64,000 nucleotides of DNA, from NCBI RefSeq assembly GCF_030732065.1, contig NZ_JAVBHX010000004.1, positions 124,001 to 188,000 of the forward strand, in the 5' to 3' direction. The notes beneath the pieces were generated by a model. It saw nothing but the letters and a program-made list of their open reading frames with translations. It did not search any database and was not told the origin of the DNA. The position numbers and the translations under genes were made by a program. The stretch is from Oceanimonas aquatica. Lineage in GTDB: Bacteria; Pseudomonadota; Gammaproteobacteria; Enterobacterales; Aeromonadaceae. This document shows positions 1 to 64,000 of this stretch, one piece after another (the stretch's first letter is position 1; each line of letters begins with the position of its first letter).

Positions 1-1
1 C

Positions 2-157
2 CGGGAAGACAAGGTGGCGCAGATGTATTCGGTGATCCAGACCGGCATGGCCCACGGCATGCAGACCATGGATCAGTCCCTCAAGCGGCTGGTGGCCAGC
101 GGTCAGGTGTCCCCCGCCGACGCCCGTACCAAGGCGGTGGATCCCCAGAGCATCTGA
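2..157 (+). CDS. pilT: Type IV pilus retraction ATPase PilT, C-terminal end (partial)
   Basis: Only the last 51 codons lie in the window; the gene enters from the left edge in the frame beginning at base 2 and stops with TGA at 155-157. The residues include a stretch like MYSVIQTGMAHGMQTMDQSL followed by a short hydrophilic tail. This is the typical C-terminus of PilT, the hexameric ATPase that powers pilus retraction at the inner-membrane base. The identification rests on this motif and on the downstream pilU, since pilT-pilU pairs are usual in gammaproteobacteria. The Walker motifs are outside the window. Confidence 0.8.
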   Translation, partial: REDKVAQMYSVIQTGMAHGMQTMDQSLKRLVASGQVSPADARTKAVDPQSI

Positions 158-273
158 GGCCGGCCTTGTATGGGCGGGCGAACACGGGTTTCATGACCTT
201 CGTCATGATGGCGGCCAGGCTGAATGCGGCATCATGACGGTATGGTTTTCAGTATCAGTAAACGGAGAGCGTA

Positions 274-1383
274 ATGGAGCTGGCTTCATTATTGGGCCGC
301 ATGTGCGAGCAAAAGGCCTCGGACATGTACATTTCGGTGGGCGTGGCACCCACCATCAAGACCCAGGGCAAACTGGTGCCCATCGGTGACCATCCGCTGA
401 GCGAGGGCGAGGCGCTGGCGCTGGTGGAGTCCTGCATGACCGACGAGTGCCGGGAGCGCTACCACCGTGAAAAAGAGGCCAACTTCGCCATTCACGACGA
501 CGAGCACGGCCGCTTTCGGGTCAGCGCCTTCTGGCAGCAGGACAAGGCGGGCATGGTGCTGCGTCGCATCGAAAGCCGTATTCCCACCTTTGAGGAGCTG
601 TACCTGCCCGAGGTGCTGCGCGAAGTGGGCATGGCCAAGCGAGGGCTGGTGCTGTTTGTGGGCGGCACTGGCACCGGCAAGTCCACCACTCAGGCGGCCA
701 TGATCGGCCACCGCAACCGCCATGCCGGCGGCCATATTCTCACCATTGAGGATCCGGTGGAATTCGTGCACCAGCACGATCAGTCGATCATTACCCAGCG
801 GGAAGTGGGCATCGACACCGAATCCTTCGATGCCGCCCTGAAAAGCTCGCTGCGCCAGGCCCCGGACGTGATTCTGATCGGGGAAATCCGCTCCGAGGAA
901 ACCATGGGCTACGCCCTTTCGTTCGCCGAGACCGGGCATTTGTGCATGGCTACTTTGCATGCCAACAACGCCAACCAGGCCATTGACCGCATCATGCACC
1001 TGGTGCCCGAAAACAAGCACCGCCAGCTGTTGTTTGACCTGTCGTTCAACCTCAAGGCCATTGTGGCCCAGCAACTGATCCCCACCCGGGACGGCAACCA
1101 GCGCCGGGGTGCCTTTGAGATATTGCTCAACACGCCCATCGTCGCCGACGTGATCCGTCAGGGCGACATGCACCGGCTCAAGGAAATCATGGGCAAGTCC
1201 CGCGAGGCGGGTATGCAAACCTTTGATCAGGCGCTGTTTGACCTCTATACGCGCCAGCATATAGGCTACACCGAAGCCCTGGCCTATGCCGACTCCCCCA
1301 ACGATCTGCGGCTGATGATCAAGCTGCAGGACGGCGGCGGGCTCGACTCCGGCCTGTTCGACAACGTAACCATCGAATCCTGA
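274..1383 (+). CDS. pilU: PilT-like type IV pilus ATPase PilU
   Basis: The protein has 369 residues, as expected for PilU, the accessory retraction ATPase that works with PilT at the pilus motor. The Walker A motif GGTGTGKST is at residues 130-138 and the Walker B region DVILIGEIR starts near residue 198, with the Asp-box and His-box regions of secretion ATPases between and after. The ATG is preceded by GGAGAG at a normal distance. A 116-base spacer separates it from pilT and contains no clear terminator, so the two may be co-transcribed. The hydrophilic C-terminus ([13 protein letters not shown]) is unlike PilT and supports PilU. Confidence 0.93.
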
Positions 1384-1390
1384 GGACCGT

Positions 1391-2170
1391 ATGCTGATAG
1401 TGGTGTCTCCCGCCAAGACCCTGGACTACGACACGCCGCCGGTGATCGCCGATTACACCCGCCCCGAGTTGCTGGAACACTCGGCCGAGCTGATTGAGCG
1501 GGCCCGTGAACTGAGCCCGGCGGAGATTGGCAAGCTGATGAAGATCAGCGACAAGCTGGCCGGCCTGAACGCCGCCCGTTTTGCCGACTGGCAGCCGGAA
1601 TTCACCCCCGCCAATGCCAAGCAGGCACTGCTGGCGTTCAAGGGCGATGTGTATACCGGCCTGGACGCTGAAACTCTGAGCGCAGACGATTTTGCCTTTG
1701 CGCAGACGCACCTGCGCATGCTCTCGGGCCTGTATGGGGTGCTGCGGCCATTGGATCTGATGCAGCCCTACCGGCTGGAAATGGGTACAAAGCTCGACAA
1801 TGCCAGAGGCAAGGATCTCTATGCCTTCTGGGGCAATATCATCACCGACACTCTGAACCGGGCCATGGCAGAGCAGGGCGACAATGTGCTGGTGAATCTG
1901 GCCTCCAACGAGTACTTCAAGGCGGTGAAGCCAAAGCAGCTCGAAGGCCAGATAGTGACGCCTGTGTTCAAGGACGCCAAGAACGGCCAGTACAAGATCA
2001 TCAGCTTCTACGCCAAAAAGGCGCGGGGCATGATGGCCCGCTACATCATTGAAAACCGGCTGACCGAGGTGAGCCAGCTCACCGCCTTTGATACCGCCGG
2101 CTATTACTTTGTTGATAGCGAGTCCACCGCCACCGAGCTGGTGTTTCGGCGCGAAGAGCAGGATTCCTGA
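1391..2170 (+). CDS. yaaA: Peroxide stress protein YaaA (UPF0246/DUF328)
   Basis: This 259-residue protein starts [13 protein letters not shown] and carries [31 protein letters not shown] and [13 protein letters not shown], the conserved blocks of the YaaA family. In E. coli YaaA lowers intracellular iron and DNA damage during hydrogen peroxide stress; the fold is DNA-binding and no enzyme activity is established. A GAGG lies just before the ATG, and only 7 bases separate it from the pilU stop, so it is probably read through from the pilus gene. An intrinsic terminator follows about 100 bases downstream. Confidence 0.93.
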
Positions 2171-2274
2171 AAAAAGTGAAAATCGGCGGGAACCTTTAGC
2201 GGACAGCATGGCTCTATAAGGATGTGTCTACTGAGTTTCAGCAATTCCCTTTTTTGACTCTCTCTTTTGTTTTG

Positions 2275-2299
2275 ACCGGCCCTCGAGGCCGGTTTTTTA
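2275..2299 (+). terminator. Intrinsic terminator after yaaA
   Basis: The 7-bp arms ACCGGCC/GGCCGGT are separated by CTCGA and followed by TTTTTTAT. It ends the pilT-pilU-yaaA direction. The minus-strand side has no T-run. Confidence 0.85.
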
Positions 2300-2313
2300 T
2301 TGCCGCGTGATGG

Positions 2314-2463
2314 CTATTGCCATTCAGGGTGAAAGTCGTTGCTGCGGCGGCCTTCGTTCCGGCGCCGGTCGGGGTTGGCGGGCTCCCAGCGCACCGAGGC
2401 GCGCCGGTCGATAATAATGCGGCGCTCTCGCCGGCGCCGCTCCTTGTCCTGACGGGGTTTCAT
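2314..2463 (-). CDS. Small Arg-rich conserved hypothetical protein
   Basis: The gene encodes about 49 residues, starting MKPRQDKERRRRERR and containing RRASVRWEPANPDRR and NEGRR. It is extremely basic, with no hydrophobic segment. I chose the internal ATG at 2463 because AAGGA sits 9 bases upstream; an in-frame ATG at 2496 would add 11 residues and lacks a ribosome site. Short proteins with DRRASVRxEP-DRR repeats are, from memory, found downstream of helicase or regulator genes in gammaproteobacteria, but no function is known to me. It lies 53 bases after the srmB stop on the same strand and may be in its transcript. Nucleic-acid or ribosome binding would fit the charge but is only a guess. 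Confidence 0.5.
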   Translation of the reverse strand: MKPRQDKERRRRERRIIIDRRASVRWEPANPDRRRNEGRRSNDFHPEWQ

Positions 2464-2516
2464 GGTCTCGTCCTTGATGGGCCTGCTTTTCAGCATAGCC
2501 TTTTCAAGGCGAGCGC

Positions 2517-3815
2517 TTAGTCTTCCCGGCCTGGTTTTTCCTTCAGCCAGCGCGGCTGGCCCTTGGCCTTCTTGTCACGCAGACGGGCTTTTTTCTTGGG
2601 CTGGGCAGCCTTTTTGCCCTTGCCGTCGGATTCTTTCTTCTTGCGCACCGTGACCGCCGCTTCCTTGTGTTTGGGACGCAGCTCGTCGATTACCCGGCGC
2701 TTGAGCTTCTGATCGGTGTAACGCTCTACCTTGACCACCATAGCCATGTCGTGGGCTTCCACCAGACTGATGGCAATGCCCTTGCGGCCGGCGCGGCCGG
2801 TGCGGCCGATGCGGTGCACATAGACATCGGCAGTGCGCGGCATGTCGTAGTTGATCACATGGCTGACCTCGGGCAGGTCGATGCCCCGGGCGGCCACGTC
2901 GGTGGCCACCAGAATGTTGACCTTGCCGTTGCGAAAGCGGCGCAGGGCCTCAAAGCGCTTGTCCTGATCCATTTCGCCGCGCAGCCAGGCGTTGTCCAGT
3001 CCTTCCTGCTGCAGCCGGCTGGCCAGCTCCATCAGCCGGTCCCGGGTTTTGACAAACACGATGCTGCGGGTCACGTCGGACTGGCGCAGCAGGTGCAGCA
3101 ACAGGGCGAACTTGTGCTCGGGGTCATCGGCCAGGTGCAGCCACTGGTTGATCTTCTTGCGCTCGCTGCGGGGCGGCTCGGCAGACAGCTCCACCGGCTC
3201 CTTGAGGATCTCGGCGGCAAATTTCATCAGGCCCCGGCCTTCCAGGGTGGCGGAAAACAGCATGGTCTGGCGGCGCCAGCGGGCCTCGGCGGCAATGCGG
3301 TCCACGTCCTGAATAAAGCCCATGTCGAGCATGCGGTCCGCTTCATCGAGGATCAGCATTTCGATGTCGCGACTGTCAAACGACTCTTCGTCGATGTATT
3401 GCAGCAGCCGGCCGGGGGTGGCCACCACTATGTCGGTGGTCTTGGTCAGGGCCGGCAGGTGCTTGTCGGCATGCACGCCACCGGTGATGGTTTCCACTCG
3501 CAGGCCGGTGTCTTTGAGCAGGGCCTTGGCGTCGTCGGCAATCTGCTTGGCCAGCTCCCGGGTCGGGGTCAGCACCAGTACCCGGGCCGGGCCGGCCTGT
3601 CGACGGGGAAAGTCCAGCAGATGCTGGCACACCGGCAGCAGAAAGGCGGCGGTCTTGCCGGTGCCTGTGGGTGCCGAGGCCATAATGTCCCGGCCGCTCA
3701 TGGCTTCGGGTATGACCTGGCTCTGAATGGTGGTGGGTCTGGCATAGCCCATGCGGGCCAGAGCGCGAACCAGAATGGGGTCCAGCTCCAGTTGCTCAAA
3801 GGTCATACTGCTCAT
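2517..3815 (-). CDS. srmB: ATP-dependent RNA helicase SrmB (DEAD-box)
   Basis: SrmB is a DEAD-box helicase that helps early assembly of the 50S ribosomal subunit. The Q-motif region PTTIQ is near residue 28, motif I APTGTGKT at 48-55, PTREL near 85, DEAD at 157-160, the SAT motif soon after, and HRIGRTGRAGR in the second RecA domain. Phrases such as RSIVFVKTRDR and AISLVEAHD match E. coli SrmB closely. The tail after residue 375 is Lys-rich and disordered. I chose the ATG at 3815, which has GGAA 7 bases upstream and matches the family N-terminus; the frame runs another 32 codons upstream without a ribosome site. It diverges from trmN6, as in E. coli. Confidence 0.95.
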   Translation of the reverse strand: MSSMTFEQLELDPILVRALARMGYARPTTIQSQVIPEAMSGRDIMASAPTGTGKTAAFLLPVCQHLLDFPRRQAGPARVLVLTPTRELAKQIADDAKALLKDTGLRVETITGGVHADKHLPALTKTTDIVVATPGRLLQYIDEESFDSRDIEMLILDEADRMLDMGFIQDVDRIAAEARWRRQTMLFSATLEGRGLMKFAAEILKEPVELSAEPPRSERKKINQWLHLADDPEHKFALLLHLLRQSDVTRSIVFVKTRDRLMELASRLQQEGLDNAWLRGEMDQDKRFEALRRFRNGKVNILVATDVAARGIDLPEVSHVINYDMPRTADVYVHRIGRTGRAGRKGIAISLVEAHDMAMVVKVERYTDQKLKRRVIDELRPKHKEAAVTVRKKKESDGKGKKAAQPKKKARLRDKKAKGQPRWLKEKPGRED

Positions 3816-3885
3816 GTTCAATTCCGTCAGCCAAAATGGCCGAGTATTATAGGCGAACTTCCACCAAAATACTCTCGGGATCACC

Positions 3886-4593
3886 ATGGCCGGCAACGGT
3901 TTTACCCTCAAGCAATTTCATATTCATCACGACCGCTGTGCCATGAAAGTGGGCACCGACGGCATTTTGCTCGGGGCCTGGGCAGCCTTGGGCCAGGCGC
4001 GGCGCATACTCGATGTGGGCACCGGCACCGGCCTGGTGGCGCTGATGCTGGCCCAGCGCGGCGGCGATAATGTGCACATTACCGGTTTGGAGCTGGACCC
4101 GGCGGCGGCGGGGCAGGCCGCCGATAACGTGGCCGCCTCGCCCTGGCCGCAGCGGGTGAAGGTGGTGCAGGGCGCCCTGCAGCAATTTGAGGCCGCCCCC
4201 TTTGAGTTGATTGTGTCCAACCCGCCCTATTTTGCGCCGGGGCAAACCTTTAACTGTGCCGCCCGGGCCAGTGCCCGCCACGGCGGCAGCCTGAGCCTGG
4301 CGGAATTGTTTGCTCATTGTGCCCGGCTGCTGAGCGAAAACGGGCAGATTTGTCTGGTACTGCCCTGGCAGGCCCATGAGGAAGCGCTGCTTCATGCGGA
4401 CTCAAACGGCATGCATTTGCTGGAGCAGCAGAATGTTGTGACGCGGGAAGGTAAAAATCCGGGTCGTTTTTTGCTGCGCTTTGGCAGGATCAATAACTGT
4501 GTAATCAAAGGAGAAATCGTCATTAATACTGCATCTGGCGAGTATGGCGATATATACAAAGGTCTGGTGTCGCCTTTCTATCTTAAGATGTAA
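3886..4593 (+). CDS. trmN6: tRNA1(Val) (adenine(37)-N6)-methyltransferase TrmN6
   Basis: This 235-residue class I S-adenosylmethionine methyltransferase methylates N6 of A37 in tRNA1(Val). The SAM-binding motif DVGTGTGLVALML is near residues 44-56, and the substrate-base motif NPPYF, typical of N6-adenine methyltransferases, lies near residue 111. The N-terminal GFTLKQFHIHHDRCAMKVGTDGILLGAW matches E. coli YfiC in register. The gene is divergent from srmB across a 70-base promoter region, the same arrangement as in E. coli. The last 60 codons are noticeably less GC-rich than the rest. No clear terminator follows. Confidence 0.92.
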   Translation: MAGNGFTLKQFHIHHDRCAMKVGTDGILLGAWAALGQARRILDVGTGTGLVALMLAQRGGDNVHITGLELDPAAAGQAADNVAASPWPQRVKVVQGALQQFEAAPFELIVSNPPYFAPGQTFNCAARASARHGGSLSLAELFAHCARLLSENGQICLVLPWQAHEEALLHADSNGMHLLEQQNVVTREGKNPGRFLLRFGRINNCVIKGEIVINTASGEYGDIYKGLVSPFYLKM

Positions 4594-4757
4594 ATTTCGT
4601 ATTGAAGATAATTTTCACATCATTATGCTACTGCTCAGCTCGCGCGCTGTCAGTTTATAGTATTTTACAAACCGCCAATGGCAGCGCATCGTCTTGTTTA
4701 TTTCGTTAGTTTCCGAACGAAACTTTCATAATGCGCGTTGCCGCCACGAGGTTTGTC

Positions 4758-6062
4758 TTGAAAAAGCCATTGTCCACTTTTGATGTCATGGGTCTCGGAT
4801 TCATGACATTCGCCTTCTTTCTGGGGGCCGGGAACATCATCTTCCCCCCGCTGGCCGGGTTTCTCGCTGGTGAGCACCTCACCAGCGCCATGTTCGGCTT
4901 TCTGACCACGGCGGTGGGCCTGCCCCTGGCCGGCCTGGTGGCCGCGGCCCTGGCCGGCGGCGGCCTGCCGGTAATGGGACGCTACCTGCCGGCCGTGGTG
5001 ATCACCATCATGGGCAGTGCCATTTTCATTATTATCGGCCCGGCCTTTGCCGCCCCCCGTACCGGCCTGGTGGCCTATGAAATGGGCGTGAAGCCGTTTC
5101 TCGAGAACCCGGGGCAGGGCGCACTGACCCTGTATACCCTTGGATTCTTTGGCGTGGCGCTGTTGTTGTCCCTGAGCCAGGGTCGGTTGCTGGAAGCGGT
5201 GGGCAAGCTGCTGACGCCGCTGCTGCTGATCCTGCTGGTGGCCCTGGCCATCGCCGTGTTCGTTAATCCTCAAGGGACTCAGCCGCCGGTCACCGAGGCC
5301 TACCTGGCCCAGCCGTTCGTGAAGGGCTTTATCGAGGGCTACAACACCATGGACACCTTTGCGTCCTTGCTGTTCGCCATGCTGATCCTGGATGTGCTGC
5401 GCAAGAAGGGCGTAACCGAGACCCGCGCCCAGTCCCGCTACCTGATGGCCGCGGCGCTGATTGCCGCCGCCGGCCTGGGTTTTGTGTATATTTCCCTGTT
5501 CGTTCTTGGCGGTACCAGTCAGGGCGTGGTGATAGGAGCCAGCAACGGCGGCGAGATCATCAGCGCCTATGTGCTGTCGTTGTTCGGTGAGCCCGGCCTG
5601 TGGATTTTGTCGGCCATCGTGACCCTGGCCTGCCTGACCACGGCAGTGGGACTGGTGTCGTCCTGTGCCGATTACTTTCACAACCTGACCGGCAAGGGCA
5701 GCTATAAAGCCTGGGTGGTGGGCATTGCCACCGCCTGCATGCTGGTGGCCAACGTGGGCCTGAATACCCTGATCAGCGTGTCGGTGCCCATTCTGGTGGC
5801 GCTGTATCCGGTGGCCATTGCCCTGGTGGTGGCCACCTATCTGCAGCCGCTGATGCGCGCACCCGTGTTTGCCTTTCGCCTGATCATGAGCGTGGCCTTC
5901 TTCTTTGGCCTGCTTGACGGCATGCAGGCCGCCGGCCTCGACATGAGCCTGCTGGACTTTTTGCCCCTGTTCGGTGTGGGCATGGCCTGGACCCTGCCCA
6001 CCGCCATTGCCGCCGTCATTGGCCTGGCGGCCGGCAAAATGGCGCAGCCGGCCACGGCCTGA
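4758..6062 (+). CDS. brnQ: Branched-chain amino acid transporter BrnQ (LIVCS family)
   Basis: BrnQ imports leucine, isoleucine and valine, coupled to sodium or protons, through about 12 inner-membrane helices. The start of the protein (GLGFMTFAFFLGAGNIIFPP) and later blocks (YNTMDTFASLLFAMLILD, GVTETRAQSRYL, ACLTTAVGLVSSCADYF) are family signatures. I placed the start at TTG 4758, which has ACGAGG six bases upstream and gives the usual 12 residues before the first helix. An in-frame ATG at 4731 has no ribosome site. The 164-base gap from trmN6 is AT-rich and probably holds the promoter. A strong terminator follows. Confidence 0.92.
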   Translation: MKKPLSTFDVMGLGFMTFAFFLGAGNIIFPPLAGFLAGEHLTSAMFGFLTTAVGLPLAGLVAAALAGGGLPVMGRYLPAVVITIMGSAIFIIIGPAFAAPRTGLVAYEMGVKPFLENPGQGALTLYTLGFFGVALLLSLSQGRLLEAVGKLLTPLLLILLVALAIAVFVNPQGTQPPVTEAYLAQPFVKGFIEGYNTMDTFASLLFAMLILDVLRKKGVTETRAQSRYLMAAALIAAAGLGFVYISLFVLGGTSQGVVIGASNGGEIISAYVLSLFGEPGLWILSAIVTLACLTTAVGLVSSCADYFHNLTGKGSYKAWVVGIATACMLVANVGLNTLISVSVPILVALYPVAIALVVATYLQPLMRAPVFAFRLIMSVAFFFGLLDGMQAAGLDMSLLDFLPLFGVGMAWTLPTAIAAVIGLAAGKMAQPATA

Positions 6063-6084
6063 GGTGATGTATAACGCTATTTCA

Positions 6085-6108
6085 GGGCGGCCACAGGCCG
6101 CCCTTTTT
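6085..6108 (+). terminator. Intrinsic terminator after brnQ
   Basis: The 8-bp arms GGGCGGCC/GGCCGCCC are separated by a 3-base loop (ACA) and followed by TTTTT. Confidence 0.88.
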
Positions 6109-6176
6109 ATTGTGCGGTTACCGGGAAAGCGCGGGTAAAGGGGTTAGCTTGATCGATATCAATTATCACTCTCAGT

Positions 6177-6195
6177 GTAAATGATAATAATTATC
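6177..6195 (+). promoter_or_regulatory. Putative Fur box upstream of the DUF6746-like gene
   Basis: The 19 bases GTAAATGATAATAATTATC match the classic Fur consensus GATAATGATAATCATTATC at 16 of 19 positions by eye. The site ends 46 bases before the start codon of the secreted protein gene at 6242, where a repressor site would be expected. The surrounding 40 bases are also unusually AT-rich for this genome. Confidence 0.7.
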
Positions 6196-6241
6196 GCCGT
6201 TAGCGGTTCACCCGAACCATTACCCCTGATATGAGGAAATC

Positions 6242-6622
6242 ATGATGAAAATGCGCTCCCGCCTGTTGCTGACCAGCCTGCCCCTGCTGCTGGCATGCCA
6301 TGTTCAGGCCGATACCCGCCCGTCTCACTACAAGGGCGAGCCTGCCGAGACCCTGACCCAGGCGGTCAGCAACTTTACGGATTACAACGCCAGGCTGGCC
6401 GAACTGCTGGCAGGCGAACTGACGCCGCAAGCCCTGAGTGAGGTGCACCAGCTGACCTATACCCTGGAAAACGCCCTGGCCAGAATTAACGAGGAAACCA
6501 CGGCGCTGGCGGACACGCTGGAAGCCGTGCATGTCGCTTCCGAAAGCAACCAGCCCGGGGTGGTCCGGGACAGGGGAGAAGCCTACCTTGAGGTATCCCG
6601 CAGTCTGGTGCCTCAAGCGTAA
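6242..6622 (+). CDS. Secreted DUF6746-like protein, probably iron-regulated
   Basis: The protein has 126 residues, with a signal peptide (basic MMKMRSR, hydrophobic LLLTSLPLLLACHV, cleavage after VQA near residue 23). The mature part starts DTRPSHYKGEPAETL and is predicted to be mostly alpha-helical (LTPQALSEVHQLTYTLENAL, EETTALADTLEAVHVASE). From memory this matches the DUF6746 family of periplasmic proteins, whose function I do not know. A GAGGA precedes the tandem ATGs. It is a single-gene unit with a strong Fur box upstream and a perfect terminator behind it. Iron-responsive expression is therefore likely, and a helical-bundle role in periplasmic metal or heme handling is conceivable but unproven. 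Confidence 0.8.
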   Translation: MMKMRSRLLLTSLPLLLACHVQADTRPSHYKGEPAETLTQAVSNFTDYNARLAELLAGELTPQALSEVHQLTYTLENALARINEETTALADTLEAVHVASESNQPGVVRDRGEAYLEVSRSLVPQA

Positions 6623-6639
6623 AAGGTAACGTTCTGAGT

Positions 6640-6666
6640 AGAAAAGCGGCCTTGAGCCGCTTTTCT
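6640..6666. terminator. Bidirectional terminator between the DUF6746-like gene and fldB
   Basis: The perfect 11-bp arms AGAAAAGCGGC/GCCGCTTTTCT enclose CTTGA. Each strand ends in a TTTTCT tract, so it can serve both convergent genes. Confidence 0.88.
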
Positions 6667-6706
6667 GGGTTGGGACAGTAGCCATGGGCAGGCCAACCCG
6701 GGAATG

Positions 6707-7222
6707 CTAGAGCGCGGCGATCTCATCCAGGATCTGCGCCACCCAGGTTTCAATGCGGGGGTCGGTATCGTCATACTGGTTGGCTTCGTCCAGTGACAGC
6801 CCCACGAAGTATTTGCCGTCCTCGGTCAGCGCTTTTGAGGCTTCAAACTCGTAGCCCTGATTGGGCCAGTAGCCCACCACGCTGGCGCCCCGGGCCACCA
6901 CCTTGTCGTGCAGCATGCCCAATGCGTCCTGAAACCACTCGCCGTAACCCAGCTGATCGCCCATGCCGAACAGCGCGACCACATGGCCTTCGAGATTTAG
7001 GGTGTCGATATCGTCCCAGTGGGATTCCCAGTCTTCCTGCAACTCGCCAAAATCCCAGGTGGAAATACCAAGAATAAGAATGGGGTAGTCTTGGGCACGC
7101 GCCAGGGGCACATCCCTGATATTATGCAGGTCGACCAGCTCGGCACCGAGCTGCTCGCGAATTTTTTCGGCTGCGATCTCGGTGTAGCAGGTGGTCGAGC
7201 CGTAAAACAAACCAATATTCAT
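6707..7222 (-). CDS. fldB: Flavodoxin FldB
   Basis: This 171-residue long-chain flavodoxin carries low-potential electrons on FMN. The phosphate-binding loop [12 protein letters not shown] is at residues 4-15, the W loop ([12 protein letters not shown]) near 54-65, and the Y loop ([17 protein letters not shown]) near 88-104, followed by the long-chain insertion ([15 protein letters not shown]). Cys in the first loop and the overall wording match FldB rather than FldA. A GGAG lies just before the ATG. It is divergent from xerD, as in E. coli, with 74 bases between the two starts. Confidence 0.93.
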
Positions 7223-7296
7223 GGGGCTCCGTTCGCTCTTTTGAGAATGGCGCCATCATAACAGAAGCCGCCGGGCAGGCGGAGCACGGAGTCAAC

Positions 7297-8184
7297 ATGA
7301 GTCATCCGCTGGTCGAGCAGTTTATTGACGCCCTCTGGCTTGAAAAGGGGCTGTCCGACAACACCCTTTCCTCCTATCGCAGCGACCTGGGCCACTTCGC
7401 TACCTGGCTGGACGGCGAGGGTGGCAGCCTGCTGGCGGTGGACAGCCTGACCCTGCAGCAATACCTGGCCCATCGCATCGACCTCGGTTTCAAGGCCAGC
7501 AGCACGGCGCGCATGCTGAGCGTGCTGCGGCGGTTTTTTCAGTACCTGCACCGGGAACAGCTGCGCACCGATGATCCCAGCGCCCTGATTGCCGGCCCCA
7601 AGCTGCCCAAGCGTCTGCCCAAGGATCTGAGCGAACAGCAGGTGTCGGCGCTGCTCGATGCTCCCGAAGCCGGTGATCCGCTGGAACTGCGCGACAAGGC
7701 CATGCTGGAACTGCTCTATGCCACCGGCCTGCGGGTAACCGAGCTGGTGAGCCTGTCGATGGAAAGCGTCAGCCTGCGTCAGGGCCTGGTGCGGGTCACC
7801 GGCAAGGGCAACAAGGAACGGCTGGTGCCCATGGGGGAAGAAGCCCTGTACTGGCTGGGACGGTTTATCAAGGAAGGGCGGGCAGCGCTGCTGGGCGAAC
7901 AGGCGTCGGACGTGGTGTTTCCGTCCCGCCGGGCCCGGCAGATGACCCGTCAGACTTTCTGGCATCGCATCAAGCACTACGCCCTGCGCGCCGGCATTAC
8001 TCAGGAGCTGTCGCCCCACACCCTGCGCCATGCCTTTGCCACCCACCTGCTTAACCACGGCGCCGACCTGCGGGTGGTGCAGATGCTGCTGGGCCACTCG
8101 GACTTGTCCACCACCCAGATCTACACCCATGTGGCCACCCACCGCCTGAATGCCCTGCATGAGGAGCATCACCCCAGAGGGTGA
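7297..8184 (+). CDS. xerD: Site-specific tyrosine recombinase XerD
   Basis: XerD, with XerC, resolves chromosome dimers at dif under FtsK control. The N-terminal SAM-like core-binding domain occupies residues 1-90. The catalytic domain carries R146, K170, H241, R244, H267 and the nucleophile Y276, all visible in TGLRVTEL, VTGKGNKER, SPHTLRHAFATHLL, LLGHSDLSTTQIYTHV. The length of 295 residues is normal. GGAG lies 5 bases before the ATG. In most relatives dsbC and recJ follow directly; here dsbC is absent and a dispersed repeat lies before recJ. Confidence 0.96.
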   Translation: MSHPLVEQFIDALWLEKGLSDNTLSSYRSDLGHFATWLDGEGGSLLAVDSLTLQQYLAHRIDLGFKASSTARMLSVLRRFFQYLHREQLRTDDPSALIAGPKLPKRLPKDLSEQQVSALLDAPEAGDPLELRDKAMLELLYATGLRVTELVSLSMESVSLRQGLVRVTGKGNKERLVPMGEEALYWLGRFIKEGRAALLGEQASDVVFPSRRARQMTRQTFWHRIKHYALRAGITQELSPHTLRHAFATHLLNHGADLRVVQMLLGHSDLSTTQIYTHVATHRLNALHEEHHPRG

Positions 8185-8208
8185 CTTCCTTACCATTTGT
8201 CTTGCCGT

Positions 8209-8515
8209 GCACTTTCGTCGGCCAAAGCGCACTGCTTCTCCGGCACGCCGTGAATACTTCCATGTAGGCTCCGTCGCGTCATCCCTGACGCGAAGGGCGC
8301 GGCGAAGCAGACACCCTTTGTCCTCCTTGGCCGGGGATGAAGCTGACTGTCAGTATTTAACAGGCAACCCTTAGTTTCACGAAGCAGCAGTGGGGATTGC
8401 CGTAGCCGACCGTCACCTGCCAGGGAAGGCAGGTGCCGAGCGTCCCATGGATGGGCCTGAAGCGTGTCGGCGTAGCGCAACCGCACTGCTGCTTCGTCTT
8501 CGGGAGAGCGTTGCA
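8209..8515 (+). repeat. Dispersed palindromic repeat, copy 1 (full length)
   Basis: This fills most of the 386-base gap between xerD and recJ. It aligns over about 300 bases with the reverse complement of 33487-33802. Each arm contains an ACACGC-like block, a CCATGG block and a hairpin: TCGCGTC/GACGCGA with loop ATCCCT at 8274-8293, and CACCTGCC/GGCAGGTG with loop AGGGAA at 8414-8435. The two arms are related to each other as an imperfect inverted repeat. Short frames inside are not genes. No transposase is present. Confidence 0.85.
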
Positions 8516-8570
8516 AATTTCACCTTGCCCGGTTAGTGTTGTCGGCCTGTTTAAACAGCCAGTATTTTCC

Positions 8571-10304
8571 ATGTCTTTGTCTTCCCCACTGCCCATTCGC
8601 CGGCGTGAGCCGGTGGCTCACGAGTTGCCTTCCGAGCTGTCTCCCATCGTGCAGCGGCTGTACGCCAGCCGGGGCCTGACGTCGCCCGACCAGCTCAACC
8701 TGCAGGCTAATGCCCTGCACAAGCCGGTGTTCAGAGGCATGAATGAGGCGGTCAGCCTGCTGACGCAGGCGCTGGGTGATCAGCGCAGCATATTGATTGT
8801 GGGCGACTTCGACTGTGACGGCGCCACCAGCTCGGCGCTGATGGTGCACGGCCTGCGCGCCATGGGCGCGCAGCGGGTGGATTATCTGGTGCCCAACCGT
8901 TTTGATTACGGTTATGGCCTGAGCCCGCAGGTGGTGGAAGAGGCGGTGACCCTGGGTGCCGAGCTGCTGATCACCGTGGATAATGGTATTTCCAGCATCA
9001 GCGGGGTGGCGGCGGCCAAGGCCGCCGGCATGCAGGTGATCGTTACCGATCATCACCTGCCCGGCGACGAAACGCCAGCGGCCGATGCCATCGTCAATCC
9101 CAACCAGCATGGCTGTGAGTTTCCGTCCAAGAATCTGGCCGGCGTGGGGGTGGCCTTTTACCTGCTGCTGGCGCTGCGCTCGGCCCTGAACGAGCAAGGC
9201 TGGTTTGAGCAGCAGGGGATTCGACCACCCAACATGGCGGATTATCTAGACCTGGTGGCGCTGGGCACGGTCGCCGACGTGGTGGCCCTCGACGGCAACA
9301 ACCGGGTATTGGTACACCAGGGCCTGCAGCGCATGCGCGCCGGCCGGCTGCGCCCCGGCATTCAGGCACTGATCGACATTTCCGGGCGTAACCAGCAGCG
9401 GCTGGTGGCGTCCGATCTGGGCTTTGCCCTGGGGCCCCGGCTCAATGCCGTGGGCCGGCTCGACGACATGTCCATGGGGGTGGCCTGCCTGCTGTGTGAC
9501 GACATTAATGAGGCTCGCCGGCTGGCGGCCGAGATGGACGAGCTCAATCGGGAGCGCAAGGCCATCGAGACCAGCATGCAGCAGGAGGCGCTGGCCACGC
9601 TTGCCAAGGTACGTATCAGCGACGGCGACTTGCCGTCCGGGCTGGTGCTGCACCAGGACGACTGGCATCAGGGGGTGGTCGGGCTGGTGGCCTCGCGCAT
9701 CAAGGAGCAGTATTACCGTCCGGTGATCGCCTTTGCCGAGGCCGGCGACGACGAGCTCAAGGGCTCGGGCCGCTCCATTCCCGGCGTGCACCTGCGGGAC
9801 CTGCTGGAGGCGGTGAACAGCCGCCACCCCGAGCTGATCACCAAGTTTGGTGGCCACGCCATGGCCGCCGGCCTGTCGATAACCAAAGCGGCGCTTGAGC
9901 CGTTCAAGGCTGCCTTTGAGCAAATGGTGGAGGAGTGGGTCAGCCCTGAGTTGCTCACCGGCGAGATCCTCAGCGACGGCGAACTCACTGCCACCGAGCT
10001 GACCCTGGAGCTGGCCGAGCAGCTGCGCTTTGCCGGGCCCTGGGGCCAGGCCTTTCCCGAGCCCCTGTTCGACGGCGAGTTTCGCATTATTCAGCAGCGG
10101 CTGGTGGGCGACAAACATCTCAAGCTGGTGCTGAGCCCGGACGAGGGCCGCACCGTGATCGATGCCATCGCCTTTAACGTGGATTTGAGCACCTGGCCCA
10201 ATGCCGCCATTCAGAACGTGCAGCTGGTGTACAAGCTGGATGTCAACGAGTGGCGGGGCAAGCGCCAGCTGCAATTGCTGGTGGAGCGGCTGGCGCCGCT
10301 GTAA
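8571..10304 (+). CDS. recJ: Single-stranded-DNA-specific exonuclease RecJ
   Basis: RecJ degrades single-stranded DNA 5' to 3' in recombination and mismatch repair. This 577-residue protein carries the DHH-family motifs VGDFDCDGATSSA near residue 77, the DHH motif in VTDHHLPGDE, and the DHHA1 motif KGSGRSIPGVHLRDLL with GGHAMAAGLS further on. The start MSLSSPLPIRRREP matches the family N-terminus. The frame is open for another 46 codons upstream into repeat DNA, and that part is rejected. No strong ribosome site is visible before the ATG. In E. coli recJ is followed by prfB; here a 6-kb block intervenes. Confidence 0.95.
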   Translation: MSLSSPLPIRRREPVAHELPSELSPIVQRLYASRGLTSPDQLNLQANALHKPVFRGMNEAVSLLTQALGDQRSILIVGDFDCDGATSSALMVHGLRAMGAQRVDYLVPNRFDYGYGLSPQVVEEAVTLGAELLITVDNGISSISGVAAAKAAGMQVIVTDHHLPGDETPAADAIVNPNQHGCEFPSKNLAGVGVAFYLLLALRSALNEQGWFEQQGIRPPNMADYLDLVALGTVADVVALDGNNRVLVHQGLQRMRAGRLRPGIQALIDISGRNQQRLVASDLGFALGPRLNAVGRLDDMSMGVACLLCDDINEARRLAAEMDELNRERKAIETSMQQEALATLAKVRISDGDLPSGLVLHQDDWHQGVVGLVASRIKEQYYRPVIAFAEAGDDELKGSGRSIPGVHLRDLLEAVNSRHPELITKFGGHAMAAGLSITKAALEPFKAAFEQMVEEWVSPELLTGEILSDGELTATELTLELAEQLRFAGPWGQAFPEPLFDGEFRIIQQRLVGDKHLKLVLSPDEGRTVIDAIAFNVDLSTWPNAAIQNVQLVYKLDVNEWRGKRQLQLLVERLAPL

Positions 10305-10342
10305 GCCGGCTGGTTAGGCCAAGTGCGGCCATAACGGCAAAG

Positions 10343-10367
10343 AAAAAGGGCTCAATGAGCCCTTTTT
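10343..10367. terminator. Bidirectional terminator between recJ and the chemoreceptor gene
   Basis: The perfect 11-bp arms AAAAAGGGCTC/GAGCCCTTTTT have a 3-base loop. T-runs occur on both strands, serving the convergent genes. Confidence 0.9.
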
Positions 10368-10371
10368 GCGT

Positions 10372-12285
10372 TTACAGGGTAAAGGCGCTGACCAGGCCAT
10401 TGAGCTCGCCGGCTTGCTGATGCAGATCCCTGGATTGCTTCAGTGATTGCTCGGCGTCGTCCGCCAGCTGGTCGGACACATCCTTGATGGCGGTGGTGTT
10501 CTGGGTGATCTCCCCGGTTACCTGGCTCTGCTCTTCGGCGGCGGTGGCAATCTGGCTGGCCATGTCGGAAATCAGCCCTACGGCGGCGGTGATCTCCTCC
10601 AGTGCCTGAGCGGCGGCTTCGGCGTCTTCCACGCTCAGCTCGGCCATGTTGCGGCTGGCCTGCATCAGTTTCACCGCTTCACCGGTGGCCTGTTGCAGGG
10701 TGCCGATGGTGCCCTGAATCTCTTCGGTCGACGCATGGGTGCGCTGAGACAGCACCCGTACTTCGTCGGCCACCACCGCAAAGCCGCGACCCTGCTCGCC
10801 CGCCCGGGCCGCCTCAATGGCGGCGTTCAAGGCCAGCAGGTTGGTCTGCTCGGCCACGCCCTGAATGGTGGCCAGCACGCTGGAAATGTCGTGAGCGTGC
10901 TGATCCAGCCGAGTGATCACCGCCGCTGCCTGTTCCATTTCCTTGGCCAGGCCAAAGATCGAATCCCGGGTTTTGTTGACCAGTTGCTTGCCCTGCTCGG
11001 TGCTGGCGCGGGACTGCTGAGCCGCGGTGGCGGTCTGCTCGGCGTTGTGGGCAATTTCCTGAGTGGCCGAGGCCATTTCGGTGACGGCGGTGGCCACCAT
11101 GGTCACCTCCTGCTGGGCCCGGCCCAGCTCGGTCACGGTCTGGTTGGCGCGCACCGAGGCCTGCTCGGCGTTGCCGCCCAGGTGTTCGGCCTGATGGCGG
11201 ATCTGCCGAATAAGCTCGGCCTGGCTGGACACGAAGCGGTTGAAATTGGCGGCCAGCAGGCCGACCTCGTCCTTGCCGTGCAGCTCAATGCGCTGGGTCA
11301 GATCGCCCTTGCCGTCGGCAATCTGCGCCAGCGCCCGAGATACGCCCACCAGGGGGCCCAGCAGGTATTGCATCAGCAGGCTGATCAGCACCACGGCGGC
11401 GAGGATCACCAGGGCGGACATGCCCAGCTGGCGCCACAGCAGGCCGCTGAGCGGGGCTTCCAGTGCCGCCTTGTCGAGCATGAACAACAGCTGCCAGTTG
11501 CTGCCCGGAATGGCCTCGGCGTACACCAGTTTGGCCTCGCCATTGAGGGTTACCGGATTGAGCCGGGTCAGTTGCTGCCAGCGCGACAGATTGGCGGCAG
11601 TGAGCTCTTCGTCCAGGCGGGTGGCCGGCTGCAAGGCCAGTCCGGCATTCTGGGAGGCGATTAGAGTGCCGTCCTGGCTCAGCATCATGGCCTGGCCCTC
11701 GGCGGGCAGGCGAATGGCGTTTACGCTGTCCACCAGACTGGAAATGGCCACGTCGGCGCCAATCACGCCAGCCAGCCCGCCCGCAGCATGGGTCACCGGC
11801 TGGGCCAGGGTCACCACGGTGCCGCCAAAGGTGGCGTCTTCGTAGGGGGGAGTGACGATGGCGCGGTTTTCCTGTTGCGCCTGCTTGTACCACGGGCGGG
11901 AGCGGGGATCATAACTGCTGCGATCCCGAGGCTGGGCATCGATCATCACGCCGTCGGCGGTACCGAAATAACTCAGCTGAAAATCACCGGCTTCCTTAAC
12001 CAGTTGCAGGGCCGGGCGGGGCTCATCCCTCAGCTGTTGGCCGGCGGCGGTAAGCATGGCCTGGCGAATGCGCAGCCACTCCGATACGCGCGCCGCTTCT
12101 TTCTCCGCCAGCACGGCCACCGCCTGCTCGCTGTCCTGGTACAGCTGATCTTTCATTTCCCGAAAACTCAGGCCGCTGAGGATGGCCACGGTGAGGATGA
12201 TGGCCACCACAAAACTCAGCAGGATTTTGTGCTTTAATTTGAGATTGTTCATTTTTTTTATTTTGCTAATGTGGGTGTCGTCCAT
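10372..12285 (-). CDS. Methyl-accepting chemotaxis protein with dCACHE_1 amino-acid sensor domain
   Basis: This 637-residue transmembrane chemoreceptor has TM1 about 21-42, a periplasmic double-CACHE domain about 45-285, TM2 about 290-312, then HAMP and a signalling domain with the hairpin tip [32 protein letters not shown] region. The CACHE domain shows Y125, R130, W132, Y133, Y148 and D178. This is nearly the same spacing as the amino-acid-binding motif described for dCACHE_1AA receptors such as PctA (as I recall, Y121, R126, W128, Y129, Y144, D173). It therefore probably senses amino acids. It lies just downstream of, and on the same strand as, an amino-acid ABC transporter. The start could also be the Met at residue 12. 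Confidence 0.92.
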
Positions 12286-12338
12286 TATCGGCCGCCAAAG
12301 GTAATATCTTTAGTGGAATTTTAAACTGGTATTATCGG

Positions 12339-12369
12339 CACCGGCAGCGAGTTGTTTTCGCTGCCGGTG
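12339..12369 (-). terminator. Strong hairpin downstream of aapP
   Basis: The perfect 12-bp stem CACCGGCAGCGA/TCGCTGCCGGTG has a 7-base loop. It has no good T-run on the minus strand, so it may stabilise the aap mRNA end or act as a weak terminator before the chemoreceptor gene. Confidence 0.55.
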
Positions 12370-12390
12370 AATGAATAGCTAATAAGGTTG

Positions 12391-13143
12391 TCAGTTGCCC
12401 AGTATCTGGCTTAAAAACAGCTTGGTGCGTTCCGACTGGGGGTGGTGGAAGAAGGTCTCGGGATCGTTTTCCTCAATGATCTGCCCGGCATCCATAAAGA
12501 TCACCCGATCCGCCACGGTGCGGGCAAAGCCCATTTCATGGGTCACGCACATCATGGTCATGCCTTCTTCCGCCAGCTCGATCATCACGTCCAGCACCTC
12601 CTTGATCATCTCCGGATCCAGCGCCGAGGTAGGCTCGTCAAACAGCATGATCTCCGGGTTCATGCACAGGCTGCGGGCAATGGCCACCCGCTGCTGCTGG
12701 CCACCGGACAGCTGTCCCGGGTACTTTTTGGCCTGCTCTTCAATTTTTACCCGGGCCAGCAGTTTCATGGCGATCTCTTCCGCCTGCCGCTTGGGTGTTT
12801 TGCGCACCCAGATCTGCGCCAGGGTGCAGTTTTCCAGCACCGTCAGGTGGGGGAACAGGTTGAAGTGCTGAAACACCATGCCCACTTCCCGACGAATGGT
12901 TTCAATGTTTTTAACATCGTTGGTAAGCGGGGTGCCGCGCACGATGATGTCGCCCTGCTGGTGTTCTTCCAGCCGGTTGATGCAGCGAATAAGGGTGGAT
13001 TTTCCCGAGCCGGATGGGCCGCAAATGACGATGCGTTCGCCCTTGGTCACGGTCAGATCAATGTCGCGCAGGACGTGAAAGTCGCCATACCACTTGTTTA
13101 CCCCGCGCAGGGTCACCATGGCTTCCTGTTGTTGTGCTTCCAT
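12391..13143 (-). CDS. aapP: Amino-acid ABC transporter ATP-binding protein AapP
   Basis: This 250-residue ABC ATPase drives amino-acid uptake. The Walker A motif GPSGSGKST is near residues 45-53, the signature [15 protein letters not shown] near 150-164, Walker [15 protein letters not shown] near 170-183, and the switch His in CVTHEMGFA near 208. I chose the ATG at 13143, with GGAG 7 bases upstream, which matches the usual length for this family; the frame continues 64 codons upstream without support. It is the last gene of aapJ-aapQ-aapM-aapP, 22 bases after aapM. Confidence 0.95.
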
Positions 13144-13165
13144 GTACTCACTCCAATCGATGCGA

Positions 13166-14266
13166 CTAACGTCTCTTGTGGCCGGTATGCAGCTTGCGTT
13201 CCAGGTACTGGCTGTATTTCGACATGCCATAGCAGAACACCCAGAACACCAGGCCGGCAAACACATAGCCCTCGGTGGCGTAACCCAGCCAGTTGGGATC
13301 GGCCAGGCCCGCCTGCACGATGGCCAGCAGGTCAAACAGGCCGATGATCAGCACCAGGCTGGTGTCCTTGAACAGGGCGATAAAGGTATTGACGATGCCG
13401 GGGATCATCAGCTTCAGCGCCTGGGGCAGCACGATCAGTACCATCGTCTTCCAGTAATTCAGCCCCAGCGCCTGGGCTGCCTCGTTTTGCCCCTTGGGAA
13501 TAGCCTGCAGGCCGCCACGCACCACTTCCGCCATGTAGGCGGACTGAAAGAAGATGATGCCGATCATGGCCCGCACCAGCTTGTCGAGGGTCAGCTCTTC
13601 GGGCACGAACAGGGGCAGCATGACCGACGACATAAACAGCACGGTGATTAGCGGCACGCCGCGCCAGAACTCGATAAACACCACCGACAGGCTGCGCACG
13701 ATGGGCATGTGAGAGCGCCGGCCCAGTGCGAGCAGGGTGCCGATGGGCAGGGCGGCGGTAATGCCGACCACAGCCAGGATCAGCGTCAGGGTGAGACCGC
13801 CCCACTGGTGGGTGGGCACTTCGGTCAGGCCGAAGTAGCCGCCATAGAGCAGCATCCAGGCGATGACCGGAAACACCAGCACCATAAAGGGTGCCAGCCA
13901 CATCTTTGCTGGTAGTCGTGGCAGGGCCAGCCACAACAGCTGCACCACAAACAGCACAAAGGTCAGGTTGATGCGCCACAGCTCGCTACCCGGATAAAAA
14001 CCATAGGTAAACTGCTGCAGCCGGTTGCTGATAAAGACCCAGCAGGCGCCGCCACTGGTGCAGGCATCACGGCTGCTGCCGGTCCAGTCTGCGCTGACGA
14101 TGGCCCAGTCGATGGCGGGCACCAATATCAGGTACAGGGCGTAGAGGCCAAGCAGGGTCACTGCCGAGTTGAGCGGGCCGGAAAACAGGTTGGTGCGCAA
14201 CCAGCCGGTCAGCCCCTTGCGCGAAACCGGGGCCGGGCGTTCCGGTGTTAGCGTGTCCTTGAACAT
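13166..14266 (-). CDS. aapM: Amino-acid ABC transporter permease AapM
   Basis: This 366-residue inner-membrane permease has about eight hydrophobic segments and the EAA loop region ([32 protein letters not shown]) near residue 265. That loop contacts the ATPase. The long N-terminal segment with a periplasmic loop rich in Cys/Ser/Gly ([12 protein letters not shown]) is typical of AapM rather than short HisM-type permeases. Its start codon is one base after the aapQ stop, so the two are translationally coupled. It should form the translocation channel with AapQ. Confidence 0.94.
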
Positions 14267-14267
14267 G

Positions 14268-15452
14268 TTATCTCTCCACCAGCGCCATGCGCTTGTTGAA
14301 CCAGTTCATAAAGAACGACACCGACAGGCTGATGGTGAGGTATACCAGCATGGTGATGGCGATGACCTCGATGGCCTGGCCGGTCTGGTTGAGGGTGGTG
14401 CCGGCAAACACCGATACCAGATCCGGATAGCCAATGGCGGTGGCCAGCGACGAGTTCTTGGTCAGGTTGAGATACTGGCTGGTCAATGGAGGAATGATCA
14501 CTCGCATGGCCTGGGGAATGATCACCAGCCTAAGGGTCAGGCTGTCCTTGATGCCAAGGGCATGGGCCGCCTCGGTCTGGCCATGAGAGATGGCCTGAAT
14601 GCCGGAACGTACGATTTCAGCGATAAAGGCGGCGGTATAGACGGTGAGTGACAGCCACAGCGCCAGAAACTCGGGAATGACTGTCATGCCGCCACGAAAA
14701 TTGAAGCCGCGCAGGGCCGGATAATTCCATTCCAGCGGCGCACCCAGCGCCACAAAGGTCACGCTTGGCAGCAGGATAACCAGTCCAGAAACCATCCATC
14801 CAACCGGCAGGCGCTGGCCGGTGGCTTCCTGGCGTTGGTGGTTGAAACGAACCAGCCAGACCGACACTACCACCGCCAGCAACAGGGCCAGCCAGACCCA
14901 GTGAAAACCGGCATTGGGCAATGGCTCGGGCAGATACAGGCCGCGCACGTTGAGGAAAATACTGTCGCCCAGGTTGAGGCTGTCTCGGGGGCCGGGCAGG
15001 GTGCGCAGTACCGCGAAGTACCAGAAAAACATCTGCAGCAGCAGTGGAATATTGCGAAACAGCTCGACATAGGCCGAAGCCAGCCGGGCAATCAGCCAGT
15101 TGGGCGACAGCCTCGCCACGCCGATCACAAAGCCAAGCAGGGTGGCGCCGATAATGCCGAGAAAGGAGACCAGCAGGGTGTTGAGCAGCCCCACCACAAA
15201 GGTGCGGCCATAGGTGTCGGTTTCGGCATAGGGGATCAGCGACTGGGCAATGGCAAAGCCGGCCGGATCGTCGAGAAAGTCAAAACCTGTGGTGATGCCG
15301 CGGGTGCTGAGGTTGGTCAGGGTATTGTTGACGATCAGTCCGATAAAGGCGGCGACGGCACACAGCAGCACCAGCTGAAAGACCAGCGCCCGCTTGGTCG
15401 GATCGCGCCAAAATTTAACCGGAGGAGCGGAAGGGGGAACCGGTGATGACAT
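14268..15452 (-). CDS. aapQ: Amino-acid ABC transporter permease AapQ
   Basis: The gene encodes a 394-residue polytopic permease. The EAA loop reads GQTEAAHALGIKDSLTLRLVIIPQAMRVIIPP near residue 293. The N-terminus starts with a Pro-rich cytoplasmic segment followed by a hydrophobic helix (RALVFQLVLLCAVAAFIGLIV). The large size and unequal pairing with AapM are characteristic of the general L-amino-acid (Aap/YhdWXYZ) transporter, which in rhizobia accepts a broad range of L-amino acids. The gap of about 81 bases from aapJ contains a hairpin. Confidence 0.94.
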   Translation of the reverse strand: MSSPVPPSAPPVKFWRDPTKRALVFQLVLLCAVAAFIGLIVNNTLTNLSTRGITTGFDFLDDPAGFAIAQSLIPYAETDTYGRTFVVGLLNTLLVSFLGIIGATLLGFVIGVARLSPNWLIARLASAYVELFRNIPLLLQMFFWYFAVLRTLPGPRDSLNLGDSIFLNVRGLYLPEPLPNAGFHWVWLALLLAVVVSVWLVRFNHQRQEATGQRLPVGWMVSGLVILLPSVTFVALGAPLEWNYPALRGFNFRGGMTVIPEFLALWLSLTVYTAAFIAEIVRSGIQAISHGQTEAAHALGIKDSLTLRLVIIPQAMRVIIPPLTSQYLNLTKNSSLATAIGYPDLVSVFAGTTLNQTGQAIEVIAITMLVYLTISLSVSFFMNWFNKRMALVER

Positions 15453-15484
15453 GAACGTTATCCCTCACTGTAGCCTGAAGAGAG

Positions 15485-15505
15485 GCTGGCCCGCGATGGG
15501 CCAGC
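15485..15505 (-). promoter_or_regulatory. Intercistronic hairpin between aapJ and aapQ
   Basis: The perfect 8-bp arms GCTGGCCC/GGGCCAGC have a 5-base loop. Such hairpins behind binding-protein genes commonly protect or attenuate the mRNA, so that binding protein exceeds permease. That role is inferred here. Confidence 0.55.
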
Positions 15506-15533
15506 GGGCCGCACCATGGCGGCCCGGTCGGGG

Positions 15534-16547
15534 TCAGCGTACCGGCGGGGCGTATTGCAGGCCGCCGTCGGTCCACAGACGGTTCAGGCCGCGTTCCACC
15601 TTGAGCGGTGAGTCCTGGCCGACGTTGGCTTCGAAGATTTCGCCGTAGTTGCCCACCTGTTTGATGATGCGGTAGGCCCATTCCTTGTCGAGCCCCATGC
15701 CCTTGCCGAAGTCGGCTTCCAGGCCGAGCAGCCGGCGCACGTCCGGGTTTTCGCTGGTTTTCATGCTGTCCACGTTGGCCTTGGTCAGCCCCAACTCTTC
15801 GGCGTTGAGCATGGCGAAGTGGGTCCATTTGACAACATTGAACCACTGGTCGTCACCCTGGCGTACCGAGGGACCCAGCGGCTCCTTGGAGATCACCTCG
15901 GGCAGTGCCACGGCTTCGTCGGGCTTGGACAACTTGATGCGAAGGGCATACAGCTGGGACAGATCCGAGGTGAGCACATCACAGCGACCGGCTTCCAGCC
16001 CCTGTACCGTCTGCTCTGAGGTATCGAACACCACGGCGTTGTAGCTGATGCCGTTGCGGCGGAAGTAATCGGCCACGTTCAGCTCGGTGGTGGTGCCCGA
16101 CTGAATACAAATGGCGGCACCATCCAGCTCCTTGGCACTGGTGACGCCCAGGTGCTTGTGGATCAGAAAGCCCTGGCCATCGTAATAGTTGATGCCGGTG
16201 AAGTTGACGCCCAGCTCGGTATCCCGGCTGGAGGTCCAGGTGGTGTTGCGCGACAGCACATCGATCTCGCCGGACTGCAGCGCCGTCAGGCGCTCCTTGG
16301 CGTTAAGCGGAATGTACTGCACCTTGCCGGCATCATTGAGTACGGCGGCGGCAATGCCCCGGCACAGATCCACATCCAGTCCTTTCCACACGCCCTTGTC
16401 GTCGGGGTTGGAAAATCCCGGCAGGCCGCTGTTCACCCCGCACTTGAGTACTCCTCTCTGTTTCACCTCGTCCAGGGTGGCGGCCTGAAGGGTGCCGGCC
16501 ATCAGGGTTCCGGCCATCAGAAGGGCTGCTGTTCCTTTGCCTGTCAT
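15534..16547 (-). CDS. aapJ: Amino-acid ABC transporter periplasmic binding protein AapJ
   Basis: This 337-residue periplasmic solute-binding protein has a signal peptide (MTGKGTAALLMAGTLMAGTLQA) cleaved before ATLDEV. The mature start VKQRGVLKCGVNSGLPGFSNPDD, then SRNTTWTSSRDTELGVNF and CIQSGTTTELNVADYF, match AapJ/YhdW. I chose the ATG at 16547, which has AGAGGA 7 bases upstream; a GTG two codons earlier is too close to the ribosome site. It heads the aapJQMP operon, and its promoter must lie in the 259-base region shared with prfB. Confidence 0.95.
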   Translation of the reverse strand: MTGKGTAALLMAGTLMAGTLQAATLDEVKQRGVLKCGVNSGLPGFSNPDDKGVWKGLDVDLCRGIAAAVLNDAGKVQYIPLNAKERLTALQSGEIDVLSRNTTWTSSRDTELGVNFTGINYYDGQGFLIHKHLGVTSAKELDGAAICIQSGTTTELNVADYFRRNGISYNAVVFDTSEQTVQGLEAGRCDVLTSDLSQLYALRIKLSKPDEAVALPEVISKEPLGPSVRQGDDQWFNVVKWTHFAMLNAEELGLTKANVDSMKTSENPDVRRLLGLEADFGKGMGLDKEWAYRIIKQVGNYGEIFEANVGQDSPLKVERGLNRLWTDGGLQYAPPVR

Positions 16548-16806
16548 AATCACGTCCTCTTGAATGGCGATGTGCCATAGCGTTACTCATTTGGGCCATA
16601 AAACTGCGATACCACTTAGAGTATTAGCACAAAGATTGATAACGGCCGCTGCCAGAGAGCAATAAATAGGTTGCCGATGAGCAACCGGCCCTGCACAAAA
16701 TAACCGGGTATTGCTGCGTTCGGGGCCGGCTTTGGGTAGAATAAGCGCCTCATTTTGGCGTGGCGCCAAAACCACTCACATCAGTCAACAGAGAGTCTGT
16801 CGATCC

Positions 16807-17905
16807 ATGTTTGAAACAAACCCCGTGTACAACAAACTTAAGGAGCTGTCTGAACGGGCGCAGCTTCTTAGGGGGTACCTTTGACTATGACGCCAAGAAA
16901 GAGCGTCTGGAAGAAGTAAACGCCGAGCTGGAACAGCCGGATGTGTGGAACCAGCCCGAGCGCGCCCAGGCACTGGGTAAGGAAAGATCCGCCCTGGAAG
17001 CTGTGGTAGGCACCCTGGAAGAAATGGACCAGGGCATCGCCGACATCGGCGAGCTGGTTGAGCTGGCGGTGGAAGAAGAGGACGAAGACACCTTCGAAGA
17101 AGCCAAATCCGATCTGGATGCCCTGGAGAAAAAACTCGAGGATCTGGAATTCCGCCGCATGTTCTCCGGCGAGCAGGATGAGTCTGACTGCTACCTGGAT
17201 CTGCAGGCCGGCTCCGGCGGCACCGAGGCCCAGGACTGGTGCAACATGGTGCTGCGTATGTACCTGCGCTGGGGCGAGGCTCGTGGTTTCAAGACCGAGA
17301 TCATCGAACTGTCCGAAGGCGAAGTGGCCGGCATCAAGTCCGCCACCGTCAAGTTCACCGGCGAATACGCCTTTGGCTGGCTGCGTACCGAGTCCGGCGT
17401 ACACCGCCTGGTACGAAAGTCTCCGTTCGACTCCGGCGGCCGTCGTCATACCTCGTTTTGCTCTGCCTTTGTGTATCCGGAAATCGACGACAACATCGAG
17501 ATCGAGATCAACCCGGCCGACCTGCGGGTGGACACCTACCGCGCCTCCGGCGCCGGTGGTCAGCACGTTAACCGGACCGACTCGGCGGTACGTATTACCC
17601 ACGAGCCCACCGGCATTGTGGTGCAGTGTCAGAACGACCGCTCCCAGCACAAGAACCGCGACCAGGCCATGAAGCAGCTGAAAGCCAAGCTCTACGAGTT
17701 TGAGCTGCAAAAGCAGAACGCCGAAAAGCAGGCGCTGGAAGACAGCAAGTCCGACATCGGCTGGGGCAGCCAGATCCGCTCTTACGTGCTGGATGACGCC
17801 CGCATCAAGGATCTGCGCACCGGCGTGGAAACCCGCAACACCCAGGCGGTTCTGGACGGCGGTCTGGACAAGTTTATTGAAGCCAGCCTCAAGTCCGGGC
17901 TGTAA
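16807..17905 (+). CDS. prfB: Peptide chain release factor 2 (RF2), programmed +1 frameshift
   Basis: RF2 terminates translation at UGA and UAA. The true start is the ATG at 16807 ([25 protein letters not shown]). The reading frame meets TGA at 16882-16884 in the context CTT TGA C and must shift +1 to continue with [22 protein letters not shown]. This is the classic autoregulatory frameshift of prfB. The downstream part carries GTEAQDW, the tripeptide anticodon region, and the catalytic motif [15 protein letters not shown]. The total length is about 365 residues. The frame used after the shift is also open upstream, giving a longer but wrong N-terminus. lysS follows, as in E. coli. Confidence 0.97.
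16871..16885 (+). promoter_or_regulatory. prfB programmed frameshift site
   Basis: An internal Shine-Dalgarno-like GGGGG (AGGGGG from 16870) stands just before TAC CTT TGA C. The slippery CTT is at 16879-16881 and the TGA at 16882-16884. The arrangement is nearly identical to E. coli (AGGGGGTATCTTTGAC). Low RF2 lets the ribosome pause at TGA and slip forward, so RF2 sets its own level. Confidence 0.95.
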
Positions 17906-17948
17906 CCTTTTTCAGTGCCGCTCAGCCTGGGGCTGGGTGCGGCCTAAG

Positions 17949-18020
17949 CCAACCGTCGATGGCATGGATGCCATCGTCGAGCATACATGGATGTACTTGC
18001 TGCGTGTTGGCGTGGTTGCC
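17949..18020 (+). repeat. Dispersed palindromic repeat, copy 4 (partial)
   Basis: Located in the prfB-lysS gap, this segment aligns with the right arm of copy 1: CCAACCGTC, a hairpin GATGGCAT-GG-ATGCCATC at 17958-17975, CGAGC, TACAT-GG-ATGTA, then GCGTGTTGGCG. The stems differ from copy 1 but still pair. It lies within the leader of lysS. Confidence 0.65.
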
Positions 18021-18073
18021 CCGGCCCCTGGCGGGCAGAGGGGCTCCAAACAAGATTCAAACAAGGCTTAATC

Positions 18074-19561
18074 ATGACGACAGAGCAGCAACAAGACGAG
18101 AACAAGCTCATTGCCGAGCGCCGGGCCAAGCTCGAGCAGATCCGCAAGGACTGCCCGGCTAACGGTCACCCCAACGATTTCCGCCGCCAGCACCTGGCCG
18201 CCGATCTGCAGGCCAAATTCGGCGAGCACGATAAAGAAACCCTGGAGTCGCTGGGCAAGGTGGCCTCAGTCGCCGGCCGCATCATGGCCAAGCGTGGCCC
18301 CTTCCTGGCGCTGCAGGACATGTCCGGCCGCATTCAGGCCTACGCCACCAAGGATGCCCAGAAGCAGATCAAGGAGCAGTATAACGGCCTCGACATCGGC
18401 GACATCATCGGCGTGACCGGTACCCTGCACAAGTCCGGCAAGGGCGACCTCTACGTCAACATGGACAGCTTTCAGCTGCTGACCAAGGCCCTGCGCCCGC
18501 TGCCGGAGAAGTTCCACGGCCTGTCGGATCAGGAAACCCGCTACCGTCAGCGTTACCTGGACCTGATCACCAACGAAGACTCCCGCCAGACCTTTGTGGT
18601 GCGTTCAAAAGTCATGGCTGCCATTCGCAGCTTTATGAACAGCCACGGCTTTATGGAAGTGGAAACCCCCATGATGCAGGTGATTCCGGGTGGCGCCTCG
18701 GCCCGTCCCTTTATCACCCATCACAATGCGCTGGATCTGGACATGTATCTGCGCATCGCCCCCGAGCTGTATCTCAAGCGGCTGGTGGTGGGTGGTTTCG
18801 AGAAGGTGTTCGAGATCAACCGTAACTTCCGTAACGAAGGCCTGTCGCCCCGGCACAACCCCGAGTTCACCATGATGGAGTTCTACTGGGCCTACGCCGA
18901 CTACCGTGACCTGATGGACTTCACCGAGGAAATGCTGCGCACCGTCACCACCGAGGTGCTGGGCAGCGCCGAGGTGCAGTATGGCGAGGAGACCTTTGAC
19001 TTCGGCAAGCCGTTCGCGCGCCTGAGCATGAAGGACGCCATCCTCAAGTACAACCCGGAAGTGACCCTGGAGCAGCTGGCCACCTTTGAGACCGCCTGTG
19101 AAGTGGCCAAGGATCTCAAGATCAAGGTCGAGAAAACCTGGGGTCTGGGCCGCGTGATCACCGAGATCTTTGAAGAGACTGCCGAGCATCGCCTGATCCA
19201 GCCGACCTTCATCACCGAATACCCGGCCGAAGTGTCGCCGCTGGCGCGCCGCAACGACCAGGATCCCGAGATCACCGATCGCTTTGAGTTTTTCATCGGC
19301 GGCCGCGAGATCGCCAACGGCTTCTCCGAGCTCAACGACGCCGAAGATCAGGCCCAGCGCTTCCGCGATCAGGTGGAGCAGAAGGACGCCGGTGACGACG
19401 AAGCCATGTTCTACGACGAGGACTATGTGACCTCGCTGGAGCACGGCCTGCCGCCCACCGCCGGCCAGGGCATCGGCATCGACCGTCTGGTGATGCTGCT
19501 GACCGACTCTCACACCATTCGCGACGTGATCCTGTTCCCGACCCTGCGTCCGCAGCGGTAA
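18074..19561 (+). CDS. lysS: Lysyl-tRNA synthetase (class II)
   Basis: LysS charges tRNA(Lys) with lysine in the cytoplasm. This 495-residue protein has an OB-fold anticodon-binding domain (about 60-170) followed by a class II catalytic core: motif 1 [16 protein letters not shown], motif 2 [26 protein letters not shown], and motif 3 [18 protein letters not shown] near the C-terminus. The ATG at 18074 has AAGG upstream and fits the family start; the same frame is open 29 codons further into repeat DNA, which I reject. It is probably co-transcribed with prfB, although the gap of 168 bases holds a repeat fragment. A strong terminator follows. Confidence 0.97.
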
Positions 19562-19597
19562 GTGGACTGGTCCCGCAAGGGAAAACGACGCCATCAA

Positions 19598-19630
19598 CCA
19601 CGCCGGCCTTTGGGCCGGCGTGGTTTTTTT
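19598..19630 (+). terminator. Intrinsic terminator after lysS
   Basis: The perfect 11-bp arms CCACGCCGGCC/GGCCGGCGTGG have a TTTG loop and seven T residues behind. Confidence 0.92.
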
Positions 19631-19742
19631 ACGGCCAAATATTTACCGGCTGCCGGCCCCTGGCGGAAAATGCCGGGCATTGGAATCGGGGTCTATAACG
19701 TGTACGTTGTATAAACATTTGGCAGAAAAGGGATATTTTTTA

Positions 19743-20984
19743 ATGACAGATGTTACACCAATGCCCAAAAACCCCGAAAAAGGCTATGTGGCCCTGCTGG
19801 GGTGGAGCCTGAATGCGATTGAGGCGGTGGACCGCTTTGATCGACGCTACGTGGTGGTGGCCCCCGACTGGGCCGAGGAATATTGCCGGCAGCATGATAT
19901 TCCCTATGTGCCCTGGAACTTCGAGCGCCTGAATGATCGCTCCATGGAAATCGCACACAAGTTGCGCGACATGGGGGTGGATGTGGCCATTCCCCTGTAT
20001 GAAGAAACCGTGGAGTGGGCCGGCGCCATCAACTCGGTGCTGCTGGACAACCCCCGGCTGTTCGGGCAGGCCATGCTGCTGCGCGACAAGGCGCTGATGA
20101 AACGCCGGGCGCAGCTGGGCGGGATCCGGGTTGGTATTTTTGAGGAAGCCCACGACAAGGACGATGTGATCCGCTTTCTCAAGCGGGTCAACCAGACCCT
20201 GCTGAAACTGGATGGTGATCCCAATGATCCCATTCACCTCAAGGCGTTCGACAAGGCCGGTTGCCTCGGGCACAGGGTTATTCGTACCCCGGACGAGGTG
20301 GATTCCATTCCCGACGAGGAATTTCCGGTGCTGATGGAGTCTCATCTGGATGGCTGGGAGTTCGCCGTCGAGGCCTGGATACACAAGGGCAAGATCATGT
20401 TCCTGAATATTTCGGAATATGTCACCCTGGGGTATTCGGTCTTTGTGCCGGCCACGCCGGAGCTGGAAAAATACCGTCCTCAGATCACGGCCCAGATTGA
20501 AAAGCTCATCAAGACCTTTGATATTGAATTCGGCTTTGTGCACCCGGAATACTTTGTGACCAGCGACGGTGAAATGTATTTCGGTGAAGTGGCCTACCGG
20601 CCGCCCGGCTTCAAGGTATTTGAGCTGCTGGAGCGGGCCTATGGATTCAACGCCTATCAGGGGCTGGTACTGGCCTTCGATCCCAAAACCACCGATGAGG
20701 AAATTGCCGACTTTTTCCCCCGTGAGGTGGTGGATGCCAGGGGCTATGCGGGTTGCTTCGGGGTGTATCCGCGGCGCCGGGTGGTGAGTCGCCTGGCCGT
20801 TCCGGAAGAAACGGAAGACCATGACTATTTTGAATCCCACGAACTGACGGCCCCGCTGGAAGAGACGGTCACCAAGCGCACCGCCTTTGGCACGCACTGG
20901 GGGCTGGTGTACTTCTTCGGAGACGATCCCTACGTGATGCGCGATCTGCTCAAGCATCAGGAAGAACTGGACTTTTACATCTAG
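19743..20984 (+). CDS. ATP-grasp family ligase of unknown substrate
   Basis: This 413-residue protein has a pre-ATP-grasp Rossmann-like domain (YVALLGWSLNAIEAVDRF; VDVAIPLYEETVEWAGAIN) and an ATP-grasp domain. K168 in HLKAFDKAGCLGH looks like the nucleotide-binding lysine. MESHLDGWEFAVEAW (E199, E207) and HPEYFVTSDGEMYFGEVAYRPPG (E269, E282, R286) give the metal/ATP residues, although the usual Asn two residues after E282 is Ala. Such enzymes join a carboxylate to an amine through an acyl phosphate. The ATG at 19743 has AGGGA upstream and is preferred over a longer frame reaching into the lysS terminator. A papain-like protein gene follows 77 bases later. The substrate is unknown. Confidence 0.85.
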   Translation: MTDVTPMPKNPEKGYVALLGWSLNAIEAVDRFDRRYVVVAPDWAEEYCRQHDIPYVPWNFERLNDRSMEIAHKLRDMGVDVAIPLYEETVEWAGAINSVLLDNPRLFGQAMLLRDKALMKRRAQLGGIRVGIFEEAHDKDDVIRFLKRVNQTLLKLDGDPNDPIHLKAFDKAGCLGHRVIRTPDEVDSIPDEEFPVLMESHLDGWEFAVEAWIHKGKIMFLNISEYVTLGYSVFVPATPELEKYRPQITAQIEKLIKTFDIEFGFVHPEYFVTSDGEMYFGEVAYRPPGFKVFELLERAYGFNAYQGLVLAFDPKTTDEEIADFFPREVVDARGYAGCFGVYPRRRVVSRLAVPEETEDHDYFESHELTAPLEETVTKRTAFGTHWGLVYFFGDDPYVMRDLLKHQEELDFYI

Positions 20985-21012
20985 GATCGGTGAGAGCCAC
21001 CGTCAACACGTT

Positions 21013-21044
21013 GATGGAATGGCCCCGCCCGGGGTCATTCCATC
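21013..21044 (+). promoter_or_regulatory. Intercistronic hairpin between the ATP-grasp and papain-like genes
   Basis: GATGGAATG pairs with CATTCCATC, a G-T pair follows, and an inner CCCC/GGGG stem closes on GCCC, about 14 pairs in all. There is no T-run, so mRNA processing or differential expression is more likely than termination. Confidence 0.5.
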
Positions 21045-21061
21045 CCGAATGAGGTATTCCC

Positions 21062-23086
21062 TTGATTTCCGCGCAAGACGCTCCACGCAGCGATAATGCT
21101 ACCCTGACCAAACGCCTGGCGAGTCTGGATGATGCCGTGCAGAGCATGATTGAGACCCGCGACTATGCCAAACATCTGAAATTGCGCCGGGTGCTGGATG
21201 CGGCCCGGCGCGTGTTGCTGCTGCCCGGTGGCTGTGCCGCCATTGAGGCCCGGGCTCAAACGCTGGAAGCGGCCGGGGTTTTTCTGGGAACCGACTGGGC
21301 CAGCCCGCACATTCTGTTGCCGGCGCTGACGGCCTATTCGCTGAGCAGTGCCGAGGCCGATACCGTGGTCATGGAGGCACTCAGCGAGCTGCGGCTGCTA
21401 GCCGTGGCGCAGGGGCATTTTTCCCATTCACTGATATCGGCGGAGCAGGCCCGGCACTATCTGTCTCAGGTGATGGCCATCAATTTGTCGCTGTTGTTTA
21501 CGCCGCCGACGGAAGCGGAGCGGGAGCAGCAGGGGCGGCTGGCGCTGATGACCCGGGCGCTGTTTGGCTACCTGAGTGAGGTGATCGGCTATGAGAAAGT
21601 GCTCGATCAGCTGGTTGACGAGATCTGGCGGATCCTTCAGCAGCGCCCCATACAGGTGGAGCAGGTCAGGCAGATGATCACCCAGATCGCCATCTGCCGG
21701 AACAACCCGGAGATCGAACTGGGGGCCAGCGGCGCCGGGGCCGATCGTCTGATCAGCAGCCTTTACGGCACCACTCAGGGCTGCCGGGAGGATCCCGGCG
21801 TTGAGGTGTACCGGCAGCGGCTGGAGGCCATGGACCGAGGCCAGCTGCAATATGAAGCCGCCGGCTTTGCCCGCGCCATGCACGATACCGGCCTGGTGTC
21901 GCCCTATCATACGATGCTGGTGCATTTTCTGCTCACTCAGGACGATCATCTGCTGAGCGAGGCCCTGGGCCTGTCCAGCACCGGGCGGGACTGCATGCTC
22001 TGTTACCGTGAACTGGTGCACAGCCTGATTCGGGAAGCCATTCACCCTCAAACCGCTCAGGCGCTGTACGGTCTGGCACTGACGCTGGAGCGCGGCATTT
22101 TGTACCAGCCACCGGTGGCACCGGCGCTCTGGCGCCAGCTGGCCCTGCCGCTGTCAGTGTATTCGCGGCAACGTCTGGAACAGGCCTTTGGCACCGCCCC
22201 GGCCCCTCGGGCCTGGCTGTTGGCGGGGGTGTTGTCCATGCTGGGCCAGCCTCTTGGGGTCGGGCAGGGCAACAACCCCACCTGTCAGTCTGCCCGGGCA
22301 TTGTCCATGTGGTCGTACAATGATCCCGACTACCTGCTGCAGATCGTGGTGTGGGCCGTCCGGGACGATGAAGTGATCATGCACTTTGAAGGTCAGCCCA
22401 TTTCCTCGCGGCAAAGTGCCGGCGGCGTGGCTAATTCGCTGCCGGTGGATCTGGATCCGGTGTCCTTGCTGGTGGTGCCGCACCTGGATCGTATTTATGC
22501 GGAGATGGGCCGCCGTTGTGTCGGCCGGGAAGGGGATCCTCACCGCTGGATCAACCCCGAGTTTCACGGCTGGTGGACGGGGCGGGGCTTTCGCATCAAT
22601 GTGGATGTGGCAACCGGCAAGCTGACGGATCTGGAGAATTTTCAGCGCCATTTCTATGCCTGCTATCACCCCTATTACAACGGCAACCAGCCGGTGGTGC
22701 ACCCCCAGCCCGCCGGTATCGCGGTAACCGACAGCGCGGCGAGATTTATCGGCTGGCATGCCATTACCCTGCTCAGGGTGAGCCTGGATCCCCAGGACCA
22801 GATGCGGGTGTATTTCTATAACCCCAACAATGACAGCGGGCAAAACTGGGGGGACGGCGTGGTGGTCAGTACCGCCGGGAACGGCGAGCGCTTTGGCGAA
22901 GCGTCCCTGCCGTTCGAGCAGCTGGCTTCCCGTCTTTATATCTTTCACTACGATCCGCTGGAGCGGGGCGAACTGGCCGCCATCAGCCAGGAAGAGCTGG
23001 AGCGGGTGATCGCCTATACCACCCGCAGCTGGGGCGCCGATCGCCTGCCGCCGGTGGACCTGCAGGCCAGTTCCGGCGGTACCTGA
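21062..23086 (+). CDS. Large protein with C-terminal papain-like (Cys-His-Asn) domain
   Basis: The protein has 674 residues. The start is TTG at 21062 with GAGG 7 bases upstream; no signal peptide or membrane helix is seen. Residues 1 to about 390 look mainly helical and match nothing I recognise. The C-terminal part shows a papain-type arrangement: Q402 six residues before C408 (GQGNNPTCQSARAL), H566 (GWHAITLL), then N587 (YFYNPNNDSGQNWGDG). Papain has Q19, C25, H159 and N175, so order and spacing agree. The likely activity is cysteine peptidase, amidase or transglutaminase-type acyl transfer. It pairs with the ATP-grasp gene upstream, suggesting make-and-break or relay chemistry on an amide bond. 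I do not know a named family. Confidence 0.75.
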   Translation: MISAQDAPRSDNATLTKRLASLDDAVQSMIETRDYAKHLKLRRVLDAARRVLLLPGGCAAIEARAQTLEAAGVFLGTDWASPHILLPALTAYSLSSAEADTVVMEALSELRLLAVAQGHFSHSLISAEQARHYLSQVMAINLSLLFTPPTEAEREQQGRLALMTRALFGYLSEVIGYEKVLDQLVDEIWRILQQRPIQVEQVRQMITQIAICRNNPEIELGASGAGADRLISSLYGTTQGCREDPGVEVYRQRLEAMDRGQLQYEAAGFARAMHDTGLVSPYHTMLVHFLLTQDDHLLSEALGLSSTGRDCMLCYRELVHSLIREAIHPQTAQALYGLALTLERGILYQPPVAPALWRQLALPLSVYSRQRLEQAFGTAPAPRAWLLAGVLSMLGQPLGVGQGNNPTCQSARALSMWSYNDPDYLLQIVVWAVRDDEVIMHFEGQPISSRQSAGGVANSLPVDLDPVSLLVVPHLDRIYAEMGRRCVGREGDPHRWINPEFHGWWTGRGFRINVDVATGKLTDLENFQRHFYACYHPYYNGNQPVVHPQPAGIAVTDSAARFIGWHAITLLRVSLDPQDQMRVYFYNPNNDSGQNWGDGVVVSTAGNGERFGEASLPFEQLASRLYIFHYDPLERGELAAISQEELERVIAYTTRSWGADRLPPVDLQASSGGT

Positions 23087-23104
23087 CGTCGCATTCAGGG
23101 CACA

Positions 23105-23134
23105 AAAACACCGAACCGGCCGGTTCGGTGTTTT
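23105..23134. terminator. Bidirectional terminator between convergent units
   Basis: A 30-base perfect palindrome, with half-arm AAAACACCGAACCGG, ends in TTTT on both strands. It separates the papain-like gene from the aminotransferase gene. Confidence 0.9.
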
Positions 23135-23151
23135 GCGTCAGTCGGTAACGC

Positions 23152-24558
23152 TTACCGGGCCCTGAGATCGCCGCTGCGTATCAGCTCGTCGGTGACGGTG
23201 TTCACCGCCTTTTCGGTGCGCGCCACGATATCGTCTATGTCATTGGGGGTTACCACCAGCGGCGGGGCAAAGCCCAGAATATCGCCATGGGGCATGGCCC
23301 GGGCGATCAGCCCCTGCTCCAGGCAGGCGGCGGCGATGCGCGGCCCGACCTTGAGAGCGGGGTCCAGGTGAGTGCGACTGGCCGGGTTACTGGAAAACTC
23401 CAGCGCCGCCAGCAGGCCGATGCCCCGGCAGTCGCCCACCAGTGGGTGGCCGGCAAAGGTGGCTTTCATGCGTTGCTGCAGATGGGCGCCGGTGCCTTCG
23501 GCGTTACCCACCAGGTTTTCCCGGTCGATAATATCCAGGTTGCACAGCGCCGCCGCCGCCCCCATGGGGTGACCGGAATAGGTGTAGCCGTGACCGATGG
23601 CGCCCCAGTCGTCGGTGCCTCGCTCCAGGGTTTGCCAGACTTTCTCGCCCACAATCACGCCCGACAGCGGCTGATAGGCCGAGGTCAGGCCCTTGGCCAC
23701 CGTCATCAGATCCGGCTTCATGTCGTAATACAGCGAGCCAAATTCGGCCCCCAGCCGGCCAAAGCCGCACACCACCTCGTCGGCAATCAGCAGCACATCA
23801 TACTTGTCGAGCACCCTGCGAATTTCGGGCCAGTAGCCTGCCGGCGGCGGCACTATGCCCCCGGTGCCCAGCACCGGCTCGGCGATCATGGCCGCCACTG
23901 TGTCCGGGCCTTCGGCCAGGATCTTTGCTTCCAGCTGGTCGGCGCACCAGCGGGAAAACTCTTGCTCGCTCATGGCCCCGTCGGCCCGGCGATAGTAGTA
24001 GGGCGCCACGGTATGATGAATGCGTTCCAGCGGCAGATCGAAATGGGCATGGAACAGCGGCAGCCCGGTCAGCGAGCCCGCGGCCACGCTGGAGCCATGG
24101 TAGCCTCGATCCCGGGAGATGATTTTTTTCTTGTCCGGCCGGCCCAGCACATTGTTGTAGTACCACACCAGCTTGATCTGGGTTTCGTTGGCGTCGCTGC
24201 CCGACAGGCCGTAATAGACCTTGCTCATGCCGGCGGGGGCCTTGTCGAGAATGCGCCGGGAAAGGGTGATCAGCGCCTCGTTACTGTGGCCCACATAGGT
24301 GTGGTAGTAGGCCAGCTTTTTCGCCTGTTCATACATGGCCTCGGCCATTTCCATGCGGCCATAGCCGATGTTGACGCAATAGAGGCCGGCAAAGGCGTCG
24401 ATCAGCTCGGTGCCCTGGGAGTCATAAATGCGAATGCCTTCGGCACCGGTGATAATGCGCCCGCTCATTTCGCCCCGGGCATACTGGCCAAGGGGAGTGG
24501 AGGCGTGAAAGATGGTGTGGCGATCGGTTTCCAGCCATTGCTGCGTGTTCAGGGTCAT
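23152..24558 (-). CDS. Class III PLP-dependent aminotransferase (omega-amino acid/polyamine type)
   Basis: This 468-residue fold-type I aminotransferase carries AFAGLYCVNIGYGRMEMAEAM, LSGSDANETQIKLVWYY, RGYHGSSVAAGSLTG, the PLP Asp in LLIADEVVCGFGR, and the Schiff-base lysine in TVAKGLTSAYQPLSG. The wording is close to putrescine-pyruvate (SpuC) and omega-amino acid:pyruvate aminotransferases, which produce an aldehyde and alanine. AGGAGG precedes the ATG. The dehydrogenase gene 26 bases upstream would oxidise the aldehyde product, so the pair probably degrades a primary amine or omega-amino acid such as putrescine or GABA. The precise substrate is not readable from the sequence. Confidence 0.88.
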   Translation of the reverse strand: MTLNTQQWLETDRHTIFHASTPLGQYARGEMSGRIITGAEGIRIYDSQGTELIDAFAGLYCVNIGYGRMEMAEAMYEQAKKLAYYHTYVGHSNEALITLSRRILDKAPAGMSKVYYGLSGSDANETQIKLVWYYNNVLGRPDKKKIISRDRGYHGSSVAAGSLTGLPLFHAHFDLPLERIHHTVAPYYYRRADGAMSEQEFSRWCADQLEAKILAEGPDTVAAMIAEPVLGTGGIVPPPAGYWPEIRRVLDKYDVLLIADEVVCGFGRLGAEFGSLYYDMKPDLMTVAKGLTSAYQPLSGVIVGEKVWQTLERGTDDWGAIGHGYTYSGHPMGAAAALCNLDIIDRENLVGNAEGTGAHLQQRMKATFAGHPLVGDCRGIGLLAALEFSSNPASRTHLDPALKVGPRIAAACLEQGLIARAMPHGDILGFAPPLVVTPNDIDDIVARTEKAVNTVTDELIRSGDLRAR

Positions 24559-24584
24559 GGTGAACCTCCTGTTCGAATGCGCGA

Positions 24585-26084
24585 TTAAAGCCCGCCCAGG
24601 CAGGCGTACTTCAGGTTGCTGAAATCATCAAAACCGTGGCGGCTGCCTTCCCGGCCCAGCCCCGAGTGCTTGATGCCACCAAAGGGGATGCAATGGCCGG
24701 TCATTTTTACCGAGTTGACCGCCACCATGCCGAACTCAAGGCCGTCCAGCAGCGGCCAGATTTGCCGTTGATCATGGCCGAACACATAGGCGGCCAGGCC
24801 GTACTCGGTGTCGTTGGCCAGTGTCAGCAGCTGGTTGGTGTCGTCATAGGGCAGTACGGCGGCCACCGGGCAGAAGGTTTCTTCCCGGAATACCCGCATG
24901 GCCGGGGTGACATCGGCCAGCAGCACCGGCAGAAAGAAGTTTTCGCCGGGGCCGGTGTGCTTGTTGCCGGCAAACAGCCGGGCGCCGTGCGCCAGGGCGT
25001 CGTCCACCAGCGCCTGGGCGTTCTCGACTGCCCGGCGGTGAATAAGCGGACCCATGGTCACGCCGGCTTCAAGGCCGTTGCCCACTCGAATGCGGGCCAT
25101 TTCGCCGGCAAAGGCATCGAGAAATTCCTCATAGTGCGCCCGGGGCACCAGAATGCGGTTGGCGGCCAGGCAGTCCTGACCGGCGGTCTGGAACTTGGCG
25201 GCCACCGCCGCCTGAGCGGCCTCTTTCAGGTCCATGTCGGGCAGCACGATAAAGGGCGCATTGCCGCCCAGCTCCATGGCGCACTTCTTCACCGTGTTGG
25301 CGCAGGCGGCCAGCAGTTGCTTGCCCACTTGAGTGGAGCCGGTAAACGACAGTGCCCGCACTCTGTCGTCCCGGCACAGGGCCTCACCCAGCTCGGCGCC
25401 GGCACCGGTGATCACGTTGATCACGCCGGGGGCAAAGCCGGCCCGCTCGGCCAGCTCCGCCAGCGCCAGGGCGGAAAATGGCGTTTCGCTGGCGGGTTTG
25501 ATCACCAGGGTGCAGCCAATGGCCAGGGCCGCCGCCGCCTTGCGGGTGATCATGGCGTGGGGAAAGTTCCAGGGGGTGATCAAGGCCGCCACGCCCACCG
25601 GCTCGCGCTGGGTAAGGAGTTTGGCCCCGGGAATATGGCTGGGAATGGTGTCGCCGCAGGCGCGGCGGCCTTCTTCGGCAAACCAGCGCACAAAGGAGGC
25701 GCCATAGTCTATTTCGCCCTGGGCATCGGCCCGGGGCTTGCCCTGCTCCAGTACCATGAGAGTGGCCAGGTCTTCCTTGTGCTCAAGAATGAGATCATGC
25801 CAGCGCATCAGCAGGGCGGCGCGTTCGTCCGCCATCAGGCCGCGCCAGTCAGCAAAGGCGGTCTGGGCGGCATCCACCGCGTGCGTCACCTGCTCGGCAT
25901 CGAGCCTGGGCACATGGCCAATCACGTCGTTGGTGGCCGGATTGAATACCGGCGAATCGCTGCGTCCGTGCACCCACTGGCCGTTGATATAGGCCAGCTC
26001 CCGCACCAGGCGCGGATCCGTCAGATAGGGCATCAGGGCGTCGGTTACCTTGCCGTTGCCAAAAATGCGTTCCATGGCTTTCAT
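24585..26084 (-). CDS. gabD: NAD(P)-dependent succinate-semialdehyde-type dehydrogenase
   Basis: This 499-residue aldehyde dehydrogenase carries the cofactor region PWNFPHAMITRKAAAALAIGC, the general base Glu in MELGGNAPFIV, and the catalytic Cys in GQDCLAANR. The closing KMTGHCIPFGGIKHSGLGREGSRHG is typical of GabD-class succinate-semialdehyde dehydrogenases. It starts with a good AAGGAG seven bases before the ATG. The N-terminus is about 15 residues longer than in E. coli GabD. Together with the downstream aminotransferase it would convert an omega-amino acid to a dicarboxylate entering the TCA cycle. Glutarate-semialdehyde or another aldehyde is possible. Confidence 0.85.
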   Translation of the reverse strand: MKAMERIFGNGKVTDALMPYLTDPRLVRELAYINGQWVHGRSDSPVFNPATNDVIGHVPRLDAEQVTHAVDAAQTAFADWRGLMADERAALLMRWHDLILEHKEDLATLMVLEQGKPRADAQGEIDYGASFVRWFAEEGRRACGDTIPSHIPGAKLLTQREPVGVAALITPWNFPHAMITRKAAAALAIGCTLVIKPASETPFSALALAELAERAGFAPGVINVITGAGAELGEALCRDDRVRALSFTGSTQVGKQLLAACANTVKKCAMELGGNAPFIVLPDMDLKEAAQAAVAAKFQTAGQDCLAANRILVPRAHYEEFLDAFAGEMARIRVGNGLEAGVTMGPLIHRRAVENAQALVDDALAHGARLFAGNKHTGPGENFFLPVLLADVTPAMRVFREETFCPVAAVLPYDDTNQLLTLANDTEYGLAAYVFGHDQRQIWPLLDGLEFGMVAVNSVKMTGHCIPFGGIKHSGLGREGSRHGFDDFSNLKYACLGGL

Positions 26085-26285
26085 ACGCAGACTCCTTGAA
26101 TGGCCGGGTCACGATAAAAGTCTAGGTAGCCGGGGGCGGTGGTTTTTTTCGTTATGGCCGCGGGGCGGGCGTGTTTTTTTTGAAAATGGCGTAAAAAGGC
26201 CGGCTTTTTTCGCAAGCGTATTTCGGCTTGCACCTTTGGCTTAACTTTGGATAATTCGCACTTCATTGCCTGCCGGAGAAACAAG

Positions 26286-27002
26286 ATGACAGAACAGAAG
26301 CCGCCCGCTCAGACCGAGGAAGAGCTGCGCAAGCGTAAAATTCGCAGCTTTGTGCGCCGGGAAGGCCGCCTGACCAAGGGCCAGGAAAAGGCCATGGCGG
26401 AGCAGTGGCCGGTGATGGGCATAGAGTTCAGCGGTGAGCTGCTGGATCTGGACGCCGTGTTCGGCCGAGTCGCCCCGCGGGTGCTGGAAATCGGCTTTGG
26501 CATGGGCGGCTCTCTGGTGGAAATGGCCGCCGCCGCGCCGGAGCAGGACTTTATCGGCATTGAAGTGCACACCCCGGGCGTGGGCGCCTGCCTGATGGGG
26601 GCGGCGGAAGCCGGTCTCACCAACCTGCGGGTAATGTGCCACGACGCGGTGGAAGTGTTCGAGCAAATGCTGCCCGAGCAAAGCCTGGACCGGGTGCAGC
26701 TGTTTTTTCCCGATCCCTGGCACAAGAAGCGCCACCACAAGCGCCGCATTGTGCGCCCCGAGTTTGTGGAAATGGTGCGCAGCAAGCTGAAGATTGGCGG
26801 TGAATTCCACATGGCCACCGACTGGGAAAACTACGCCGAGCATATGCTGGAAGTGATGAAGGCAGCCCCCGGTTACGCCAACGCCGCCACCGACGGCGAC
26901 TATATGCCGCGCCCCGACTACCGCCCGCTGACCAAGTTTGAACAGCGTGGCCACCGTCTGGGCCACGGCGTCTGGGATTTGATCTTTACCCGCACCAAGT
27001 AA
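26286..27002 (+). CDS. trmB: tRNA (guanine-N7-)-methyltransferase TrmB
   Basis: TrmB makes m7G46 in the variable loop of tRNAs using SAM. This 238-residue protein has the SAM motif [30 protein letters not shown], and the family signature [17 protein letters not shown], with a C-terminal [13 protein letters not shown] chose the ATG at 26286, with GGAG 8 bases upstream; a 13-codon in-frame extension lacks support. It is divergent from the gabD-type gene across about 200 bases. Weak and stronger hairpins follow. Confidence 0.95.
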
Positions 27003-27015
27003 TTCCCTTCTTTTG

Positions 27016-27038
27016 CAAGGCCGGCTTCGCCGGCCTTG
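27016..27038 (+). terminator. Hairpin after trmB (weak T tail)
   Basis: The perfect 10-bp stem CAAGGCCGGC/GCCGGCCTTG with a TTC loop is followed by ATTCGTTCT rather than a clean T-run. Confidence 0.6.
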
Positions 27039-27073
27039 ATTCGTTCTGTAAGTGTTTGTTTTCGGTCTTTAAG

Positions 27074-27103
27074 AAAAAAAGACAGTGGTTATCACTGTTT
27101 TTT
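27074..27103. terminator. Bidirectional terminator-like hairpin in AT-rich spacer
   Basis: ACAGTG/CACTGT pair around GTTAT, flanked by a run of A on the left and T on the right. It lies in an AT-rich 200-base stretch upstream of the envelope cassette and could stop trmB readthrough or be an operator. Confidence 0.5.
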
Positions 27104-27264
27104 AGTTATTCCTGCCATTTTTGTTCTGCCTTTTCATTTTTCATCGCGCCCATTTCGTTTTAATACTAATGGGTGGTTCAAACAGGTCTTTTTTTTGTGT
27201 TTAATAGGCGCGTCAGTTTCTGGCGTACCCATTAATCCGATTCAAAGTACATGGAAGAACGCGA

Positions 27265-28659
27265 ATGATCCCGCTTTCAGGAAAGTACCCGCTGGTATTG
27301 GCCGGCATAGTGTTTTTATCCGGGTGTACCACCATTCACCAGAAGAACAAGTTTGGTGATTTCGATCAGGCCCTGGCCGACGGACGCAGTCTGGATGCGC
27401 TCGCCATTGCCGAACAGCATTCGGGGCTGAATGAACAGGGGGAAGCCGATGACCTGCTGTGGTCATTACAGGCCGCCAGCCTGATGCGTCAGGAAAAAAT
27501 CTACGACAAGTCCACCAGTCTGTTTGATCAGGCCGAAAACGGCATGAAGGACGAAGACACCAAGCATATTCTGATGCAGGGGGTTGAGCTGGCGGGCTCC
27601 ATGCTGGTGAACGACAGCATTACCAGTTATCACCAGACCCAGTATGACGGCGTCATGCTCAACGCCTACAAGGCGATGAACTTCATGGCCCAGGGCGACT
27701 ACGCCAACGCCCGCATTGAATGGAACCGTACCGAAGACCGTCAGCGCCGGGCGGCCGAACATTTCGCCGCAAAAATTGCCGCTCAGGAAGAAGAGCTGGC
27801 CCAGGAAGAAGAAAAGGTCGATCAGGACAACGTTAACCGCACCCTGGAAGTGGCCGATCCCCTGCTGGCCGAGCAGGGCGTGGATCTCTCCCAGTGGCAG
27901 GCCTACGACGGTTACGTGAACCCCTTTGCCACCTACCTGCATGGCCTGTATTTCATGCTCAAGGCCCAGGACAAAAGCGATTTCAGCAAGGCTCACGCCA
28001 GCTTCAAGCGGGTATACGGCCTGACCAAGCATGCGGATGTCAAAACCGACATGAACATGGCCAATGCCCTGCGCCGTGGTCAGTCCATGAAGCGCCAGAA
28101 ACCCACGGTCTGGGTGGTGTTTGAAAATGGCCTGGCCAGCAAAAAGGAAGAATTCCGCATCGACCTGCCGCTGTTTGTGTTTACCTCCAACGTCAGTTAC
28201 AGCGGTATTGCCCTGCCCAAGCTGGTGGAGCGTGACGCCGCCTTTTCCAACCTGCAGGTGGGGCCGGTTAAGACCCGTCCGCTGGCCAGCATGGACCGCA
28301 TTATTCAGGCCGAATTCAAATCCGAGTTTCCCTTTATCCTCACCCGCGAAATCATTCGCGCCACGCTTAAAACCGTGGCCCAGAAACAGCTGCAGGATCA
28401 AAACCAGCTGCTGGGCCTGGCCGCTGGCCTGACTCAGGCCGCCACCACAGGTGCCGATATTCGCCACTGGAGCGCCCTGCCCAAGGAATGGCAGCTGGCG
28501 CGGGTGCAGCGCCCCTCCAACGGCAAGCTGAACATCAAGGTGGCCGAACTGGAGCAACCGCTGAAGGTCACGCTGGATCCGGAAAGCCGTTTTCACCTGG
28601 TGTATGTGAAGGCTACCTCGCCCTTGCAGCAACCTCAGGTTGAAGTGATGAATCTGTAA
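27265..28659 (+). CDS. COG3014-like outer-membrane lipoprotein
   Basis: This 464-residue protein has a lipoprotein signal peptide; the lipobox LSGC puts the acylated Cys at residue 21. It continues with TPR-like helical repeats (DFDQALADGRSLDALAIAEQH; AYKAMNFMAQGDYANARIEWNR), a Glu-rich coiled-coil near 165-195, and a beta-rich C-terminal half. GGAAG is 7 bases before the ATG. It is the first of four same-strand genes, all exported or lipidated. From memory it resembles COG3014 proteins found beside LpoB- and CsgG-like genes. The function is unknown; a periplasmic scaffold role is inferred from the repeats. Confidence 0.8.
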   Translation: MIPLSGKYPLVLAGIVFLSGCTTIHQKNKFGDFDQALADGRSLDALAIAEQHSGLNEQGEADDLLWSLQAASLMRQEKIYDKSTSLFDQAENGMKDEDTKHILMQGVELAGSMLVNDSITSYHQTQYDGVMLNAYKAMNFMAQGDYANARIEWNRTEDRQRRAAEHFAAKIAAQEEELAQEEEKVDQDNVNRTLEVADPLLAEQGVDLSQWQAYDGYVNPFATYLHGLYFMLKAQDKSDFSKAHASFKRVYGLTKHADVKTDMNMANALRRGQSMKRQKPTVWVVFENGLASKKEEFRIDLPLFVFTSNVSYSGIALPKLVERDAAFSNLQVGPVKTRPLASMDRIIQAEFKSEFPFILTREIIRATLKTVAQKQLQDQNQLLGLAAGLTQAATTGADIRHWSALPKEWQLARVQRPSNGKLNIKVAELEQPLKVTLDPESRFHLVYVKATSPLQQPQVEVMNL

Positions 28660-28684
28660 CAGACACGAAAAAAGAGAGAGCGCA

Positions 28685-29293
28685 ATGAAAAAACAACTTT
28701 CCGCGGTGATCCTGATGGCGGCCCTGTCCGGCTGTGCCCCCACCGCCCACTATGTGAATCCGGGTCAGGACCAGACCGTAGTAATGGGACTGGACTACAA
28801 GGATTTTGAAAGCGCCGCCTCCCAGGCGGTGGACGACATGGTGGCAAGCCCCTTGCTGGTACACCCCAAGGCGGCTCAGGGCGGTCGCTACGTGATGGCG
28901 GTATCGTCCATGATCAACGACACCACCCAGCGCATCGACACCGATCAGCTCACCAAGAAAATTCGTGTCAGTTTGCTGCAAAGCGGCAAGTTCATTACCA
29001 CCACCGCCATTGGCCTTAACGGCCCGGAAGACGCCATGACCCAGCAGGTGCGTCAGCTGCGCAACTCGTCCATGGTCAAGCGCAGCACCGTCAAGAAAAA
29101 CAACAAGGTGATTGCCCCCGACTTCAGCCTGAGCGGCAAGATCATTCAGCGTAACAACCGGGTGGACCGCCGTACCCAGCAGTCCGACTACTACTTCCAG
29201 CTGACCCTGACCAACCTGGAAAACGGGCTGGCCTACTGGGAAGGGGAGTACCCCATCATCAAGCGCGGCGATAACCGCACCGTTACCTGGTAA
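28685..29293 (+). CDS. LpoB-like outer-membrane lipoprotein
   Basis: The protein has 202 residues with lipobox LSGC (Cys17). The body has a CsgG/TolB-N-like alpha-beta pattern as in LpoB, the outer-membrane lipoprotein that activates penicillin-binding protein PBP1b in E. coli: GLDYKDFESAASQAVDDMVASPLL, GRYVMAVSSMINDTTQRIDTDQL, SLLQSGKFITT, DFSLSGKIIQ. The Pro-rich linker of true LpoB is absent. It is 25 bases downstream of the COG3014-like gene, with GAGAG before the ATG. It could regulate peptidoglycan synthesis, or be part of a secretion or assembly complex together with the CsgG-like protein two genes downstream. The family is fairly clear but the role is inferred. Confidence 0.8.
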   Translation: MKKQLSAVILMAALSGCAPTAHYVNPGQDQTVVMGLDYKDFESAASQAVDDMVASPLLVHPKAAQGGRYVMAVSSMINDTTQRIDTDQLTKKIRVSLLQSGKFITTTAIGLNGPEDAMTQQVRQLRNSSMVKRSTVKKNNKVIAPDFSLSGKIIQRNNRVDRRTQQSDYYFQLTLTNLENGLAYWEGEYPIIKRGDNRTVTW

Positions 29294-29297
29294 CTGC

Positions 29298-29325
29298 ACG
29301 GGGTCTGGCGACCCCGTTGTTTTTA
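29298..29325 (+). terminator. Intra-operon terminator/attenuator
   Basis: The perfect 8-bp stem ACGGGGTC/GACCCCGT with a TGGC loop is followed by TGTTTTTA. It probably reduces transcription into the two downstream genes. Confidence 0.6.
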
Positions 29326-29338
29326 GGGAAGAAACACC

Positions 29339-30769
29339 ATGAAAAAACACTATCTGGCAGCCTCGCTGCTGTTGGCCCTGGCCCCGGCTGCTCACGGCCA
29401 GAATGCCCCGGCGCCGGCCAATGCGCCCGCGCCGGTGACCGCACCGGCTCCTGCCACCGAGGTGGCTGATGAGCCGGCGGCCCCGGCCCAGACCGAGCTG
29501 GAAATCGTCAAGTCCGCCGAGCAGGGCATCGACAACGCGCATCTGCATGTGACCGAGCAGGCCAGCAAATACGTGCGCGAGCGCAAGGCTGCCTATCAGC
29601 GGCAGGGCCGTGGTCAGGAAGTCTTTCTGCAATTCGGGGTGGCCGATGTGTCCCGCCAGCCCACTTCACCGGACTGGGCCGATGCCCGCAGCATTGCCTA
29701 TCTGCAGGCTCAGACCAAGGCCCGGGAAGCCCTGATCAAGGAGCTGTATATCAGCATTTCTTCCGAGGTGATGCGTGAAGCGTTCCGTACCAATCAGGAG
29801 CCGGAGTTTACTCCGGAAGAGCTGCAGAACAGCGGCAAGCTCGAAGCCATGCTCGACAAGGTGGTGGCAGTGGCCGATGCCTCTCTCGACAAAAAGCTGG
29901 TGGAGCTGGGCGTGGATCCACAGGAGTTTAATGCCGCGCCGCCTTCCAAGCGCAAGCTGATGATGCGCAAGGCCATCAGCCGTACTGTGGAAACCCAGTC
30001 CCGGGGCGAAATCAGCGGTGCCATGATCATTCGTACCTTTGAAATCACCGACACCAACGGCAACACCTCGGTGGCGGCGGTGCTGTCCACCTCCAACAAG
30101 ATGAAAAACGTGCTGGCGTCCCTGCGCCAGAGCAAGGGCCATGTGCAGCCGGAGCCGGAAAAGCGCGGCGTCAATCTGGATAACTTCCTCGAGTCCAACA
30201 AGGCCAACCTGATGTACGAATATGGCGTCCGGCTGATGCGGGACGAGCAGGGTTACCCCATGCTGGTGTCGTTCGGCATGGCGGGCAACGACTGCAACCC
30301 GGTGGACTATGAAGAGTGCAACGACAACCGGGACTTTTCCTTTATCGAGGCCGAGCAGGACGCCTATGCCCATATCGCCGAGGCTTATAACCTCTATGGC
30401 AGCGTTAATGCCGAGGTCAGCAAGGGCCAGGTGCGGGAGAGAAACGCCACCCTGACCAAAACCGATGCCGGTGAAGAAACCGTGGAAGAGCTGACCACCA
30501 AGCTGCTCAAGGAAACCCGGCAGATGTCGCGCATGAGCTCCTCTGTGCAGGGCCTGGTGGGGCTGGAAGTGGCCAAGCGCTGGACTCACAAACACCCCAC
30601 TTCCGATCGTGAAATCAACGGTGTGGTGGTGGCCTGGCATCCTCAGAAAGAGCAGGCCATGCGTACCTTCAAGGCCGGCAAGGTGCCCGGGCAGAAAGGC
30701 GCGGCCGGTTATCAGGGGGGCAGCAACCAGGGTGCCAGCATGGACATGATGGACGTGGCGGACTTCTGA
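29339..30769 (+). CDS. Secreted DUF6844-like protein of an envelope cassette
   Basis: The gene encodes 476 residues with a clear signal peptide (MKKHYLAASLLLALAPAAHG). An Ala-Pro low-complexity linker follows to about residue 55, then a large soluble domain of alternating helices and strands. Recognisable blocks are FLQFGVADVSRQPTSPDW and SRGEISGAMIIRTFEI. A Cys pair (NDCNPVDYEEC) probably forms a disulfide. From memory it resembles DUF6844. The Ala-Pro linker suggests the domain reaches across periplasm or peptidoglycan. GGAAG precedes the ATG and the CsgG-like gene starts 10 bases after the stop. The function is unknown; co-occurrence with LpoB-like and CsgG-like partners points to a joint envelope complex. 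Confidence 0.78.
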   Translation: MKKHYLAASLLLALAPAAHGQNAPAPANAPAPVTAPAPATEVADEPAAPAQTELEIVKSAEQGIDNAHLHVTEQASKYVRERKAAYQRQGRGQEVFLQFGVADVSRQPTSPDWADARSIAYLQAQTKAREALIKELYISISSEVMREAFRTNQEPEFTPEELQNSGKLEAMLDKVVAVADASLDKKLVELGVDPQEFNAAPPSKRKLMMRKAISRTVETQSRGEISGAMIIRTFEITDTNGNTSVAAVLSTSNKMKNVLASLRQSKGHVQPEPEKRGVNLDNFLESNKANLMYEYGVRLMRDEQGYPMLVSFGMAGNDCNPVDYEECNDNRDFSFIEAEQDAYAHIAEAYNLYGSVNAEVSKGQVRERNATLTKTDAGEETVEELTTKLLKETRQMSRMSSSVQGLVGLEVAKRWTHKHPTSDREINGVVVAWHPQKEQAMRTFKAGKVPGQKGAAGYQGGSNQGASMDMMDVADF

Positions 30770-30779
30770 GGAGCAAAGC

Positions 30780-31967
30780 ATGAAAACATGGTTGCTGGCA
30801 GCCCTGCTGCCATTGTGTCTGCTGGCGGGTATCGCCCGGGCCGACGTGACCCCGGTGCAGGTTACCGGCCATGGCGTGACCGAGCAGCTGGCGGTGGAAA
30901 ATGCCCTGGTGGAAGCGGTACGTCAGGTGAACGGCGTTGACATCAACAGCTCGCAGCAGGTTGAACAGCTGCTGCACAAGAAAAACGGCGAGACCGAAAG
31001 CCTGACCCACACTCAGCGGGACGGTCGTATGGCCGCCAAGGGCATGGTGGACAGCTACCAGATGCTGTCGCAGCAGTGTGACGATGCCGGTTGCCGGGTG
31101 GAGCTGCATGTCAACGTGCTGCGCTACAAGCCGGCGGGCATGTCCGCCGACAGCCGGCGCAAGCTGGCCGTGCTGCCGTTTAAGGGCCGCCATGGTGCCA
31201 CCTTCAGCCGGGATCTGCAGGACCTCTACACCCAGAGCCGCCGTTTTGCGGTACTCGACCGGGAGCAGGATCAGGCCTACCAGAAAGAACGTCAGTTGTG
31301 GGAAAGCGATGACACCGCCCTCACCGAAAAGGCCCGCATGGGTCAGGTGCTGGGGCTGGATTACATGGTGGTGGGCAAGGTGGAACAGGCCGGCACCCGG
31401 CGCTGGTCCGAAACCGTGGCCCTGACCGGCGAGGTTAATCACTATGCCCGCAGTGCCCTCAAGGTGCGCTATCAGATCATCGAGGTGCCCACCCGACAGG
31501 TGAAGTGGTCCGATACCGTCAGCCTGAACGCCAGCAACGGCAACCTGAATGGCCTGATCAACCAGGCGGTAAAGCAAATCTTTCAGGAGTCGATGGACAA
31601 CATCTATCCACTGCGGGTGATCGGTGTGACCGGCGACAGAGTGATCATCAATCAGGGCGGCAAGACCCTGAAGTCCGGCAGCTACTTTACCGTGTACAGC
31701 CTGGGTGAAAAGCTGGTGGATCCCTACACCGGCGAGGTGCTGGGCCAGGATGAAGAGGCCATTGGCAAGATCCGCATTACCACGGTCAAGCCCAAGATGG
31801 CCTACGCCAGAGTGGTGGAAGGGGAAGCCGGCCTGGTGCAAAAAGGCCAGATAGTGCGTCCTGCCAAGGCGCCGGCGCGCAAACCGGCGCCGCGCAAGAG
31901 CTCAGCCAGCCGGGCCCCGGCCCGTGAGAGCACGCAAACCGCCGAGGGCGGTGGCGTGATCCTCTGA
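30780..31967 (+). CDS. CsgG/FlgT-like secreted protein
   Basis: The protein has 395 residues with a signal peptide (MKTWLLAALLPLCLLAGIARA). Residues 22-110 resemble the FlgT N-terminal domain (VTEQLAVENALVEAVRQVNG). About 120-260 is a CsgG-like nucleotide-like fold (RKLAVLPFKGRHGATFSRDLQDL; LGLDYMVVGKVEQ; RYQIIEVPTRQVKWSDTVSLN). The region 275-360 is a beta-barrel/SH3-like domain (DRVIINQGGKTLKSGSYFTVYSLGE), as in FlgT. The C-terminus is a Lys/Pro/Ala-rich tail. There is no lipobox, unlike CsgG of the curli system, so an outer-membrane pore is less certain. GAGGAG precedes the ATG. It is the last gene of the four-gene cassette. Confidence 0.8.
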   Translation: MKTWLLAALLPLCLLAGIARADVTPVQVTGHGVTEQLAVENALVEAVRQVNGVDINSSQQVEQLLHKKNGETESLTHTQRDGRMAAKGMVDSYQMLSQQCDDAGCRVELHVNVLRYKPAGMSADSRRKLAVLPFKGRHGATFSRDLQDLYTQSRRFAVLDREQDQAYQKERQLWESDDTALTEKARMGQVLGLDYMVVGKVEQAGTRRWSETVALTGEVNHYARSALKVRYQIIEVPTRQVKWSDTVSLNASNGNLNGLINQAVKQIFQESMDNIYPLRVIGVTGDRVIINQGGKTLKSGSYFTVYSLGEKLVDPYTGEVLGQDEEAIGKIRITTVKPKMAYARVVEGEAGLVQKGQIVRPAKAPARKPAPRKSSASRAPARESTQTAEGGGVIL

Positions 31968-31971
31968 GTTT

Positions 31972-32006
31972 TTGAGTCTGGCTCAGTGGTTTTGAGCCAG
32001 GCTCAA
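31972..32006. terminator. Hairpin between convergent CsgG-like gene and coaE
   Basis: A 14-bp stem with one G-T pair (TTGAGTCTGGCTCA with TGAGCCAGGCTCAA) overlaps the last coaE codons. Only short T tracts are present. Confidence 0.5.
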
Positions 32007-32588
32007 GTACTGCCGGTGCAGCCTTGACACTTCTTGTAACAGCCCCGCCTTGTCGGGGCTGTTGTTGTTGATAACGTCGTCGGCGGCGGCCTGGCGCTGT
32101 TCCCGGCTGGCCTGAGCGGCCATGATGGCACGAATTTGGGCTTCAACGGCCTGATCCCGCTTGACCGTGCGCGCAAGCTGAACCTCTGGGCTGACGTCCA
32201 CCACCAGTACCCGGTTGCACAGGCCGGTGAGGTTATTTTCCACCAGCAGAGGCACCACCAGCAGGCAGTAAGGGGAGGTGCTGGCAGCGCAGGCGGCCAC
32301 CATGCGCTCACGGATCACCGGATGCAGCAGGGCGTTGAGCCAGTCCTTTTCCTGTGGGTTGTCAAACACGCGGGCTCGCAGGGCGCGCCGGTCGAGCTCG
32401 CCACTTTCAGTTATCACCTCAGGACCAAAGTGTTCGGCAATGGCCGCCAGCGCCGGCTCGCCGGGGGCGACCACCTCACGGGCGATAATGTCCGCATCGA
32501 TAATGTCCACGCCCTGGGCGGCAAACAGCTCGGCCACCGTGCTTTTGCCGCTGCCGATGCCGCCGGTCAGGCCCACCACATAACTCAT
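31983..32588 (-). CDS. coaE: Dephospho-CoA kinase
   Basis: CoaE phosphorylates dephospho-CoA, the last step of coenzyme A synthesis. The 201-residue protein starts MSYVVGLTGGIGSGKSTVAELF, with the P-loop GGIGSGKS at residues 9-16, then DIIDADIIAREV and the CoA-binding LLVVPLLVENNL. I chose the ATG at 32588, with GGAG upstream and an ATGA overlap with the pilD stop, which gives the family length. Translational coupling to pilD is therefore likely. This pilD-coaE order is common in gammaproteobacteria. Confidence 0.95.
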   Translation of the reverse strand: MSYVVGLTGGIGSGKSTVAELFAAQGVDIIDADIIAREVVAPGEPALAAIAEHFGPEVITESGELDRRALRARVFDNPQEKDWLNALLHPVIRERMVAACAASTSPYCLLVVPLLVENNLTGLCNRVLVVDVSPEVQLARTVKRDQAVEAQIRAIMAAQASREQRQAAADDVINNNSPDKAGLLQEVSRLHRQYLSLAQNH

Positions 32589-33439
32589 AACGCAATGCTC
32601 CAGTAAAGATTCACTACCTCGGTGCCCCACATCAGGTAACACCAGCCCCCCAGTGCCAGGGCCGGGCCAAAGGGCAGCACTCTGTCTTCGCCCAGGCGGC
32701 GCAGGGCCATCAGCCCCAGCCCCAGGGCGGCGCCGGTAAATGAAGCCAGCAGCAGTACCGGCAGCAGGCTTTGCCAGCCAAACCAGGCGCCGATGGCGGC
32801 CAGCAGCTTGAAGTCGCCATAGCCCATGCCTTCCTTGCCGGTGGCCAGTTTAAACAGCCAGTACAGGCTCCACAAAATGCCGTAGCCGGCGGCGGCGCCG
32901 ATCACAGCAGACTGCAGCGACACGAACAGCTCACCCACGTTGAGCAGCAGGCCCAGCCACAGCAGCGGCAGGGTGAGATCGTCGGGCAGCAAAAGGTGAT
33001 CGAGATCGATCAGGGTCATGCACAGCAGCAGCCAGCTGAAGACCAGCGCCGCCAGCAGCTGAGGGCCGAGGCCAAAGCGCCACAGGGCCAGGCCGGCAAT
33101 TAGCGCCGAGGCCAGTTCTACCAGCGGGTAGCGTTTGGCGATGGGGGCGCTGCAATAGCGGCAGCGTCCTTTCAGCCACAGCCAGCTGAGCACGGGAATA
33201 TTGTCTTTGGCCGCCAGCACATGCTGGCACTGGGGGCAGCGGGAGCGGGGCACGCACAGATTAAAGGGCGCCTCGTCGGTCACCGGCTGATCGTTCAGCC
33301 CGGCGCATTCCCGTTGCCACTCCCGCTGCATCATCAGCGGCAGCCGGTGGATTACCACATTGAGAAAGCTGCCCACCAGCAGGCCGAGCAGGGGGAGAAC
33401 AATATAAAGCAGAGTGGTATTGTCGAGCAGTTGGGTCAT
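32585..33439 (-). CDS. pilD: Type IV prepilin peptidase/N-methyltransferase PilD
   Basis: PilD cleaves and N-methylates prepilins such as PilA. This 284-residue integral membrane protein has an N-terminal domain with the zinc-binding tetracysteine motif (CPQC ... CRYC, near residues 71-100). The aspartyl protease motif GYGDFKLL, the family GxGD, is near residue 209, with another Asp in TLIDLDHLLLPDDL. About eight hydrophobic helices are visible. It is separated from pilC by 386 bases that hold a dispersed repeat, so pilD and coaE may have their own promoter. Confidence 0.96.
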   Translation of the reverse strand: MTQLLDNTTLLYIVLPLLGLLVGSFLNVVIHRLPLMMQREWQRECAGLNDQPVTDEAPFNLCVPRSRCPQCQHVLAAKDNIPVLSWLWLKGRCRYCSAPIAKRYPLVELASALIAGLALWRFGLGPQLLAALVFSWLLLCMTLIDLDHLLLPDDLTLPLLWLGLLLNVGELFVSLQSAVIGAAAGYGILWSLYWLFKLATGKEGMGYGDFKLLAAIGAWFGWQSLLPVLLLASFTGAALGLGLMALRRLGEDRVLPFGPALALGGWCYLMWGTEVVNLYWSIAL

Positions 33440-33486
33440 GAGGTTTCCAGTATTATTATTTTCTCTCGGCTTTCACCCGGCTTATC

Positions 33487-33802
33487 GTTGCAAATTGCTG
33501 GAGCGAAAGCAGTGCGAAGCGACAGCGCGGTTACGCTCCGCCGGCACGCTTCAAGCCCATCCATGGGGCGCTCAGCAAATGCCATCCCTGGCATTTGATG
33601 GCCGGCTCCGGTAATCCACGCTGCCGCTTCGTGATGTTGCGGAGCCGTCTGCAGAATACTGACAGTCAACTCGGTGCCTGACAAGGAGGGTAAAGGGTGT
33701 CTGCTTCGCCGTACCCTCTGCGCCAGGGAAGGCGCAGCGGAGCCCCCATGGAGGGGTTCACGGCGTGTCGGCGAAGTAGTGCCCTTTGTCCGACGAACTT
33801 GC
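33487..33802 (-). repeat. Dispersed palindromic repeat, copy 2 (full length)
   Basis: This fills most of the pilD-pilC gap and is the inverted counterpart of copy 1. Hairpins are CAAATGCCA/TGGCATTTG at 33576-33597 and CTGCGCC/GGCGCAG with loop AGGGAA at 33718-33737. The two arms resemble each other in opposite orientation, each with a CCATGG and a CGCCGRCACGC block. Frames inside it are not genes. Confidence 0.85.
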
Positions 33803-33825
33803 ATGGTCCAACAAACAAGCTGAGC

Positions 33826-35052
33826 TCAGCGTACCACGCTGCCCAGGTTAAAGATGGGAAGATACATGGCGATGACCAGGCCGCCAACCAGAACACCCAG
33901 TACCACCATGATCAGCGGTTCAATCAGGCTGGTGAGGCCGTCCACGGCGTCGTCCACTTCCCGCTCGTAGATGGTGGCCACCTTGTGCATCATGTCGTCA
34001 ATGGCGCCTGACTCCTCGCCGATCATCACCATCTGCACCACCATGTCCGGAAACAGGCCGGTGGCACGCATGGCAATGTTCATCTGCATGCCGGCAATCA
34101 CCTCGTCGCGCATCTGCACCACCGCCTGGCGGTAGACCACGTTGCCGGCGGCGCCGGCGGACGACAACAGGCCTTCCACCAATGGAATGCCGGCGGAAAA
34201 GGTAGTGGCCAGGGTGCGGGCAAAGCGGGCCAGGGCGGCCTTGTGCAGAATCTTGCCGACCACGGGCAGGCGCAGCACAAAGCGGTCGGTGGCATCGCGC
34301 ACCTTTTGCGAGTTGCGCCAGGCGCGCACGTACAGCCAGACGCTCACCGCCATGCCGGCCAGTATGTACAGCCAGTATTGCTGCAGCCAGCGCGACAGGT
34401 TGATCACCATCTGGGTAAACAGCGGCAGGGTGGCACCAAAGCCGGCGAAAATTTCCTCGAACTGCGGGATCACGAACAGCAGCAGTATGGCGGTGACCAC
34501 CAGGGCCACCAGAATTACCATGGCCGGGTAGAACATGGCCTTGCGAATTTTCGACTTGATGGCCTCGGCTTTTTCCCGGTAGATGGCGATGCGGTCAAAA
34601 ATATGTTCCAGCGCCCCGGTCTGCTCGCCGGAGTGCACCAGATCGCAGTAGAGATCGTCAAAGTGGCGCGGGTGCTTTTTCAGGGCATCGGACAGCGGCG
34701 TTCCCCCTTCCACATCGGCGGCCAGGGTGCCGGCCAGCTCGCGAATGCTGGATTTCTCGTAGGAGCGGGCGATGATCTGCAGGGTCTGCACCAGGGGCAC
34801 GCCGGCGCCCAGCATGGTGGCAATCTGCCGGGTGATGATGGCGATATCGGCGGGCTTGATGGCGTCCTTGTAGCGGGCCAGCACGCTCTGGCTTTTGCGT
34901 TTTACCTTGAGGGCGTTCACCCCCTGACGCTGCAGCTCGCGCTTGGCGGCCTTGACGTCGGCCGCCTGCACAAAGCCCGAGACCTTCTGCCCCTTGCGGT
35001 TAATGCCTTCCCACTTGTAGGGGTAAACCCGAAAGTCCTTTGCAGTTGCCAT
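33826..35052 (-). CDS. pilC: Type IV pilus inner-membrane platform protein PilC
   Basis: This 408-residue GspF/PilC-family protein has two homologous T2SF domains (about 70-195 and 275-400), each followed by hydrophobic helices (ILVALVVTAILLLFVIPQFEEIFAGFG near 170-195 and IMVVLGVLVGGLVIAMYLPIF near the C-terminus). It anchors the pilus machine in the inner membrane between PilB and PilA. Signature phrases are ADIAIITRQIATMLGAGVPLVQTL and PDMVVQMVMIGEESGAIDDMM. AGGAAGG precedes the ATG. It lies 25 bases after pilB. Confidence 0.96.
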   Translation of the reverse strand: MATAKDFRVYPYKWEGINRKGQKVSGFVQAADVKAAKRELQRQGVNALKVKRKSQSVLARYKDAIKPADIAIITRQIATMLGAGVPLVQTLQIIARSYEKSSIRELAGTLAADVEGGTPLSDALKKHPRHFDDLYCDLVHSGEQTGALEHIFDRIAIYREKAEAIKSKIRKAMFYPAMVILVALVVTAILLLFVIPQFEEIFAGFGATLPLFTQMVINLSRWLQQYWLYILAGMAVSVWLYVRAWRNSQKVRDATDRFVLRLPVVGKILHKAALARFARTLATTFSAGIPLVEGLLSSAGAAGNVVYRQAVVQMRDEVIAGMQMNIAMRATGLFPDMVVQMVMIGEESGAIDDMMHKVATIYEREVDDAVDGLTSLIEPLIMVVLGVLVGGLVIAMYLPIFNLGSVVR

Positions 35053-35077
35053 GGTGCCTTCCTGTTACCAATAAGCC

Positions 35078-36790
35078 TCAGCCGGTGATGCGGTTGACTT
35101 CCGCCAGGCTGATAATGCCAAGGCGCGCCTTTTCCAGCGCGGCCTGGCGCAGGGTGACCATGCCTTCTTCTTCCGCCGCCCGGGCCAGGGCCAGAGAGCC
35201 GGCGTCTTCCATAATCAGGTTGGCCAGCCGCTCGCTCATGGCCATAACTTCATAGACGCCGATGCGCCCCTTGTAGCCCTCGGTGCAGTGCGCGCAGCCC
35301 ACCGCCCGGTAAAGGGTAATGCCGCCCGCCTGCTGGGCGGGACTAAAGCCGAGCTGGGCCAGTTGCTCATGGGGCAGGATTTCCGGCGTGCGGCAATGCG
35401 TGCACAACTTGCGGGCCAGCCGCTGGGCCATGATAAGACTCACCGACGAGGCGATGTTGTAGGCCGGCAGTCCCATGTTGCCCAGCCGGGTCAGGGTCTC
35501 GGCGGCGGAGTTGGTGTGCAATGTAGACAGCACCAGGTGGCCGGTCTGGGCTGCCTTGACCGAAATCTCGGCAGTTTCCAGATCGCGGATTTCCCCCACC
35601 ATGATGATGTCGGGGTCCTGGCGCAGAAAGGCGCGCAGGGCATGGGCAAAGGACAGCCCCGCCTTGGGATTGATCTGTACCTGGTTGATGCCGGGCAGGT
35701 TGATTTCAATGGGATCTTCGGCGGTGGAAATATTGGCGGTCACGGTATTGAGAATGCTGAGGCCCGTATACAGCGACACCGTCTTGCCCGAGCCGGTGGG
35801 GCCGGTGACCAGTATCATGCCCTGCGGGCGCTTCAGGGCCTTGAGGTACATGGCCTTCTGCTCGTCGCTGTAGCCCAGCTGATCGATATCGAGACGGGCG
35901 GCGGAGCTGTCGAGAATACGGATCACCACCTTTTCTCCCCACATGGTGGGCAGGGTGTTAACCCGCATGTCCACCGACTTGGAGCGGGTCAGCTTGAGCT
36001 TGATGCGGCCGTCCTGAGGCAGGCGGCGTTCGGCAATATCGAGCCGGGCCATCACCTTGAGCCGGGCGGCGAAACGGCTGGCCAGGTGCACCGGCGGTGA
36101 GGCCACCTCGTGCAGCATGCCGTCGATGCGAAAGCGAATGCGAAAAAAGCGCTCATAGGGCTCAAAGTGCAGATCCGAGGCTTCCTTGCGCACCGCGTCC
36201 AGCATGATCTTGTTGATATATCGAACGATGGGGGCATCGTCTTCGTTGCGGCCGACCTCGTCTTCCCGCTCCGAAGGATCTTCCCCCAGCTCCAGGCCGG
36301 CGATGTCGTCGTCGGCAATGCCGTCAATGTCGAGCCCGGTGCCGCCGCTTTGCTGCAAGCGCAGCAGCAGTTGCTGCAGCTTGTCTTCTTCCACCAGCAG
36401 GGTGTCGGTGACCAGGTTGAAGCGAAAGCCGAAGTCTTCCAGCGCCGCCACATGGGTGGGATCCGACATGGCCAGGTAGAGCACCCGGTTTTCCAGCTTC
36501 ACCGGAACGGCGTGATGGCGCTCGATGAGATCCATGCTGAGAAACTGGGGCGGCAGCTGATCGACGTCGAAGTCGTCGAGATCCAGCAACGGCTGGCCGT
36601 ATTCCCGCTCGCAAAAGCGGGCCAGCTCGGGGGAGCTGAGCAGCTGTTTTTCCACCAGCATGGTGCTGAGTGGCTTGCCTTCCTGCCGGGCCAGGCTCTG
36701 CACCTGATCCAGCTCGGTGGAGGATAACAGCGAAGAAGCGGCCAGGCTTCGGGCCAGGCCGCTTCTGCTGGTATTAACGGGGATGGTCAT
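35078..36790 (-). CDS. pilB: Type IV pilus assembly ATPase PilB
   Basis: PilB powers pilus extension. This 570-residue protein has an N-terminal MshEN-type domain (about 50-160). The secretion ATPase core carries Walker [16 protein letters not shown] near residue 330, Walker [16 protein letters not shown] near 395, and the zinc-binding Cys motif CTHC ... CAHC near 460-495. The N2 region includes [27 protein letters not shown]. The start is 6 bases after the pilA stop and lacks an obvious ribosome site, so coupling to pilA translation is likely. Confidence 0.96.
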
Positions 36791-36796
36791 ATTGGT

Positions 36797-37249
36797 TTAG
36801 CAAATACCATCACCAACACAAGAACCGACACTACCTGATGGGTTATTTGCCCATTTGACTCTTCCACCATCAACTGTACCTTCCATGATGTAAGTTAAAC
36901 TTCCCAGTGCAGAAGTTGCTGTAGCTGTAATTTTTGCATTACTAGTAGCATTCAAAGTGGATGCTTCAACGTCAACACTATTGACGTAATCAGTATCAAC
37001 CCCATTTGCAGCAATAGTATCAGCCTTGGATATACAGTCAGCTAATGTTCCCCCAGCCTGAACACATACTTCAAATGCAGTTTTAGCTCCTCCAGTCGCA
37101 GCAATTACCTCACTAAACTTGGCGCGTTGGGTATAGGTCTGATACGCCGGCAGGGCCACGGCGGCCAGTATGGCCACAATCGCCACCACTATCATCAGTT
37201 CAATCAGGGTAAAACCGCCCTGGGGGCGAGCGTGGGAAACTTGGTTCAT
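36797..37249 (-). CDS. pilA: Type IV major pilin PilA
   Basis: This 150-residue class IVa prepilin begins [12 protein letters not shown], the leader with the PilD cleavage site after Gly, then the mature [33 protein letters not shown] with Glu5. It has two Cys pairs, one mid-protein ([11 protein letters not shown]) and one at the very end (SCVGDGIC), the latter likely the D-loop disulfide. The start at 37249 has GAGG upstream; a 41-codon in-frame extension is rejected. The first 35 codons share the high GC of neighbours, while about 36830-37130 is clearly AT-richer, which suggests exchange of the exposed part of the pilin. Confidence 0.95.
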
Positions 37250-37477
37250 GGGTCTTGTCCTCGAGCAGCAATTCGTCTTGTTATGGCGGGCCTTGATTGA
37301 GCCTGCCCCATATCTATAGCAAGCCATTTGAATATTGCCCACTGAATTGTTGCGCCGAACGAAAAAATTCACGGCACTTTTGACGTGGATCTACTCACAT
37401 AATGCAATGGTTGTTTTTTGAACATCTGCTACCGTTAACCATATGGATTCATTTGAGTTTTCATCGGCACGTACGCA

Positions 37478-37502
37478 CAAAAATGCCGGGCAAGCCCGGC
37501 AT
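37478..37502 (-). terminator. Intrinsic terminator after nadC
   Basis: Read on the minus strand, ATGCCGGGC/GCCCGGCAT has a 2-base loop and is followed by TTTTGTG. It closes the nadC unit and separates it from pilA. Confidence 0.85.
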
Positions 37503-37533
37503 AACATATGTACAAAGGTGAAGGGTGCCGCGT

Positions 37534-38400
<867 letters not shown>

Positions 38401-38436
38401 TTATCGCGAGTTTACTGGCAAGCGTGCCTGCCGGGC

Positions 38437-38955
38437 TCAGGGCGCCGGCTCCAAATAGGTGATGGTCATCTGCGAGCCCCGCTGCACCAGCTCAAAGTGG
38501 CGCAGGGCGTTCATGCCCAGCAGCACTTCATCGCTCTGGCTGGGCATGATGACGGCGTCCAGATCGTACAGGGTGAAGGGCCCCAGCGACAACGATTTAA
38601 TATGAGTGCGGTAGCCGGTCACCTGGCCCGCCGCCGTGTTCAGGGCCAGCGCCCGGCCCGCCGGCAGGTCCAGCCGCGCGGCCAAGGCCTGAGGCACCGC
38701 CATCTGGGTGGCGCCGGTGTCGAGCAGAAACACCACCGGCTGCCCGTCTATGGTGCCGCTGGCCAGATAGTGACCGTGGCGGTTTTGCTCCAGCACCACG
38801 GTATTGGCGCCGAGCACACGCACCTCCTGGTTGGGGTTGTTTTCCTGCATCAGGCGCTGGTTAAAGTACCAGGTCAGCAGCAGCAGGCTCAGGCCCCACA
38901 CCAGGATCCACATGATGCGTCCGGTCCGGCGCACCGTATCGGGCTGTTGCGCCAT
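38437..38955 (-). CDS. Membrane-anchored retropepsin-like aspartic protease (clan AA)
   Basis: The protein has 172 residues with one N-terminal transmembrane helix (IMWILVWGLSLLLLTWYF, about 14-31) and a periplasmic retropepsin-like domain. The catalytic motif is LLDTGATQMAVP near residue 77, and the flap and closing strand are ADEVLLGMNAL-like (SDEVLLGMNALRHF). This fits the TIGR02281 family of single-domain aspartic proteases, which should dimerise to be active. The biological target is unknown. It is divergent from ampD across about 70 bases and lies 48 bases upstream of nadC on the same strand, so the two may be co-transcribed. Confidence 0.87.
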   Translation of the reverse strand: MAQQPDTVRRTGRIMWILVWGLSLLLLTWYFNQRLMQENNPNQEVRVLGANTVVLEQNRHGHYLASGTIDGQPVVFLLDTGATQMAVPQALAARLDLPAGRALALNTAAGQVTGYRTHIKSLSLGPFTLYDLDAVIMPSQSDEVLLGMNALRHFELVQRGSQMTITYLEPAP

Positions 38956-39027
38956 TCTGACTCCTTGGCGAAAAACGCGTTCAAACTGTTAGTATACTCC
39001 CGCTCACTTCACGCTTACGGATCCGTT

Positions 39028-39570
39028 ATGCCTTTTACCCTTGATAAGGGCTGGCTGAGCCCTGCCCGCCACTGTGAATCGCCTCACCAGGACGAGCGCC
39101 CGGCGGGCGACATCTCGTTGCTGGTGGTGCATTGCATCAGCCTGCCGCCGGGGCGCTTTGGCGACAACTATATAGATGACCTGTTTCTGGGCCGTCTCGA
39201 TGCAAACGCCCATCCCTATTTTGAGGGCATTCACCAATTGCGGGTGTCGGCCCACTGTCTGATCAGGCGCGACGGCGAGCTGGTGCAGTATGTGCCCTTT
39301 CACCGGCGCGCCTGGCATGCAGGACTGTCCTGCTTTGACGGGCGCGAGCGCTGCAACGACTTTTCCATCGGCATTGAACTGGAAGGCACCGACACCGGTG
39401 ACTATACCGATGCCCAGTACCGGCAACTGGCCAAGATGACTCGGGCTTTAATGCAGGCTTACCCCGCCATTACTCCCGAGCGCATTACCGGCCACAGCGA
39501 CATTGCCCCCGGCCGCAAAACCGACCCCGGCCCCGGCTTTGACTGGAAGCGCTTCAGAGCCATGCTCTGA
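39028..39570 (+). CDS. ampD: 1,6-anhydro-N-acetylmuramyl-L-alanine amidase AmpD
   Basis: AmpD is a cytoplasmic zinc amidase that removes the peptide from anhydromuropeptides during cell-wall recycling; its loss often derepresses AmpC beta-lactamase. This 180-residue protein shows H35 (LLVVHC), H156 (ITGHSDIAPGRKTDPGPGFDW) and D166 as zinc ligands, with the neighbouring Lys. The start MPFTLDKGWLSPARHCESPH fits the family; the frame is open far upstream across the divergent gene and that part is rejected. E. coli has ampE and aroP between ampD and pdhR; both are absent here, replaced by repeat DNA. Confidence 0.95.
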   Translation: MPFTLDKGWLSPARHCESPHQDERPAGDISLLVVHCISLPPGRFGDNYIDDLFLGRLDANAHPYFEGIHQLRVSAHCLIRRDGELVQYVPFHRRAWHAGLSCFDGRERCNDFSIGIELEGTDTGDYTDAQYRQLAKMTRALMQAYPAITPERITGHSDIAPGRKTDPGPGFDWKRFRAML

Positions 39571-39581
39571 GCATCTTCCAC

Positions 39582-39795
39582 GCGAATCAGCAGTGTGGTT
39601 GCACTGCGCCGACACGCTTCACTGAATGTCACTCACTAAAAAGCCTGCTGCGAACATATTCAATGTTCGGTCAGGCTTTTTACTTCGTCACGGCGAACAA
39701 GTTCGCCCCATGTACGCTCGAAAATGCCATATATGGCATTTAATGGTCGGCTCCGGCAATCCCCACTGCTGCTTCGGGCAACATCGGCGTTGCCT
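39582..39795 (-). repeat. Dispersed palindromic repeat, copy 3 (interrupted)
   Basis: One arm of the repeat family, in the orientation of copy 2, is present with GCCGACACGCTTCA, then about 85 bases of unrelated sequence containing a terminator. It then resumes at CCCATGTACGCTCG with hairpin AAATGCC/GGCATTT at 39722-39741 and GGTCGGCTCCGGCAATCCCCACTGC-like sequence. It lies between ampD and pdhR. Confidence 0.7.
39638..39681. terminator. Strong bidirectional terminator after ampD
   Basis: The outer stem AAAAAGCCTG/CAGGCTTTTT encloses an inner stem CGAACAT/ATGTTCG with loop ATTCA, and ends with TTTTT on both strands. It interrupts repeat copy 3. Confidence 0.85.
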
Positions 39796-39809
39796 GCTAC
39801 ACCACCAAT

Positions 39810-39833
39810 CCCCAGTCCCTATTCCCCAATCCC
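39810..39833 (-). other. G-quadruplex-type motif upstream of pdhR
   Basis: On the minus strand there are four G-tracts of 3, 4, 3 and 4 with loops of 3, 4 and 3 bases, visible here as CCCC-AGT-CCC-TATT-CCCC-AAT-CCC. This meets the simple G3+N1-7 rule. Any function is unknown. Confidence 0.5.
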
Positions 39834-39845
39834 TGTTTTTCCCTG

Positions 39846-39857
39846 TTGGTCTGACCA
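39846..39857 (+). promoter_or_regulatory. Second FadR/PdhR-family operator-like site
   Basis: TTGGTCTGACCA has the TGGTnnnACCA core of the FadR/PdhR regulator family; the inner bases TGGTCTGACCA fit FadR better than PdhR. It lies about 150 bases upstream of the main pdhR operator. Confidence 0.45.
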
Positions 39858-40006
39858 TTACCAATATTCTTGTGTTTTCCCGTGGCTGGGCTAGTTTTAT
39901 GAGCTGGCCCAAAAAAAACGCCGGGCGTAACGGCCCTTTTGTGTGCAATGCTCACAAAAAAAATGGACAATTCTTGCCTGCTCTGATACCTTTTTTTAAC
40001 AGTGTT

Positions 40007-40023
40007 AATTGGTATTACCAATT
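40007..40023 (+). promoter_or_regulatory. PdhR operator
   Basis: AATTGGTATTACCAATT is a perfect palindrome with the PdhR consensus ATTGGTnnnACCAAT, 16 bases before the pdhR start codon. Pyruvate-free PdhR should bind here and repress the pdhR-aceE-aceF operon. Confidence 0.9.
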
Positions 40024-40039
40024 TAAAAAGCCAGAGCGA

Positions 40040-40801
40040 ATGACCTACCAGCGCATCAAACAGCCCAAACTTGCCGAGACCATCGCTTCCAAGCTGGAGC
40101 AGATGATAGTGGAAGGCAGCCTGCAGCCGGGCCAGCGGTTGCCGCCCGAGCGGGAGCTGGCCGAGCAGTTCGCTGTGTCGCGCCCGTCCGTGCGCGAGGC
40201 CATTCAGCACCTGGAGGTGCGTGGCCTGGTTTCCCGCAAGCAGGGCGGGGGCACCTACGTACAGAATGCCCTCACCAAGGGCTTGGCGGATCCTCTGTTT
40301 CAGCTGCTGGCGGAACACCCGGAATCCCAGTACGACCTGCTGGAGTTTCGCCACACCATGGAAGGCATTTCTGCCTTTTATGCGGCGATGCGCGGTACCG
40401 AAACCGACTTCGATGCCATTCGTGAGGCCCAGCAGGCCATTATTCAGGCCCAGGAAAAGGGCGATCTGGCCGCAGAGGCCAAGTATGCCGCCGAGTTCTA
40501 CCTGGCGGTGGCGGCAGCCGCCCACAACGTGGTGCTGCTGCACCTGTTGCGCGCCATTCAGCCCATGCTGGAGTCCAGCATTCTGCGCAACATTCAGATT
40601 CTTAACCGGCGAGCCGGCATGGTGGAGCAGATCCGCAAACATCGCGCCAATCTGATCCAGACCATTTTGTCACGCGAGCCGGAGCAGGCCAGGGACGCTT
40701 GTCATGAGCACCTGGCCTTTATTGAAGAAACCCTGTTGGAGATCCAGCGCGAGGAGAGCCGCATTCAGCGTTCCCTGCGCCGGACCCGGCAACAGGAATA
40801 A
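40040..40801 (+). CDS. pdhR: Pyruvate dehydrogenase complex repressor PdhR (GntR/FadR family)
   Basis: This 253-residue regulator has an N-terminal winged-helix domain (RLPPERELAEQFAVSRPSVREAIQHLEVRGLVSRKQGGGTYVQ, residues about 33-75) and a FadR-type C-terminal ligand domain (HPESQYDLLEFRHTMEGISAFYAA). It should release DNA when pyruvate accumulates. I chose the ATG at 40040, giving the E. coli length and start MTYQRIKQPKLAETI; a much longer frame upstream runs through repeat and operator DNA and is rejected. The ribosome site is weak. aceE begins 61 bases downstream. Confidence 0.95.
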   Translation: MTYQRIKQPKLAETIASKLEQMIVEGSLQPGQRLPPERELAEQFAVSRPSVREAIQHLEVRGLVSRKQGGGTYVQNALTKGLADPLFQLLAEHPESQYDLLEFRHTMEGISAFYAAMRGTETDFDAIREAQQAIIQAQEKGDLAAEAKYAAEFYLAVAAAAHNVVLLHLLRAIQPMLESSILRNIQILNRRAGMVEQIRKHRANLIQTILSREPEQARDACHEHLAFIEETLLEIQREESRIQRSLRRTRQQE

Positions 40802-40862
40802 TAATGCCTTCGGCAGCGACGAAACCCATGGGCACTTGCCCCAAACGAGATAGGAAACAGCC

Positions 40863-43523
40863 ATGTCTGATATCCTGAAAAACGATGTGGATTCAATAGA
40901 GACTCAAGAGTGGCTCGACGCCCTGGAGTCTTTGATCCGTCAAGAAGGACCTGAGCGCGCTCAATACATTTACGAGCGCCTGACCACCAAAGCCATCAAG
41001 CATGGCGTTGCCGTGGCCCGAAACGCTCACTCAGATTACGTTAACAGCATTGCTGCCGACGCAGAGCCTGAGTACCCGGGCAACTGGGATCTGGAACGGC
41101 GGATCCGCGCCATCATCCGTTGGAACTCAGTCATGATCGTACTGCGCGGCTCCAAGAAAGACCTGGACCTGGGTGGTCACATGTCTTCCTTCTCCTCCAG
41201 TGCCACCATGTACGAAGTGGCGTTCAACCACTTCTTCCGCGCCCGTAACGAGAAAGACGGCGGCGACCTGGTGTTCTTCCAGGGCCACATCTCTCCCGGT
41301 ATCTACGCCCGCGCCTTTGCCGAGGGTCGCCTGACCGAAGCCCAGCTGGACATGTTCCGTCAGGAAGTGGACGGCAAGGGCATTCCGTCCTATCCGCACC
41401 CCAAGCTGATGCCGGACTTCTGGCAGTTCCCGACCGTATCCATGGGTCTGGGTCCGATCAACGCCATCTATCAGGCCCGCTTCCTCAAGTACCTGACCGA
41501 CCGTGGCCTGAAAGACTGCTCCGAGCAGCGCGTTTACGCCTACCTGGGCGACGGCGAGATGGACGAGCCGGAATCCAAGGGTGCCATCACCATCGCTGCC
41601 CGCGAGAAGCTGGACAACCTGTGCTTCATCATCAACTGTAACCTGCAGCGTCTGGATGGCCCGGTTGTGGGTAACGGCAAGATCGTCAACGAACTGGACG
41701 GCCTGTTTACCGGCGCCGGCTGGAACGTGGTCAAGGTTATCTGGGGCCGTCGCTGGGACGAGCTGATCGCTAAAGACAAGTCCGGCAAGCTGGTTCAGCT
41801 GATGAACGAGACCCTGGACGGCGACTACCAGACCTTCAAGTCCAAAGACGGCGCCTACGTGCGCGAGCACTTCTTCGGCAAGTACCCGGAGACCGCCGAG
41901 CTGGTGAAGGACATGACCGACGAAGAAATCTTCGCCCTGAACCGGGGTGGTCACGATCCGGCCAAGATGTTTGCTGCGTACAAGAACGCCGCCGACACCA
42001 AGGGCAAGCCGTCCGTTATCCTGGCCAAGACCATCAAGGGTTACGGCATGGGCGATGCCGCCGAAGGCAAGAACATCGCGCACCAGGTCAAGAAGATGGA
42101 CATGTCTTCCCTCAAGCACTTCCGCGATCGCTTCAACATTGAAGTCAGCGACGAAGAGCTGCCGAACCTGCCTTACATCAAGATTGAGGAAGGCTCCCGC
42201 GAGCACGAGTACCTGCATGCCCGTCGTCAGAACCTGAAAGGCTACCTGCCGACCCGTCTGCCGCAGACCACCGTCAAGCTGGACATTCCGGCGCTGGAAG
42301 ACTTCGCCCCGCTGCTGGAAGAGCAGAAGCGTGAAATCTCCACCACCATGGCGTTCGTGCGTTCTCTGAACATCATGCTGAAAGACAAGTCCATCGGTAA
42401 GCGCATCGTGCCCATCCTGGCCGATGAAGCCCGTACCTTTGGTATGGAAGGCCTGTTCCGTCAGATCGGTATCTACAACCCGCACGGCCAGCAGTACGTA
42501 CCTCAGGACCGTGAGCAGGTTGCTTACTACAAGGAAGACAAGAAGGGTCAGGTACTGCAGGAAGGTATCAACGAGCTGGGCGCCATGTCTTCATGGCTGG
42601 CGGCTGCCACCTCTTACAGCACCAACGACTGCCCCATGATTCCGTTCTACATCTACTACTCGATGTTCGGTTTCCAGCGTGTGGGCGATCTGTGCTGGGC
42701 TGCCGGTGACCAACAGGCGCGCGGTTTCCTGCTGGGTGCCACCTCCGGTCGTACCACCCTGAACGGTGAAGGTCTGCAGCACGAAGACGGTCACAGCCAC
42801 ATTCTGGCCGGTACCATTCCGAACTGTATCACCTACGATCCGACCTACGCCTATGAAGTAGCGGTTATCGTTCAGGACGGTCTGCGTCGTATGTACGGCG
42901 ACAACCCCGAGAACGTGTACTACTACCTGACCACGCTGAACGAGAACTACCACCAGCCGGCCATGCCGGAAGGTGCCGAGGAAGGCATCCGCAAGGGTAT
43001 CTACAAGCTCGAAACCGTGGAAGGCAAGAACGGCAAGGTTCAGCTGATGGGCTCCGGCACCATCCTGGTGGGCGTGCGTGAAGCCGCTCAGATCCTGGCC
43101 GAGGAATACGGCATCGGTTCCGACGTATACAGCGTGACTTCCTTCAACGAAGTCACCCGCGAAGGTCAGGACGCCGAGCGCTGGAACATGCTGCACCCGA
43201 CCGAAGAGGCCCGCGTGCCTTACATCGCTCAGGTGATGGGTTCCGAGCCGGCCATTGCTGCCACCGACTATATGAAGAACTACGCCGAACAGGTTCGTGC
43301 CTTCATGCCGTCCGCCAGCTACAAGGTACTGGGTACCGATGGTTTCGGTCGTTCCGACAGCCGTGACAACCTGCGTCGTCACTTCGAAGTGAACAAGCAC
43401 TACGTGGTCGTTGCCGCGCTGACCGAGCTGGCCAAGCAGGGCACCGTCGACAAGCAGGTCGTGGCCGACGCCATTGCCAAGTACGGCATCGACGCCGACA
43501 AGATCAACCCGCTGTACGCATAA
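40863..43523 (+). CDS. aceE: Pyruvate dehydrogenase E1 component AceE
   Basis: The homodimeric E1 enzyme decarboxylates pyruvate on thiamine diphosphate and acetylates the lipoyl arm of AceF. This 886-residue protein matches E. coli AceE along its length. It carries the ThDP/Mg motif YLGDGEMDEPESKGAITIAAREKLDNLCFIINCNLQRLDG near residues 227-266, EDGHSH in the pyrimidine domain, and SLKHFRDRFNI. AGGAAA precedes the ATG. Codon use is strongly biased, as expected for a highly expressed gene. aceF starts 10 bases after the stop. Confidence 0.97.
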   Translation: MSDILKNDVDSIETQEWLDALESLIRQEGPERAQYIYERLTTKAIKHGVAVARNAHSDYVNSIAADAEPEYPGNWDLERRIRAIIRWNSVMIVLRGSKKDLDLGGHMSSFSSSATMYEVAFNHFFRARNEKDGGDLVFFQGHISPGIYARAFAEGRLTEAQLDMFRQEVDGKGIPSYPHPKLMPDFWQFPTVSMGLGPINAIYQARFLKYLTDRGLKDCSEQRVYAYLGDGEMDEPESKGAITIAAREKLDNLCFIINCNLQRLDGPVVGNGKIVNELDGLFTGAGWNVVKVIWGRRWDELIAKDKSGKLVQLMNETLDGDYQTFKSKDGAYVREHFFGKYPETAELVKDMTDEEIFALNRGGHDPAKMFAAYKNAADTKGKPSVILAKTIKGYGMGDAAEGKNIAHQVKKMDMSSLKHFRDRFNIEVSDEELPNLPYIKIEEGSREHEYLHARRQNLKGYLPTRLPQTTVKLDIPALEDFAPLLEEQKREISTTMAFVRSLNIMLKDKSIGKRIVPILADEARTFGMEGLFRQIGIYNPHGQQYVPQDREQVAYYKEDKKGQVLQEGINELGAMSSWLAAATSYSTNDCPMIPFYIYYSMFGFQRVGDLCWAAGDQQARGFLLGATSGRTTLNGEGLQHEDGHSHILAGTIPNCITYDPTYAYEVAVIVQDGLRRMYGDNPENVYYYLTTLNENYHQPAMPEGAEEGIRKGIYKLETVEGKNGKVQLMGSGTILVGVREAAQILAEEYGIGSDVYSVTSFNEVTREGQDAERWNMLHPTEEARVPYIAQVMGSEPAIAATDYMKNYAEQVRAFMPSASYKVLGTDGFGRSDSRDNLRRHFEVNKHYVVVAALTELAKQGTVDKQVVADAIAKYGIDADKINPLYA

Positions 43524-43533
43524 GGGGTAACAC

Positions 43534-45417
43534 ATGTCTAAAGATATTCTGGTGCCGGATATCGGCGCGGATGAGGTTGAAGTCACCGAGATCCTGGTTG
43601 CCGTGGGCGACAAGGTCGAGGAAGAACAGTCTCTGATCACCGTGGAAGGCGACAAGGCCTCCATGGAAGTGCCTGCCCCCGCCGCCGGCGTGGTCAAGGA
43701 AATCAAGATTGCCGTGGGTGACAAGGTCAACACCGGTTCTCTTATCATGGTCTTTGAAGCAGAGGGCGGCGCTGCCGCCCCGGCTGAAGCCGAGGCTCCC
43801 AAGGCTGAAGCCGCGCCGGCCGCTGCTGCCGCCAGCGCCCTGAAAGAAGTGAACGTGCCGGACATCGGTGGTGACGAGGTTGAAGTAACCGAAATCGCCG
43901 TGGCCGTAGGCGACACCATTGAGGAAGAGCAGACCCTGATCACCGTGGAAGGCGACAAGGCCTCCATGGAAGTGCCGGCTCCGTTCGCCGGCAAGGTAGC
44001 CGAGATCAAGATTGCCGTGGGCGACAAGGTCAACACTGGCTCTCTGATCATGGTCTTTGAAGTAGCTGGCTCCGCTCCGGCTGCTGCTGCCCCGGCCGAA
44101 GCCGCTCCGGCTGCCGCGCCGGCCGCTGCTGCTGCCAAAGACGTGAACGTGCCGGACATCGGCGGTGACGAAGTGGAAGTCACCGAAGTGATGGTAGCCG
44201 TGGGCGACAAGGTGGAAGCCGAGCAGTCCATCCTGACCGTGGAAGGTGACAAGGCCTCCATGGAAGTACCTGCGCCCTTCGCCGGTGTGGTCAAGGAAAT
44301 CAAGGTTGCCACCGGTGACAAGGTTGCTACCGGCTCGCTGGTGATGGTGTTCGAGGTGGAAGGTGCCGCCCCGGCTGCTGCTCCTGCCGCCGCCGCTCCG
44401 GCCAAGGCTGCCCCCGCGGCTGAAGCGCCCAAGGCTGCCGCCCCGGCCGCCGCTGCTGCTCCGGCCAAGGGTGAGTTCGTTGAGAACAACGCCTACGTGC
44501 ATGCCACGCCTGTGGTTCGCCGTCTGGCCCGCGAGTTCGGTGTGGACCTGTCCAAGGTGTCCGCCACCGGCCCGAAACAGCGCATTCTGAAGGAAGACGT
44601 ACAGAACTACGTCAAGTCCATCATCAAGCAGGTTTCCGGTCAGCCCGCGGGCGTGGCCGTGGCCGGCAGTGGTATGGAAGTGCTGGCCTGGCCCAAGGTC
44701 GACTTTGCCAAGTTCGGTGAAGTGGAAGAAGTGGCCCTGACCCGCATTCAGAAGATCTCCGGTCCGAACCTGCACCGTAACTGGGTGAAAATCCCTCACG
44801 TTACCCAGTTCGACGAGACCGATATCACCGAACTGGAAGCTTTCCGCAAGAGCGAAAACGCCATCGCCGAGAAGCAGAAGCTGGGTTACAAGATCTCCCC
44901 GCTGATCTTCATCATGAAGGCCGCCGCCAAGGCGCTGGAAGCCTTCCCCAAGTTCTGCTCTTCCCTGTCGGAAGACGGCCAGAGCCTGGTGATGAAGAAG
45001 TACGTGCACATCGGTGTGGCGGTAGATACTCCCAACGGTCTGGTGGTTCCGGTTGTTCGCGACGTCAACAAGAAAGGTATTCGCGAGCTGGCCATCGAGC
45101 TGGGTGAAATCTCCAAGAAAGCCCGTGCCGGCAAGCTGACCGCGGCCGACATGCAGGGCGGTTGCTTCACCATCTCGTCTCTGGGCGGCATTGGTGGCAC
45201 CCAGTTCACCCCCATCGTGAATGCGCCGGAAGTGGCCATTCTGGGTGTGTCCAAGTCCGGCATCAAGCCGGTATGGAACGGTAAAGAGTTCGAGCCCCGC
45301 CTGATCCAGCCGCTGGCGTTGTCCTACGACCACCGGGTGATCGACGGCGCCGACGGTGCCCGCTTCATCACCATGCTGAGTGGTGTGCTGAGCGACCTTC
45401 GCCGCCTGGCCCTTTAA
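43534..45417 (+). CDS. aceF: Pyruvate dehydrogenase E2 (dihydrolipoamide acetyltransferase) AceF
   Basis: The E2 core transfers acetyl groups to CoA. This 627-residue protein has three tandem lipoyl domains, with lipoyl-lysines K41, K142 and K240, each in [11 protein letters not shown]. They are joined by Ala/Pro/Glu-rich flexible linkers. A peripheral subunit-binding domain ([42 protein letters not shown], about 320-360) and the catalytic domain follow, ending near [13 protein letters not shown] with the active-site His. The near-identical lipoyl repeats could recombine. A terminator follows, then lpdA. Confidence 0.97.
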
Positions 45418-45423
45418 TGTGAC

Positions 45424-45448
45424 AAGGCAGGCATAAGCCTGCCTTTTT
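45424..45448 (+). terminator. Intrinsic terminator between aceF and lpdA
   Basis: The 9-bp arms AAGGCAGGC/GCCTGCCTT with loop ATAA are followed by TTT. Some readthrough or a separate lpdA promoter in 45449-45569 is expected, as in E. coli. Confidence 0.85.
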
Positions 45449-45569
45449 ACTTTCTTTTTGATAACAGAACAGTAAACTTTTGCCCGTTTGCAATGTAGTG
45501 GCCGCCTTGAGTCTGGTGCTCTCGCCGCCACTGCCTGAACAGGGCTAAAAAATCATAATAGAGGTCACC

Positions 45570-46997
45570 ATGAGTCAAGAAGTCAAAGCTCAGGTTGTGG
45601 TTCTGGGCGCGGGTCCTGCCGGTTACTCCGCCGCTTTCCGTGCCGCCGACCTGGGTCTGGAAACCGTTATCGTAGAGCGCTATTCCACTCTGGGCGGTGT
45701 ATGTCTGAACGTGGGCTGTATTCCTTCCAAGGCGCTGCTGCATATCGCCAAGGTGATTGAAGAATCCAAGATCATGGCCAGCCACGGTGTGACCTTTGGT
45801 GAGCCGCAGATCGACATCGACAAGATCCGCGCGCACAAGGAAAAGGTAATTGGTCAGCTGACTCAGGGTCTGGGCGGCATGGCCAAGATGCGCAAGGTCA
45901 AGGTAGTGAACGGTTTTGCCAAGTTCACCGGTGCCAACACCCTGGTGGTGGAAGGCGAGGGTGGCAACACCACCGTTAACTTCGACAACGCCATCATCGC
46001 GGCCGGCTCCCGTCCGATCCAGCTGCCTTTCATTCCTCATGAAGATCCGCGCGTATGGGACTCCACCGATGCGCTGGAGCTGAAGGAAGTGCCCGAGAAG
46101 CTGCTGGTCATGGGTGGCGGTATCATCGGTCTGGAAATGGGTACCGTTTACCACTCCCTGGGCTCCAAGATCGATGTGGTTGAAATGTTCGACCAGGTGA
46201 TCCCGGCTGCCGACAAGGACATCATCAAGGTGTTCACCAAGCAGGTGAAGAGCAAGTTCAACCTGATGCTGGAAACCAAGGTGACCGCCGTTGATGCCAA
46301 GGACGACGGCATTCACGTCACCATGGAAGACAAGAAAGGCCAGAGCGTGACCAACGTCTATGACGCCGTGCTGGTGGCCATCGGCCGTACTCCCAATGGC
46401 AAGTCACTGGACGCCGAGAAAGCCGGTGTCAACGTGGACGAGCGTGGCTTCATCAATGTCGACAAGCAGCTGCGCACCAATGTGCCGCACATCTACGCCA
46501 TCGGCGACATCGTGGGTCAGCCCATGCTGGCGCACAAGGGCGTGCATGAAGGCCACGTGGCCGCCGAAGTCATTGCTGGCATGAAGCACTACTTCGATCC
46601 GAAAGTGATTCCGTCCATCGCCTACACCGAGCCTGAAGTGGCATGGGTGGGTGTAACCGAGAAGGAAGCCAAGGAAAAAGGCCTGAACTTTGAAGTGGCT
46701 TCTTTCCCCTGGGCTGCGTCCGGTCGCGCCATCGCCTCCGACTCTGCCTACGGCATGACCAAGCTGATCTTCGATAAAGACACTCACCGTGTTCTGGGTG
46801 GTGCCACCATAGGTACCAACGCCGGCGAATTGCTCGGCGAGATCGGTCTGGCCATCGAAATGGGTGCCGACGCCGAAGACATCGCGCTGACCATTCACGC
46901 TCACCCCACTCTGCACGAGTCCGTGGGCATGGCCGCCGAAGTGTTCGAAGGCTCCATCACCGACATGCCGAACCCCAAGGCCAAGAAGAAGAAGTAA
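45570..46997 (+). CDS. lpdA: Dihydrolipoyl dehydrogenase LpdA (E3)
   Basis: E3 reoxidises dihydrolipoamide for pyruvate and 2-oxoglutarate dehydrogenases and the glycine cleavage system. The 475-residue flavoprotein has the FAD motif VVLGAGPAGYSAAFRAADLG, redox Cys pair C45/C50 (GGVCLNVGCIPSK), NAD motif MGGGIIGLEMGTVYHSLGS, and the C-terminal interface His in HAHPTLHESVGMAAEVF. GAGG precedes the ATG. The 152-base gap from aceF suggests its own promoter in addition to operon readthrough. Confidence 0.97.
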   Translation: MSQEVKAQVVVLGAGPAGYSAAFRAADLGLETVIVERYSTLGGVCLNVGCIPSKALLHIAKVIEESKIMASHGVTFGEPQIDIDKIRAHKEKVIGQLTQGLGGMAKMRKVKVVNGFAKFTGANTLVVEGEGGNTTVNFDNAIIAAGSRPIQLPFIPHEDPRVWDSTDALELKEVPEKLLVMGGGIIGLEMGTVYHSLGSKIDVVEMFDQVIPAADKDIIKVFTKQVKSKFNLMLETKVTAVDAKDDGIHVTMEDKKGQSVTNVYDAVLVAIGRTPNGKSLDAEKAGVNVDERGFINVDKQLRTNVPHIYAIGDIVGQPMLAHKGVHEGHVAAEVIAGMKHYFDPKVIPSIAYTEPEVAWVGVTEKEAKEKGLNFEVASFPWAASGRAIASDSAYGMTKLIFDKDTHRVLGGATIGTNAGELLGEIGLAIEMGADAEDIALTIHAHPTLHESVGMAAEVFEGSITDMPNPKAKKKK

Positions 46998-47018
46998 TTC
47001 TTTTACGCCTTCGGCAAT

Positions 47019-47050
47019 AAAAATCCCCGGCCTACTGGCCGGGGATTTTT
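47019..47050. terminator. Intrinsic terminator after lpdA
   Basis: The 14-bp arms AAAAATCCCCGGCC/GGCCGGGGATTTTT have loop TACT and further T residues. Confidence 0.92.
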
Positions 47051-47200
47051 TTATTCCATTCCCCTGCAATTCAGCCTCATTTGTGTCACAGATCACTGTT
47101 TTGAATAAAAAGCGCGCGCCCTTGTCAATTAGCCGATATGTTGAAAAGCCTGTTCAAGGGCACACATTCAACGTTTTACCGTGACGTAAGGGAATACGAC

Positions 47201-49075
47201 ATGCGCTTTCACCCCGGCAATCTGAGTGTCAGGTTCAAGTTGATCCTGGGCTTTGTGATGATGTTGCTGACCACCCTGGCCATCGCCGCCATCAGTGGTT
47301 TTTCTCTGAACCAGGTACTGAGCAGTGCCGACCGGCAGGAGCGGGCGGCACAGATCGATCTGTTGTTTCAGCAGGCCCGGCAGTTCGAGAAAAACTACCT
47401 GTTGCAGCATGACATCGAACAGCTGGAGCAGGCCAAAACCCTGGTATCCCGGGCCGGCAGCCTGGCGGGCAGTTTGCTGGATGATCTGCAGCAGGCCGAC
47501 GACCGGGCCCGGCTGGGGCAATTGCTCAACGGAACCCAAACCTACCAGCAGGAGCTGGAGCGGCTTGGCGTGCTGGAAGAGAAGGCCGGTGAGTTGCTGC
47601 TCAGCATGAACCAGCTGGGCTTTGCCGCCCAGCAGCGTGCCGAGTATCTGAGCGCCGGCGAACCCGCCTACATGAGCTGGCTGGTACGCCTGGTGGGCAT
47701 ACGCCTCAGCCAGAAGGAGTACGTCATCAGCCGTGCTGAGGCCGAGGTGACCCGGCTTGCCAGCCGGCTTCGGGGCCTGCTGCTCACGCTGGAAAGCCGC
47801 CTGAAGCTGGGCGAAGATCGGGATGTGCGCGAGTTTTATGAGCTGCTCAGCCGCTTTGATGAACAGCAAAAAGCCTATATCGAAACGACGCGTGAGCTGG
47901 ATACGGTACAGGAGCGCATTGGCGAGCTGACCACCACCATGGCCGAAAGCAGCGCCGCCCTGGTGGCCAGCCAGAAGCTGAACATGGAAACCGTCAGCCA
48001 GTGGTCGGGCATGCTGATCCTGCTGGTGACTGTCGCCGCCCTGGTGATGGGCGCCCTGTTCGCCTGGCTGATCACTCAGGGGATCGTTAATCCGCTCAAG
48101 ATACTGGTGGCCCAGGCGGATCGCATCGCCACCGGCGATCTCACCCAGGATGTGACTCATGAGCGCAAGGACGAGCTGGGCCGGCTGATGGACAGCATGC
48201 AGACCATGACCCGGAACCTGCGCACTCTGGTGGGCGAGCTCAACAACAACAGCAGCCATATCGCGACCTCGGCCCAGAGCCTGTCGGCCATGTCGGAGCA
48301 GGGACGCAGTGGCACCAATCAGCAGCGGCTGGAGCTGGAGCAGGTGTCCACCGCCATGAACGAAATGGCCGCCACCGTGCAGGAGGTGGCCCGTCACGCC
48401 GAGGCCGCCTTTGGCGCGGCCCAGACCGCTGATAACGATGCCGGTGCCGGCAATGACAGGGTCACTCAGACCACGGCGCGGATCGGCGAGCTGGCGGAAG
48501 AGGTGCGCCGTTCGCTGGCGGTCATTCAGCAACTGGAAAGCGAAAGCCTCAACATCGGCGGCATTCTCGATGTGATTAAGGGGGTGGCCGAGCAGACCAA
48601 CCTGCTGGCGCTCAATGCCGCCATCGAAGCCGCCCGGGCCGGCGAGCATGGCCGGGGCTTTGCGGTGGTGGCCGACGAAGTGCGGGCCCTGGCTCAACGC
48701 ACTCAGCAGGCGACTTCCCAGATTGAAGGCATGATACAAGGGTTGCAGGGCAAGGCCCGGGAGTCGGTGACCATGATGGATCACAGCGCCGTGATGGCCG
48801 AAGACACGGTGGCCACCGCCAATGAGACCGGTAACGCCATTCAGGCCATGGCCCGGGCGGTATCGCAGATCCAGCAGATGAACAGCCAGATCGCCACCGC
48901 CGCCGAACAGCAAAGCTCGGTGGCGGAAGAGATCAACCGCTCGGTATTCAGCATTCGCGAGCTGTCCGAACATTCCGCCGCCGCCAGCGACGAGGCTGCC
49001 GACAACAGCGCCCGGCTCGCCGACCTCGGCAACGAGCTGCAGCAACTGGTGGGGCGGTTCCGGCTGCCGGCGTGA
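47201..49075 (+). CDS. Methyl-accepting chemotaxis protein with a helical (HBM-like) sensor domain
   Basis: This 624-residue chemoreceptor has TM1 about 14-36 ([20 protein letters not shown]). A roughly 230-residue almost purely helical periplasmic domain follows ([34 protein letters not shown]), then TM2 about 266-290 ([20 protein letters not shown]), HAMP, and a signalling domain with [23 protein letters not shown]. The helical sensor looks like the HBM type, known for TCA-cycle acids in P. putida McpS, but no ligand residues can be confirmed. The ATG at 47201 has AAGGGA upstream and is preferred over 47138. It sits between lpdA and acnB in otherwise central-metabolism DNA. Confidence 0.88.
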
Positions 49076-49125
49076 TGCCAGGCGCTGTGAGGGGTAAGGG
49101 GAGAGGAGGGCTGCATGTCTTTGAA

Positions 49126-49168
49126 GTGCGGGCGGCTCGCCCGCATATTGGCGCGAAGCGGCAACCTC
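49126..49168 (+). repeat. REP-like palindromic repeat, copy A
   Basis: GTGCGGGCGGCTCGCCCGC, a hairpin, is followed by ATATTGGCGCGAAGCGGCAACCTC. It is nearly identical to 56811-56853. The second hairpin (TTGgCGC-GAA-GCGGCAA) has one mismatch here. Confidence 0.7.
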
Positions 49169-49264
49169 CATGTCTGCCCCTGTCTTTACCCGCACTCCCG
49201 CCTCTCCTCATTTCCAGCCCGCCGGCATACAATGCGGACATTATTTGTGCTGCCGTGACATGCC

Positions 49265-51511
49265 ATGCGCCCCATCCTTCTGCTGTTGACCCTGTTGTTG
49301 TCCTTGCCGGCGCAGGCCGAGCGCCCGCGCGTGGCCCTGGTGCTGAGCGGGGGCGGGGCCAAGGGCGCCGCCCATGTGGGGGTGATCCGGGTGCTGGAAG
49401 CCAACCGCATTCCCGTGGATATTGTCACCGGCACCAGCATGGGCGCCTATGTGGCGGGCATGTACGCCCTGGGGCTCGATGCCGACGAGCTGGAGCGCCA
49501 GTTGCTGGGCCTGGACTGGAATCAGGGCTATCAGGACAAGGTGGGCCGGGACGAACTCTCGCTTCGGCGCAAGCGCCAGAACGACGAATTTTTACTGCGC
49601 ACCGATATTGGCATTGATGAAAAGTGGCAGCTCAGTCTGCCCGGCGGTTTCTTTCAGGGCCAGGCCCTGGGCGCCCTGCTCAGGAGCAGTACCCTCACCA
49701 TTCCCCGGCTGAAAAACTTCGACTATCTGCCCATTCCCTACCGGGCGGTGGCCACCGACATGGAAACCATGACGCCTGTGGTGCTCAAGCGCGGTCATCT
49801 GGCCACCGCCATGCAGGCCTCTATGTCGGTACCCGGGGTGCTGCAGCCGGTGGCGCTGAACGGCAAGCTGCTGGCGGACGGCGGCGTGGTCAACAACCTG
49901 CCGGTGGATGTAGCGAAAGCGCTGGGCGCCGACGTGGTCATCGCCGTGGACATCGGCGATGCCATGCTCCCCAGAGCCGAGCTCGACAGCGCCCTGGCCA
50001 TGGTCACCCAGCTCACTAACTACCTGACCCGGGCTGGTACCGAGCGGCAAACGGCGCTGCTCAGCGACGACGATGTGCTGCTCACCCCCGATATCATTGG
50101 CATTGGCGTGGGGGATTTCAACCGCATGCCCGAGGCCATTCGCCGGGGGGAAGCGGCGGCGCAAGCCATGTTGCCGCAACTGCAGGCACTGGCCATCAGC
50201 GAGCGGGACTACGCCGAGTATCACAACCGTAAACTGGATCGGCGCGCCCGGCTGCAGCGCAGCGATGCGGTGTTCCTGGACAAGGTGGAAGTGGAAGTGG
50301 AAGGCAACGGCAACCTGAGCGAGGCGGTGATCCGGGACGTGCTGGGGCTCAGGCCCGGCCAGTTTCACCAGACCGAGGAGCTGGAGCGGGGCGTGCGCCG
50401 GCTCTATGCCCTGGATGCCTTTGAGCAGGTCAGTTACCGCATTGAAGAGCGCGACGGCGAGCAGGTGCTGACGGTGCAGACCACGGAAAAGGGTTGGGGC
50501 CCGGGCTTTGTGGATCTCAAGTTCGCCCTGGAAGATGACTTTTCCAGCCGCACCAGTTACGAGATCGGTGCTCAGTTTCGTCGTACCAACATCAATATGC
50601 TGGGGGGCGAATGGCTGGCCGAGGTGACCCTGGGCAGCAACAAGCTGGTGGCGACCGAGTTCTACACCCCGCTGGATACCGACTATGACGTTTTCTGGAA
50701 GGTCAGGGGCGAGTATGAAAAACGCCGGCGCACCTTTTTTGTTGAGCCGGGGGAAGAGAGCTTCGAGCAATTTGGCCGGCTCACTACCCTGGACTTTGAC
50801 TACGCCACCTGGCGAGGGCTGAGCGAGCTGGGCTACAACCTGAACCCCTGGAGCGAGCTGGCCCTGGGGGTGCAGGGGCTTACCGGCAGCATTGAGGCGC
50901 GCAACCTGGACGGCAGCCTGGATGTGGCCTCGGCCGGCCCCTATCTGCGCTTCACCCACGACACCCTGGACAATGTGTTTTTTCCCACTCACGGCGAGGC
51001 GGCGGAGCTGACCCTGGGGTATTACCGCAACCGGCTGGACGGACAGGGCAGCAGTGAAAACGTGGCCGGGCTCGACTACGAGCTGGACTGGCTCAGGCCC
51101 TGGAATGCCGGTCGCCACACGCTGGTGGGCAAGCTGGTGCTGGGGGGCTCCACCGCCGAGCAGCCGCTGCCGGTATTCGCCCGTAGCCTGGGGGGCCTGT
51201 TCAACCTGTCGGGTTATCAGAGCGAGCAGCTCAGCGGCCGTTACAGCGGCCTGGCCGGGGTGCTGTATCACTACCGCTGGTTCGATAACGACTTCGGTGC
51301 CTTTCGCTCTCCCGTGTACCTGGGCGGGTCGCTTGAGCGGGGCGGGGTGTGGAATTCCGGCGCCGAGGTGGGCTGGGACGACTCGCTCACCGCCGGCAGC
51401 ATATTCGTTGGTGTAGACACCAACTGGGGACCCCTCTATCTGGCCTTTGGTCAGGCGGAAGGGGATAAAAGCAGCGTTTACCTCTATTTCGGCAACCTGT
51501 TCAGCTTTTGA
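49265..51511 (+). CDS. Patatin-like phospholipase with POTRA and beta-barrel domains (type Vd autotransporter-like)
   Basis: The gene encodes 748 residues. The signal peptide (MRPILLLLTLLLSLPAQA) is followed by a patatin domain with oxyanion LSGGGAKGAAHVG, nucleophile S58 in GTSMG, and D205 in LADGGVVNNLP. A POTRA-like region (about 335-405: VFLDKVEVEVEGNGNLSEAVIRDVLGL) leads into a C-terminal outer-membrane barrel ending in Phe (YLYFGNLFSF). This is the PlpD architecture: a phospholipase tethered to or secreted through its own BamA-like barrel. The family activity is phospholipase A on membranes. It stands alone between a chemoreceptor and acnB. Confidence 0.9.
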   Translation: MRPILLLLTLLLSLPAQAERPRVALVLSGGGAKGAAHVGVIRVLEANRIPVDIVTGTSMGAYVAGMYALGLDADELERQLLGLDWNQGYQDKVGRDELSLRRKRQNDEFLLRTDIGIDEKWQLSLPGGFFQGQALGALLRSSTLTIPRLKNFDYLPIPYRAVATDMETMTPVVLKRGHLATAMQASMSVPGVLQPVALNGKLLADGGVVNNLPVDVAKALGADVVIAVDIGDAMLPRAELDSALAMVTQLTNYLTRAGTERQTALLSDDDVLLTPDIIGIGVGDFNRMPEAIRRGEAAAQAMLPQLQALAISERDYAEYHNRKLDRRARLQRSDAVFLDKVEVEVEGNGNLSEAVIRDVLGLRPGQFHQTEELERGVRRLYALDAFEQVSYRIEERDGEQVLTVQTTEKGWGPGFVDLKFALEDDFSSRTSYEIGAQFRRTNINMLGGEWLAEVTLGSNKLVATEFYTPLDTDYDVFWKVRGEYEKRRRTFFVEPGEESFEQFGRLTTLDFDYATWRGLSELGYNLNPWSELALGVQGLTGSIEARNLDGSLDVASAGPYLRFTHDTLDNVFFPTHGEAAELTLGYYRNRLDGQGSSENVAGLDYELDWLRPWNAGRHTLVGKLVLGGSTAEQPLPVFARSLGGLFNLSGYQSEQLSGRYSGLAGVLYHYRWFDNDFGAFRSPVYLGGSLERGGVWNSGAEVGWDDSLTAGSIFVGVDTNWGPLYLAFGQAEGDKSSVYLYFGNLFSF

Positions 51512-51726
51512 TGTTAACGGTTTGTTGATCGTTGGTTTTGTGGCAAAAGCACGGAAATGCTATTCAAAACATGGCGTTAGTCAAATATTCGACCAAAGGA
51601 CAGGCGGGCCGGATTTTAATCCGGGGTTAAAACTTATATACTTTCGCGGCGTTCTTACGGACGCCCAAGGCCCCCTACAAGGACATTTACGCCCACGGTG
51701 GCGAATGATAATAAGAGGATACAGTC

Positions 51727-54324
51727 GTGCTTGAAGCCTATCGTAAACACGTCGAAGAACGTGCCGCAGAGGGAGTGGTTGCCAAGCCACTCGATGCAGA
51801 GCAAGTTGCCGCCCTGGTTGAATTACTCAAGAACCCGCCCGCCGGCGAAGAAGCCTTCCTCTACGAACTCCTGTCTACCCGCATTCCCCCTGGTGTTGAT
51901 GAAGCCGCTTACGTAAAAGCCGGTTTCCTCGCCGCCGTGGCCAAAGGCGAAGTGAGCTCGCCGGTGGTGTCTGCCGAGCAGGCCACCGAGCTGCTGGGCA
52001 CCATGCAGGGTGGTTACAACATTGCTCCCCTGGTCGAGCTGCTGGACGTGGACGCCCTGGCGCCCATCGCCGCCAAGGCCCTGAGCCACACTCTGCTGAT
52101 GTTTGACGCCTTCCACGACGTGGACGAAAAGGCCAAGGCCGGCAACGCCTTTGCCAAGCAGGTGATGCAGTCCTGGGCCGAGGCCGAGTGGTTCCTGGAG
52201 CGCGCGCCCCTGGCCGACAAGATCACCATGACCGTATTCAAGGTGCCCGGCGAAACCAACACCGATGACCTGTCTCCGGCTCAGGACGCCTGGTCCCGCC
52301 CCGACATTCCGCTGCACGCCCAGGCCATGCTGAAAAACGCCCGTCCCGGCATCGAGCCCGACGAAGACGGCGTGGTTGGCCCCATCAAGGCCATTGAAGC
52401 CCTGAAGGAAAAAGGTCATCCGCTGGCCTACGTGGGCGACGTGGTCGGCACCGGCTCCAGCCGCAAGTCTGCCACCAACTCCGTGCTGTGGCACATGGGC
52501 GACGACATTCCGTTCGTGCCCAACAAGCGTGCCGGCGGCATCTGCATCGGCAGCAAAATCGCGCCCATCTTCTTCAACACCATGGAAGACGCCGGTGCCC
52601 TGCCCATCGAGTGCGACGTGACCAAGCTGAACACCGGCGACGTGATCGACATCTATCCCTACGAGGGCAAGATCTGCCGCCACGGCAGCGACGACGTCAT
52701 CAGCACCTTCAAGCTGAAGACCGACGTACTGCTCGACGAAGTGCGCGCCGGCGGCCGTATTCCGCTGATTATCGGTCGCGGCCTGACCGACAAGGCCCGC
52801 GAAGCGCTGGGCATGGCGCCGTCCGAAGTATTCAAGCGCCCGGCGCCGGTCGCCGACTCCGGCAAGGGTTACACCCTGGCCCAGAAAATGGTGGGCAAGG
52901 CCTGTGGTGTTGAGGGTGTGCGCCCCAACCAGTACTGCGAGCCCAAGATGACCACCGTCGGCTCTCAGGACACCACCGGCCCCATGACCCGGGATGAGCT
53001 GAAGGATCTGGCCTGCCTGGGCTTCTCCGCCGACCTGACCATGCAGTCGTTCTGCCACACCGCCGCCTATCCCAAGCCGGTGGACGTGACCACCCACCAC
53101 ACTCTGCCCGACTTCATCATGAACCGGGGCGGCGTGTCTCTGCGCCCGGGTGACGGTGTTATTCACTCCTGGCTGAACCGCATGCTGCTGCCCGATACCG
53201 TGGGCACCGGCGGTGACTCCCACACCCGTTTCCCCATCGGTATCTCCTTCCCGGCGGGCTCCGGCCTGGTGGCTTTTGCCGCCGCCACCGGCGTGATGCC
53301 GCTGGACATGCCGGAATCCGTGCTGGTGCGCTTCAAGGGCGAAATGCAGCCCGGCATCACCCTGCGGGATCTGGTGCACGCCATTCCTTACTACGGCATT
53401 CAGAACGGTCTGCTGACCGTGGCCAAGGAAGGCAAGATCAACGAATTCTCCGGCCGTGTGCTGGAAATCGAGGGTCTGCCCCAGCTGAAGGTGGAACAGG
53501 CATTCGAACTGGCCGATGCCACCGCCGAGCGCTCCGCCGCCGGTTGTACCATCAAGCTGGATAAAGAGCCGATCATCGAGTACCTGAACTCCAACATCGT
53601 GATGCTGAAGTGGATGATTGCCGAAGGCTACGGCGACAAGCGCACCCTGGAGCGCCGCATCAAGGGCATGGAAGAGTGGCTGGCCAACCCCGAGCTGATG
53701 GAAGCCGATGCCGATGCCGAGTACGCCCACGTGCTGGAAATCGACATGAGCGAGATCAAGGAGCCCATTCTGTGCGCCCCGAACGATCCCGACGATGCCC
53801 GTCTGCTGTCCGAGGTGACCGGCGAGAATATCGATGAAATCTTCATCGGCTCCTGCATGACCAACATTGGTCACTTCCGTGCCGCCGGCAAGCTGCTCGA
53901 CAAGTTCAAGGGCCAGCTGCCGACCCGCCTGTGGGTAGCGCCGCCCACCAAGATGGACAAGGATCAGCTCACCAGCGAAGGCTACTACGGTATCTTTGGC
54001 CGGGTGGGTGCCCGCATCGAGATTCCGGGCTGCTCCCTGTGCATGGGTAACCAGGCGCGGGTAGGAGACAACACCACTGTGGTGTCCACCTCCACCCGTA
54101 ACTTCCCCAACCGTCTGGGCAAGGGCGCCAACGTCTACCTGGCGTCCGCCGAGCTGGCTGCCGTGGCCGCCATTCACGGCAAGCTGCCGACCGTGGCCGA
54201 GTACCTGGAATACGCCGAGGAGCTGAACGCCACCGCTGCCGACACCTATCGTTACCTGAACTTCGACGAGCTGGACAGCTACGTGGAAAAGGCCGATACC
54301 GTGATCTTTCAGCAGGCCATCTAA
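51727..54324 (+). CDS. acnB: Bifunctional aconitate hydratase 2 / 2-methylisocitrate dehydratase AcnB
   Basis: AcnB is the main vegetative aconitase of the TCA cycle. The 865-residue protein starts with GTG at 51727 (AGAGGA upstream) and reads [16 protein letters not shown], as in E. coli. The N-terminal HEAT-like domain precedes the swivel domain ([20 protein letters not shown]) and the core. Iron-sulfur cluster Cys residues are in [11 protein letters not shown] and [11 protein letters not shown]; the cluster is oxidant- and iron-sensitive. The gene lies downstream of pdhR-aceEF-lpdA as in E. coli, but with a chemoreceptor and a patatin gene inserted. It has its own 215-base leader and terminator. 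Confidence 0.97.
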
Positions 54325-54347
54325 GACGAATTAACCTCGTCTGAGTC

Positions 54348-54374
54348 AAAGCCAGCCTTCGGGCTGGCTTTTTT
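54348..54374 (+). terminator. Intrinsic terminator after acnB
   Basis: AAAGCCAGCC/GGCTGGCTTT with a TTCG tetraloop, then further T residues. Confidence 0.92.
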
Positions 54375-54475
54375 ATTGCCCGCTTTCCGCCTTCTTTAAT
54401 TCCTGAACTGTGGAATAGCACCGAAGCAAACCGAACAAAAAGATATAAGCTCCTTGATCTAAATCAAACAATAAA

Positions 54476-54514
54476 TGAGAATTAGTCGCCTTTTGTTTTG
54501 GTGCTTAATTCTCA
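54476..54514 (+). promoter_or_regulatory. Inverted Fur half-sites upstream of fiu
   Basis: TGAGAAT at 54476-54482 and ATTCTCA at 54508-54514 are perfect Fur half-sites within a larger inverted repeat (ATGAGAATTAG ... CTTAATTCTCAT), 25 bases apart. They fall in an AT-rich leader just before the receptor gene, consistent with iron repression. The wide spacing is unusual. Confidence 0.6.
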
Positions 54515-54541
54515 TAAAAATATACCCATAAGGAGTTGTCA

Positions 54542-56803
54542 GTGCGCACCTTTATTCGCTCATCCGCACTTCCCCCCAAAACCATGATCGGCTCGGCGGT
54601 GGGCCTGGCCGTGGCCAGTATGGCGGTCCCCGCTCATGCCCAGCAGGACGTGACCCGTCTTGATACCGTGCTGGTCAAGGAGTCCCGCGAGCAGGGCTAC
54701 AAGGCCGGGGAGTCGGCATCGAACAAGTATGTGAAGCCGTTGCTGGATACGCCCCAGACCGTGACCGTGGTGCCGAAAGAGGTGATGGAAGAGCAGCAGG
54801 CCCTGAGTCTGCGCCAGGTGCTTTCCAATGTGTCCGGCATCACTTTTGACGCGGGCGAGGGCGGCGGCGGCTCCGGCGACAAGATCAATATTCGCGGTTT
54901 CAGCGCCAACGCCAACATGCAAATCGATGGGCTGCGCGACAGCAGCCAGAACAACCGCACCGACACCTTTAATATTGAGCAGGTGGAAGTGCTGAAGGGC
55001 CCCAACTCGGTGTTTGGCGGTGCCGGCACCACAGGCGGCGCCATCAACCAGGTGAGCAAGGCCCCCAAACAGCGCGACTTCGCTGAAATCGGCGCCAGTG
55101 TGGGTACCGACAACTATCGCCGTGTAACCCTGGACGCCAACACCATGCTGGATGTGGGTGTGAACAGCGCCGCCCGCATCAACCTGATGGCTCACGAAAA
55201 CGACGTGCCCGGCCGTAACGATATCGACCGTCAGCGTTTTGGTATTGCGCCGTCCGTGACCATAGGTCTGAGCGAGCAAACCCGGGCCACCCTGAGCTAC
55301 TTCCACCAGCAGGACGACAACCTGCCCGACTATGGCCTGCCGGCCCGGGACGGCAAGGTAGTGCCCGGCGTAGACAGAGAGAGCTACTTTGGCTGGCGCA
55401 ATCTGGATGAAGAAAAGATTCAGTCCGATGCCGTCACCCTCAAGCTTGAGCACGAGCTGAGCGATACCGCCCGCATTGAAAACCAGACCCGCTACAGCCG
55501 GGTGGACAGAGACACAACGGTGTCTGCGTCTCATATCAGTAGATTCAAAAGGAAAGAAGAGCCGGCCGGCTCAGGTGAGTTCGAGGTCGATAAGGGGAAT
55601 TTTCTTCCTGATGGGCAGTATTTGCCAGCAGGACCTCAGGCCTACCGCCGTGATGCCCAAACCGACATGTGGATTAATCAGACCGGTCTGGCAGTTGAAT
55701 TCGACACCGGCGCCTTGAAGCACGATATGCTGGTGGGGGCGGAGATCTCCCGGGAAACCTATGATCTGACCTCTAGCAACTATAACCTTGGTCAGGGCAC
55801 TAGTGCTTATCCTGAGAATGGCTACAGCCTTGCTAACCCGCCGGGCGTATGGACCGGGCCTGTTACCGTTACCCCCCGTGGCGGCAAAGAAGCCGAGCTG
55901 GATACCCGCGCTCTGTATGTGTTTGATACCGTGACACTGCACTCGCAGTGGGATCTGAGCCTGGGCCTGCGTCATGACTGGATCTCCGGTGAAACCACCG
56001 ACAAGGACAGTGGTGAAACCACCTCCACCAGTGATCAAATGTTCAGTGGCCGTGCCGGTATCGTGTTCAAGCCCGCCGATAACGGCCGGGTCTACCTGGC
56101 CTACGGCACCTCCTTTAACCCCTCTGCCGAGGCGCTGGCCACCTCCGGTGGTCTGCCGCGTGGTAACGGTGCCGAAAACCTGAAGCCCGAGAAGAACGAA
56201 ACCTGGGAGCTGGGTACCAAGTGGGAGCTGATGAACGGTCGGCTGGGACTGGACGGCGCCCTGTTCCGGGTCGACAAGACCAACGCCCGCGAGACCAATG
56301 CCGACGATGAGCTGGAGCTGGCCGGTGAGCAGCGGGTGCAGGGTATGGAGCTGGGCCTGACCGGCGTGTTGACCGACGAGTGGAAGGTGTTTGCCAACTA
56401 CACCCTGCTCGACAGCGAAACCCTGAAGTCTGTGGCCAAGCCACAAGAAGGTGGCCGTTCAGCCGAAGGTAACCCGCTGGGCAACACGCCGCGCAACAGC
56501 GCCAACCTGTGGACCACCTATGAGCTGATGCCGGGAGTGGAGCTGGGCTACGGCGCCCGTTATGTGGGCTCTCGCTACGTGGCGTCCGATGTGGATGCCA
56601 AGATCGACAGCTACTGGGTCCACAATGCCATGGCGTCCTATCAGGTGACCGACGCCTTCAGCCTGCAGCTGAACGTCAACAACCTGTTTGACGAGGACTA
56701 CGTGGAGCGGGTGCGTGGCCGCCCCGGACTTGATGACCGCAGCTCCGCCGTGGAACTGGGGGACGGCCGCTCTGCCGTACTGTCCGCCAACTACCGGTTC
56801 TGA
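54542..56803 (+). CDS. fiu: Catecholate siderophore TonB-dependent receptor (Fiu-like)
   Basis: This 753-residue outer-membrane receptor has a signal peptide ([32 protein letters not shown]), a TonB-box/plug domain ([60 protein letters not shown]) and a 22-strand barrel ending SANYRF. It resembles Fiu/FhuE-type catecholate receptors importing ferric catechols via TonB. The start is GTG 54542, with AGGAG six bases upstream, rather than TTG 54536. Stretches near 55500-55640 and 55740-55850, probably outer loops, are less GC-rich than the rest. ybiX follows, as in E. coli. Confidence 0.9.
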
Positions 56804-56810
56804 TTCAATG

Positions 56811-56853
56811 GAGCGCGGGCGGCCCGCCCGCAATTTGCCGCGAAGCGGCAACT
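56811..56853 (+). repeat. REP-like palindromic repeat, copy B
   Basis: GCGGGCGGCCCGCCCGC, a hairpin, is followed by a second hairpin TTGCCGC-GAA-GCGGCAA. It matches 49126-49168 closely and lies directly after the fiu stop. Confidence 0.72.
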
Positions 56854-56916
56854 CTCGAGCGACCCGGTGGGCGCTGATGCAGGCGAGCCGCCTGTGCTCC
56901 AATGATCCGTTAAATG

Positions 56917-56936
56917 AAAGCCCCTCACGGGGCTTT
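56917..56936 (+). terminator. Terminator-like hairpin between fiu and ybiX
   Basis: AAAGCCCC/GGGGCTTT with a 4-base loop, followed by ATT. It may be an attenuator lowering ybiX relative to fiu. Confidence 0.65.
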
Positions 56937-56966
56937 ATTCATTATCACGTAAAAGAGAATGTCATC

Positions 56967-57647
56967 ATGATGCTGCATATTCCCGGCGTACTCAGCGCCG
57001 AGCAGGTGGCCGAGTGCCGCGAGCGGCTGCTGGCCGCCGACTGGATAAACGGCAATGCCACCGCCGGCTTTCAGTCGGCCCGGGCCAAGAACAATCTGCA
57101 ACTGCCCGAAGACAGCGACACAGCCAATATTATCGGCAAGATGATAACCGAGGCGTTATCCCGTCATCCGCTGTTTGTGGCGGCGGCGCTGCCGGAGAAA
57201 ATATTTCCGCCGCTGTTCAACTGCTATCAGGGCGGTCAATCCTTTGGCATTCACGTGGACAATGCCATTCGCACCAGCAAGGTCACGGGGGAGCGCCTGC
57301 GTACCGATCTCTCCGCCACGCTGTTTTTCTGCGAGCCGGACGAATACGACGGCGGCGAGCTGGTGGTGGAAGACACCTATGGCGCCCACAGCGTCAAGCT
57401 GCCGGCGGGAGACCTGATTTTGTATCCGTCCTCCAGCTTGCACAAGGTGCTGCCGGTGACGCGCGGCGCGCGCATCAGCTCCTTTTTCTGGATTCAGAGC
57501 ATGGTGCGGGACGACGGTCAGCGCAGCCTGCTGTTCGATCTGGATACCGGCATTCAGAACATCAATCAGCAACTGGGTGCCGATAATGAGGCCAGCATTC
57601 AGCTCACCGGGGTCTATCACAACCTGCTGCGCCGCTGGGCGCTGTAG
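56967..57647 (+). CDS. ybiX: Fe2+/2-oxoglutarate-dependent dioxygenase YbiX/PiuC
   Basis: This 226-residue PKHD-type hydroxylase starts [21 protein letters not shown]. Iron ligands are His and Asp in [10 protein letters not shown] and the distal His in [15 protein letters not shown]; the Arg after it binds 2-oxoglutarate. PiuC/YbiX genes accompany catecholate siderophore receptors, and that pairing with fiu is seen here as in E. coli. The substrate is not established, although siderophore modification is often suggested. The ATG at 56967 (AAGAGA upstream) gives the family length; a 93-codon upstream extension overlapping fiu is rejected. Confidence 0.93.
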
Positions 57648-57674
57648 CACTGTTCAAGTGGGGAGCGGGAATAA

Positions 57675-57700
57675 AAAGGGCCGGCATAAGCCGGCCCTTT
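57675..57700. terminator. Bidirectional terminator between ybiX and the permease gene
   Basis: The 11-bp arms AAAGGGCCGGC/GCCGGCCCTTT have loop ATAA. The T-run is better on the minus strand (CCCTTTTTAT). Confidence 0.85.
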
Positions 57701-57720
57701 GAGCAGAGAATATCGCGAGA

Positions 57721-59127
57721 TTAGCCGGCCTGTTCGGCCTGCTGTTGTTCGGCGGCTTCGTCGGTCTCGGGCTTGCTCATCGGCATGATGATGTTCATCA
57801 CTATGGCAGTGATACCGCCGGCGGAGATGCCGGAGGCAAACACGTTCTTAATGATGTCGGGCATAAACTGCAGAATGTCCGGCTTCTGGGAAATGCCCAG
57901 GCCCATGCCAAAGGAGATGGCGATGATGAACAGGGCACGACGGTCCAGTTTTTCCCGGGACAGAATACGCACACCGGCGGCGGCGATGGAGCCGAACATC
58001 ACCAGGGTGGCACCACCCAGTACCGGCTCGGGAATGCGCTGCACCAGGGTGCTGATGGCCGGGAACAGGCCCATGATCACCAGAATGCCGGCCACGAAGA
58101 AGCCCACGTGGCGGCTGGCCACGCCGGTCATCTGGATCACGCCGTTGTTCTGACTGAAGGTGGACACCGGAAAGGTGTTGAAAACCGAGGCCAGTGAGGA
58201 ATTCACGCCATCGCCCAGCACGCAGCCCTTGAGGCGCTTCATGTACACCGGGCCGGAGACCGGCTCGCCGGACACTTCCGAGGTGGCGGTGGTATCGCCA
58301 ATGGCTTCCAGCGAGGTGATCACGTATACCAGCACCAGCGGAATGAACAGAGAAGCGTCAAAGCCCAGACCATACTGCATGGGAATGGGCAGGGCCACGG
58401 TGGGCAGGCTGTCGGACAGCGGGGCCAGTTTGCCCATCTGCCAGGCCAGCAGGGTGCCGGCAACCATGGCCACCAGAATGGAGGACAGGCGAATATAGGG
58501 ATTACGGCTGCGGTTCATGATGATAATGATGCCGAGCACGGTACCGGCCAGAGCCAGGTTTTCCAGGGAGCCGAACTCACCCGCGGCCATGGCGCCAAAA
58601 CCGCCGCCGATGGAGGTCAGGCCCAGTTGAATAAGGGTCAGGCCGATCAGGGTGACGATAATGCCGCTCACCAGAGGCGAAATCACGCGCCGGGCCAGAT
58701 GCAGAAAGCGGGAGATGATCATCTCGGTGGGGGCGGCCAGCAGGGCGGTACCAAAAATGGCCGCCAGCATGGCTTCGGTGGTCACGCCACCGTCCTTCAT
58801 GGCCAGGCCACTGGCGATGATGGGACCGAGAAAGTTAAAGCTGGTGCCCTGAATGGACAACAAACCGGTGCCGATGGGGCCGACCCGCTTCATCTGAATG
58901 AAGGACGCCACACCGGTGATAAACAGCGACATGCTGATGATATGGGCGGTGTCGGCGGCGGGAATGCCCAGGGTCTGACAGATGATCAGCGGCGGCGTGA
59001 TCACGGCCACGAACAGGGCCAGCAGATGCTGAATGGCGGCGAACAGAGACTGCATAAACGGCGGCTTGTCATGAAGCCGGTACACCAGATCGCTCTGGTG
59101 CGAAGATTGCTGCGTGTGGTTAGACAT
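57721..59127 (-). CDS. NCS2 family xanthine/uracil permease (XanQ-like)
   Basis: This 468-residue nucleobase:cation symporter has about 14 membrane segments. The N-terminus [37 protein letters not shown] resembles E. coli XanQ. The substrate-site Glu in [11 protein letters not shown] and the NCS2 signature [17 protein letters not shown] are present. XanQ/XanP-type xanthine or uric-acid transport is more likely than uracil, from the overall wording, but substrate choice depends on a few residues I cannot model. The C-terminal tail is Glu/Gln-rich. It is monocistronic, with a 275-base upstream region in which I saw no riboswitch or PurR box. Confidence 0.85.
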
Positions 59128-59402
59128 ATTTTTTCCGGTGTGTTGCTACGGGTGTTGTCATTGTTATGGTTATTTTTGGCGAGCCGGTTCGAAAACCGGG
59201 CCGCTGAAGGGCGCATAGGATACTGGATATGGGACGGTCCGGCCAGTTTATGTATGCAAGAATGGTGTAAAATGTGTTCACGTTTTGTGTGAATTCTGTT
59301 CGCCTGACTCGAAAATCAATATCCAAAGACAAAATGGAACTGAGACTGACTTTCTTTTAGAATTGCACTCCCTTTTCATGCCCGGACGGACGGCACGGCC
59401 CC

Positions 59403-60431
59403 ATGGATCAGTTTTCGGCGCTCACCGATATGTTTTACAGCCAGTTCTGGCTGCCGCTCTGGCATCGCTTTACCGGCCTGTTCGATCTTAATGGGCGCCT
59501 GGGCGTGGTGTTTCTGGCCATCTCCTTTGCCGTGGCTTATGTGCTCTACCGGCGCCGAAACGAGGGGCAATACCGCAGTTTCGGGCACTTCCTCGGCGGG
59601 CGGCGGGTGTGGCTTCACCGCTCTGCCCTTATCGATTACCAGTATTATTTTCTGCGGGTGTTGCTGCATGCCGCTCTGGTGGTGCCGGTGCTGGTCTGGC
59701 TGGATCCTTTTCTGCTGCGTTCGAGTGACGTCAGTGGCACCCTGGCCCACTGGTGGGGAGAGCGGGCCTGGCGGGGGGAGAGCACGGCCCTGATGCTGGC
59801 CTATGGCCTGGGCGCCTTTCTGGTCTCGGATTTTGTGCATTACTGGGTGCACAGGGCCTTTCACGGCCGCTGGCTGTGGGAGTTTCACAAGGTGCATCAT
59901 TCCGCCACCGTCATGGTGCCGCCCACCGCCAGCCGCATTCATATCGTGGAAAAGCTGATTGAAAAACTGTGCAAGGGGACGGCGCTGGCGCTGTTCGCCG
60001 GGCTGTTCTTTTACCTGAGTGGCGGCAAAATCAGCAAGTACACCCTGTTTGGCTCCAGTTATCTGGTGCTGCTGTTTAACTCCCTGGCCGCCAACCTGCG
60101 CCACAGCCATGTGTGGCTGTCGTTCGGACCTGTTATCGAGCATGTGATCAACAGCCCGGCCCAGCATCAGATCCATCACAGCAAGGACCCCAGGCACTTC
60201 AGCCTGAACTATGGCACCAACCTGTCGGTCTGGGACTGGATGTTCGGCACCCTCTATGTGACCACGGCCACCCCCGAGCCGCTGGAGTTCGGGGTAGGAG
60301 AGAAGGACAACCAGCGTTACCAGCGCATGAGCACCCTGATCCTGCGCCCCTTCTGGGTAACCGGCGGCAAGCTGTGGCGGGCCCTGGCTGGACGGGTGCT
60401 TGTGAGCCAGGGTGGGCGGCGGCTAGAATAG
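59403..60431 (+). CDS. Sterol desaturase / fatty-acid hydroxylase family membrane protein
   Basis: The protein has 342 residues with about five hydrophobic segments and the tripartite His motif of di-iron membrane hydroxylases: HYWVHRAFH near residue 145, HKVHH near 161, and HQIHHS near 257. These enzymes hydroxylate or desaturate lipids in the membrane using oxygen. The substrate is unknown; bacterial relatives act on fatty acids, sterol-like lipids or carotenoids. The ribosome site is weak. yacL follows 24 bases later, perhaps in the same transcript, but no functional link is evident. Confidence 0.87.
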   Translation: MDQFSALTDMFYSQFWLPLWHRFTGLFDLNGRLGVVFLAISFAVAYVLYRRRNEGQYRSFGHFLGGRRVWLHRSALIDYQYYFLRVLLHAALVVPVLVWLDPFLLRSSDVSGTLAHWWGERAWRGESTALMLAYGLGAFLVSDFVHYWVHRAFHGRWLWEFHKVHHSATVMVPPTASRIHIVEKLIEKLCKGTALALFAGLFFYLSGGKISKYTLFGSSYLVLLFNSLAANLRHSHVWLSFGPVIEHVINSPAQHQIHHSKDPRHFSLNYGTNLSVWDWMFGTLYVTTATPEPLEFGVGEKDNQRYQRMSTLILRPFWVTGGKLWRALAGRVLVSQGGRRLE

Positions 60432-60455
60432 CGCCTTTTCGCCGGGAGGACGGCC

Positions 60456-60815
60456 ATGGAATTTGATTTTCTGCGTGATCTGGACGGCCGTTGCCGGGCC
60501 CGGTGCGACATGGGCCATGAGGCCTTTGGCCAGTGGCTGACCGACGAGGTGGATGCCGCCGAGGCAAGCCGGCTGCTGGACGCCATCGCTGCGCTGGACG
60601 CTCAGCCGCAGGACGAAGTTCGCAAGGAATACGCCGAGTTTACCCTGGCCCTCGGCGATGGCGAAGCCGAGCTTGTTGGCCATGGCCTGGCCTTTGACAA
60701 CGGTGAGCTGGAAGAGGGCATGAGCTATTACGACGACGCCCATTACGCCGGCTGCGGCCTGGACGATCTGGCCCGGCTGCTCACCCAATGGCGTGATTTT
60801 CTGACCGGGCGGTAG
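60456..60815 (+). CDS. yacL: UPF0231 family protein YacL
   Basis: This 119-residue acidic cytoplasmic protein begins MEFDFLRDLDGRCRARCDMGHEAFGQWLTDEV and contains LAFDNGELEEGMSYYDDAHYAGCGLDDL, both matching E. coli YacL. The function is unknown. GGAGG precedes the ATG. In E. coli yacL lies beside acnB; here it is about 6 kb away, with iron genes, a permease and a hydroxylase in between, suggesting insertion into an ancestral acnB-yacL neighbourhood. Confidence 0.92.
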   Translation: MEFDFLRDLDGRCRARCDMGHEAFGQWLTDEVDAAEASRLLDAIAALDAQPQDEVRKEYAEFTLALGDGEAELVGHGLAFDNGELEEGMSYYDDAHYAGCGLDDLARLLTQWRDFLTGR

Positions 60816-60828
60816 GCCGGCTACTTTT

Positions 60829-60892
60829 GTCATTCCCGCGAAGGCGGGAATCCAGTGCAGACGGCTCTGGCTCTTCACTGCGCGGGAATGAC
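60829..60892. mobile_element. 64-bp MITE-like element with 12-bp terminal inverted repeats
   Basis: GTCATTCCCGCG at 60829-60840 is perfectly inverted as CGCGGGAATGAC at 60881-60892. Inside, CCCGCGAAGGCGGGAATCC makes a hairpin with the left end. The CATTCCCGCG...CGGGAATG type of element is a familiar intergenic repeat in many proteobacteria. No coding capacity. Confidence 0.65.
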
Positions 60893-60904
60893 GGCAGGTT
60901 TAAT

Positions 60905-61321
60905 TTAAAACTTCACCTTCCCCCGTCCGCTCTTGATCTTGCCCCTGTGGGTCTTGCTGTCGGTGCGTTTGGCCCTGGCGGATTTGCTGGGCTTGGTGGG
61001 GCGGCGCACCTTCACCGGTTTGCCGGCCTTTTGCAGCAGAGCGATCAGCGCTTCCTTGGCGGCCTCCTTGTTCATCAGCTGACTGCGCTCGCTTTCCACT
61101 CTGATTAAGATCAGGCCGCTGGCCAGCACCCGGTGATCCTTCATGTTGGCCAGCGCTTCCTTGTATACCGCGGGCAGGCTGGGGCTGCCGGCGTAGTCAA
61201 AGCGCAGCTGCACTGCCGAGTCGGTCTTGTTGACGTGCTGACCGCCCGGGCCGCCGGCCCGCATGGTCATAAACTCCAGCTCGCTGTCCGGGATCTGCAC
61301 CCGGGCCGATACTTCCAGCAT
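60905..61321 (-). CDS. arfB: Alternative ribosome-rescue factor ArfB (peptidyl-tRNA hydrolase)
   Basis: ArfB (YaeJ) enters stalled ribosomes lacking a stop codon and hydrolyses peptidyl-tRNA. The 138-residue protein has the catalytic GGQ at residues 26-28 (MRAGGPGGQHVNKTDSAVQLRFD), and a Lys/Arg-rich C-terminal tail (KPSKSARAKRTDSKTHRGKIKSGRGKVKF) that occupies the mRNA channel. I chose the ATG at 61321, with AAGGA upstream, matching the E. coli length; the frame continues about 100 codons upstream and that part is rejected. An NtrC-like site lies just upstream of its start. Confidence 0.94.
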   Translation of the reverse strand: MLEVSARVQIPDSELEFMTMRAGGPGGQHVNKTDSAVQLRFDYAGSPSLPAVYKEALANMKDHRVLASGLILIRVESERSQLMNKEAAKEALIALLQKAGKPVKVRRPTKPSKSARAKRTDSKTHRGKIKSGRGKVKF

Positions 61322-61334
61322 GATGATTTCCTTC

Positions 61335-61349
61335 GCACCGTTTTGGTGC
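61335..61349 (+). promoter_or_regulatory. NtrC (nitrogen regulator) binding site
   Basis: GCAC-CGTTTTG-GTGC fits the NtrC pattern GCAC-N7-GTGC exactly. Its centre is about 100 bases upstream of the sigma-54 promoter, the usual enhancer distance. Confidence 0.7.
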
Positions 61350-61442
61350 TTGCCGCCTGTTAATTGCACCAGCATAACATTTTGGTTGCGCCTGCATCCA
61401 TGCGCTCGCATGTAAGTCATTGAATATAAGCAAATAAAAAAC

Positions 61443-61458
61443 TGGCACGATGCTTGTA
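61443..61458 (+). promoter_or_regulatory. Sigma-54 promoter of glnK-amtB
   Basis: TGGCACGATGCTTGTA matches the sigma-54 consensus TGGCACG-N4-TTGCW with one mismatch, GT in place of GC at -12. Transcription would start near 61470, 30 bases before glnK. Confidence 0.75.
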
Positions 61459-61466
61459 ATGCATAG

Positions 61467-61838
<372 letters not shown>

Positions 61839-61851
61839 GGGAGACACCGCC

Positions 61852-63078
61852 ATGGATGCATTAACCGAAGTGAAATTTGCCCTCGATACCTTTTATTTTC
61901 TGATGTCGGGCGTGCTGGTGATGTGGATGGCCGCCGGTTTCGCCATGCTGGAGGCGGGCCTGGTTCGGGCCAAGAACACCACCGAGATCCTGACCAAGAA
62001 CATTTTGCTGTTTGCCATTGCCTGCACCATGTACCTGCTGGTGGGCTACTCCATCATGTACGTGAACAACCCTGAAGGGGGCGTCTTGCCGAGCTTCGGC
62101 AGCCTGATTGGCAGTCCGGCTGACGGGGCCGACCACGCCCTGGAGTCCGACTTCTTTTTTCAGGTGGTGTTTGTGGCTACCGCCATGTCCATCGTCTCCG
62201 GAGCCGTGGCCGAGCGCATGAAACTGTGGGCCTTTCTCGCCTTCAGCGTGGTGATGACCGGCTTTATCTATCCGGTGGAAGGCTACTGGACCTGGGGCGG
62301 CGGTTTCCTTTCCGAGTGGGGCTTCACCGATTTTGCCGGCTCCGGCATCGTACACATGGCCGGCGCCGCCGCCGCTCTGGCCGGGGTACTGCTGCTGGGG
62401 GCGCGCAAGGGCAAGTATGGCAAGAAGGGCGAAATCCACCCCATTCCCGGCTCCAACATGCCGCTGGCGACCCTGGGTACCTTTATTCTGTGGATGGGCT
62501 GGTTCGGCTTTAACGGCGGCTCCCAGCTGCTGGTGTCCGATGTCGAGAACGCCACCGCCGTAGCCAAAATCTTTGTGAACACCAACGCCGCCGCCGCCAC
62601 CGGTGCCATCGGTGCCCTGCTGGTGACCAAGCTGACCTGGGGCAAGGCGGATCTCACCATGATCCTCAACGGCGCCCTGGCCGGACTGGTGGCGATCACC
62701 GCCGATCCGCTGTCGCCGGGTCACCTGTGGGCGGCCTGTACCGGCCTGCTGGCCGGCGTGCTGGTGGTGTATGCCATCGTGGGGCTGGATCGTCTGCGCG
62801 TCGATGATCCCGTGGGCGCCATTTCGGTACACGGCGTGTGCGGCACCCTGGGGCTGCTGCTGGTGCCGGTCGCCAACGGGGATGCCAGTTTCCTGGCCCA
62901 GCTTGCCGGCATTCTGGTGATTGGCGGCTGGTCGTTCGGTATCAGCCTGCTGGTGTGGTACGGCCTCAAGAAAACCATGGGCATTCGGGTGGGCGAGGAA
63001 GAGGAGCTGTCGGGCATGGATCAGATCGACTGCGGTATTGATGCCTATCCCGAGTTCGTCACCCTGAAGCCGCGTTAA
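61852..63078 (+). CDS. amtB: Ammonium transporter AmtB
   Basis: This 408-residue Amt/Rh channel has about 11 membrane helices. Visible features are MLEAGLVRAKNTTEILTKN, the family signature DFAGSGIVHMAGAAAAL, and the twin pore histidines, one in DFAGSGIVHMAG and one in GAISVHGVCGTLG. The E. coli-type cleaved signal peptide is missing, and the protein starts MDALTEVKFALDTFYFLMSG. GGGAG precedes the ATG at 61852; an overlapping upstream extension is rejected. It conducts ammonium into the cell under nitrogen limitation and is blocked by GlnK. Confidence 0.95.
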   Translation: MDALTEVKFALDTFYFLMSGVLVMWMAAGFAMLEAGLVRAKNTTEILTKNILLFAIACTMYLLVGYSIMYVNNPEGGVLPSFGSLIGSPADGADHALESDFFFQVVFVATAMSIVSGAVAERMKLWAFLAFSVVMTGFIYPVEGYWTWGGGFLSEWGFTDFAGSGIVHMAGAAAALAGVLLLGARKGKYGKKGEIHPIPGSNMPLATLGTFILWMGWFGFNGGSQLLVSDVENATAVAKIFVNTNAAAATGAIGALLVTKLTWGKADLTMILNGALAGLVAITADPLSPGHLWAACTGLLAGVLVVYAIVGLDRLRVDDPVGAISVHGVCGTLGLLLVPVANGDASFLAQLAGILVIGGWSFGISLLVWYGLKKTMGIRVGEEEELSGMDQIDCGIDAYPEFVTLKPR

Positions 63079-63184
63079 CCCAGGTTTGTCACCCCGGCGT
63101 CCGCTGGCCGCCGGGGCTCGTCGAGCATGGAGCAGTGCAGTTATACGTCTTGATTACGTCACGAGGCCGCCGGGTCTTGTTTTT

Positions 63185-63210
63185 GAGGAGCCTGGTGCTC
63201 CTCTTTTTTT
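63185..63210 (+). terminator. Intrinsic terminator after amtB
   Basis: GAGGAGC/GCTCCTC with loop CTGGT, then seven T residues. It lies about 105 bases after the stop. Confidence 0.88.
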
Positions 63211-63272
63211 GATCTGGCGCAAGGGATCGTATTGCAGATGAAAATTTTTCTTATTTCAATGCGCTTTGGCGG

Positions 63273-63300
63273 TTGATTCCCGGTTTGGCCCTTGTATACT
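63273..63300 (+). promoter_or_regulatory. Sigma-70 promoter of the ferric-iron binding protein gene
   Basis: TTGATT (63273-63278), 16 bases, then TATACT (63295-63300). The expected start point coincides with the Fur box just downstream. Confidence 0.6.
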
Positions 63301-63306
63301 GCTGAA

Positions 63307-63321
63307 CGTTAATTATTCTCA
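63307..63321 (+). promoter_or_regulatory. Fur box at the ferric-iron binding protein promoter
   Basis: CGTTAAT-T-ATTCTCA compares with the 7-1-7 Fur pattern TGATAAT-N-ATTATCA; the right half ATTCTCA is the complement of TGAGAAT. It overlaps the transcription start, a typical repression position. Confidence 0.65.
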
Positions 63322-63341
63322 ATCAACCTTCATGGACCCGG

Positions 63342-64000
63342 ATGATGACCAAAGCATTTTTCCTCTCTGCCGCCGCCCTGCTGGCTTCCAGTTTCACCGC
63401 CCAGGCCTTTGCCGAAGAAGTCAATGTCTACTCCAACCGTCAGGAATTCCTGATCAAGCCCATTATTGATACCTTTACCGAGGAAACCGGTATCGACGTG
63501 AATGTGGTCTTTATCAAGAACGGCATGGGCGAGCGTCTGGAGCGGGAAGGTCGTCTGTCCCCGGCCGATCTGGTGCTGACCGTGGACGTCAGCCGGCTGA
63601 TGGACGTGGTGGGCAAGGATCTGACTCAAGCCGTGCAAAGCGACGTGCTGGAAGCCAACATTCCGGCCCAGTACCGGGACGCCGACGGCAAGTGGTTTGC
63701 TCTGACCACCCGCGCTCGTGCCATCTACAGCTCGGTTGACCGGGTGGGCAAGCGTGATGACATCACCTATGAAGAGCTGGCTGACCCCAAATATCAGGGC
63801 AAGCTCTGTACTCGCAGTGGCAAGCACCCCTACAATGTGGCGCTGACCGCCTCCATGATTGCCGAGCACGGCAGCGAGTACACCAAAAACTGGCTGCAGG
63901 GCCTGAAAGACAACCTGGCGCGCAAGCCTCAGGGCGGCGACCGGGATCAGGTCAAGGCCATCAAGGACGGCGTGTGTGATTATGCCCTGGGTAACAGCTA
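63342..64000 (+). CDS. Fe(3+) ABC transporter substrate-binding protein, 5' part (partial)
   Basis: The gene runs off the right edge after about 219 codons. A signal peptide (MMTKAFFLSAAALLASSFTAQAFA) precedes EEVNVYSNRQEFLIKPIIDTFTEETGIDVNVVF, with LVLTVDVSRLMDVVGKDL and LCTRSGKHPYNVALTASMIAEHG, the pattern of FbpA/FutA-type periplasmic ferric-iron binding proteins. The permease and ATPase genes would be expected beyond the window. A Fur box overlaps the promoter, so it should be induced by iron starvation. The second ATG at 63345 is an alternative start. Confidence 0.9.
   Translation, partial: MMTKAFFLSAAALLASSFTAQAFAEEVNVYSNRQEFLIKPIIDTFTEETGIDVNVVFIKNGMGERLEREGRLSPADLVLTVDVSRLMDVVGKDLTQAVQSDVLEANIPAQYRDADGKWFALTTRARAIYSSVDRVGKRDDITYEELADPKYQGKLCTRSGKHPYNVALTASMIAEHGSEYTKNWLQGLKDNLARKPQGGDRDQVKAIKDGVCDYALGNS

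What the first reader, a model, noticed from the sequence alone, without database searches (positions are those of the whole stretch)
19743..23086. ATP-grasp ligase paired with a papain-like protein: candidate undescribed amide-bond system
Two adjacent same-strand genes encode an ATP-grasp enzyme (makes amide-type bonds) and a large protein with a papain-type Cys/His/Asn domain (breaks or transfers them). They form a discrete cassette between the lysS terminator and a 30-base palindromic terminator. ATP-grasp or other amidoligases paired with peptidase-fold proteins are known from comparative genomics as peptide-tagging or metabolite systems (Iyer, Aravind and colleagues), but I cannot match this pair to a named one.
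Basis: partly seen in the sequence, partly recalled or inferred. Interest (0 to 1): 0.8.

Follow-up and report, generated by a model that had tools for sequence, protein, structure and literature searches.

The report
Conserved ligase–cysteine-enzyme gene pair
Two neighbouring bacterial genes, one for a likely amide-bond-forming enzyme and one for a large protein with a protease-like set of active-site residues, are present or absent together in the bacteria sampled, and what they make or unmake is not known.

Summary
P1 (19743-20984, 413 aa) is an ATP-grasp ligase, nearest in the PDB to L-amino-acid ligases. P2 (21062-23086, 674 aa) has no significant Pfam, NCBIfam or PADLOC match; it has a helical N-terminal half and a C-terminal domain with invariant Gln402, Cys408, His566 and Asn587, the papain pattern. 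In the 82 loci of the first two searches P1 always lies directly upstream of P2. P1 and P2 occur in the same 11 of 398 Pseudomonadota genomes (one chance P2 hit dropped) and the same 51 of 81 Marinobacteraceae genomes. Three gene orders exist. No specific third gene family spans both phyla. P1 is very constrained: 217 of 413 residues have at most one exception in 97 sequences. Most likely P1 makes an amide-type conjugate and P2 cleaves or transfers that kind of bond, as in glutathionylspermidine synthetase/amidase or the ATP-grasp/alphaE/transglutaminase genes of Anbu operons. The coupling is well supported. P2's papain fold rests on residues and a medium-confidence model; fold and profile searches did not confirm it. 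Substrates are unknown. A polyamine hint was tested and did not generalise.

The parts
19596..19625 (+). lysS intrinsic terminator (13-bp perfect hairpin plus T run), upstream border
19743..20984 (+). P1: ATP-grasp ligase, 413 aa; K155, E199, E269, E282 and R286 invariant in 97 of 97 sequences
21013..21044 (+). Inverted repeat (15-nt arms, 93% complementary, 2 nt between) between P1 and P2; folding z-score of the intergenic -3.2
21062..23086 (+). P2: 674-aa protein, no significant family match; helical N-terminal half (about 9-395) and C-terminal domain (about 396-660) with the cysteine-enzyme residues
22265..22285 (+). Codons 402-408 of P2 (Q402 and nucleophile-candidate C408; same six-residue spacing as papain Q19/C25, papain numbers recalled)
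   Evidence: coordinates by counting from 21062
22757..22822 (+). Codons 566-587 of P2 (H566 at start of strand 566-575; N587 just after strand 581-586)
   Evidence: coordinates by counting from 21062
23105..23134 (.). 30-base perfect palindrome, downstream border between convergent genes

Best explanation
P1 and P2 form a self-contained two-gene conjugation module. P1 activates a carboxylate with ATP and joins it to an amine or similar nucleophile (amide bond through an acyl phosphate). P2 is a cytosolic cysteine enzyme of the papain type whose C408, assisted by H566, N587 and Q402, attacks the same kind of bond and either hydrolyses it or passes the acyl group to another acceptor; its helical N-terminal half probably recognises the substrate or partner. 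P1 and P2 thus make and unmake (or complete) one linkage. Shown: both genes, invariant residues, matching genome distributions, linkage in three gene orders, no specific third partner found. Inferred: ligase chemistry (from the fold family), papain chemistry (from residues and model), the shared bond, the cytosolic location (no strongly hydrophobic segment in either window protein). Unknown: the substrates.
For: Pairing: 82 of 82 loci of the first two searches, all tandem on one strand; over 91 tandem pairs the gap is 12-207 nt, median 38. Phylogenetic profile: P1 (E <= 1e-40) and P2 (E <= 1e-3) in the same 11 of 398 genomes, after dropping one chance P2 hit, G337, E 7.6e-4; and the same 51 of 81, with neither in the other 30 (three genomes are in both sets). 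In 18 of 18 genomes picked because they had P2, both are present. Linkage survives rearrangement: tandem P1>P2; divergent (L101, L115, L140, L227, L228); tandem P2>P1 (L229-L231). P1 fold. P2 catalytic set invariant in 35 of 35; Cys at the N-terminus of helix 408-420, His and Asn on or after consecutive strands. Constraint on P1: in seven between-phylum pairs 80-89% of residues agree while fourfold sites agree at 0.37-0.52, against 0.29-0.41 expected from composition, i.e. nearly saturated.
Against: P2 copies without a nearby P1 are common in Marinobacteraceae: 21 of the 30 P2 loci fetched (L206-L226) have no P1 in about 1.5 kb on either side, so P2 is not tied one-to-one to a neighbouring P1. 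P1 copies without P2 beside them exist too (L138, L142; and L139, which ends about 200 bases from a contig end). The P1 and P2 trees place the window's lineage differently, the P1 tree being poorly resolved, so transfer as one unit is not shown. Foldseek gave no PDB or viral hit with E <= 0.001, and hhalign of the P2 C-terminus against Peptidase_C39_2 and DUF3335 gave probabilities of 0.11 and 0.20%, against 99.9% for the positive control. Parts of the catalytic domain are among the least confident of the model (below 50 at 398-408 and 554-563).
Confidence: 0.55

Rival explanations
1. Protein-tagging pair: P1 attaches an amino acid or small tag to a cellular protein and P2 removes or rearranges it, as proposed in print for the ATP-grasp/alphaE/transglutaminase genes of Anbu operons.
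For: P1 is very invariant (217 of 413 residues with at most one exception in 97 sequences), which would fit a macromolecular partner (inference; no other ligase was measured for comparison). P2 carries a large helical domain beside a cysteine domain, like alphaE plus transglutaminase (PMC6376114, passages read; that alphaE is helical is recalled).
Against: No specific third gene family spans both phyla. No Pfam match of P1 or P2 to permuted ATP-grasp, alphaE or transglutaminase models at E <= 1.
Confidence: 0.25
2. Activation-transfer pathway: P1 makes an activated or carrier-bound acyl group and P2 is an acyltransferase rather than a hydrolase, as BtrJ and BtrH in butirosin biosynthesis (recalled; one search found no paper on them; a BtrH family with papain-like fold is mentioned in PMC2922099, passages read).
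For: The papain fold includes acyltransferases (PMC2922099 and PMC10318531 passages); P2 duplicates freely (5 full copies in one Marinobacter genome), which fits several acceptors for one P1 product.
Against: No specific third gene family spans both phyla, and no carrier protein is among the 25 commonest Pfam families of neighbours; but proteins under 70 aa or 110 aa were not called, so a small carrier could be missed.
Confidence: 0.2
3. Polyamine amide synthetase/amidase, a non-homologous counterpart of glutathionylspermidine synthetase/amidase.
For: A Marinobacter P2 paralogue follows a PotI-like putrescine permease gene (best NCBIfam models PotI and PotF, scores below their cut-offs; PotI in 4 of 20 paralogue loci). 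A histone-deacetylase-family gene adjoins P2 in L101 and one 66% identical lies about 3 kb from a P1 copy in L142.
Against: Sixteen of 20 of those paralogue loci have no PotI match in about 1.5 kb on either side, and the four that have it carry closely related P2 (89-100% identical), so probably one event. The 25 commonest Pfam families of neighbours of the canonical pair show no such theme. No CHAP or GSP-synthetase Pfam match at E <= 1.
Confidence: 0.12
4. Graspetide-like peptide maturation: P1 cross-links a precursor peptide and P2 removes its leader.
For: ATP-grasp enzymes with peptidases are common in such clusters (PMC8939145, passages read).
Against: Little room for a precursor gene between the two: 77 nt here, 38 nt at the median. 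In the window's flanks the small reading frames are antisense or straddle the lysS terminator. Flanks of other loci were not searched for small frames.
Confidence: 0.05
5. P1 and P2 have no shared biochemistry and merely hitch-hike on one mobile cassette.
For: Patchy distribution (2 of 23 genomes of the window's genus, the window's own included), and between-phylum transfer suggested by the P2 tree.
Against: Matching presence in Marinobacteraceae, including four genomes of the main genus that lack both, and linkage in three gene orders. Mobility genes were not searched for as such.
Confidence: 0.07

Closest known systems
Glutathionylspermidine synthetase/amidase GspSA (E. coli; PMC6272389, passages read)
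   Same: A ligase that works through an acyl phosphate plus a cysteine amidase (CHAP superfamily) acting on one amide; make-and-break logic. The ATP-grasp fold of its synthetase is recalled.
   Different: GspSA is one fused protein; P1 and P2 are separate and neither matches a GspSA-type Pfam model at E <= 1. P2 has a large helical half.
Anbu operon: ATP-grasp, alphaE, transglutaminase-like, Anbu (PMC6376114, passages read)
   Same: Similar building blocks: ATP-grasp ligase, helical protein (alphaE, helical by recall), cysteine enzyme; hypotheses on its role unconfirmed at that paper's date.
   Different: Four genes with a proteasome-like protein; here two genes, no third specific family across phyla, no Pfam match to those families at E <= 1.
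DUF3335 (PF11814) papain-like proteins, often fused to GNAT domains that may act as peptide ligases (PMC10318531, passages read; pairing with RimK-type ATP-grasp recalled)
   Same: Papain-like protein in a peptide-ligase context; a PF11814 member also exists elsewhere in the window's genome.
   Different: P2 shows no profile similarity to it; P1 has no RimK match at E <= 1.
L-amino-acid ligases RizA (4wd3; name recalled, 'L-amino acid ligase' in the listing) and BL00235 (3vot)
   Same: Nearest solved ATP-grasp sequences to P1; 4wd3 shares the E-x-A-x-R variant (GEIAMR against GEVAYR).
   Different: Only about 115 residues align, E 0.0015-0.003; substrate unknown for P1.

Membership tests
ATP-grasp superfamily (P1) | Sequence profile match | tested here: met
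   PF13535 E 3.5e-5 but 23.9 bits, below the 27-bit cut-off; PDB profile hits to ATP-grasp ligases E 0.0015-0.0036
ATP-grasp superfamily (P1) | Conserved Lys and acidic metal-site residues | tested here: met
   K155, E199, E269, E282, R286 invariant in 97 of 97; their roles are assigned by position, recalled
ATP-grasp superfamily (P1) | ATP-dependent ligation | not testable with these tools
   bench assay needed
NCBIfam PRK07206 (NF005543) subfamily | Score over curated cut-off 302 | tested here: not met
   24.6 bits
Papain-like superfamily (P2) | Cys/His/Asn triad plus oxyanion Gln | tested here: met
   Q402, C408, H566, N587 invariant in 35 of 35 sequences
Papain-like superfamily (P2) | Papain fold | tested here: inconclusive
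   Element order fits in a pLDDT 77.3 model; no Foldseek match with E <= 0.001
Peptidase_C39_2 (PF13529) / DUF3335 (PF11814) | Profile similarity | tested here: not met
   hhalign probability 0.11% and 0.20%; control pair 99.9%; P2 profile shallow (Neff 1.8)
Glutathionylspermidine synthetase/amidase | CHAP and GSP-synthetase domains in one chain | tested here: not met
   separate genes, no such Pfam match at E <= 1
Anbu operon | Linked Anbu, alphaE, transglutaminase and ATP-grasp genes | tested here: not met
   no specific third family across phyla; no Pfam match of P1 or P2 to these families at E <= 1
Graspetide RiPP cluster | Precursor peptide gene beside the ligase | tested here: not met
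   window flanks only; gaps between the genes over 91 pairs
Known or candidate anti-phage defence systems | PADLOC model match | tested here: not met
   none at E <= 1

The most novel reading that the evidence does not exclude
P1 and P2 are a minimal, undescribed reversible conjugation system: an ultra-conserved ATP-grasp ligase attaches a small group to a conserved cellular protein or cofactor, and a new papain-like family with its own recognition domain removes or re-attaches it; multiplied P2 copies in Marinobacter are target-specific erasers or transferases sharing one or a few writers.
Probability: 0.2. Interest if true: 0.88.

Novelty: new variant of a known kind. Interest (0 to 1): 0.62.

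Why it matters
A two-gene module whose parts are present or absent together in the samples, that is found in two phyla and keeps one protein about 80-89% identical between them while silent sites nearly saturate probably does something specific. Because the module is small and looks soluble, its chemistry can be tested with two purified proteins and two deletions.

Tried and rejected
Third partner: of 354 clusters of called reading frames in the 82 loci (53 gammaproteobacterial, 29 actinobacterial by record title or kinship), 7 span both phyla: P2, P1, two antisense frames on the cassette, an ABC-transporter-like family (15 loci) and two thiolase-like families (4 and 2 loci; names by reading). 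My caller is crude: it recovered P2 in 75 and P1 in 73 of 82 loci. Pfam counts on 91 gammaproteobacterial and 85 actinobacterial neighbours, chosen from 159 and 106 listed, showed no common theme; only the 25 commonest families of each are printed.

Polyamine link: looked promising from a few loci, then PotI was found in 4 of 20 paralogue loci; kept only as a weak rival.

Phage or plasmid origin: no relative in viral contigs by single-protein queries. P2 matched 1 of 72,556 plasmid records, a 1.8-Mb Halomonas replicon without annotation there; P1 matched 13, the same one at 86% and 12 at under 60%, which I take for other ATP-grasp proteins. The phage-record collection was not searched.

Conserved intergenic hairpin: 15 of 83 intergenics tested have z below -2 and most do not, so it is not a family feature.

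Structure: the first job was sent without an alignment by oversight and gave pLDDT 36; not used. Foldseek rows on the good model are mostly helical proteins with TM about 0.1-0.2. The catalytic domain could not be folded alone, both jobs being spent.

Defence system: PADLOC negative.

Chance hit dropped: G337 (E 7.6e-4, 34% over 92 residues) lies in a frame that reads like glutamyl-tRNA reductase (name by reading, recalled).

Rows dropped: four loci (L016, L046, L049, L093) were left out of the distance and silent-site analysis for a cut gene, internal stops or a gap, leaving 88. The trees used 31 chosen loci. The 35 P2 proteins and 23 rows of A1 were chosen by me for spread. The c39 set was picked by a motif search and contains at least one spurious frame (L152); the positive control still gave 99.9%.
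Full report
What is there. Two genes stand alone between lysS and a convergent aminotransferase gene. P1 (19743-20984) encodes 413 aa; P2 (21062-23086, TTG start behind a GAGG ribosome-site-like stretch) encodes 674 aa.

P1. Pfam gives one hit, ATP-grasp_4, E 3.5e-5 but just under the curated cut-off. A 22-sequence profile finds in the PDB the L-amino-acid ligases 3vot and 4wd3 and the ligase-like 4dim at E 0.0015-0.0036, over about 115 to 150 residues. Residues at the expected catalytic places (K155, E199, E269, E282, R286; roles recalled) are invariant in 97 of 97 sequences, and 217 of 413 positions have at most one exception. The usual Asn of the metal loop (recalled) is Ala (E-V-A-Y-R), as in 4wd3 (GEIAMR). 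P1 is a sharply bounded family: in 18 genomes searched to E 1e-10, all 24 matches were at E 2.6e-240 or better.

P2. No Pfam or PADLOC family at E <= 1; one NCBIfam row at E 0.17, far below its cut-off; no PDB sequence below E 0.5. A model from 60 sequences (mean pLDDT 77.3, pTM 0.63) shows helices from about 9 to 395, then a mixed domain with C408 at the start of helix 408-420, H566 at the start of strand 566-575 and N587 after strand 581-586. Q402, C408, H566 and N587 are invariant in 35 of 35 proteins spanning 50-100% identity, and the C-terminal domain (column identity about 0.80-0.85 between residues 385 and 640) is more conserved than the N-terminal half (0.58-0.72). They are not the only invariant residues: many others in that domain are too. 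Q six residues before C is papain's spacing (recalled). The fold is not confirmed: Foldseek found nothing with E <= 0.001, and profile comparison with Peptidase_C39_2 and DUF3335 was negative while the control pair scored 99.9%. Parts of the core are weak in the model, and the P2 profile is shallow (Neff 1.8), so this is inconclusive rather than contrary. Neither window protein has a strongly hydrophobic segment (highest 19-residue mean 1.2), which suggests cytosolic enzymes.

Conservation and pairing. With two from whole-genome searches (one the window itself), 82 loci hold P2 and all 82 hold P1 next to it, upstream and on the same strand (in L046 P1 is cut by the contig end, in L049 it is in two matches). 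Leaving the window out, P1 identities are 82-96% and P2 70-89%, across Halomonas and kin, Marinobacter, Marinimicrobium, Nocardia, Mycolicibacter, Pseudonocardia and Actinophytocola. Because only the nearest 80 were kept, this set leans towards close relatives; the fairer test is the genome samples. P2 was found in 12 of 398 Pseudomonadota genomes, one of them a chance hit, and P1 in 11 of 398, the same 11 (rows without a match are only partly listed, so that the two samples are identical is taken from the listed handles). In 81 Marinobacteraceae genomes, all listed, P1 and P2 were each found in 51, the same 51, and neither in 30 (three genomes belong to both samples). P2 was found in 3 of 296 Actinomycetota genomes, one of them the centre of the sample, and in 2 of 61 near relatives, including the window's own. 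The module is therefore patchy, and its two parts are present or absent together in these samples.

Rearrangement test. Besides P1>P2 tandem, the two genes stand divergent (L101, L115, L140, L227, L228) and in P2>P1 tandem order (L229-L231). In G738 (L236) the P1 and P2 reading frames overlap by 8 nt. Linkage that survives reshuffling argues for shared function. Against one-to-one pairing: Marinobacter carries extra P2 copies, five full ones in G453, and 21 of the 30 loci fetched have no P1 in their flanks of about 1.5 kb; P1 copies without P2 beside them also occur.

Age and transfer. In seven between-phylum pairs the fourfold sites of P1 agree at 0.37-0.52 against 0.29-0.41 expected from composition, while 80-89% of residues agree; the same pairs of P2 give 0.36-0.57 against 0.33-0.43. 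So silent sites are near saturation, not fully in every pair, and the conservation is mainly constraint rather than recent copying. In a 31-row P2 tree the window's lineage is sister to Actinomycetota with SH-aLRT 99 (quick method, no bootstrap, midpoint root), while the P1 tree is poorly resolved and places it with Gammaproteobacteria (SH-aLRT 86). Transfer between the phyla is likely, but its direction, and whether both genes moved at once, are open. P1 and P2 distances correlate at 0.87 over 88 loci.

Mechanism. The best-supported reading is a ligase and a cysteine hydrolase or transferase acting on one kind of bond. The known precedents are GspSA, where a ligase domain and a CHAP amidase make and break glutathionylspermidine (PMC6272389, passages), and the ATP-grasp, alphaE and transglutaminase genes of Anbu operons, proposed to tag proteins (PMC6376114, passages). 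P2 looks like a fusion of a helical and a cysteine module, which makes the second parallel tempting; it is analogy, not membership (membership table). Substrates are unknown. A polyamine hint (PotI next to a P2 paralogue, histone-deacetylase-family genes near two copies) did not generalise. No specific third gene family spans both phyla.

Literature. Nothing describing this pair was seen in open-access full-text searches (search listings; passages of PMC10318531, PMC2922099 and PMC8939145). The key survey by Iyer and colleagues (2009) is not held, so I cannot exclude that it lists this pair.

Verdict. A real, tightly coupled, to my searches unnamed two-gene module; a new variant of a known kind (ATP-grasp ligase plus peptidase-fold partner). 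My estimates: functional coupling about 0.9, P1 as ligase about 0.9, P2 as papain-type cysteine enzyme about 0.75, the shared make-and-break mechanism about 0.55.

Noticed in passing
window 21013-21044; L003 intergenic; other loci: A strong hairpin lies between P1 and P2 here (z -3.2), and the same-genus locus L003 has a different-sequence hairpin-forming stretch in the same place (z -1.6); 15 of 83 intergenics have z below -2. Possibly tunes P2 dose.
   Followed up: partly
window 23152-24558 and 24585-26084: A class-III aminotransferase (over the NF005684/PRK07482 cut-off) and a succinate-semialdehyde-dehydrogenase-like gene (below that cut-off) converge on the cassette; a GABA or putrescine-type catabolic pair by inference.
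   Followed up: partly
L114, L115, L116, L117, L118 and L052 (one Marinobacter genome, G453): Five full P2 copies and a 60-residue fragment match in one genome; the four extra full copies lie beside different genes.
   Followed up: partly
L099:7280-10252, L100:6096-8870, L206-L209: In four related Marinobacter genomes a P2 paralogue directly follows a PotI-like putrescine permease gene.
   Followed up: yes
L101:6591-7709 and L142:12210-13310: Histone-deacetylase-family genes, 66% identical to each other, adjoin P2 in one genome and lie about 3 kb from a P1 copy in another.
   Followed up: no
L138, L139: P1 copies without P2 beside them in two Halomonadaceae-like genomes (family by inference) lie near a BCCT-type transporter and near genes that read like glycine-betaine/dimethylglycine catabolism (pooled Pfam counts; betaine names by reading).
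   Followed up: no
L117:2286-5632: A different gene that reads like an ATP-grasp protein overlaps an S15-type hydrolase gene by 4 nt, within 4 kb of a P2 copy (one S15 match in the pooled; no NCBIfam hit for the first): perhaps another ligase-peptidase pair.
   Followed up: no
G000:C1:298427-299041 (window's own genome, locus L184): A DUF3335 (PF11814) papain-like protein, a family often fused to GNAT domains, is encoded elsewhere in the same genome.
   Followed up: no
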